Shown here: positions 1 to 31,041 of the stretch, piece after piece
How positions within the stretch are numbered: the stretch's first letter is position 1
Layout of the letters: each line of letters begins with the position of its first letter
IMG/VR virus record: IMGVR_UViG_3300031787_000566
Coordinates: 1 to 31,041 of that record
From: a virus
DNA: 31,041 nucleotides
Strand: one strand, 5' to 3'
The notes under the pieces: model-generated
What the model saw: the letters and a program-made list of their open reading frames with translations, nothing else
Told to the model about the DNA's origin: nothing
Database searches by the model: none
Position numbers and translations under genes: made by a program

Positions 1-3000
1 CCGAAGTGACCAAGGGTCTCGTGCGCAAGCACAAAGTTCAGGTGCTGTTCGTTGGCGATCCGGTCCGTGAAAATCACCACGTTGCCGTCACCGAACGAGT
101 AGCCCGCAGCCAGTGCGGTATCGAAGTTACCCTCAGGGCGGGCAGCCACAGCCTTGCGGTAGAGCGCCGGGTTCTTGGCCTTCATGTCCCCTTGGTTCTT
201 GAACACCGAGACCTTGGGCTTGGTCGCCAGCTTGGACACAAACCGAGTGACCGCCATGCGCAGTTTGCCTACAGCAGGATCAGCGCGGTCAGGCTGGTTG
301 AAGTCAGCCAAGGCGAAGCGACCCTCATCGTCCTTCTTGGCAGTCGGTGTGTTCATACCATCGGAGTCGGTTTCAAACTTGGCTTCGCCGTCCTCCGTGA
401 AGTAGTCCTTAAGCGGCGCACCGTTGACCAGTACATCGCGGTCTGCCTCGTTGACTTCTGCGTAGAGGTCTTCCAACGCGAAGGGCAGACTGGGGTATTC
501 CTCCTTCGACATACTTGTCTGAGAGAAGGTGAACGGGCGGTCCAGATTGAATACCTTGAGCTTGCTGCTCAAGATCGCAACCAGCTTCGACAGCGCGGTG
601 TCGTTGGCAATGGGTCTGCTCTGGTAGGTAGCCTGCTTCGTGACAGCAGGTTGCGGTTCGACCGTGAGTAGTTCCGCCACGGCGGCGTTATCGATCTTGT
701 CTAGGCCGGTAACCTTACCAGCAGCAGGTGCGACAGCATCAATCAGATCGTTATCGATGGCGTACTGGAACCACGGGTCCTGCGCAGACAGCTTTTCCTC
801 GTTTCGCATGTGCTTGCGGAACGCCTTGGCGAGAATAGGCTTATGCCACTTGGAAACGGTCTGGTCGAGGAACTGCCGTGCCTTGGTCTGGATCGCCTTG
901 CGACCCTCGACGGTGCCACTGGACAGGCGCTCGAAGAACGCAAGCTCCAAGATATCGTAGTAGGCATCCTGAACATCGACGCTCGGCGTCTTTGTCGTGG
1001 CCTCCTCAACGAACGTGATGGCATCGTCCAACCGGTTGGCATCGGGCATCTCACCACGCGCCACAGCGGGGGAAACCGGCGCAGCCTTCGGCTTGGCAAA
1101 CTTCTCTTCGCCCTTACCCTTCTTCAGAGTTTGAACAGCTTCTCCCGGTTCCGCCTGAACAGGTTCGGCTGCTTCTTTGGTGAGCTTCTTGCGCTTTCCG
1201 GCAGGCTTTCCGGCAGGCTTTGCAACTTGCTTGGCGGCAGGTCGCTTGAGAGCTTCTCCGCGAGGCGCGGGTTGTTTCGTTGGAGAAACCGTAGCTGCTT
1301 CTGGCTTTTTAGCGGCACGGAGTTTGCCCCCCTTAGGTGGAGTGGGAGTAGGAACATCAGTGATAGCACCGGTAACCACAGTACGTACAGGATTACCAAA
1401 ACGAGCCTCACCCTCGGCTTTTACAAGGTCCGTCCTGATCGCCTTGAGGTCGGCGCGAGAAAGCTCACCAGCCTGCGCCATGTTGAGCGCATCGATCCAC
1501 TGACTCTGGATTTCTGGCAGGAACCGCTCAAACGCCTTGGGTCGCCCCGGACCGGCAAGTCTGCGCCATGACTCTGCTGCTTCTTCGGCGGTGACTCCAT
1601 AGGTCGGCTCAGGGAGATAAGTCTCCGCTGCTTGGATAAACGGCTGCGACTCAGCGAGGCGTTGCTGAAGCGCGTTGAGACCCGGAACCGGCGGGACTGC
1701 ACTTTGTGCCTGTTGGAACTCGGCCTGCCGTTGAGCAGCTAGTTGTGCTTCCTCTTGTCGGCGCTGAAGCGCCCGGAGAACCGGGTTGTCCGCAAGTGTA
1801 CCCGGCGCTGCGGGAGCAGGTTGTGCGTACCGAAACGGAGCCAGACCTGACTCGAAAGGAAGCACATCTTGGATATCAGACGGCGGTCCGAAAGGCTGGT
1901 CCCGAATACGAGGGTCAGTGATGTTCGTTGGCCCAGTGCGCGTTGCACCGCCACGCAGCAATAGTTCGCCCTGCGTACCGGGCGCAGCAGGCACACCCTG
2001 CTCAAACGGGAGACCGATCTGTCCAGCGGGGGCACCATAGTTCCGCTCGCCGGGAGCCAGCGGGAGTTCAAGCTGTGGACCTTCGGGGCGCACAGCGAAT
2101 CCACCGAGTGGGAGTTCAAGCTGACCGGACGGAGGTAGTGGCGCTCCAAACGGGAGTTCCATTTGCTCGCCGCCGGGGACAGTGCCGAGATCAGCACCGG
2201 GGAACATCTCTGTCTGCGTCGGAACATTTGGAACCGTAGCAAACGGAACCTGAGGACCAAACCGCTCACCACCCCCGTCAAGCGGGAGTTCAAATTGCTC
2301 CGGCTGTGGCTCAGGGTTTCCGCTACCGAGCAGATCAGCGGGCTTCCTACTTCTGAGGTTGGCCCCTGCACCGATGGGTCCACCGATGGCAGCACCGGCA
2401 GCAAAGCTGTCAATCAGTCGCTGGATATTCTCGGGCTTACTCAGGTCTTGGTCAGAGAGACCAAGGAGCAGAGCTTCCTGCCCTAGTTCCGTGCCGCCTT
2501 CAGCCGCACCACCAATCGCGCCGCCCACAGCGCCACGGCGAAGAAGTTCAGCGCCGCGACGGCGAAGGCTAGTACCAGCAGCCATGGCACGAGGGGCAGC
2601 AACACCACCAAGCACACGGCCAGCGAGCAGAAACTCCGGAAGCGTCTCAAGAGCAGCATACGGAATAGACCCCATCAGAGCGGTCATCTTGGCATTCACA
2701 TCATCCGGGTTGGCCCCGCGATCACGGAGTTCGCCGTAGATATCAGAAGCACCGATGGCTACGTTGTTGGCGTATGATGCAGCAGTAGCACCAGCAATAC
2801 CAGCAGCACTACGCAGGACCTTGCGTTCGGCAGCATCAAGGACTTCACCAGCGATCTGCTTGCGCGCAGCCGCAAGAACTGCCTGCTTGAACGTAGACTT
2901 ACCAGCGAGACCAGCGATAACGCCACCAAGCGTGCCGAGACCGGGACCACCAGCGGCGGTGCCCGCAGCAGCACCGGCAGCAGCAACAGCGACAGACTCC

Positions 3001-3644
3001 AGCAGGTTCGGACCCTGCTCCGCAAGGTTGGCGACGAACCACTCGACGGCACCACGGCTGGAGTCGATCTCGCTGAAGCGCCGCTCATAAGGGGTAGTGC
3101 GCCGCAGGTCCTCGACCTGCTGCCTGACGATGTTCCCGCCAAGTTCCTCAGCGCCAGCAAGCTGGAGACCGCGACCAGCCAGAAGCTGCATCGAGTCGAT
3201 GCCACGACCAAAACTCTTAGCCGCCAAAGTGCCGAGGCTAGGGTTCTTGATCCCCGCAAGATATTTGGCGTAAGACTGCGGATCGACAGGAACCCAATCG
3301 CCACCCTGAGGTAGTGCTGCACCGGGCTGACCGAGCAGAGCTTCGCTCTCGATGGCGCTCTGCGCATCGTCTTGCGAGAACGTCCGACCCTGCACAAAGA
3401 ACTGCTTGGTCGAGGGGCTGAAGGCGATGGACGGCCCAGTCTGAGGTGCGACCTGCGGGGCCGCAATCGGCACACGCTGACGCACGGTCTCACCAATGGC
3501 TGCGATGTCGGCCAGAGACTGCTGAAGCGCATCGAGACCAGTAGCCGCAGGAGGGGGCGGCGCACCAACCAAGGGGTTAAGCGAGGAGGCAGCGCTTCCC
3601 GTTGCAGGCATCAACGGGTTAGTAAGCAGACCGGCCTGAGCCAT
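1..3644 (-). CDS. Giant ejection / polyvalent-type internal virion protein (3' end cut by window edge)
   Basis: An uninterrupted reading frame of 1214 codons runs from ATG at 3644 (preceded by a good GGAGG site) to the window edge, so the C-terminus is missing. Residues 1-200 are mixed. Residues about 200-420 are Ala/Gly-rich with several hydrophobic or amphipathic stretches, as in phage ejection proteins that enter the cell envelope. Residues 440-600 are a Pro/Gly-rich linker with eight Q-x-x-L/M-type motifs (first at Q450, last at Q592). Residues about 780-860 are Lys/Ala/Pro-rich. The last readable residues contain H1208-E-T-L-G-H1213, a zincin-like metal-binding pattern also seen in large phage polyvalent proteins. 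It lies last in the gp13-gp14-gp15-gp16-like order of T7-type internal proteins, so a gp16-like ejected role is inferred. Length, position and composition are seen; enzymatic activity is not proven. Confidence 0.8.
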   Translation of the reverse strand, partial: MAQAGLLTNPLMPATGSAASSLNPLVGAPPPPAATGLDALQQSLADIAAIGETVRQRVPIAAPQVAPQTGPSIAFSPSTKQFFVQGRTFSQDDAQSAIESEALLGQPGAALPQGGDWVPVDPQSYAKYLAGIKNPSLGTLAAKSFGRGIDSMQLLAGRGLQLAGAEELGGNIVRQQVEDLRRTTPYERRFSEIDSSRGAVEWFVANLAEQGPNLLESVAVAAAGAAAGTAAGGPGLGTLGGVIAGLAGKSTFKQAVLAAARKQIAGEVLDAAERKVLRSAAGIAGATAASYANNVAIGASDIYGELRDRGANPDDVNAKMTALMGSIPYAALETLPEFLLAGRVLGGVAAPRAMAAGTSLRRRGAELLRRGAVGGAIGGAAEGGTELGQEALLLGLSDQDLSKPENIQRLIDSFAAGAAIGGPIGAGANLRSRKPADLLGSGNPEPQPEQFELPLDGGGERFGPQVPFATVPNVPTQTEMFPGADLGTVPGGEQMELPFGAPLPPSGQLELPLGGFAVRPEGPQLELPLAPGERNYGAPAGQIGLPFEQGVPAAPGTQGELLLRGGATRTGPTNITDPRIRDQPFGPPSDIQDVLPFESGLAPFRYAQPAPAAPGTLADNPVLRALQRRQEEAQLAAQRQAEFQQAQSAVPPVPGLNALQQRLAESQPFIQAAETYLPEPTYGVTAEEAAESWRRLAGPGRPKAFERFLPEIQSQWIDALNMAQAGELSRADLKAIRTDLVKAEGEARFGNPVRTVVTGAITDVPTPTPPKGGKLRAAKKPEAATVSPTKQPAPRGEALKRPAAKQVAKPAGKPAGKRKKLTKEAAEPVQAEPGEAVQTLKKGKGEEKFAKPKAAPVSPAVARGEMPDANRLDDAITFVEEATTKTPSVDVQDAYYDILELAFFERLSSGTVEGRKAIQTKARQFLDQTVSKWHKPILAKAFRKHMRNEEKLSAQDPWFQYAIDNDLIDAVAPAAGKVTGLDKIDNAAVAELLTVEPQPAVTKQATYQSRPIANDTALSKLVAILSSKLKVFNLDRPFTFSQTSMSKEEYPSLPFALEDLYAEVNEADRDVLVNGAPLKDYFTEDGEAKFETDSDGMNTPTAKKDDEGRFALADFNQPDRADPAVGKLRMAVTRFVSKLATKPKVSVFKNQGDMKAKNPALYRKAVAARPEGNFDTALAAGYSFGDGNVVIFTDRIANEQHLNFVLAHETLGHF
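1871..2297 (-). repeat. Array of eight QxxLPL/F-like peptide motifs inside the giant ejection protein
   Basis: Within a Pro/Gly-rich linker the protein reads QFELPL (Q450), QTEMF (Q477), QMELPF (Q494), QLELPL (Q508), QLELPL (Q524), QIGLPF (Q542), QGELLL (Q558) and QDVLPF (Q592). The central copies are spaced 14-18 residues apart. At DNA level several copies share the plus-strand word gggagttcaagctg. The pattern resembles bacterial sliding-clamp binding peptides, but could also be a docking array for another virion protein. Confidence 0.75.
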
Positions 3645-3649
3645 TGTAT

Positions 3650-5737
3650 TTAACCTCCGACACCGACACCCACTGAGCGTGCCGCAAGACCAGCAATGGG
3701 ACTAGCAGACGGCGCAGTCATTTGATCAGGAGAACCTTCAATCGGATCACCGCCGGGGTCAAGCATGACTGTCTGTCCCTGAACCTGAAGAATAGACCGA
3801 CCACTACCATCGGGCAACATCGTAATTTTCCCGTTCGGGTCCATTTGCTTGATCAGTTCGACAGCGCGAGCATTTTCACCCTTGATCAGTTCGTTCTGCG
3901 CTTCGCGGGCAGTCTGAAGCACCGCCTTGGCCGCATCCTCAGAGATACGAAGCTGGCTCTTGAACTGCTCGACCGCCATTGAGGATGAGGACTCAGTCCG
4001 CATCTTGCGGTACTCAGCGTCAAATGCCGAGCGAGCGCTGTCGATGATTGTGTTGGCGGGTACGCCGCGCTGTGTGACCCGACCATTGACCACGACATTG
4101 TATGAACCATCGGTCTGTGGCTGAAGCTGCACCGGGACACCAGCGTACTGGGACCACACAGCAGCGAGGCGGCGCGGATCATTAGCCATGGCGATCTCTT
4201 GGATACCCTGCATCCCCTGAAGGAACAGCAGGCTATTATCCAAGTCCAACATCTTCAAGCGTGTCTGAGTGAACTGATCGCCCATCCCAGCGTTGCGGTA
4301 CATCTGCGCCATACGCGCGAGTTCCGTCCGGTTCTGGAGGGCGACCCGCATATCTTGTGAGATCATGTTCTGGTCAGCAAGGTAGAAGTTCGACGGATCG
4401 ACACGGACCGGGGCAGCCACAGGCGTAGTGCCCGTATTCACACCGGCAGCCATCTGGGTACCGGCGGGTTGGCCACCACCGGATGTCTTACCAACAGCCC
4501 ACTCAGCGACCTGACCTACGGTCTTACCCTTTAGCACAGTCGGGTTTGCATCGACCTGCTTCTTGGAGATAACACTTTCAACCGGCGCGTTCCGGTCGGA
4601 CTGAAGTAGTTTGATCGCCGTCTTAGCACCAAGGAAATGCGCAAGGTAGGCAGTCGGAGCGTTGACCGGGATACCTGCTCCGGTAAGGGTATTGGCATTG
4701 TCCTGTGTAAGGCGCGCCATCAGGCGCTCCTGCAGTTCCGGATCGGTGCGGCGCGCCCAGATTTTGTCGTTCGACAAACCGGTGTTTGGGTTTTCCCTAC
4801 GATATGCACTAATCCACGTATCGCGGGTGAACTGGTACTTGCCATAAGCTGATGACGCACCGGCAAGGTTAGGTGTCTGATATGGATTTGCGACCGCACC
4901 AGTTTCAGCAGCACCGATCTGCGCAATGATACCGGCAAAGGGTCCAGTGGGGGTGGCAGTAGATGCAGTGGGTGCAGTGGGTGCAGTAGGTGCTGCAGTC
5001 GGAGCCGCGACAGCTTTCGCTACCCGCTGGTTGTTCTCAACTAGCGCGTTATAGAAGTTGACCGGGTTCTTCTGTGCGACAGCCAGCATCTCGGGGTTGC
5101 GCCGGAAGTAGTCTTTGGCATCGCTGGTTTGGTACCAACTCGACGCAGCATCGCTGAGTTCTAGCGCACGCTTCTGGTCCTGTGGGGCAGCCGCCTTGCG
5201 GAACGAACTGAACCATACATCGGTACCGGCAGAAAGACTACCGAGTACGCCAGCGAGCTTACGCTCATTCTTCGCACGGATAGCTGCTTGTTGGTTGTCA
5301 GATGCATTGGGGTCAATGCGCTCGAAGCCCGCGACACCAGCGTTAAGGCGGTCCGGGCGTTTCATATCCCACGGCTGGATAGTGACGCCTTCGATCTGCA
5401 AAAACCGAGGGGTCTTACCCGTAGTGGGTTTACGCACCGCCTGCGTGGGTGCCGGAGCTACGCCAGCGACAGCAGGGACAGCAGCCAGACCAGCAAGGGC
5501 AGTCTGCCCAGCAGGGGTAAACTCAGGTTCTACTACCCGCATAGGCGCGCCGAGCATCAAGCCCTGCGCGGGCAACTCCGGAGTAGGGGCCGTAAGCTGC
5601 TGGCGGCGGAACTCATCCTGTCGGTTCAGTTCTTCCAAGGCAAGTTGCTGCTGGCGATCTGCCCGCATCGAAGCCTGTTCGGCCCGAATGCCTTGTCCTA
5701 CCCGACCTGCGGTTGCGAGGAACGAACCGATGGACAT
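3650..5737 (-). CDS. Internal virion protein with lytic transglycosylase-like domain (695 aa)
   Basis: Residues 1-50 form a Gln/Arg-rich helical segment. Residues 240-264 are an Ala/Pro/Thr linker made of short APT repeats. Residues about 265-420 look like a lysozyme-superfamily/SLT domain: the likely catalytic Glu is E278 in IGAAETGAV, followed by a SSAYGKYQF motif (residues 295-303) that fits the substrate-binding Tyr/Gln region of transglycosylases. The C-terminal 250 residues are helical without a recognisable domain. The likely role is local cleavage of peptidoglycan during DNA ejection. In T7 this activity sits in gp16; here it is in the preceding gene, in the gp15 slot. ATG at 5737 follows a TAGGGG site. 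The TAA stop lies 5 nt before the start of the giant protein gene. Confidence 0.78.
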   Translation of the reverse strand: MSIGSFLATAGRVGQGIRAEQASMRADRQQQLALEELNRQDEFRRQQLTAPTPELPAQGLMLGAPMRVVEPEFTPAGQTALAGLAAVPAVAGVAPAPTQAVRKPTTGKTPRFLQIEGVTIQPWDMKRPDRLNAGVAGFERIDPNASDNQQAAIRAKNERKLAGVLGSLSAGTDVWFSSFRKAAAPQDQKRALELSDAASSWYQTSDAKDYFRRNPEMLAVAQKNPVNFYNALVENNQRVAKAVAAPTAAPTAPTAPTASTATPTGPFAGIIAQIGAAETGAVANPYQTPNLAGASSAYGKYQFTRDTWISAYRRENPNTGLSNDKIWARRTDPELQERLMARLTQDNANTLTGAGIPVNAPTAYLAHFLGAKTAIKLLQSDRNAPVESVISKKQVDANPTVLKGKTVGQVAEWAVGKTSGGGQPAGTQMAAGVNTGTTPVAAPVRVDPSNFYLADQNMISQDMRVALQNRTELARMAQMYRNAGMGDQFTQTRLKMLDLDNSLLFLQGMQGIQEIAMANDPRRLAAVWSQYAGVPVQLQPQTDGSYNVVVNGRVTQRGVPANTIIDSARSAFDAEYRKMRTESSSSMAVEQFKSQLRISEDAAKAVLQTAREAQNELIKGENARAVELIKQMDPNGKITMLPDGSGRSILQVQGQTVMLDPGGDPIEGSPDQMTAPSASPIAGLAARSVGVGVGG

Positions 5738-5751
5738 ACTATACCCCTACT

Positions 5752-6855
5752 TTATGCACCACGCGAGGCGGTCTGACCCTGACCAAGTGCCTGCCCAAAC
5801 AAAGCGCTAAGTCCAGCGATCTCATCCGCCCTAGATGCCGATGCTGCATTCCGGGCTGCAATAGCACCGGTGGGGTTGGTCATCGCGTACTCGGTTGGGA
5901 TTGCACTGATACCAGCCTGACGTGTCTGAGTGCGTGCGCCAACCCCTGTACCGTAACCCTGCTGATATGCAGTGCCAGCCGTGCGGGCGGTGCCGAGACG
6001 CATCCGGCGGCGTTCAGCAGCAAGGCGTTCACCCGTAAGACCACGGGTCTGCTCTGCAGTCTGAATACCGCCACGGATCATGGCAGCCTCGGCAGCTTGG
6101 CGCGCCATATACTCGGGGTCGTAATAAGCTGCGTCACCAATCAGTTTGTTGGCTTCGCTTAGGCGCTGCTGTGTCAGGGCCGCATTGACCTGCTGGGCGC
6201 GCATAAGTTCCGCTTCCTGCGCCTTGGCCATTGCGCCGCCGGGGTTCCCGACAAGGCCAGCAGCAATGAGTGTCGGCGCAACCCCACCAAGGTTAAGTCC
6301 ACCGGCTCCAAGACCAACGGCGCTTGTCGCACCACCAGCGCCAGACGTAAGATTTTTGACCCCGCTCCCTAGTGCGCTGACAGGGTTGCTTACAAACTTG
6401 GATAGTGCGCCGCCCAGAGTTGTAGCCGCGCCGCCTGCGGGAGCCGCCAGAGATGCAGGTGTAGCCGCATTGAGGAAAGGTGACGTAGCCGCGCCTGCGG
6501 TAGCAGGATACCCAGATAGAGATGCAGGCGTCTGCGGGTTCAAGAACGGCGATACTTTCATAGCACCTGTAGAACTCGCGGAGCTTGCCGAGCTTGCAGA
6601 AACACCCCCCGGCGGCTTACCTCCAAACAACCCAGATTGACTACCGCCTGACAGACCTCCGGCAAGCGCACCAGCCTGCCACCCTACACCAGCCAGTTCA
6701 CCAGCGCCTGCACCGATACCTGCGGCCAGTACCGTCGTACCGAGGGCTGTACCTAGCCCAATCGAGGGTGCAATGGCAGCAGCCAGAGGTGGAGCAAAAA
6801 ACGAGATGGCAGCTACGGCTGCAACCTTGAGGATTGACTTGACAAGCTTACCCAT
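5752..6855 (-). CDS. Internal virion protein, gp14-like (367 aa)
   Basis: The protein begins MGKLVKSILKVAAV, with a hydrophobic Ala/Gly-rich N-terminal half (residues 1-80 and 120-220) and a charged helical C-terminal half (residues 220-340, rich in Ala, Arg, Gln and Glu). This resembles T7-type gp14 internal/ejection proteins, which insert into the outer membrane. The assignment rests on architecture and gene order, not on residue identity. I chose ATG at 6855 rather than the in-frame start 15 codons upstream because the latter lies deep in the preceding gene. The chosen ATG follows its stop by one base and has a GGGGAA site. An alternative is an unassigned virion structural protein. Confidence 0.6.
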   Translation of the reverse strand: MGKLVKSILKVAAVAAISFFAPPLAAAIAPSIGLGTALGTTVLAAGIGAGAGELAGVGWQAGALAGGLSGGSQSGLFGGKPPGGVSASSASSASSTGAMKVSPFLNPQTPASLSGYPATAGAATSPFLNAATPASLAAPAGGAATTLGGALSKFVSNPVSALGSGVKNLTSGAGGATSAVGLGAGGLNLGGVAPTLIAAGLVGNPGGAMAKAQEAELMRAQQVNAALTQQRLSEANKLIGDAAYYDPEYMARQAAEAAMIRGGIQTAEQTRGLTGERLAAERRRMRLGTARTAGTAYQQGYGTGVGARTQTRQAGISAIPTEYAMTNPTGAIAARNAASASRADEIAGLSALFGQALGQGQTASRGA

Positions 6856-6856
6856 T

Positions 6857-7294
6857 TCAATTCCCCAGAGACATTCTGATATGTGCGCAGGATTTATCAA
6901 AGCCGAATTTATTCATGTATAGCATAGCCCGCTCAGTAGGGACATAGCTATCGAGGTACTCGACACCGTTGACCTTCAACCAATCGAGGATAGGTGTCCA
7001 GAACATCTGCTTAAATTTGGTTAGCCGCCGCCCTGCCAGCGCAATGATGTCGGCGCACTTGTGTCCGTTCGCTTCTGAAAACTGAATACCTAGAATAGTA
7101 GCAAGTTCGCTACCTTCAAACCCAGCGAAGATCACAGCCTCATCAGTACAAACGGCATTGAAGACGTACTGCGAATCCATATCGGACGCAGTCATCACAT
7201 TGCCGAGCGCAGATTTCTCGACAAGCGGCGCGATCTGCGGCCACAACTCGATGGCCCTCTCCTGCGTCAGAAGCTCGATGGACAGTCCGCTCAC
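6857..7294 (-). CDS. GNAT-fold protein, T7 gp13-like position (145 aa)
   Basis: The length and the C-terminal segment (LKVNGVEYLDSYV, then AMLYMNKFGF) match GNAT-fold proteins, where this region forms the last strands and the Asn/Tyr-Gly-Phe end. T7 gp13, needed for virion assembly, is a small protein of this kind in the same position just before gp14. No clear acetyl-CoA-binding R/Q-x-x-G-x-G/A motif is visible, so it may have lost catalysis and act as an assembly factor. The start is GTG at 7294, overlapping the previous stop as GTGA with an AAGGAC site upstream, which indicates translational coupling. Confidence 0.6.
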   Translation of the reverse strand: MSGLSIELLTQERAIELWPQIAPLVEKSALGNVMTASDMDSQYVFNAVCTDEAVIFAGFEGSELATILGIQFSEANGHKCADIIALAGRRLTKFKQMFWTPILDWLKVNGVEYLDSYVPTERAMLYMNKFGFDKSCAHIRMSLGN

Positions 7295-8082
7295 GCCTTG
7301 TCCTTATACTGCTCAACCAGACGGTCGAAGAACTCCTTCCCCTTCATCTGGACTACATTCTTCGGGATTACGTATTCACCCTCGTGGGCCATGATCGGGA
7401 CCGGACCATCGGTTTTACCCTTGACCGTACCACCTGCCTTCAGGGACTGCATTGGCGCATTAGCGGGGGGCATCATGTTTTGCCCACCCTGCATCATCTG
7501 CTGCGCTGCCTTAGCGACCGTAAGAAGCGCGATGACAAGACCCTCGTCGTACTGCTGTGGCAGGTCTTGTTCGGTAGCGATACCCTGCTGGATAGCAAAC
7601 TGCCGAACATACTGGTACATATCGGGGTTCTGAGCGGCCACCTGCGTCAACTGAATAATCATATTCAATTCTTGCGCCGTAATCTCTCCGGTCTGGAGAC
7701 CCTCAGCCAAAGCCGCCTGAATCTCCTGAACAACCTGCGGGTTCTGGCTCAGTGACTGATTGAGAAGCTGGTCACGCTGCGCCGGGTCCATCGGCGGAAC
7801 TGGCTGGCCCTGCGGACCGGGCATCGGCATACCGCCGGGACCGATCATCCCGCCTTCCTGAAAGCTAGGAAGTGGCTGCGCCTGCATGGAGGGCGCACCA
7901 CCAAGGGCACCGCCGAGGGTAGCAGCAGGAGGAGTAGCCGGAGTCATGGGCGCAGCAGCCGACATAGATGTGGTCGCGGCGGCAGAGGGCATGGCCAGAA
8001 TGCTGGCAAGCGCGGGGGGAAGGTCCAACGATGTGGTAGATGCAGCTTGTGGGTTAAGCGCAGTGATTACCGGGTTGTTCAT
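7291..8082 (-). CDS. Virion-associated protein with C-terminal EGEYVIP segment (263 aa)
   Basis: The N-terminal 120 residues are Ala/Pro/Met/Gly-rich and probably disordered. Residues about 100-200 are Gln-rich helical. The C-terminus contains MAHEGEYVIPKNVVQMKGKE, a segment type that recurs at the ends of phage tape-measure and other tail proteins (family knowledge). It lies between a 115-aa gene and the gp13-like gene and overlaps the latter by 4 nt, so it probably belongs to the tail/ejection module. Exact function is unknown. ATG at 8082 directly follows the previous stop. Confidence 0.6.
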   Translation of the reverse strand: MNNPVITALNPQAASTTSLDLPPALASILAMPSAAATTSMSAAAPMTPATPPAATLGGALGGAPSMQAQPLPSFQEGGMIGPGGMPMPGPQGQPVPPMDPAQRDQLLNQSLSQNPQVVQEIQAALAEGLQTGEITAQELNMIIQLTQVAAQNPDMYQYVRQFAIQQGIATEQDLPQQYDEGLVIALLTVAKAAQQMMQGGQNMMPPANAPMQSLKAGGTVKGKTDGPVPIMAHEGEYVIPKNVVQMKGKEFFDRLVEQYKDKA

Positions 8083-8083
8083 T

Positions 8084-8431
8084 TCAGCCTCGCAACTGGG
8101 TAATGAGTGTGTTCAGAGTTGCCCGGATCGATGCTACATCATTCGCCAAGGCTTGTACATTCTTGAGTAGTTCGATGTAGTCGTCCATTGCAGGGACGAT
8201 GGCACCTTCCAAATTGACAGCAGTGCCCTGCGCTGTGACCTGCCGCATGGACTGTTCAGGCGCTTGGATCACTGTGATCGCGGCTTTAGTGATTGCGCGG
8301 CTTGCGCCGTCCTTCTCGCCGCGCGCACCTACCAGAAGTTCGACGTTTTCCTTTATCGCGCCGAGCATCTGATATTGCCAACTAGACATTTCAGACTGAG
8401 GCGGATTGGGGATAGCTGTAAACCTAGCCAT
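8084..8431 (-). CDS. Small helical virion-module protein (115 aa)
   Basis: An unrecognised protein with a central helical region and a C-terminal coiled-coil-like segment (IELLKNVQALANDVASIRAT, ending TLITQLRG). It overlaps the stop of the nozzle-like gene as TAATG, so it is translationally coupled. Its place between nozzle and internal virion genes suggests a structural or assembly role. No enzymatic motif, signal peptide or membrane segment is visible. Confidence 0.6.
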   Translation of the reverse strand: MARFTAIPNPPQSEMSSWQYQMLGAIKENVELLVGARGEKDGASRAITKAAITVIQAPEQSMRQVTAQGTAVNLEGAIVPAMDDYIELLKNVQALANDVASIRATLNTLITQLRG

Positions 8432-10848
8432 TATGCCTCCTTCAGACTTAGCGGGGTCTCGCCAAGGTGGATGGCGCGAATGCGAATATCGCCTTCGACA
8501 CCTACTTCAAACGTATCTGACCGGTATCCGGTAGGAAGGCGGAAGACATTTGTGTCCCCAATCGCGGTAGTTAGCAGCAACTCCTTATCCACCCAAAGCT
8601 TGAATGTGATGTTGTCTGCCGAGGCCCAGATGGAGGCATCGTCCTGCCACTGCTGGCTAGCCTGATCCCATGTGGTGGTGGCCTGTCGGTAGTCAGCAAT
8701 AACCCGAGCCGCCCCTAGGTTGATCATATCAGAGGTCTTGATGACCTTAGATTTCCACTGCTGAACCAGTGAAGGCTGGTTTAGGTTATCCCACTCATAC
8801 ACATCGCCATTCGTACCGGTTATGCAGTATAGACGGCCCTCGACGGGGTCATACCATGATGCTGTGTAGGTGAAATCGAGGTCAACGAACTGACCTCCGA
8901 TGTTCCTATCGGGTTCAAAGGCAAACCCTCCGGTCGAATGAGATGCGAGATACGCATCACCATAGAACTCACCAACAATAGTGCTAGGGTCTAGCGCGGC
9001 TGCCCATGTGTCGTTGTTAAAGTTCGCCCGTGTGATGATGTTCGGACCGGCGGCGGGCGAAAAGACAGCCATACCGTCGTGCGTAGGGTAGACTACCCCA
9101 TAGTTCATCGAGACGATGCCCTTACGATTGAGGCATGGGTAGAGCGCATCAATGCGTTGGATACTCATACCCGAAGCCGGGTCACTACCAGACACGAGGT
9201 AGGGGTATCCCTTGGTCGCAACCAAGATCGCACCATTGATCGGAGCAAGCCCAACGATATCATACTCGAATGTGATCGCGTATGCGATAGGCCACGCATG
9301 TGGGAGCGCGGGTTCCGATAGGTATAGCTTGTTCCCTACAAAACCTGCGAGGATATTGTTCTGCGCTGCGATCAGACCCTGCAGGTCGTCAGGCGGTGCA
9401 TCATACTCGTCGCTGGTGAGGGTGTCTGATAGATTGAGCGGATCAAAATCATCGGTGAACGTGTAGCTACCATCACCCCAATAGCGCGCGGCAGTTGTCG
9501 GCGGGTCCTCCGAGACATCGTAGTAGAGTGTGCCTGCTACAACGGCTGTCGATGCTACATCCACACCTGCTTGGGCATACGTAAAGGTGTAGTCATCGAG
9601 GATATCGAGGACGATACCGCCTGTGATGTCGAACGAAGCGACAGTGCAACCGCTGATCTTGAACCTATCATCGATGCCAAGATTGTGCGGGAAGGCAAGC
9701 GTGACCCGAGATACGTTACTGGTGCGGCTGACCGTAGCCAGTGCTGTGGGAAACCACAGGGTCTTGAGCCGGAAGTATTCCGTGCCTGCCGAAGTAGCCA
9801 GTGTACGATATAGCCGAATGCCACGGACAAAGTTATTTCCCGCAGGCTTGGTGGTCGGCAGGTTACTGACCGTGATGGTGACGCCCTCTTTGACAAACAC
9901 GTCAGTGGTTGGATCAGATGCAATGGACTCCTCCTCCCACGGAGTGAACCATGTATAGACATATGAACGTGACTGTGTCGGACCGCCAAGGTCGATCTTC
10001 GCGCCAAAATACGCTGTGGTTGCGATCTGCGGTCCGGGGCTAAAGTACTCGATGGTTGTCGAGTTGATCACGGTAGCCTGCGTGCCAGTCACATTAAAGG
10101 ATTGAAGCGAGAGGCGCACAGTGCCGGATGCAGTAGGAGCAACTGGTACGCTAACAGTGAATGTGTTAGGTCCAGTGACTGCCGCCGTGTAGATACCATC
10201 AATGGCATCACCCGAGGTAAAATCCAGAGACACTTGCGGAGTACCAGTCAGCCCATGGTTGGCCACATTACAGGTAACCGTTGTGCCGGAGTACGAATAG
10301 GAGCCGCTTAGGTAGCTAAACCCTGTGACCGTAATGTACGCTCCCTCCTTCAGCTTATGCGGAGCCGAGGTCGTGAGGCGAGCCGTATTGTTATTGTCGC
10401 GGGAGTAGGTAGCCGAGGTAGCCGTCGTGAATGGAACGACCGTGATAGTCGGTTTAGTCGTAGGGATTGGTAGTCCGAGGTCGTAGGAAAGCGTCGGGTA
10501 TGGGCCAACGCCATCGAACGCCAGTGAGTAGTTGCTGACCTTAGGCACCCCATCGCCAGTGAAGTAGAACCGCTGGTCAGTGATGTCGGATGATGTGACA
10601 ACTGCAATGTCCACATCCGTTGTCCACGACAACCACTTATTAGCCCCGAGCGGGTCTTTCAGCGCATAGAGTGTTTTGATAGTCCCGGTGCGCCCGGTGT
10701 TGCCAACCACCACGGGGGTAGGATAGGGGATGAGATCACCGGAGTACAACTTTGTATTGCGCGCAATTTGACCGGAGGTCTCAGGCAAAAGTTCCGGAGA
10801 GACCTTAGGCGCAATACCGTAGAAGTTTGTGATCTTGACACCAGCCAT
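8431..10848 (-). CDS. Tail nozzle-like / large tail tubular protein (805 aa)
   Basis: The N-terminus (KITNFYGIAPKVSPELLP) and the C-terminal beta-rich region (LNRKGIVSMNYGVVYPTHDG) fit the large tail proteins of podoviruses, of the T7 gp12/P22 gp10 functional class, which form the nozzle closing the DNA channel. Residues about 145-260 and 380-450 contain three inserted modules starting with H-x-L and a glycine turn (PHKLKEGAY, NHGLTGTPQ, PHNLGIDDR), a recurring Ig-like module in phage structural proteins. The gene starts 14 nt after the o-spanin stop with a weak site (GGTAGCGG). Its separation from the adaptor genes by fibres and lysis genes is notable. Family assignment is by architecture, not alignment. 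Confidence 0.65.
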   Translation of the reverse strand: MAGVKITNFYGIAPKVSPELLPETSGQIARNTKLYSGDLIPYPTPVVVGNTGRTGTIKTLYALKDPLGANKWLSWTTDVDIAVVTSSDITDQRFYFTGDGVPKVSNYSLAFDGVGPYPTLSYDLGLPIPTTKPTITVVPFTTATSATYSRDNNNTARLTTSAPHKLKEGAYITVTGFSYLSGSYSYSGTTVTCNVANHGLTGTPQVSLDFTSGDAIDGIYTAAVTGPNTFTVSVPVAPTASGTVRLSLQSFNVTGTQATVINSTTIEYFSPGPQIATTAYFGAKIDLGGPTQSRSYVYTWFTPWEEESIASDPTTDVFVKEGVTITVSNLPTTKPAGNNFVRGIRLYRTLATSAGTEYFRLKTLWFPTALATVSRTSNVSRVTLAFPHNLGIDDRFKISGCTVASFDITGGIVLDILDDYTFTYAQAGVDVASTAVVAGTLYYDVSEDPPTTAARYWGDGSYTFTDDFDPLNLSDTLTSDEYDAPPDDLQGLIAAQNNILAGFVGNKLYLSEPALPHAWPIAYAITFEYDIVGLAPINGAILVATKGYPYLVSGSDPASGMSIQRIDALYPCLNRKGIVSMNYGVVYPTHDGMAVFSPAAGPNIITRANFNNDTWAAALDPSTIVGEFYGDAYLASHSTGGFAFEPDRNIGGQFVDLDFTYTASWYDPVEGRLYCITGTNGDVYEWDNLNQPSLVQQWKSKVIKTSDMINLGAARVIADYRQATTTWDQASQQWQDDASIWASADNITFKLWVDKELLLTTAIGDTNVFRLPTGYRSDTFEVGVEGDIRIRAIHLGETPLSLKEA

Positions 10849-10862
10849 GCCGCTACCTTACC

Positions 10863-11105
10863 CTACTTTGCCCCGGCAGGGCAGTCGTTTTCGCACAAGC
10901 AGACATACTGACTGTTGTGTTTTTCGATCTGGCCGACTGTCTCTGGCGTATCAGCCTTGCCATCATAAGAGATCGGTTGGGCAATACGGCAGTATTCACT
11001 TGCCACCACGACTCCGGTCGAACCTGCCACGCAGGCGCTCAGTACGCTCAGGATCAGGAATACTGCTGGCAGCTTCACCAAGCTCCACCTGACGAAGGAC
11101 CGCAT
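10863..11105 (-). CDS. Outer-membrane spanin lipoprotein (Rz1-like, 80 aa)
   Basis: ATG at 11105 has a strong AGGGAGG site 6 nt upstream. The N-terminus is MRSFVRWSLVKLP followed by a hydrophobic stretch and a lipobox LSAC, so processing and lipidation at Cys are expected. The mature part is short and contains further Cys residues (SEYCRIAQ, VCLCENDC). The gene starts in another frame inside the inner-membrane spanin gene and runs past its end, the classic overlapping Rz/Rz1 arrangement. With the inner spanin it would join inner and outer membranes and fuse them at lysis. This implies a Gram-negative host. Confidence 0.78.
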   Translation of the reverse strand: MRSFVRWSLVKLPAVFLILSVLSACVAGSTGVVVASEYCRIAQPISYDGKADTPETVGQIEKHNSQYVCLCENDCPAGAK

Positions 11106-11217
11106 CGTTGACCTCCCTAATAACTTCCTGACGCCCCTCTTGTCGGAGCTTTGCCGCTTCTCGTGCGCCGAAAAAACGTTCAATCAGCGACAGTAGGAGC
11201 GTCAGGAGTTTAATCAC
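10996..11217 (-). CDS. Inner-membrane spanin (Rz-like, 73 aa)
   Basis: Starts with GTG at 11217 overlapping the holin stop as GTGA, which is why I reject the ATG 10 codons upstream. Residues 2-16 (IKLLTLLLSLIERFF) form an N-terminal membrane anchor, followed by a charged helical periplasmic domain (GAREAAKLRQEGRQEVIREV and onwards) ending in Arg-rich sequence. This fits a short i-spanin. It is co-translated with the holin and contains the start of the lipoprotein spanin in an alternative frame. Confidence 0.72.
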   Translation of the reverse strand: MIKLLTLLLSLIERFFGAREAAKLRQEGRQEVIREVNDAVLRQVELGEAASSIPDPERTERLRGRFDRSRGGK

Positions 11218-11384
11218 GCTGCAGGCTTCTTCGAGATAAAGGACCACACGGCTACGCCGATGGTGGCTACAGCGCCAGCGAGAGCCTCAGCAGTTGCACC
11301 ATCAAGGTAGCCCTTACCTGCAAGGAAGCCGAAGCCAGCGGCGGCTACAGTGCGGACGATACCAAAAAGCTGGTCACGGTTCAT
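11214..11384 (-). CDS. Holin (56 aa, two membrane segments)
   Basis: A small protein, MNRDQLFGIVRTVAAAGF..., with hydrophobic segments at about residues 8-26 and 31-50, a short polar turn between them (GKGYLDG) and a basic C-terminus (SKKPAA). The pattern resembles the Pam3 gp28-type putative holin family from memory. It would form membrane lesions that release or activate the adjacent endolysin. ATG at 11384 lies 1 nt after the endolysin stop, with a GGAG site in the endolysin's last codons. Upstream in-frame codons lie inside the endolysin and are not needed. Confidence 0.75.
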   Translation of the reverse strand: MNRDQLFGIVRTVAAAGFGFLAGKGYLDGATAEALAGAVATIGVAVWSFISKKPAA

Positions 11385-11385
11385 A

Positions 11386-11778
11386 TTACTTCTCCTTCGG
11401 GTATGAGCGCCACGGGAGTTCCCAGTGCGGGCCATCCTTGAATGTGCGCCAGTCACCGCCCCATTGGATCGGGACGTTCTCTGCTTTTGCCGCACGCTTT
11501 ATGGTGTCAGCAAGCTGATGGTACAGCGGCCAATCCCACCGAACCGTTCCGCCGATCATAGGCGCGATATCAACTGCATGACCGGTAAGGTGCCGAGAGT
11601 TCATGGTCTTAGTCGCCCCGGCAGCCATAAGCTGCCGCTGCCGGTCAAGCGTACGCACGCCTTCCAGCACGGTAAAGTCGAGCGAGGAGATCGCGGCAGC
11701 CTTCTTCACAACGCGCACAAGATCAGGGTGAACCCCTTCTAGGCGGGAGAGCGAACGCTGTCCGAGAATAATAGCCAT
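11386..11778 (-). CDS. Endolysin, M15 family L,D-type peptidase (130 aa)
   Basis: A single-domain peptidoglycan peptidase of the VanY/M15 class. The zinc-site motif is S61-R-H63-L-T-G-H-A-V-D70, and the second motif is D115-G-P-H118-W-E120, giving His63, Asp70 and His118 as likely zinc ligands. No signal peptide or cell-wall binding domain is present, so it depends on the holin encoded next. The preferred start is ATG at 11778 (GAGGT about 7 nt upstream); a TTG ten codons earlier is possible. It is a small enzyme, close to the 137-aa size of T5-type endolysins. Confidence 0.9.
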   Translation of the reverse strand: MAIILGQRSLSRLEGVHPDLVRVVKKAAAISSLDFTVLEGVRTLDRQRQLMAAGATKTMNSRHLTGHAVDIAPMIGGTVRWDWPLYHQLADTIKRAAKAENVPIQWGGDWRTFKDGPHWELPWRSYPKEK

Positions 11779-11796
11779 CCCAATACCTCTAGCTAT

Positions 11797-11819
11797 GCCA
11801 AGCGGCAAAAATGCTCGGC
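11797..11819 (-). promoter_or_regulatory. GC hairpin ahead of the lysis cassette
   Basis: On the minus strand gccgagc, a 9-nt loop and gcttggc form a 7-bp stem (one G-U). It lies in the 51-bp gap between the 110-aa gene and the endolysin. No T-run follows, so an attenuator or RNA-processing role is more likely than strong termination. Confidence 0.4.
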
Positions 11820-11829
11820 TAGATTTTCT

Positions 11830-12162
11830 CTACATACCCTCACCCGGAGTGATGTATATCACAGATGTACCCGAAGCAGTTCTACCTGTGAAGTACGACC
11901 CTGCGGGGAACCCGAGGATTTCTACGGCCCCTGACGGGATAGGGATCGCACCAGCGGACAAAGATGCTGCAGCCGCCTTCGCCGCTGTATCATCAACCCC
12001 CACTCCAAGGAAGACAAGTTCTGTACCCGCATTGACCACGCGGTACTGATAAGATGGTCTTGTAGTCGGAGCCGCTGACACGGCCTGCACTGAAGTTGGA
12101 GCCGTGGAAGCTGCGGTGCAGGACACTGTCAAACCGAGTTGACTGAAAGCAGTAAACGCCAT
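11830..12162 (-). CDS. Small phage structural protein, unknown role (110 aa)
   Basis: A Ser/Thr/Ala/Val-rich protein with predicted beta strands (YRVVNAGTELVFLGVGVDD) and a C-terminal SVIYITPGEGM. Small proteins with a similar C-terminus occur beside fibre or neck genes in phages (from memory, low certainty). It has an AAGGAG site 6 nt before ATG 12162, follows the 635-aa fibre gene by 11 nt and is separated from the endolysin by a hairpin. It may be an accessory decoration or fibre-attachment protein. Confidence 0.6.
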   Translation of the reverse strand: MAFTAFSQLGLTVSCTAASTAPTSVQAVSAAPTTRPSYQYRVVNAGTELVFLGVGVDDTAAKAAAASLSAGAIPIPSGAVEILGFPAGSYFTGRTASGTSVIYITPGEGM

Positions 12163-12173
12163 TACATTACTCC

Positions 12174-14081
12174 TTAACTCAAAATACGCTTGGACTTTCG
12201 AACATTATAGATATACCGGTTTAGTCTTACGCCTATAAAACTCCATCCGGTATTGTTAAGTCCATCCGTATTACCATTCACGCTGAAAGCGTTCCATACT
12301 GTGCCGTTGGATGTATCAGCGTTGATATAGCTAATTGTAAGGTTGGACACGCTATTAGTTCCACCATTACTATCGTATAGGGTAGCTTGGCTAGCCCCAG
12401 TCGAACTAGTCAGGATGACCGGATTTGCAGTGGTCCCGCTAAGACTGAACGCCGCCACCGTGGTAGTTGTGCTGGCGGGAAGCGCAATGGTCGAAGGAGC
12501 GCCCAAGGAGGTAGCCTGAATATCCTGAAATGTGTTTGCACCTGTGATAGTCAGCGTGCCAGTTCCTGCCTGCTGAAGGACAGCGTTATAGGAATCTCCA
12601 CCGCCGACAAATGTCTTGGCGGATATCGAAGACATCTGGATCGTTCCAGTAGTCCCTGATGATGTGAAGGTGGCAGGCTGCGCGTTATTGAAGGCCGACC
12701 CGGAGCCAGCGCATGTGAGAATGCCGCCATTGAGGGCAAGCGTCTTAGCGTTCGTGCTTGCAGTCGTGAACGACCCCACGAGCATCGTTGTCCCATTCAG
12801 GTTCAGCGTGCCGCTGCTCAGAGTACATGCACGGGCACTAATGCTGAGTGGGTCTTGGATGGTCCAAGTAGCTGTGCCCCCCGTTCCTGCATTGAATGTG
12901 ATCGGGACATCCAACGTCTTGCCGTTCGATCTTATGTTGTAAGTGCCCGAAGTCGCCCCGAAGGTCAGGATGTTTACCGACGAAGGAGCCGCTGACATAT
13001 TGGCCCCAAGCGTCAGACTTCCGAAGATGGTGGTGGTGGCTCCTATGGTCGTCCAAGACCCGGTGAACCCCGACGCAAAAGTAACGTTACGCGCGGTGTG
13101 ACTCGCGGTCCCAAGGAACGTTAGTGCGTACGAACCGGAGATAAAGTTAAACGAGAGGCTCTGGCTTTCGCTCAGAATGCCGGGGGTCACGGTGGCGGCG
13201 GTGGCTGTGTTATTATCGATGGTAACCGTGAACGGGGTCGTGATGGTAAGACCCGTGGTGGCCGCTGTAGACCATACGGTAGCACTGCCGGTGGCAGTGA
13301 TGCTGCCCCCGTTTGCGGTGAGGGTCCGGGTGTTGGTGTTGCTTGACAGAAATTGGCCGCAGGACAGGACTTTGCCGTTCAGGTCGAGCGTGCCCACCGT
13401 GAAAGTCACGGAGCGGGCGCTGCCGACTGTCAGGTTGTCGAAAAGCTGCCAAGCGCCTGTGCCGGTAGTCGTGACGCCGAAGATCAACGGGAAGTCGAGA
13501 GTGACCCCGTTCGTGCGGATCACCCGCGTGCCGGTGTTACCCGAAAAAGTAGTCGTAGAAACGCCGCCCGTGAGTGTTGCGCCGCTGGCGACAGTGAGGT
13601 CACCAAAAATCGTTCGGGCAGAGTTGTTCAAACTGCCGGTGAAACCGGAGGTGATAACGAGTGAGCGGACGCTGCCTGCCACACCGACTTGGCCTGTTCC
13701 CGCGCTGACCGTGAAATTGACCGCGTTGGTCTCCGTGACCGCCGCTGCGGACACGGTTCTTGCGGTGGCAGTGTTTGTAGTGAGATCGCACGAGACATTG
13801 GTGTTCGTGCACGTGGTGGCCCCGGTCCACACCGTGCCGGTGCCGGTCAGATTGATGGTGAAGCCGGTTCCGGTCAGCGTGTTCGTGTAGTCGGTCTGGT
13901 TGACTGCGCCGGGGCTGACATTTGCCCCAAGGGTGCACGCGCCCGAGTTGGCGTCAAATACAGCAACGTCAGCAGAACCGGGCACGTTTGTGGCTGGTGT
14001 AGTGCCACCGGAACTGGTTCTCCAATTTGCGGTACTGCTGTTATCCCACGTACCCGTGCCGACCCAAAAGATGTTGGCCAT
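12174..14081 (-). CDS. Beta-repeat tail fibre/spike-like protein (635 aa)
   Basis: A protein extremely rich in Thr, Gly, Ser and Ala with short alternating hydrophobic strands, fitting a beta-helix or beta-solenoid surface protein. Two internal repeats of about 192 residues are visible (about 80-270 and 265-464): RTNGVTLDFPLIF matches RSNGKTLDVPITF, GTLDLNGK matches GTLNLNGT, and TRTLTANGGSIT matches AKTLALNGGILT. The N-terminus reads ANIFWVGTGTWDNSSTANW. The N-terminal half (13.1-14.1 kb) uses mostly G/C-ending codons, unlike the C-terminal third, suggesting recent assembly from different sources. It lies downstream of the large fibre and is probably a receptor-facing or accessory fibre. No catalytic residues can be named. 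Confidence 0.65.
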   Translation of the reverse strand: MANIFWVGTGTWDNSSTANWRTSSGGTTPATNVPGSADVAVFDANSGACTLGANVSPGAVNQTDYTNTLTGTGFTINLTGTGTVWTGATTCTNTNVSCDLTTNTATARTVSAAAVTETNAVNFTVSAGTGQVGVAGSVRSLVITSGFTGSLNNSARTIFGDLTVASGATLTGGVSTTTFSGNTGTRVIRTNGVTLDFPLIFGVTTTGTGAWQLFDNLTVGSARSVTFTVGTLDLNGKVLSCGQFLSSNTNTRTLTANGGSITATGSATVWSTAATTGLTITTPFTVTIDNNTATAATVTPGILSESQSLSFNFISGSYALTFLGTASHTARNVTFASGFTGSWTTIGATTTIFGSLTLGANMSAAPSSVNILTFGATSGTYNIRSNGKTLDVPITFNAGTGGTATWTIQDPLSISARACTLSSGTLNLNGTTMLVGSFTTASTNAKTLALNGGILTCAGSGSAFNNAQPATFTSSGTTGTIQMSSISAKTFVGGGDSYNAVLQQAGTGTLTITGANTFQDIQATSLGAPSTIALPASTTTTVAAFSLSGTTANPVILTSSTGASQATLYDSNGGTNSVSNLTISYINADTSNGTVWNAFSVNGNTDGLNNTGWSFIGVRLNRYIYNVRKSKRILS

Positions 14082-14083
14082 TT

Positions 14084-14305
14084 TTACATCTCCGGTTCGG
14101 CGCTGTCGGAAGTAACGTTGTCGGAAGTGATGCTGTCAGAGGCGGCAGTGACATCCGCAAGCCACGAGGCCCACCGCGCATCCTGCATGGCTACCTCTTC
14201 CTCAGGCGTGACATCAGCCCACTCCTCCTGCGAGAGGCAGATCGCACCCTTCAGGGTGAAGCGACCATTGGTCCGCTCAAAGGGCCGACAAACAACTTCA
14301 TCCAT
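14084..14305 (-). CDS. Small acidic protein between two fibre genes (73 aa)
   Basis: Unrecognised. It has an N-terminal region with FTLKGAICLSQEEWADVTPE, a central WASWLADV helix and an acidic Ser/Asp tail with three SDS/TSD units, encoded by imperfect 18-bp DNA repeats at about 14096-14145. ATG 14305 has GAGGAA upstream, and its stop is 2 nt before the 635-aa fibre start. Being sandwiched between fibres suggests a fibre assembly factor or adaptor; this is inference only. Confidence 0.6.
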   Translation of the reverse strand: MDEVVCRPFERTNGRFTLKGAICLSQEEWADVTPEEEVAMQDARWASWLADVTAASDSITSDNVTSDSAEPEM

Positions 14306-14315
14306 CTTTCGTTCC

Positions 14316-17300
14316 TCAGCTTATATCCAGCAGGATGGTTTCGTCGAGCGCCGTGCGAAGTACGTAGACATCATTGAGGTCAGTGAGAGACTTCGCAACC
14401 CGAAGGTTGCCGAGATCGTCAAGCTCAAAATTTCCGTTGCCGTTCCCGCCATTGTACGGGTCGAAGCTCGTGGCCTTGATGCCCGAAACAACCACGGTAT
14501 TAACCGCAGCACTAGCCGAAACTGTAGCTGTGAAGTCGGGCGCGCGGAAATAGACCGGCTCAAGCTCAGTATCGATCAGAGGGAACCAGCGAGGGTGAGT
14601 ACCCTGCGCATCCGCAATCACGGTGTTGAGGTTGACGCCCGCCAGTTGGCTGGCATAGCCTGACACGCTAAAGTTCCATGGATCGAGATCGCTACGCGCC
14701 TGCTGCGTAAAGCTGTCCACCTCGGAGGGGAAGAGCAGAGTTCGCAGCGACGGGTCTGGCACAGGGGTAACCACGTTGTTGGTAACGTCGGGGCAAGAAA
14801 GCTTGTTGAGCGTTCCTGTCGAAGTCCCGCCATCAGACAAGAACAGCCCAGTTGGGCTGCAGGTGGCGATCCACGCATTGTCAAATGCCATCACCGCATT
14901 TGCACCGCTTGCCGCCGCAATCGTCAGGATAGGCGTGCCATTGGTGTAGCGGTAAGTGTCGCTCATCTGGATGATAATGCTATTCTTCAGCGTCATCGTG
15001 GGAGTCACACTCCCAGAGGTTTTTGGACCAGCAACGCGGAATGCATTAGAAGTTCCGATGATCAGCAGAGAGCTTTCAGTCTTCCAATCATTGTAGTCAC
15101 TGCTGAGTGTGATGGCGGGGTTGACGCCCTGCAAAAACGGTCCTTGGCCGTGATTCACATATACGCACTCGCTCTCGCGCCAGCCATAGAGACCAACGGT
15201 GGTAGCACCGGGCTGGAAATTATCGGAGTGGGTGCCTGTGCTAGTCGATGCAGGGTTGCTGCTCGGGACATAGGTGCTACCAGAGGTCCAACTGCCATAC
15301 CGATAGTAGACCCGGACAAGCATACCGTTGCCCTCAATGACGAATGTGTCGCCATTGGTCGGCCAGATATCACCCTTCCCCTCAACGGGGATAAGGCCCG
15401 AATGCCACTGATACCCCACTTTACTGAACACACCCGGCCAGTTTTCAAAATACCGGATCATGAGGGTCTTAGTGCTATTGGTTGCGGATGTATCTAGTAC
15501 GTTCGTAGTATAGTTGTAGACACCCACATGAGTGCCCTGCTTGCCCAGCGGTAGATCAGCAATCGTAAGCCCAGAGGCAGAGAAGCTAATCCACCCCGCG
15601 CCGTCGAGTCGGTTGATCTCGATTTCCTTGCTGGACTGCCAGAAGGTCAAATCTGCGTAGGAAGTGAACCTACCATGCAGTCGGTTGTTACCATAGCCAT
15701 TCTGGAAACGCCCGCTGGATGGAAATACCGCATCTGACCAAATCAAATCGTAAGCAGTGTTGTTCAGATTCATCGTGATGAGGGTACCAGTTGTCGGAGT
15801 GGTTCCAGCCACATCCCCCGCTGGAGTGAGCGCACGCGCCATCCGCGTGAAGAAGGTGCCCTCGGCGCTGATCGTAGCCCCGACGTTGCCTGCGTTTCCT
15901 GAAGTACGGAGCCAGCAAGTGCCGACATAGACGCCGTAGTATTTGTTCCAGTCAGATTGGTGCTGACCGCGAGAGCGGGACAGCAAAGGATGGGCACCCA
16001 TCACCATGCTATTGGTGAGGTAGATGTCTCCGATAACATCGACAGCAAATGCCGCATTGACGTTATTGGTTGGGATTACAGCCTGATTCCATACGTTGGG
16101 TGCTTTGTCCGTCAAAGCCGCCAAAATGATACCATCGGCGGTAAAGCTGCCGGTGGTATACGAGCGGCTAGTGACTATGCGCTGGATGCGTGCGACAAGT
16201 TCGGGCCGGTTCTGGAAGACCGAGACAATCTCAATGTTGACGCATGAGCGGTTGCCGGTGTTTGGAGCGAAGCGCGGGAAAGTGCCGGGACCAAGCGTCA
16301 CAGTGAAGTTGGTCGGGTTCTTCCACGGGTAGAGGTAGAGGTCTTCATTCTCGTTCGAGAGGATGCCCGAACGATCATCTGCTTCGGTCGAAAAATAAAC
16401 ATCGATCTTGCGAGCAATCGGGAGGTACGGCAGGCCGATATTGATAGGCGGTGCAGTGATAAGACCGCCGGGAGCCTGAGAGCGTGCCGCCCAGATACCT
16501 TGGATCGCGTATCCGACCTGCTGCTGGATGCCGGTATAGATCGTGTCGTCAGCAAAGGTCTTGTTGGCCGCACATACGGGCAGCGCGGCAGGCGCTGCCA
16601 CGGGGTTGCGCTGAATCATGAGTTCGCAGATGTGCATCTCCCGACCGACATCTGCAGTACCGGAAAAACCTATCGCCGGAGCGTATTGGACGCCCGCAGA
16701 AGCAGTCATGTCAAACCACAGGTAATACCAACGCTTACCGTTGATGGTGCCCATGTCGAAGTAGCCGATGCGATAGGACCCCCAGTTTTCGGTGAACCCA
16801 GTGATCGCACCAGTCGCGTCATAACTATATGTGACCGCGACAAAAGCTGAGTTTCGAAGCTGAATAGTGCTTGCAGTCGCGCTGCCGGGTGTGATGGAGA
16901 TGATAGCATGGGTACGGATGACATCACCCGCCGATGCAGCCGCAGTCTTGCAGTTAGTCGCGGTGAAAAAACCGTTGGTGGCGCTGTTCTGCGTGAGAAG
17001 GACACCCTGCCCTGTGCTGGCGAAGATCGATGGATCGGAATGCGCGCCTGCGTAGGCGATGGTATCCGCCGAAACGCTCTTGGTCAGGTATGCCGGGTCA
17101 CTCGCCGTGTGAGGTGCAGCAGCATCATGCCAAGGGGCTGAGAAATAGGTGTCACCGGGCTGCAGCAGAGACCCCAGAAGCCGCCCACTGGCATCGTAAT
17201 ACAGCCTCTCTTCGTTGGCGATGCAGCTTACAAAGCTGCTAGTCGCAAACCGCCAACGCCCTGCAGTAGACTGAAAATACATCGCATCAGGCGCTGCAAT

Positions 17301-18440
17301 TCCATCCTCCAAGGAAATCAGATTTGCGCGGCTGAAACCTGAAAGGGCGTTATCAACCCCGGACTGTAGGTACTGCGCATACTGCGCCCCAGATGTGGGG
17401 TACTGCGAAAGCGCCCCGGCATTGTTGATCCAAGCGAGGAAGAGTTCACCGTTCGGGGATGGCGCAAGAAACACTCGATTGACCGGAATGGTGTTCACGG
17501 TCGCAATCGGAATAGCTGGACTTACCAGACCGCCCAAGGGGAACGAAAGCGTAGGGGCTGCGTTCGTCGTGGCAATGCCGGGATTGTCGATTGCATAGCT
17601 CGCCAGCTTACCATCTAGGCCAATTGTATATGACCACATGAACCCGGCAGGGCCACCGCTGACGCCGCCGACGTAAGTCCCCGGCGTACCGCCGATCCCG
17701 GTACCAATACCGCCTGAGATGGACCGCACTTCAAACGGTAGCGTTGCCGCTGGTGCGGAGAGTACGTTGCAAAACCCCTGCGCTGTGGTCGCAGCCTGAA
17801 GCGCCTGCCCCGCACTGACCGTCGCAGTGGCCGCACTTGCGCTAGCACTGGTAGCCGCTGCCGTTGCTTCGGCAGCATCAGCATTGGCGGTCGCCGCATC
17901 GGCAGCAGCGGCTAGTGCTGACGCGCTAGCATTTGACGCAGCAGCACTCGCTGTCGCCGCCGAGGTGCTAGCTGCCGACGCACTAGCCGCTGCTGCCGAT
18001 GCGCTAGCAGCCGCAGCCGTCGCACTCCCAGATGCACCAACGAGTGCAGTTTGAACTGTCCCACCACCCTCAACACCGATCAGGGATGCACCCTTACCTG
18101 CTGCCGTGCTAGCAAGGTCGGTAAGCTTTGCCGCTGCATCCACCATATCGGTGATCGAGGCAGCCGTGATACGAAGCTCAAACCGCGACCCCGCAGAGAA
18201 ACCTTGCGCAGAGGTGCCTTCCTGCGCGCGTACGACAGTCATCACATCAGCAACTCGTGATGTAACCTTGACAATCTCGCGTGCGCCTGTCGTGCTAAAT
18301 AGTGTGGCATAGAAGTAGTCCCCTGCTCCGAGCGTAGGGAACAGGCTACCTGTATCCGGAGTAATTGTGATCCCCGTATCGGTGTTAGAAATAGCGCTGG
18401 TGATCGTGGACACCGCGTTGTTAGAAATCTTAACACCCAT
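14316..18440 (-). CDS. Long tail fibre/tailspike protein (1374 aa)
   Basis: The N-terminal 110 residues (MGVKISNNAVSTITSAIS..., VVRAQEGTSAQGFSAGSRFE) resemble particle-attachment domains of phage fibres. Residues about 135-220 are an Ala/Ser/Thr repeat tract typical of trimeric coiled-coil shafts, as in lambda side-tail fibres. The middle (about 450-620) has a jelly-roll-like stretch, and residues about 680-1200 are rich in beta strands, Asn, Gly and aromatics, fitting a right-handed beta-helix spike. The last 90 residues (GNFELDDLGNLRVAKSLTDL) resemble a cadherin-like strand pattern. Probable role: receptor or polysaccharide recognition. A depolymerase activity cannot be confirmed. The gene begins 2 nt after the adaptor gene's stop. 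Confidence 0.78.
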   Translation of the reverse strand: MGVKISNNAVSTITSAISNTDTGITITPDTGSLFPTLGAGDYFYATLFSTTGAREIVKVTSRVADVMTVVRAQEGTSAQGFSAGSRFELRITAASITDMVDAAAKLTDLASTAAGKGASLIGVEGGGTVQTALVGASGSATAAAASASAAAASASAASTSAATASAAASNASASALAAAADAATANADAAEATAAATSASASAATATVSAGQALQAATTAQGFCNVLSAPAATLPFEVRSISGGIGTGIGGTPGTYVGGVSGGPAGFMWSYTIGLDGKLASYAIDNPGIATTNAAPTLSFPLGGLVSPAIPIATVNTIPVNRVFLAPSPNGELFLAWINNAGALSQYPTSGAQYAQYLQSGVDNALSGFSRANLISLEDGIAAPDAMYFQSTAGRWRFATSSFVSCIANEERLYYDASGRLLGSLLQPGDTYFSAPWHDAAAPHTASDPAYLTKSVSADTIAYAGAHSDPSIFASTGQGVLLTQNSATNGFFTATNCKTAAASAGDVIRTHAIISITPGSATASTIQLRNSAFVAVTYSYDATGAITGFTENWGSYRIGYFDMGTINGKRWYYLWFDMTASAGVQYAPAIGFSGTADVGREMHICELMIQRNPVAAPAALPVCAANKTFADDTIYTGIQQQVGYAIQGIWAARSQAPGGLITAPPINIGLPYLPIARKIDVYFSTEADDRSGILSNENEDLYLYPWKNPTNFTVTLGPGTFPRFAPNTGNRSCVNIEIVSVFQNRPELVARIQRIVTSRSYTTGSFTADGIILAALTDKAPNVWNQAVIPTNNVNAAFAVDVIGDIYLTNSMVMGAHPLLSRSRGQHQSDWNKYYGVYVGTCWLRTSGNAGNVGATISAEGTFFTRMARALTPAGDVAGTTPTTGTLITMNLNNTAYDLIWSDAVFPSSGRFQNGYGNNRLHGRFTSYADLTFWQSSKEIEINRLDGAGWISFSASGLTIADLPLGKQGTHVGVYNYTTNVLDTSATNSTKTLMIRYFENWPGVFSKVGYQWHSGLIPVEGKGDIWPTNGDTFVIEGNGMLVRVYYRYGSWTSGSTYVPSSNPASTSTGTHSDNFQPGATTVGLYGWRESECVYVNHGQGPFLQGVNPAITLSSDYNDWKTESSLLIIGTSNAFRVAGPKTSGSVTPTMTLKNSIIIQMSDTYRYTNGTPILTIAAASGANAVMAFDNAWIATCSPTGLFLSDGGTSTGTLNKLSCPDVTNNVVTPVPDPSLRTLLFPSEVDSFTQQARSDLDPWNFSVSGYASQLAGVNLNTVIADAQGTHPRWFPLIDTELEPVYFRAPDFTATVSASAAVNTVVVSGIKATSFDPYNGGNGNGNFELDDLGNLRVAKSLTDLNDVYVLRTALDETILLDIS
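17815..18030 (-). repeat. Ala/Ser-coding low-complexity tract of the tail fibre shaft
   Basis: This tract encodes alternating Ala-Ser-Ala and Ala-Thr-Ala units in the fibre shaft. At DNA level gctagc/gcactagc words repeat irregularly. Such tracts are recombination-prone joints where phages exchange distal fibre domains. Confidence 0.6.
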
Positions 18441-18442
18441 AC

Positions 18443-19216
18443 TTAGGCTCCGAATGGTTGCATCTTGGCACGCATTACACCACGGACATTACCAAGATTG
18501 GCGCGGGCACGCCGCTCCGCGATCTGAAATGTGTACTGTTTAGCATGATATGCCGCAAGCTCTCGATCAGTCCAATGGCTGTTGGGTAGCACCAAGAGGT
18601 GTTGCAATGCGCCATGCATGATGACTTCTTCGAGATCATCAAACACATCCTCGTCCATTGCCGTCGCATTGCGTCTGGGCTTGAGGGCCAAGAACATACG
18701 CATGGTATAGGCTACATCTGCGTTCGGCAGCGGCAGGACAATATACTTATCTGGCGTTACCTGACAGATCGAGCGTGGTGTGCTAGCTTCTGCTAGTATA
18801 GATTCAGGCATGACAAAAGTTCCGTTGTCATTAAACAACGGATCGTTATATTCATCAGTATTAAAAACGTTTTCCGGAGATAGCCCCCATACTTCAGTAG
18901 GATCGACGCCAGAAAATAGATCGGCCCACGCTGGGTAGAGCCTTAGCGCATCATCAAGAGTCAGTTTGTCGAGCGGACTACCATTGACTAGCGCGGCAAA
19001 AACAGCATGTACATCTGCATTAGTTGGCTTGTTGTAGGTGTACTCATGGACTCCCGGTATCAGATTAAACAGAGGGGCCTGATATCGCCACGCCAAAGTA
19101 CGCTCGCAAGTCCGGATCGCTGCATCTCGGACATACTGAATGATTGTCTGCGTCGGGCATCCGGGGACACTGGGATTAACCTTAGGGACCAGCGAAGCAA
19201 AAGTACGGTCGGTCAT
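18443..19216 (-). CDS. Head-tail adaptor / tail tubular-like protein (257 aa)
   Basis: The N-terminal segment (PSVPGCPTQTIIQYVRDAAI) and the repeated helices with a central beta region fit podovirus adaptor (gp11-like) or neck proteins, which begin with a helical segment for portal docking. Residue 40 onwards contains ERTLAWRYQAPLFNLIPGVH, and the C-terminus is basic and helical. Its ATG overlaps the preceding adaptor-like gene's stop (TGATG). It is followed directly by the fibre gene, consistent with a ring linking portal, nozzle and fibres. The family is inferred from context and general pattern. Confidence 0.6.
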   Translation of the reverse strand: MTDRTFASLVPKVNPSVPGCPTQTIIQYVRDAAIRTCERTLAWRYQAPLFNLIPGVHEYTYNKPTNADVHAVFAALVNGSPLDKLTLDDALRLYPAWADLFSGVDPTEVWGLSPENVFNTDEYNDPLFNDNGTFVMPESILAEASTPRSICQVTPDKYIVLPLPNADVAYTMRMFLALKPRRNATAMDEDVFDDLEEVIMHGALQHLLVLPNSHWTDRELAAYHAKQYTFQIAERRARANLGNVRGVMRAKMQPFGA

Positions 19217-19860
19217 CAGATCACCTGCTTCGGGTCCATCCCGCCTTCTTCAGTGTCAGTGACACTGCGGACTTGGAGGCCCACAGCGAGAGTCTGGCTA
19301 AATGAGTCTTGGAATAGCTTGGCTCGACCCGAGTTCACATGCTCGTTATCCACTGACTCGGCAAGGAACACCACACCATCGACAGCAATAGGTAGGTAGG
19401 CATCGGGCAACGATGCAATGGTCTGATTGATTGTATATGCCGGGGGAACCTGTGCGTACTCTCCGACGAGGACAACACCCGCCGTAGGCCGAGGATAAAG
19501 GAAAAACTTGTTCGGGCTACGAACGTGCCGCATAAAGTTCACTGGTGTCCCAGCTGCCTCGTTGACCCAGTTAGGGTACATCTGGTCGAGGACTTCCCGA
19601 TTAACCTCGGTCACTGCATCGCCATTTTTGATCTGAAAGATTTCAACCAAACGTAGCGAGTCAGAAGGGCAGCTTTGAAGTACCGTGTTAGCGACCGTGG
19701 GGATATCACCAATGAAGGAGAACAGGTCAGGGCGCAGCACCGACATCCGCTTCAGCGTCTGATTTACCCACCCGAGCATGAGTGTATCGCTGTAGCGGTA
19801 CGGTGCGCGCGTATCCTGAACCAGAACCCGAGCTTCAGTGATGATATCCGCAGGGGTCAT
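19216..19860 (-). CDS. Head-tail adaptor-like protein, DUF6682 type (214 aa)
   Basis: The N-terminus, MTPADIITEARVLVQDTRAP followed by YRYSDTLMLGWVNQTLKRMS and RPDLFSF, is the pattern I associate with the phage DUF6682 group (from memory), found beside adaptor and tail genes. It probably forms a connector ring below the portal. I place the start at ATG 19860 with an AAGG site, overlapping the previous stop as ATGA; a TTG three codons upstream is less likely. No enzymatic motif is visible. Confidence 0.7.
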   Translation of the reverse strand: MTPADIITEARVLVQDTRAPYRYSDTLMLGWVNQTLKRMSVLRPDLFSFIGDIPTVANTVLQSCPSDSLRLVEIFQIKNGDAVTEVNREVLDQMYPNWVNEAAGTPVNFMRHVRSPNKFFLYPRPTAGVVLVGEYAQVPPAYTINQTIASLPDAYLPIAVDGVVFLAESVDNEHVNSGRAKLFQDSFSQTLAVGLQVRSVTDTEEGGMDPKQVI

Positions 19861-20135
19861 TGAGGCCAACCTTGTGCAGCTTCCGCAGCCAATTCAGGGT
19901 CAGTATACACTGGTTCATCAGGGATGTCAGTAGTTAGATCAAGACCCTTGGACGGCTTCCGACCCCGCCGAGGCTTAGTGATCTCCTCGATCTTTTCGCT
20001 GACGGTAGGAGTGATAAAGCGCTCAGGGTATACCTCCTGCTCCGAGACGACTTCGCATTCCGGATGTGCAGCGAGTCGTTCGCTATATTCGTAGATAAAC
20101 CCATCCTTCCGGACGCGAATGTACTGCTTACTCAT
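19857..20135 (-). CDS. Small phage protein with basic RGRKP patch (92 aa)
   Basis: Unrecognised. It begins MSKQYIRVRKDGFIYEYSER, a small beta-type start, then has a Glu/Val-rich centre and a KPRRGRKPSKG patch that resembles an AT-hook core, followed by an acidic tail. ATG overlaps the DUF6496-like gene's stop (ATGA) and its own stop overlaps the adaptor gene. It could bind DNA or another virion protein; nothing more specific can be said. Confidence 0.6.
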   Translation of the reverse strand: MSKQYIRVRKDGFIYEYSERLAAHPECEVVSEQEVYPERFITPTVSEKIEEITKPRRGRKPSKGLDLTTDIPDEPVYTDPELAAEAAQGWPQ

Positions 20136-20302
20136 TTCATCTTCCTCGATTTGCCAGCCTCGCTGAGTGCAATGGCGATGGCCTGTTTACGTGATTTCAC
20201 GACGGGAGCCTTCTTAGGCCCCTTCGGATCGATGCCCCCGTGGAGGGTGCCGCGCTTGAACTCACCCATGACCTTAGCAACTTTGTCGGGTTTCTTCGCC
20301 AT
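20132..20302 (-). CDS. DUF6496-like small basic protein (56 aa)
   Basis: MAKKPDKVAKVMGEFKRGTL..., then VVKSRKQAIAIALSEAGKSR, is characteristic of the small phage/bacterial DUF6496 group (family memory), whose function is unknown. The protein is strongly basic. ATG 20302 follows the preceding stop by one base. A longer frame upstream overlaps the neighbouring gene and is rejected. Confidence 0.75.
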   Translation of the reverse strand: MAKKPDKVAKVMGEFKRGTLHGGIDPKGPKKAPVVKSRKQAIAIALSEAGKSRKMK

Positions 20303-20303
20303 A

Positions 20304-20540
20304 TTACTTACCTTTCCGTTTACCGGACGGGGACACGGGCCACGACTGCCGCTCCGGTCCGGACTTCTTTGCGGCCATGGTCTTGCGCTCTGAAGGGGTG
20401 AGCTTCTTGGCCGCAGCCTCTGGGCGACACGCCGGGTACTTGCGGGTGGACTTCTCAGAACCGGATCGCCCACAGGCTTTACCGGTCTTCACATCGACCC
20501 ACTTCTCACCGAACCATTTGCCGAGGCCACCCTTGCTCAT
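20304..20540 (-). CDS. DUF5872-like small Cys-containing basic protein (78 aa)
   Basis: Starts MSKGGLGKWFGEKWVDVKTG, with CGRSGSEKSTRKYPACRP in the middle and a Lys-rich C-terminus with LTPSERKTMAAKK. The pattern (GGLGKWFGEKWVD, CGR, YPACRP) matches a small protein family of phages and large viruses known as DUF5872, with no established role. ATG 20540 overlaps the preceding 55-aa gene as ATGA. The two Cys residues (CGR and ACRP) could form a metal site or a disulphide. Confidence 0.72.
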   Translation of the reverse strand: MSKGGLGKWFGEKWVDVKTGKACGRSGSEKSTRKYPACRPEAAAKKLTPSERKTMAAKKSGPERQSWPVSPSGKRKGK

Positions 20541-20704
20541 TTCTTCACCCGGTTGTCCGGACCCTTCCACCCGCCACCGCGCTTCTTGTACTCCTTGGCA
20601 GCCCACGCATTTGCATAGGCGCTGGGGTATACATCGAACTTGGCCTTAGCCTGCGCCTTGACGCTGGACCAGAGCGACGGATTGGTGGGTTTAGGACTAG
20701 CCAT
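20537..20704 (-). CDS. Tiny basic protein MASPKPTNPSLW (55 aa)
   Basis: Reads MASPKPTNPSLWSSVKAQAK, then AKFDVYPSAYANAWAAKEYK and KRGGGWKGPDNRVKK, ending TGA at 20539-20537. The YPSAYAN-WA..YK..GGGW pattern recurs in small phage proteins that accompany DUF5872-like genes (from memory). It is coupled to the next gene by ATGA. Role unknown; net basic and aromatic, so nucleic acid or virion binding is possible. Confidence 0.7.
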   Translation of the reverse strand: MASPKPTNPSLWSSVKAQAKAKFDVYPSAYANAWAAKEYKKRGGGWKGPDNRVKK

Positions 20705-20705
20705 A

Positions 20706-20879
20706 TTACTTCTTCCCGAGCAAGCGCTGGATGGTCTCCGTCTCGTAGATACGGATGGCTGTCCAGATGATCGTGAAGATCGCTGCTACTGCTGGGAGCA
20801 TATCAATTATAGTCCCGAACACCGTCAGAATGGACAGTGCATCTATAACGTGTTTGGTGGCCTCATCGTGGTCTGTCAT
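20706..20879 (-). CDS. Small membrane protein, second holin candidate (57 aa)
   Basis: Begins MTDHDEATKHVIDALSILTV. Hydrophobic segments run over about residues 13-27 and 28-45 (including MLPAVAAIFTIIWTAIRIYE), and the end is IQRLLGKK. This resembles small class II holin-like proteins of marine and freshwater phages (from memory). It starts 1 nt after the DUF6321-like gene's stop and ends 1 nt before the next ATG. It is about 9 kb away from the endolysin-holin-spanin cassette, so it may be a second holin, an antiholin or an unrelated membrane protein. Confidence 0.65.
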   Translation of the reverse strand: MTDHDEATKHVIDALSILTVFGTIIDMLPAVAAIFTIIWTAIRIYETETIQRLLGKK

Positions 20880-20880
20880 T

Positions 20881-21135
20881 TTAGCAGTTCCATGCCCGAA
20901 GAGATTTGTTGATTCGGCTGTTAGGGTCCCGCGCCGTCTTTTCGGACGTAAGCTTCTTCTTCATGCCCTCCATCCGGGCACAGAATGATTTCTTGCGCGG
21001 GCCACCTTCAGGCTGTGGGGGCTTCAGTCCGGGCTTACCGGGGTTGGCCTTGTTGTAGGAGGCACGCCCCTTGGCGTTCAGACCACCCTTGGGGTCCTTA
21101 CCTTCCTTGCGGGTCCATGCGGGGGTCTTGGCCAT
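20881..21135 (-). CDS. DUF6321-like small basic protein (84 aa)
   Basis: Contains KDPKGGLNAKGRASYNK, PRKKSFCARMEGMKKK, and the ending DPNSRINKSLRAWNC, the pattern of the DUF6321 group (family memory): GGL..KGR..YN, SFC.RM.G and a terminal LR.W.C. Function unknown. Strongly basic with two conserved Cys. ATG overlaps the preceding gene's stop (TAATG). Confidence 0.75.
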   Translation of the reverse strand: MAKTPAWTRKEGKDPKGGLNAKGRASYNKANPGKPGLKPPQPEGGPRKKSFCARMEGMKKKLTSEKTARDPNSRINKSLRAWNC

Positions 21136-21356
21136 TACGGCACCCGATAGCCGCCGTAGCCAGTGCCGCTACGGTTGATGAGCTTCGACTCCTTGGCCTC
21201 CATGCCCTGCGTACGGTTGCCTCGGGCAACAGCCTGACCGGGATTGAGCGTTGCCTTGGCAGCCTTCGTGGTCTGCGCCTTGGCCATATCACGAGCCTCA
21301 GTCGCCTTACGCGCGGCTTCGAGATCGATGCGAATGGGATAAGTCTGCTTCGGCAC
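21135..21356 (-). CDS. Small basic protein, unknown (73 aa)
   Basis: Unrecognised. GTG start at 21356 with a clear AAGGAG site. Ala/Lys-rich helix (LEAARKATEARDMAKAQTTK) followed by a Gly-rich end (SGTGYGGYRVP). It is the first gene of the small basic gene cluster, 10 nt downstream of the 305-aa fibre-like gene. Confidence 0.6.
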   Translation of the reverse strand: MPKQTYPIRIDLEAARKATEARDMAKAQTTKAAKATLNPGQAVARGNRTQGMEAKESKLINRSGTGYGGYRVP

Positions 21357-21366
21357 AGTTCACTCC

Positions 21367-22284
21367 TTAGGCGTTAACGGCTTTGATGACGGCAAAGTTC
21401 AAAACTACAGCTTCGGAGTAGTCGACTCCCGATGCATTATTATGTAGTGAGATATTGCATGAGCCAGAGGCGATGACCTCGACGGTAACGACATATGCCC
21501 CCGCAGTCGCACCGGATGCAATGTTCACTACGACGACATCGGTCGTGTCGATAAAGCTATTGGTCAGCGTAAAGCTAACTGAGGTGCCGCGATTTAGGGT
21601 TGCGTTGCTCATTGTGATCTGACCACAGAGCTTGTTCAGCGTAACACCTGTAGACTTATTAGTGGCCTGCGTGACCGCGCCGCCGGTGCCAGTACCACCA
21701 TACCCAAACGGTTTCGTCGCATAGACCTCACCCGTCCCATTAGGGGTCAGGATGATATTACCGTTGGTATTGGTGCTAGAGAGGGTGTTGCCACTGAGAC
21801 TGAGGTTGCCTCCGATAATCGTATCGGATGCTACGAGCGCCAGTCCTGTGAAGCTACCGCTGAACGTGACCCCCGAGATCGCACCGCCTGTGATCGAAAC
21901 ATTGTTCGAGTCCTGCGTAGCCATAGTGCCGAGACCAAGATTGGTCCGCGCTGTGGAGGGGTCCGAAGCGCCTGTGCCGCCATCAGCAACAGCGAGGTCT
22001 GTGATACCGGTGATTGTCCCGCTAGTGATGGTAGCCTTGGCGATGTTGACCGAGCCGCTACCGTTGGGCGAAAGAATCAGGTTACCGTTAGTGTTTAGTG
22101 TCGAGATCGTGTTTCCGGCAAACTGAATGTTGTCTACAGATGCGGATACAGTTCCGAGCTTCACGACTGTAGCCACGCCTGTGCCGCTGTAGACAGTCTT
22201 CTCTGTCGCAACCGGACCGCCGTCAATATGCAGCAACTGACTGTAGGTGGCGTTGATCGCTGATTCGGTCAGGTTGGTAGGCAT
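21367..22284 (-). CDS. Fibre-like structural protein near the capsid gene (305 aa)
   Basis: Contains the phage fibre signature ADGGTGASDPSTARTNLGLG (residues 100-119) and two copies of a beta-hairpin repeat (residues about 56-79 and 164-187: NTLSSTNTNGNIILTPNG and its variant). Such segments occur in trimeric fibres and head fibres. The C-terminal 100 residues are beta-rich (VTVEVIASGSCNISLHNNAS). The gene is in the capsid block rather than with the tail fibres, so a head fibre or decoration role is possible. ATG 22284 has an AGGAAG site 6 nt upstream. Confidence 0.65.
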   Translation of the reverse strand: MPTNLTESAINATYSQLLHIDGGPVATEKTVYSGTGVATVVKLGTVSASVDNIQFAGNTISTLNTNGNLILSPNGSGSVNIAKATITSGTITGITDLAVADGGTGASDPSTARTNLGLGTMATQDSNNVSITGGAISGVTFSGSFTGLALVASDTIIGGNLSLSGNTLSSTNTNGNIILTPNGTGEVYATKPFGYGGTGTGGAVTQATNKSTGVTLNKLCGQITMSNATLNRGTSVSFTLTNSFIDTTDVVVVNIASGATAGAYVVTVEVIASGSCNISLHNNASGVDYSEAVVLNFAVIKAVNA

Positions 22285-22308
22285 GGAAACTTCCTATGTT
22301 GGCCATGT

Positions 22309-22330
22309 GGTGGGGGTCGTAACCCCCACC
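22309..22330 (-). terminator. Perfect 9-bp hairpin with UACG loop after the 105-aa gene
   Basis: On the minus strand ggtgggggt, loop tacg and acccccacc form a perfect stem, starting a few bases after the TAA stop of the 105-aa gene. UACG is a member of the very stable UNCG tetraloops. There is no T-run, so it may stabilise or separate transcripts rather than fully terminate. Confidence 0.6.
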
Positions 22331-22332
22331 TA

Positions 22333-22650
22333 TTATGCCGGAGTTACCGCATTAGTACCATTTGCATCGACCCAAGTCGAGTTGGCGTTGGCACCCGTAG
22401 CAACCTTGATCTTGCTGTTGGTCGTATCAAACACGATAGTCCCAGCAGCCTTACCCGTCGTGTTGACCGCATTACCAATTGCAGCGATCTCGGCAGCCGT
22501 ATTAGTACGAATCTGGATATACCCAGTTGTAGCATCGACATTACCGGTAAGTGTGCTGCCGGTCATGTTGGAGTTAGACAACGTAACATTATAAAGCGTA
22601 CCGCCCTGAATTGTCACATTGTCCTGCGTAACGCCGCGATAGACACCCAT
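22333..22650 (-). CDS. Small structural/decoration-like protein (105 aa)
   Basis: MGVYRGVTQDNVTIQGGTLY followed by strand-turn repeats (NVTLSNSNMTGSTLTGNVDA) and a C-terminal part with GTIVFDTTNSKIKVATGA. The composition and position right after the capsid and 151-aa genes suggest a virion decoration or head-fibre base protein. It has a perfect AGGAGG site 7 nt before ATG, but that site lies within an inverted repeat. It is followed by a UACG hairpin. Confidence 0.62.
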   Translation of the reverse strand: MGVYRGVTQDNVTIQGGTLYNVTLSNSNMTGSTLTGNVDATTGYIQIRTNTAAEIAAIGNAVNTTGKAAGTIVFDTTNSKIKVATGANANSTWVDANGTNAVTPA

Positions 22651-22655
22651 AATAA

Positions 22656-22671
22656 CCTCCTATGAAGGAGG
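22656..22671 (-). promoter_or_regulatory. Hairpin sequestering the ribosome-binding site of the 105-aa gene
   Basis: The minus strand reads cctcct, loop tcat, aggagg, then ttatt and ATG. The perfect 6-bp stem pairs the whole Shine-Dalgarno sequence. It overlaps by two bases with the 3' arm of the larger stem at 22670-22714, so the two structures compete. Confidence 0.55.
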
Positions 22672-22714
22672 GGCTGCCTTCCGACCGGGAACCCCCAATC
22701 CTGCCAGCAGCCCC
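22670..22714 (-). promoter_or_regulatory. Long-loop inverted repeat after the 151-aa gene
   Basis: ggggctgc and gcagcccc form an 8-bp perfect stem (plus one G-U) around a loop of about 27 nt in the 71-bp gap between the 151-aa and 105-aa genes. No T-run follows. It could be a weak terminator or part of a switch with the adjacent ribosome-site hairpin. Confidence 0.45.
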
Positions 22715-22721
22715 AAACCGA

Positions 22722-23177
22722 TCAGTTGCAGTCTGCGACGATGGCCCACGCCTTCACAACAGCATTGGCCGGGACCGCAGTGTTGAGCAGGATGTCGATA
22801 GTGTCTGCCGTCTTGATGACAGTCGGATTTGCAAGGTTATCCGAATCCATCGCTACAGCATTCGACGCGAAGTCATCACAGTAGACGTTGGCTGCAGCAG
22901 GCGAACCACCGGTAAAGCCGAAGTCAAAAGTGGCCGTGGTGTTGGTCGTTTCCGCCGTGACGACATTCAGACCGGCAGCCAGAACCACAGAGTACGCAGG
23001 CAGGTTAATGACCTGAAGCGTGTCAGTAGCAACCAGTGCGGTAGCGCCAGCGGCGGCACGAGCAGCAGCGATAGCAGCAAAATCGAGTACGACCTCGATC
23101 TTGCAGACCGGCGGGTTGTTGGCCGGGTACGCAGCGGTACCCTTATTGAAGCCAAGCGAGTCAGTGTAGTTAGGCAT
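22722..23177 (-). CDS. Head decoration/structural protein candidate (151 aa)
   Basis: A beta-rich, Ala/Val/Thr-rich protein (PPVCKIEVVLDFAAIAAARA, LPAYSVVLAAGLNVVTAETT, DTIDILLNTAVPANAVVKAW) located immediately after the major capsid gene, the usual position for decoration proteins. No signal peptide is seen. ATG 23177 has AAAGG about 8 nt upstream. It is bracketed by two GC hairpins, suggesting separately controlled high expression. The family is not recognised. Confidence 0.6.
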   Translation of the reverse strand: MPNYTDSLGFNKGTAAYPANNPPVCKIEVVLDFAAIAAARAAAGATALVATDTLQVINLPAYSVVLAAGLNVVTAETTNTTATFDFGFTGGSPAAANVYCDDFASNAVAMDSDNLANPTVIKTADTIDILLNTAVPANAVVKAWAIVADCN

Positions 23178-23197
23178 GATAGTAACCTTTCAGGCTA

Positions 23198-23221
23198 GGT
23201 AGAGAGCCGAAGCTCCCCACC
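23198..23221 (-). terminator. 10-bp UUCG hairpin right after the major capsid gene
   Basis: On the minus strand, one base after the capsid TGA, ggtggggagc, loop ttcg and gctctctacc form a 10-bp stem with two G-U pairs. UUCG caps are highly stable. In T7 a terminator also follows the capsid gene. The following bases (tagcctgaaagg) lack a T-run, so read-through or mRNA end protection is likely. Confidence 0.65.
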
Positions 23222-23222
23222 A

Positions 23223-24146
23223 TCAGAACTGGATGACAGCAGTCGAGAGCGCTTCGGGCTTGATGACCTTATAGCCATAAACCTGAAGACCGCGAATGAT
23301 GTTACCAAAGGTCGTTTCCGACCGGATGGTCTCCATGTTCGTCATCTGCGAAGCGAAGGTGAAGCCCATCTTGTGGCCGCTGATGATGTTGTACTTACCC
23401 GAAGTCACGTACAGGTTATGGCTCACGTAGATGGTGAAGCGATCCACCATACCGAGGCGACCGTTACGGACCACCGACATGCTGTCACCGGTCAGCGAGG
23501 CATCCTTCAGTTCCGACTTCTTGATCAGACCAGCCATCTTGGCGGGGATGACAAGGAAGCGGTCGGCTTCCGGGGCATTCGCTTCGTCAAGCACAGTGCC
23601 CATATCGACGATCAGGTCGATCACCGAAGTTGTACCGCCAGCGCCATCCTTGGTCACGGTGAGCGGCGAGCCGGTCGTGCCGAGGTTGAACGAAGCCGAC
23701 TGCTCACCAGCAGTAGCGCCCTTGTTGGTTGCAGCGATACCGGGCAGAAGGTCGGTCAGCACGCGCTGGTCGATCTTGATCTTCATACGCTCAGAAGCGT
23801 CCTTCGACCAAGTATCCATCAGGTTGATGTCCGACTGAACCTTGTCCACATCGTCTTCGACGCAGGCGAAGTATTCGCCCTTGTCGATGACAAGCTGCAG
23901 CTTCGGCTTGTCCGGGTTCTCGACCGTCAGTGCCTGACCCTTGACGTAGTCACGGATCGTGATCTCAGGGGTGGTGCGGATGTTGACGGTATCACCGAAC
24001 TGACGAATCTCACCCTCGTAGTCAGTGTTCGAGATCGCCGCAAGCACGGTGGCATCGTAGAAGTTCTCGATCAGCTTGCCCGACCAGATTTCGGGAATGA
24101 AGTTACCCGAGTAGTTCGGGCTACCGGGGGAAACAGGATACGACAT
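23223..24146 (-). CDS. Major capsid protein (307 aa)
   Basis: Contains the N-terminal pattern NFIPEIWSGKLIENFYDATV, the central region with KPKLQLVIDKGEYFACVEDD, and the C-terminus SGHKMGFTFASQMTNMETIR then GLQVYGYKVIKPEALSTAVI, typical of HK97-fold coat proteins of podoviruses and related phages. Length is normal for a non-cleaved coat. It directly follows the scaffold gene with an AGAAGGAAC site and is followed by a UUCG hairpin. It forms the icosahedral shell around the scaffold. Confidence 0.9.
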   Translation of the reverse strand: MSYPVSPGSPNYSGNFIPEIWSGKLIENFYDATVLAAISNTDYEGEIRQFGDTVNIRTTPEITIRDYVKGQALTVENPDKPKLQLVIDKGEYFACVEDDVDKVQSDINLMDTWSKDASERMKIKIDQRVLTDLLPGIAATNKGATAGEQSASFNLGTTGSPLTVTKDGAGGTTSVIDLIVDMGTVLDEANAPEADRFLVIPAKMAGLIKKSELKDASLTGDSMSVVRNGRLGMVDRFTIYVSHNLYVTSGKYNIISGHKMGFTFASQMTNMETIRSETTFGNIIRGLQVYGYKVIKPEALSTAVIQF

Positions 24147-24162
24147 GGTATGTTCCTTCTAA

Positions 24163-25188
24163 TCAAGCATTTACGACAATACGGCCTTCTCGTTGCGCCG
24201 CAAAGATGTCGCGTTCGATACGATCCCGCTCCTGTTCACGACCCTTATACTTCCCCGACCGGACTTCATTGAAAAACTTCTTGATGTCATCCGGCGAGTA
24301 GGTTTTGGGTTGCTTGGCGGCAGACGACCCGGCACCGCGAGAGCGGCCCGGAGCTACCTGCTTTTCAAGTTCGTTAGAGATAACGGGGGCTGATTGAGCA
24401 ACAAAGGCTTGTCCAGTAGACTCAAGCCAAGTGCGGAAGAATGCGCTAACCCGATAGGCATCAAGCGAGCGCTGGGCTTCTTCGAGGTACGTCTGACGGG
24501 CAACACCCGTCAGAGGGTCAATATCGAGCAGCCACGACTGGAAGCCGTCGTTGTCGTTGACCTCACGCCAGTTTGGAACATACGCTGTCAGATCAGACCA
24601 GAACTGCTGTTCTGCCGAAACCTGCTGGCGCTGCGCGACAGCCTGTACCTGCGGGACAACATTGGCCTGCATCTGCTGAAGTAGACCTTCGATCTGAGCA
24701 AGGCGTTGAGCAACGGGGATAAGTTCCTCGCGGCTGACCTTACGCATAACGTCAATCGACTCGCCGTACTCGTTGATCTCCTGATCAGACACAAGCCGCT
24801 CGGGCTGGGCCTGCTCAGTACGAGCCGGGGCCGCAGACTGCTGTGCTGACAAGGATGCCAGCAGTTGCTCCATCTGCGCTACACGTTGTTCCAGTTCGGT
24901 TTTCTGCCGAACTGTGGCGTTGTACGAACCCTGAAGGGACCGCCACCTCTGAGCATAAGTCTCAGAGTTTTCATCTTCCGTGTTTGATGTGCCGGAAGTT
25001 TGCTCATCTCCCGACACCTGAGCAGCATTATCGTTCGCATTCGCGTCAGCCGTGGGCGTATCATCGCCAGCGTCAACGGTTTCCTGCCCGACCTCGGCAT
25101 CGCTGCCTGTGCCGGTCTCTCCATTTAGCTGCTTGTACAGTTCCTGTACGGCTTCGGACTGCTTACGAACTTGCTCTGGAATTGCCAT
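24163..25188 (-). CDS. Capsid scaffolding protein (341 aa)
   Basis: An acidic, low-complexity N-terminus (residues 20-80: ETGTGSDAEVGQETVDAGDD), a coiled coil (about 85-115: QKTELEQRVAQMEQLLASLS), a Gln-rich helix (150-200) and a basic C-terminus (YKGREQERDRIERDIFAAQR) are the hallmarks of phage scaffolds, whose basic end docks the coat. Position between portal and coat genes supports this. ATG 25188 follows a TTGGAG site in a 36-bp gap. Confidence 0.85.
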   Translation of the reverse strand: MAIPEQVRKQSEAVQELYKQLNGETGTGSDAEVGQETVDAGDDTPTADANANDNAAQVSGDEQTSGTSNTEDENSETYAQRWRSLQGSYNATVRQKTELEQRVAQMEQLLASLSAQQSAAPARTEQAQPERLVSDQEINEYGESIDVMRKVSREELIPVAQRLAQIEGLLQQMQANVVPQVQAVAQRQQVSAEQQFWSDLTAYVPNWREVNDNDGFQSWLLDIDPLTGVARQTYLEEAQRSLDAYRVSAFFRTWLESTGQAFVAQSAPVISNELEKQVAPGRSRGAGSSAAKQPKTYSPDDIKKFFNEVRSGKYKGREQERDRIERDIFAAQREGRIVVNA

Positions 25189-25224
25189 ATTAATTGCTCC
25201 AATCTGTGAGCTTGATTAGTCGGC

Positions 25225-25440
25225 TCATATATCAGCCGCTAGATTAGGGGCATCGGATGCGAACTTTACAAGTTCGCCAAGCACTTGGCATCTGCCCTGA
25301 TAGATACCAGTGTTGTCAACTGCAGTAGGTAGGCGGCGAAGTTCCTGCATCTCCCATTCACGCAGCCAATCCAGCAGTGCTGGAAACTGCCTGACAGAAG
25401 CGCCAAGAGCCTTCGTTACCTGAGGGCTAGGCCGGATCAT
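25225..25440 (-). CDS. Small protein between portal and scaffold (71 aa)
   Basis: Unrecognised helical protein with FPALLDWLREWEMQELRRLP and GRCQVLGELVKFASDAPNLA. ATG overlaps the portal stop (ATGA). Similar short helical proteins occur at this site in related phages; a head assembly role is plausible. Near its 3' end (25259-25277) the DNA has a 7-bp inverted repeat around ttaca. Confidence 0.6.
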   Translation of the reverse strand: MIRPSPQVTKALGASVRQFPALLDWLREWEMQELRRLPTAVDNTGIYQGRCQVLGELVKFASDAPNLAADI

Positions 25441-27503
25441 GCGGCCCTCCCACTCGTACGGCTACTGACCGTGTTTGCTTCCATCCCACCTTTGGGAGCG
25501 CCGCTCGCATCAGTCGGTGCCGCAGTGCCGGGTTGTGCCGATTGCATCTCTGCAACTGCACTCGCCGCAAGCGCTGTCTGTTGCTGATCGTATGCGGACT
25601 TCTCCCGAGATGGGACGACCTCATCCACGGGCATTTGCAACCCTTTAGCCACTTCGCGGAGAATCGCGGCGCGACCATCCTTACCAATGATTTCTATATC
25701 GAAAGGATTGGCGGTTGCATTGAGGAACTCGATACGGCGCACGTTGACGGTCTCCTTGACCGCAAGGTTGATCGCACCCTTGGCGATCACTTCAACGTCA
25801 CCCTTAATGGACTCATCCGAGTCGTAGCGCATGTTGTAGACGAACTGCCGTTCGACGATGGGCTTCACCACGTCAGAGTCGATATGCATCACGACCTGAC
25901 GGATGCCCTTACCAGCAGCACCCATGAGCATAGACAAACCAGACGATGTACGTCCTGCGCCCTGCACGTTGAGATCGCCGTAGACGTAGGCCGGGATACC
26001 CGAGTGATCATCGGCTAGACGGCTAAACTTCTCGTAGACAGCCATCAACTCAGAAGCGCGCGACTCCGGCTGTGTGAACCGGATCGCTGGCGAGGATGAG
26101 CCAACAGGATCGTTGACTGTCTGCCAGATTTTCCATGGCGAAAGCTGAGTGATGTCCTCGTTGGCCGGAATGCGGTCGAGGTTGATTTCGACCTGCGGAC
26201 CCGAGGCAATGCCCATGTTGTTGACCAGCGCGCGGGCAGCCGCGTTGCAGACGCCCTGCAGGTCCTCGATGATCTCAGGGATGCCCTTACCCCAGAACGC
26301 GCCGGGACACTTGATGAAGCTGGTCTTGGCATAAGGCTTCTGACCCAGCGGATCATAATTCAGCACTGCCTTGATGACGTAGTTGCCTACGATCCAGACA
26401 TTGACATCATACTCGCGGGTTGGATCAGGAACCTCATCCTCGGTCATGCCCCATTCGATGAGCATCTTACCGCTGATCTTACCCCAGAACTCCAAGGCAT
26501 CATATTCGGTCGTCGGGCGCATGTAGCTGTAGTACTTGCGCTCCTCCTCGTCCTTCTGGAGTTCGACATCTTCGCTGATCCATGACTGCCCATTACCGAT
26601 CTCAAGGACCTTACGGATCGCATCGTCGTCGTATCCCGGCACACCAATAAGCTCAGACAATTCAGTGCGCGATAGGCGATGATGCTCGAATAGGTAGCCT
26701 TCGTGGATAGTGCTGACACCGGGTTCCGGGTAGATGCGGAACGGATCGACGCGCTCGTATTCAGGACCAAGCCGCTCAATGGGTTCGACCTGCGTACGAC
26801 CATCGGGAGATGTCTTCCAACCCAACGCCCGCTGTCGCCGCACAATCGGACCTTTGATGAACGCAGCCGGGAACGTGACGAGATCAGTGATGAAATCGTT
26901 GAACGCTGTGTCCCAACCCCCCTGCAGGAACTGGTCCTGAATCTTGATCTTCATCCGGTCAGCGCGGTTCTGTGACTGCTGGAGGATGCCGAATCGATAA
27001 TCCTGACTGATCATCTCTTTCATCTCAGCCATCTGCGCCGCAGTAGGTGCCTGTCCTGAGTTCTGAACGATCTCAAGAATCTTCTCGGCAAAGATGGCCT
27101 GCACCTCACGCGACTGCGTAGGTGACAGATCGGGGATCGGAGTGGGGTCCAAGTCCCATGGCGGTGAGCCATTGTCGAGGAGGATATCACGCAGCCAGCT
27201 TTCGGCGGCGCGGCACTTAACCTCGGTGATCATCATATAGATTTCAGAGCCGCCTTGGCTCCTGATCTGCTGAAGCTTGTCAGCCTCGTACTCGCCATTG
27301 CGCTGGCGCATAGCCCGAAGCATGATCTGCTCGATGGGCCGCTTGGCCATCTCGGCCACATCCCAACACTGCCGCAGGTACCCAGTCAGACCGAGGATGA
27401 CAGGTTGGTTCTGCCGTTCTTGGAGCGCACGATCCGACGCTTCCTTCTCCTGACGAGCGAGGTCCTCGTTGCTGACGACACGAAGGAAGGTAAGACCGGC
27501 CAT
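25437..27503 (-). CDS. Portal protein (688 aa)
   Basis: A long portal typical of podoviruses. Features include the N-terminal wing region, YMMITEVKCRAAESWLRDIL, the central ERVDPFRIYPEPGVSTIHEG and GYLFEHHRLSRTELSELIGV, and the stem/crown part with CPGAFWGKGIPEIIEDLQGV then CNAAARALVNNMGIASGPQV. The C-terminus is Ala/Gln-rich and disordered. It lies between large terminase and scaffold, the standard order. The site before ATG 27503 is weak (AAGGGCT). It forms the dodecameric DNA gate at one capsid vertex. Confidence 0.92.
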   Translation of the reverse strand: MAGLTFLRVVSNEDLARQEKEASDRALQERQNQPVILGLTGYLRQCWDVAEMAKRPIEQIMLRAMRQRNGEYEADKLQQIRSQGGSEIYMMITEVKCRAAESWLRDILLDNGSPPWDLDPTPIPDLSPTQSREVQAIFAEKILEIVQNSGQAPTAAQMAEMKEMISQDYRFGILQQSQNRADRMKIKIQDQFLQGGWDTAFNDFITDLVTFPAAFIKGPIVRRQRALGWKTSPDGRTQVEPIERLGPEYERVDPFRIYPEPGVSTIHEGYLFEHHRLSRTELSELIGVPGYDDDAIRKVLEIGNGQSWISEDVELQKDEEERKYYSYMRPTTEYDALEFWGKISGKMLIEWGMTEDEVPDPTREYDVNVWIVGNYVIKAVLNYDPLGQKPYAKTSFIKCPGAFWGKGIPEIIEDLQGVCNAAARALVNNMGIASGPQVEINLDRIPANEDITQLSPWKIWQTVNDPVGSSSPAIRFTQPESRASELMAVYEKFSRLADDHSGIPAYVYGDLNVQGAGRTSSGLSMLMGAAGKGIRQVVMHIDSDVVKPIVERQFVYNMRYDSDESIKGDVEVIAKGAINLAVKETVNVRRIEFLNATANPFDIEIIGKDGRAAILREVAKGLQMPVDEVVPSREKSAYDQQQTALAASAVAEMQSAQPGTAAPTDASGAPKGGMEANTVSSRTSGRAA

Positions 27504-27506
27504 CTA

Positions 27507-27857
27507 TCAGTAGCCCTTGCTGCCCTTCGACATCTTCTTGACCATCTTGGCCCCGGCCTTCACGATGTCGGTCTTATCGGGCATCCACATGGATTCCTTC
27601 CCGACGATATCGAAAGCATGGTCACAAGAGTAACCTTGATTGACGAGCTTGGCCGCTGCACGCATGTTGGCGTCCGAGGTCAGGGCCTTGGTCTTGCCCA
27701 TACCGTACTCGTCGGACTGCTCACTGATGGCTTCGAGGTAGAACTCTCCACCAGCTTTGGTCTTGGTGCCGATCTGGTTCCCCATGTAGCCATACACAGG
27801 CTTCTCGGCGCGGATACCGGAGGTATCCATCTTCGGATTAGTCGAGTAGATAGCCAT
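27507..27857 (-). CDS. Protein between terminase and portal, unknown (116 aa)
   Basis: MAIYSTNPKMDTSGIRAEKP, then GYMGNQIGTKTKAGGEFYLE, an Ala/Asn helix (SDANMRAAAKLVNQGYSCDH) and a Lys-rich tail (AGAKMVKKMSKGSKGY). Not recognised. ATG 27857 has no AGGAG-type site; instead a perfect palindrome tggggtacccca (27859-27870) lies immediately upstream. The larger in-frame extension to 28157 runs into the terminase gene and through the terminator, so I reject it. It is the first gene of the head operon after the terminator. Confidence 0.65.
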   Translation of the reverse strand: MAIYSTNPKMDTSGIRAEKPVYGYMGNQIGTKTKAGGEFYLEAISEQSDEYGMGKTKALTSDANMRAAAKLVNQGYSCDHAFDIVGKESMWMPDKTDIVKAGAKMVKKMSKGSKGY

Positions 27858-27858
27858 G

Positions 27859-27918
27859 TGGGGTACCCCAAATAGAAGATGTTTGGGGTAGGTTAGCACG
27901 ACACTTCTATGTGTGCAA
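27859..27918 (-). promoter_or_regulatory. Structured leader and weak promoter candidate of the head operon
   Basis: A weak sigma70-like element, TTGCAC (27918-27913), 17-bp spacer, TAACCT (27895-27890), lies on the minus strand. Downstream are an inverted repeat atagaag/cttctat (27904-27910 and 27872-27878) and the palindrome tggggtacccca. The palindrome would place the start codon next to a stem. Promoter call is tentative. Confidence 0.35.
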
Positions 27919-27921
27919 CCG

Positions 27922-27971
27922 GCAAAAGAAAACCCCAGTGCGGCAATGAAGAGGTTCACTGCACTGGGGTT
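27922..27971 (-). terminator. Rho-independent terminator after large terminase
   Basis: On the minus strand, aaccccagtgc (27971-27961), a 19-nt loop and gcactggggtt (27941-27931) form a perfect 11-bp stem followed by ttctttt. It begins 43 nt after the terminase TGA. The opposite strand lacks a T-run, so it acts leftwards only. Confidence 0.88.
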
Positions 27972-28014
27972 AAGTGGTGATAGGGAGTAACGAAGACTGA
28001 CGAGGGGGTATGTA

Positions 28015-29403
28015 TCACGTCCACCCAACGGCTGACAAGCGTTTAATTTCACGGCGTTGAGTAAGCTGTCCCGCTTCACCACCGCTGTGTAGATGCAGGC
28101 AGAGGTACTGAAGCGCCTCAGCCACATGACTGTGCTTGTTCTTGTCGATAGCCCCATCGGTCTTGGGCTTGTACCGGTATCCGCCCATCATGGCAGCCTT
28201 GAGCGCGGTGCAGCGTGGGTCGAGCAGGAACCCCGGATCGCCATCCACCTGCCGCATGAGGTAGTCATCGACCGCGTTGATCCGCGCCGAGATGCTGTTG
28301 GTCTTGGCCGGGATGACCTTGAACCCCTCAGCCTTGATGATATCCACTGCACTGCGCTCGTCGGTCTGCGCCCGCTGCACACCCGCAGGGTCGGTCACGA
28401 TCAACACCGGGCAGCCGCTGAACCTCTCGAAGATCATGGGTTTGAGTACGGTCCGGATGAACCGCTGGATGCCCATGTCGAAGCTCACGGCCTCACCGAG
28501 GATGAGCGCCCGACCTCGTGGGTCCTGCTGCCCGATGACCGCCGCAGGCGTGAGACCCAAGTCGATCCCGATGATGACGGGCCGCATCCCGTTGACGATG
28601 CCACGGAGCGGCTGCTTGGCCATGTGGTAGTCAGGTCGGAAGTACTTGTATACCGGCTGTCCCGCGCTCGACAGACCGTAGTCCCCGTCGATGAAAACCC
28701 GGATGTACTCTTCGGACCGGCCCTGTGTGTCGTAGTACCCATCCGGCAGGTTCTCGATGTTCTCGGCGTAGGGGCTACGCCCCGAGGGCTGCTTGAACAC
28801 ATCCCAACCGTTGTCGTTGGGCGACACGCCGTCCTTGGGGTCGAGTTTCTCGAACTGGTAGTACCACCATGTGTCCATGGTCGGCGGGTTGGTATCACCC
28901 CACATCCCATGCCACGTCGGCCCGCCATCCTTGGCAGAGGGAAAACGACCGACACGTTTGGACATGGCGTCCACGATATCAGGGTGAATGTCCCGGCACT
29001 CGTTGAACCATGCGAAGGTAAGTTCGAGCGAGTTCAGGTTGGCCACGTCGTCTGCGTCATCAAGCGCACGGAACATGATCTCGCACTCAATGTCGCCAAC
29101 CTTGAAGAAGTAGGTCTTCTTGGTCCGCAGCCACGTCCCGCACTGACCCGGAGGAAACCAGTCGAGGAACGTCTTGATCGTGGTGTCCTCAAGCTGCCGA
29201 GCGGTTTCACGGACCACAGCCGCACGCGTGCGGCGGATACCCTGCTCGTTGGGTTCCTGCATCGAGGCCCGCCGCACAATCTCGAAGCAGCAGGTCACAG
29301 ACTTGCCGGAACCAACAGGCCCCATCAACGCCCGCATCTTGGCATTGCTCTCCATGAACCGCTTACCGGTAGGCGGCGGCGTGTAGTTGATAACCACTGC
29401 CAT
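28015..29403 (-). CDS. terL: Terminase large subunit (462 aa)
   Basis: An ATPase-nuclease that drives DNA packaging. Walker A is G28-P-V-G-S-G-K-S35; the Walker B-like strand is LTFAWFNE (residues 128-135) with Glu135; a coupling-type motif GDTNPP follows at about 169. The C-terminal RNase H-like nuclease has Asp281 in IIGIDLG, Asp338 in IVTDPAG, and a late motif with NKHSHVAEALQY (423-434). Length is at the short end for TerL. It is separated by only a few bases from a 68-aa gene upstream and ends before a strong terminator. Confidence 0.95.
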   Translation of the reverse strand: MAVVINYTPPPTGKRFMESNAKMRALMGPVGSGKSVTCCFEIVRRASMQEPNEQGIRRTRAAVVRETARQLEDTTIKTFLDWFPPGQCGTWLRTKKTYFFKVGDIECEIMFRALDDADDVANLNSLELTFAWFNECRDIHPDIVDAMSKRVGRFPSAKDGGPTWHGMWGDTNPPTMDTWWYYQFEKLDPKDGVSPNDNGWDVFKQPSGRSPYAENIENLPDGYYDTQGRSEEYIRVFIDGDYGLSSAGQPVYKYFRPDYHMAKQPLRGIVNGMRPVIIGIDLGLTPAAVIGQQDPRGRALILGEAVSFDMGIQRFIRTVLKPMIFERFSGCPVLIVTDPAGVQRAQTDERSAVDIIKAEGFKVIPAKTNSISARINAVDDYLMRQVDGDPGFLLDPRCTALKAAMMGGYRYKPKTDGAIDKNKHSHVAEALQYLCLHLHSGGEAGQLTQRREIKRLSAVGWT

Positions 29404-29406
29404 AAG

Positions 29407-29613
29407 TCAGTGTCTCATCCTGCCGCGCTCGTACTCTTCGCGCTTATCCATCGCATGATGGACCCAGATACCGGGGTCTTCGTCGTTCTCGGTGGGGTTG
29501 CACCAACAGTCAGGATCAGGCTCATGATCGCGCAGATCGCCAATCGGTACGATATGGAAGTGACGTGTGTTATCTGGCTCATATACCATCGCTGATATCC
29601 AGTCGAAGACCAT
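29407..29613 (-). CDS. Small acidic His/Cys protein (68 aa)
   Basis: MVFDWISAMVYEPDNTRHFH, then IVPIGDLRDHEPDPDCWCNP and VHHAMDKREEYERG. The HIVP-x-x-DL-x-x-H, CWC-x-P and REEYE pattern recurs in small phage proteins of unknown function (from memory). The His and CxC residues could bind a metal. ATG is 1 nt after the preceding stop, and the stop is 3 nt before terL. Confidence 0.65.
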   Translation of the reverse strand: MVFDWISAMVYEPDNTRHFHIVPIGDLRDHEPDPDCWCNPTENDEDPGIWVHHAMDKREEYERGRMRH

Positions 29614-29614
29614 C

Positions 29615-29782
29615 TCATACGTCCAAGAGGAGTACGAGAAACTCCCGCCCTCGCTTCTTGGTGATGGTGATCTTGGTTTTGAACGACTGACCAGCCGCAG
29701 TCAGCGCGGATTCGAGTAGAGCTACAGCAGCTGTGGATTTCAGCCGATAGTACTTTTGTGGGTCAAGGTCATCAGTCATCAT
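29615..29782 (-). CDS. Small protein between terminase subunits (55 aa)
   Basis: Starts MMTDDLDPQKYYRLKSTAAV and ends with a basic beta segment (TITKKRGREFLVLLLDV). The first of two adjacent ATGs (29782, or 29779) follows GAGG and overlaps the end of the small terminase gene. The longer frame extending 10 codons upstream is unlikely. Function unknown. Confidence 0.55.
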   Translation of the reverse strand: MMTDDLDPQKYYRLKSTAAVALLESALTAAGQSFKTKITITKKRGREFLVLLLDV

Positions 29783-30263
29783 CTTCGCCTCGGTGATCAG
29801 AGTCATCCTCAATCACGCGTGCGGTAGCGTCAATGACTTTCATGTCGGACGGGGCTGACCCAAGGTTGATCATGATCTTGACCCCGCCGCCAGCGGTACC
29901 AGTATCCTCGTTGTTCTTCGGCTCCAGACCGGCCCACTTCACGGTGCTTTTGATTAGGTCGGCCTTGACGGCAGGGGACACTGATGGGTCGTGAATCAAC
30001 ATGTAACTTGTCGTTAGGAGTTCTTCCGCCTGCGCCCGCGCTTTGAGTCGGAACGTCAGTCCCTTCTCACGCACCTCCTCGCGGTATAGCTCCACCCGCT
30101 TGAGGAAGACCCTATCTTGGTTGAACGCCAGCAGGTCGTTGGCGTCGATCCGGTGCCGGTCCTTGATCTCGTCAAGGCTTTCGCCCGAACCTTCCAGACA
30201 CAGGGCTACGTCGAACGCGAGGCGGTCGGTCCACTTGGTCAGGTGAAGAGGGAGATGGTCCAT
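29772..30263 (-). CDS. terS: Terminase small subunit candidate (163 aa)
   Basis: The N-terminal helices (WTDRLAFDVALCLEGSGESL, DEIKDRHRIDANDLLAFNQD) look like a helix-turn-helix DNA-binding region. Residues 70-115 form the oligomerisation helices (LKARAQAEELLTTSYMLIHD, KADLIKSTVKWAGLEPKN). The acidic tail is disordered. This, together with its position at the head of the packaging genes, fits TerS, which recognises phage DNA and feeds it to TerL. No clear Shine-Dalgarno precedes ATG 30263, and the tRNA 3' end is only 24 nt upstream. Confidence 0.75.
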   Translation of the reverse strand: MDHLPLHLTKWTDRLAFDVALCLEGSGESLDEIKDRHRIDANDLLAFNQDRVFLKRVELYREEVREKGLTFRLKARAQAEELLTTSYMLIHDPSVSPAVKADLIKSTVKWAGLEPKNNEDTGTAGGGVKIMINLGSAPSDMKVIDATARVIEDDSDHRGEDDD

Positions 30264-30287
30264 ATCGAGAGGGTACCATCTGATGAC

Positions 30288-30363
30288 TGGTGCCGCAAGT
30301 AGGGATCGAACCCACGACCTACCGCTTACAAGGCGGTTGCTCTACCATCTGAGCTATTGCGGC
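30288..30363 (-). tRNA. tRNA-Thr (anticodon UGU), CCA encoded
   Basis: A complete cloverleaf on the minus strand: acceptor gccgcaa/ttgcggc, D arm gctc/gagc, anticodon stem accgc/gcggt with loop cttgtaa giving anticodon TGT, T arm gtggg/cctac around ttcgatc, discriminator A and an encoded CCA. It reads ACA (Thr) codons. It sits directly upstream of the small terminase gene in the same direction, so it is probably processed from the late transcript. Confidence 0.95.
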
Positions 30364-30375
30364 GTGAGTATTCTG

Positions 30376-30395
30376 TAACTTTACATCTTGGTTTT
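30376..30395 (+). repeat. Direct repeat copy 1 (TAACTTTACAnnTTGGTTTT)
   Basis: A 20-bp element identical to copy 2 except at two central bases. On the plus strand TTTACA (30380-30385) with an 18-bp spacer to TAAATT (30404-30409) resembles a sigma70 promoter. Confidence 0.65.
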
Positions 30396-30407
30396 TACAA
30401 GGGTAAA
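30378..30407 (-). promoter_or_regulatory. Candidate leftward promoter for tRNA and terS
   Basis: Minus strand: TTTACC, 18-bp spacer, TAAAGT, 4/6 matches to each sigma70 box, with predicted start a few bases before the tRNA. It overlaps repeat copy 1, so both directions could be controlled together. Confidence 0.4.
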
Positions 30408-30419
30408 TTTTTGGAGAGC

Positions 30420-30439
30420 TAACTTTACACGTTGGTTTT
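30420..30439 (+). repeat. Direct repeat copy 2 (TAACTTTACAnnTTGGTTTT)
   Basis: 18 of 20 bases match copy 1, starting 44 bp further right. No good -10 box lies downstream on the plus strand, so a protein-binding site or a phage-specific promoter is as likely as a host promoter. Confidence 0.6.
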
Positions 30440-30522
30440 GGGGGTCTCGGATTACGCGGTTTACTACACTACGGGGGGCCTAGCGTCCGCGTGTCCATGT
30501 GCCCCCCTCCCCCTGCCCGGTA

Positions 30523-30586
30523 GGCCGCGCGATTGGCCGCGCGATTGGCCGCGCGATTGGCCGCGCGATTGGCCGCGCGATTGGCC
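30523..30586. repeat. Five perfect 12-bp tandem repeats (GGCCGCGCGATT)
   Basis: Five identical copies run from 30523 to 30582, followed by a partial ggcc. The unit is GC-rich and contains ggcc and cgcgcg palindromes. Unit length is about one helical turn plus 1.5 bp. It could be iterons, a repressor array or a slippage-prone tract. Confidence 0.95.
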
Positions 30587-30587
30587 C

Positions 30588-30620
30588 CAACTTTACATTC
30601 CGGTCTAGTTATGCCATAAG
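30588..30620 (+). promoter_or_regulatory. Repeat copy 3 and rightward promoter candidate
   Basis: CAACTTTACATTCCGG (30588-30603) matches the core of the other repeats. TTTACA (30592-30597, 5/6 to TTGACA), a 17-bp spacer and CATAAG (30615-30620, 4/6 to TATAAT) form a plausible sigma70 promoter for the 95-aa gene. Confidence 0.5.
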
Positions 30621-30653
30621 AATGAGGCCGAAGCGGTGGACGCCTCGGCAGGG

Positions 30654-30681
30654 AACGGGACCTAAAGCCCCAGTCCCGGTT
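30654..30681 (+). promoter_or_regulatory. Hairpin in the leader of the 95-aa gene
   Basis: cgggac (30656-30661), 11-nt loop and gtcccg (30673-30678), followed by gttcttt. It resembles a weak terminator or attenuator between the candidate promoter and the gene. Confidence 0.4.
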
Positions 30682-30715
30682 CTTTGAAATCGTTGGGGCA
30701 CGCGGAGTATATACC

Positions 30716-31003
30716 ATGAAGCGTGCAAACAAGTCGGACCTCGTGTGGCTCTCGGTTGATCTTGAGTCGCTCCCCGCTGACCTTCAGCGCAAGTTCGCAG
30801 CACACCGCAAGGCTGCAGACGAAGCGCAGAACGCAAAGCGGGCCTTTGAGGCAGCGTTCATCACCGCTGCCCGCAAGGGGAAGAAGGTCGGCGCGAACGA
30901 GAGCTTCGCTTTCGGATATCGTTTCGGAAAGCTGGCGATCGCCATCGTCGAGGACAAGCCGGAAACTGCCCCCAAGGCAGCCAAGGCTGGGTTCTCCCTC
31001 TGA
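30716..31003 (+). CDS. Small rightward phage protein, unknown (95 aa)
   Basis: The only protein gene on the plus strand. ATG 30716 follows a GGAG site 8 nt upstream. The protein has a helical N-terminal half (LPADLQRKFAAHRKAADEAQ, NAKRAFEAAF) and a conserved-looking SFAFGYRFGKLAIAIVED segment, seen in small early-region phage proteins (from memory). Its tail is Lys/Ala/Pro-rich. Divergence from the late genes and its own promoter and hairpin suggest expression at a different stage. Function unknown. Confidence 0.75.
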   Translation: MKRANKSDLVWLSVDLESLPADLQRKFAAHRKAADEAQNAKRAFEAAFITAARKGKKVGANESFAFGYRFGKLAIAIVEDKPETAPKAAKAGFSL

Positions 31004-31014
31004 GCCAACAAACT

Positions 31015-31038
31015 GGGAGGCTGGTTCGCCAGCCTCCC
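31015..31038 (+). terminator. Perfect 10-bp UUCG hairpin after the 95-aa gene
   Basis: gggaggctgg, loop ttcg, ccagcctccc, beginning 11 nt after the TGA stop. The stem is very strong. The window ends three bases later, so any T-run cannot be seen. Confidence 0.75.
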
Positions 31039-31041
31039 AAC

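Follow-up and report, generated by a model that had tools for sequence, protein, structure and literature searches.

Few phage proteins are as large as the polyvalent proteins, and how their enzymes reach their targets after entry into the cell is largely unknown. The locus described here raises a specific form of this question: why does a giant phage protein carry, between its folded parts, a series of short motifs that resemble ligands of the bacterial β-clamp (DnaN)?

A giant polyvalent-type protein in a phage structural region

The window (the whole 31,041-nucleotide stretch analysed, from the 31 kb virus record IMGVR_UViG_3300031787_000566) is a phage structural region with genes for terminase, portal, major head protein, adaptor and tail fibre, together with internal virion genes; DnaN is absent from its genes. 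The giant protein is encoded at 3..3644 on the minus strand, as are all features of the window described below for which coordinates are given with two dots. Its first 1,214 amino acids are present and the gene continues past the window end; relatives are 2,230–2,950 amino acids in length. In the window annotation the gene adjoins virion protein genes. Its neighbour at 3650..5737 encodes a 695-amino-acid protein, possibly a transglycosylase-like virion protein: the window copy has no Pfam match, and the positional counterpart in contig L097 has a weak SLT match (E = 0.064). An internal virion protein (phrog_511, E = 1.3e-111) is encoded at 8431..10848.

AlphaFold2, run with 44 sequences, predicts a mainly helical folded domain at the N terminus (residues 62–437, 2334..3461; pLDDT 80–98 in most blocks and 50–75 in a few), which is closed by the conserved anchor RLI.SFAAG. 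The Pro/Gly-rich linker that follows (residues 438–614, 1803..2333) is predicted to be disordered from both pLDDT and composition, in agreement with the original prediction: residues 438–583 and 588–614 have pLDDT below 50, and Pro and Gly make up 34%. Near the window end, HETLGH (residues 1208–1213, 6..23) is a HEXXXH metallopeptidase-like motif, and AHExxGH and a downstream Glu are invariant in 23 relatives. Overall, the model of this region has low confidence (pLDDT 51). The elements expected in its core are there (a helix, three strands and the HE helix), and its matches to known folds are weak zincin matches (Z of 5.6 or less). Relatives end in a PLxRFG domain (NF032893; 128–166 bits against a curated cut-off of 100), a part that the window lacks. 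One relative, L007 (10001–17983), also has an ART-PolyVal domain at residues 1154–1266, upstream of the metallopeptidase-like motif, which was unmatched in two others scanned alongside. A PDB fold search with the N-terminal domain returned nothing significant, and most BFVD matches were to phage proteins, either uncharacterised or large polyvalent ones.

Proteins of this length that join helical, metallopeptidase-like and PLxRFG domains, and ART-PolyVal in L007, have the features of polyvalent proteins. Judged from sequence, the giant protein belongs to the polyvalent proteins; it has a HEXXXH metallopeptidase-like domain, and its relatives carry PLxRFG at the C terminus. Its packaging and ejection, the latter assumed in the original prediction, are suggested by gene order and protein class, and it is probably injected into the bacterium together with the viral DNA.

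Eight clamp-binding-like motifs in the linker

Eight motifs beginning with Gln had been predicted in the linker, and all eight were confirmed: QFELPL (residue 450, 2280..2297), QTEMF (477, 2202..2216), QMELPF (494, 2148..2165), QLELPL twice (508, 2106..2123; 524, 2058..2075), QIGLPF (542, 2004..2021), QGELLL (558, 1956..1973) and QDVLPF (592, 1854..1871). They take the form Q-x-x-[L/M]-F or Q-x-x-[L/M]-x-[L/F] and lie within residues 450–597. The array spans 1854..2297; the end of the predicted span was right and its start was not, as a start at 1871 leaves one base of QDVLPF. Eight of the 12 Gln residues in residues 440–600 begin such a motif, and 20,000 composition-preserving shuffles of this segment gave a mean of 0.26 motifs and a maximum of 4. 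The predicted disorder also places the motifs where β-clamp ligand motifs are accessible, that is, in a tail, loop or disordered region.

Published clamp-ligand motifs include QL[S/D]LF (PMC3919608) and the consensus Q-phi-x-[L/M]-(x)-[F/L], in which the most important positions are the Gln, the fourth residue and the hydrophobic end (PMC11139829). Under the stricter published consensus, four of the eight window motifs are canonical (QMELPF, QLELPL twice and QIGLPF) and the other half are not; QFELPL, QDVLPF and QGELLL are weaker matches, the last being the weakest, and QTEMF is like the QADMF of Pol III α. We excluded a ninth match, QEALLL at residue 389, from the array as it sits within the folded domain. 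The remaining larger window genes (7,713 residues) contain just two strict motifs, a single QSGLF (5752–6900) and a single QAPLF (18443–19216), each in a different protein and consistent with background.

Conservation and residue requirements

Scans of IMG/VR identified 83 relatives in uncultured-phage contigs, with 0–7 strict motifs each within an equivalent predicted-disordered linker. In the nearest clade, four motifs align to the window. The first, Q/E-x-[ET]-LPL, is QGELPL or QGTLPL in relatives and EGELPL in two; QxEMF and Q[LM]ELPF are invariant across the clade, and QDVLP[FL] occurs throughout it. The four additional copies (residues 508, 524, 542 and 558) are found in the window only, between the third and fourth aligned motifs. 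The comparison that the original prediction had proposed, between motif positions and drifting linkers, gave the expected pattern, with 96% conservation at 12 core positions and 70% at 97 linker columns. Motif codons change synonymously while the encoded residues stay fixed. Distant relatives have different linkers and yet carry QLELF, QGELF, QLDLF, QLSLF, QLPLF and QLAMF at the equivalent place.

Some relatives share the architecture but lack strict motifs (L055, L060, L062, L069, L076, L084 and others). Searches with the window protein part found no match in cultured phages, a protein search of GTDB genomes found no prophage relative, and the array peptides gave chance-level matches only in cultured phages. 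Motif arrays were also absent from the scanned giants of Bcep22-type and F116-type phages, Roseobacter CRP-2, Rhizobium TM3_14A, phiM6 and Pseudoalteromonas phages. As strict motifs are missing in some relatives, in cultured relatives and in the Bcep22-type giants, the array is dispensable for the protein class.

Across 52 non-redundant linkers we counted 130 strict motifs, compared with 6.8 ± 2.6 in shuffled and 9 in reversed sequence. With the published definition (Q-phi-x-[L/M]-[F/L], or with an extra x), the whole family has 90 compared with 12.1 expected, and enrichment is strongest for the published high-affinity clamp forms QLxLF and QLxLxF (41 versus 0.5). Substituted motifs lost the excess when Gln was replaced by Glu (2 observed, 4.6 expected), Asn (0 versus 1.9) or Ala (8 versus 9.3), when Leu/Met was replaced by Val, Ile or Ala (10 versus 16.7) and when Phe was replaced by Tyr, Trp or Val (6 versus 15.6). 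Pro in place of Gln retained a mild excess (20 versus 8.3). The off-by-one spacing Qxxx[LM]F was raised (34 versus 6.3), probably owing to runs such as QQLPLF. A motif-free analysis of all 2,114 Gln residues recovered Leu at +3 (z = 14.8) and Phe at +4 (z = 9.8) and +5 (z = 9.5).

The predicted-disordered linker carries a conserved array with residue and spacing requirements that match those of DnaN ligands. By conservation and substitution statistics, the motifs rely on Gln1, Leu/Met4 and a terminal Phe/Leu. The reading of the motifs as clamp ligands is supported in part: homologues keep these residues, they include the textbook forms QLDLF, QLSLF, QLELF, QLPLF and QGELF, and the substituted controls show no excess beyond the mild one for Pro.

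Arrays found by unbiased pattern scans

We also searched for runs of three Q-x-[D/E]-L motifs in 2.9 million viral contigs, with separate patterns for CAGC and CAGG starts. The CAGC scan gave seven viral matches, four of which are giants of the kind in the window and three of which are spurious; all seven viral matches of the CAGG scan are in phage giants, some of them diverged, with the unit QGELFPGEDLGQAP. The second window motif, QTEMFPGADLGTVP, corresponds to this unit. QTEMF is followed by PGADLGTVP, and a sizeable minority of Q-x-[ED]-[LM]-F instances are followed by a DLGxAP-like tail. At 2175–2216 of the window and in the arrays of L120, L121, L123 and L125, a second conserved element, approximately P-G-x-D-L-G-x-A-P, follows many acidic motifs.

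The 24 pattern matches in bacterial genomes proved on reading to be tandem repeats, out-of-frame matches or short open reading frames, and were rejected. They include a 117-amino-acid open reading frame of a Planctomycetota MAG (L137, 111–251) with QLDLF every 7 residues and a Holosporaceae MAG (L140, 4900–5058) with QRDLF/QLSLF every 12 residues, both probably tandem repeats unrelated to clamps.

Replication genes, hosts and other candidate motifs

An A-family DNA polymerase (PolA) is encoded by all 21 relatives examined. No DnaN or DnaB helicase domain was detected in these 21 records, which may be fragments; with no clamp gene found, the clamp target would have to be that of the host. The nearest cultured relatives of the portal include phages of Rhizobium, Roseobacter, SAR116 (Puniceispirillum) and Pelagibacter, and the hosts of these cultured phages are mostly alphaproteobacteria. 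The proline form xLPLF is typical, as PLPLF, of alphaproteobacterial DnaE2 (PMC3919608). The QLPLF of relatives fits this form and is no proof as to host.

Other proteins of these phages contain similar motifs. A MoxR-like AAA ATPase (L098, 18418–19410, plus strand; orthologues L150–L170) ends in Q..[LM]F in all six of the first orthologues, and 18 of 19 further readable orthologues have the exact C-terminal end HQ[DNEST][VI]LF. The sole exception, L169, belongs to the same phage as L076, the giant protein of which has no strict array motif. The free C terminus of this ATPase is a possible second clamp motif. Four of six genomes have QN[GAST]LF in a DUF927 protein of about 950 amino acids (L102, 183–3047; L094, 8797–11655); given the conserved stretch around it, this is probably no clamp motif. 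QLELF in a PD-(D/E)XK nuclease beside PolA was rejected, being part of the conserved core of the enzyme.

A putative tether to host clamps and its alternatives

We consider it fairly likely that the linker tethers a phage polyvalent protein to host β-clamps in a multivalent manner. The array lies between the N-terminal helical domain and the enzyme part with its metallopeptidase-like and PLxRFG domains. Like known polyvalent proteins, the giant would be packaged and would enter the cell alongside the DNA. In the cytoplasm, its motifs may dock in the peptide pockets of host DnaN, several weak-to-moderate motifs together providing avidity. Such docking would concentrate the enzyme domains, along with phage DNA that is attached or close by, at sites of replication, and may additionally drive host polymerases and other ligands off the clamp.

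Blockade is the closest variant of this proposal: the array would saturate the peptide pockets and halt host replication, with no targeting of enzymes. We think this unlikely. Twort Gp168 is a precedent for clamp inhibition by a phage, albeit via the DNA channel (PMC11139829), and the phages encode their own PolA; however, the few injected copies could hardly saturate all clamps, unless they act only at forks, and the fusion to enzyme domains suggests delivery. Targeting or tethering is therefore somewhat more likely than pure blockade. That the array is a compositional accident can be entertained because the window linker is rich in Pro and Gly and the linkers of many relatives are rich in Gln, that is, a low-complexity Q/P/L-rich background; shuffles, reversed sequences and substituted motifs all fail to reproduce it and the conserved motif residues drift synonymously, so this explanation was rejected on statistical grounds and is very improbable.

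In the most serious structural rival, the metallopeptidase domain of the protein itself would recognise or cleave the motifs and so trim the protein before packaging or after entry. Auto-processing by such domains has been proposed for polyvalent proteins (PMC5512222), and an HExxH/HEXXXH domain is present in nearly all full-length members. However, arrays and peptidase types fail to track each other, which disfavours cleavage sites: L055, L060, L062 and L076 have AHETLGH-like peptidase motifs and zero strict array motifs, and QxELF arrays occur alongside other peptidase types (HELGH and HEAVH in L120/L125). L006, L008 and L011, whose metallopeptidase motif is of another kind and which have few canonical motifs, leave room for doubt. 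An array is unnecessary for a single cut, and one would not expect the specificity of cleavage to mirror the Q, L/M, F pentamer and hexamer rules of clamp ligands. On balance we regard cleavage as rather improbable, and we hold a similarly low opinion of the proposal that the motifs bind another phage protein (the portal, an internal virion protein or a scaffold) and thereby pack and align the giant within the capsid. The adjoining virion protein genes are compatible with such a partner, and repeated short motifs could suit a multimeric one; the agreement with clamp-ligand rules would then be a coincidence, and the array is missing in cultured relatives with similar virion genes.

The tether to host clamps remains our preferred reading. 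A broader version is a tentative proposal that we hold at somewhat less than even confidence: phages of this large uncultured group would inject a polyvalent protein able to seize several host clamps simultaneously, and its enzymes and the incoming genome would thereby be placed at host replication sites at the very start of infection, a form of replisome docking carried in the virion. If true, a clamp-docking array would partly explain how the enzymes of polyvalent proteins are targeted after entry. It would also mean that phages exploit the peptide pocket pursued by drug developers, and that the arrays are natural multivalent clamp ligands. As the motifs are short, the idea is directly accessible with peptides.

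Comparison with known systems

DarB-like giants of Bcep22-type podoviruses (BcepIL02 gp70, LASTA gp01 and POI1126 gp30) occupy a comparable place in the genome, after the internal virion genes. The C-terminal region of relatives matches phrog_11358, a family of giant proteins; end-to-end similarity to the DarB-like giants was not found, as matches are confined to these C-terminal regions. The Bcep22-type giants have no arrays, with 0–2 loose motif matches each, at or below chance.

Polyvalent proteins, including forms with a HEXXXH metallopeptidase, have been described by Iyer et al. in 2017 (PMC5512222). The phage polyvalent proteins are likewise very large and multi-domain, and the HEXXXH metallopeptidase-like motif, the PLxRFG domain (NF032893) of relatives and the single ART-PolyVal domain fit this class. 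The present giants differ in having an array of motifs embedded between the domains; the main text of that study never mentions clamp, DnaN or a linear motif. The original prediction knew of no described ejection protein with such an array, and our search of the open-access literature likewise turned up no clamp motifs in any phage virion or polyvalent protein. Phage Twort Gp168 inhibits the host clamp via its DNA channel (PMC11139829), whereas the array is a putative ligand of the peptide pocket.

Further parallels are the bacterial β-clamp ligands Hda, Pol III α, Pol IV and UmuC, together with transposition proteins such as TnsE, which share with the array the code Q-x-x-[L/M]-F or Q-x-x-[L/M]-x-[F/L] (PMC3919608, PMC11139829 and PMC5371812). 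The residue dependencies of the array motifs agree with measured data on clamp peptides (PMC11139829). The ligands reviewed in these papers have one or two motifs, whereas the phage giants, known here from sequence, carry as many as seven strict motifs one after another in a single protein.
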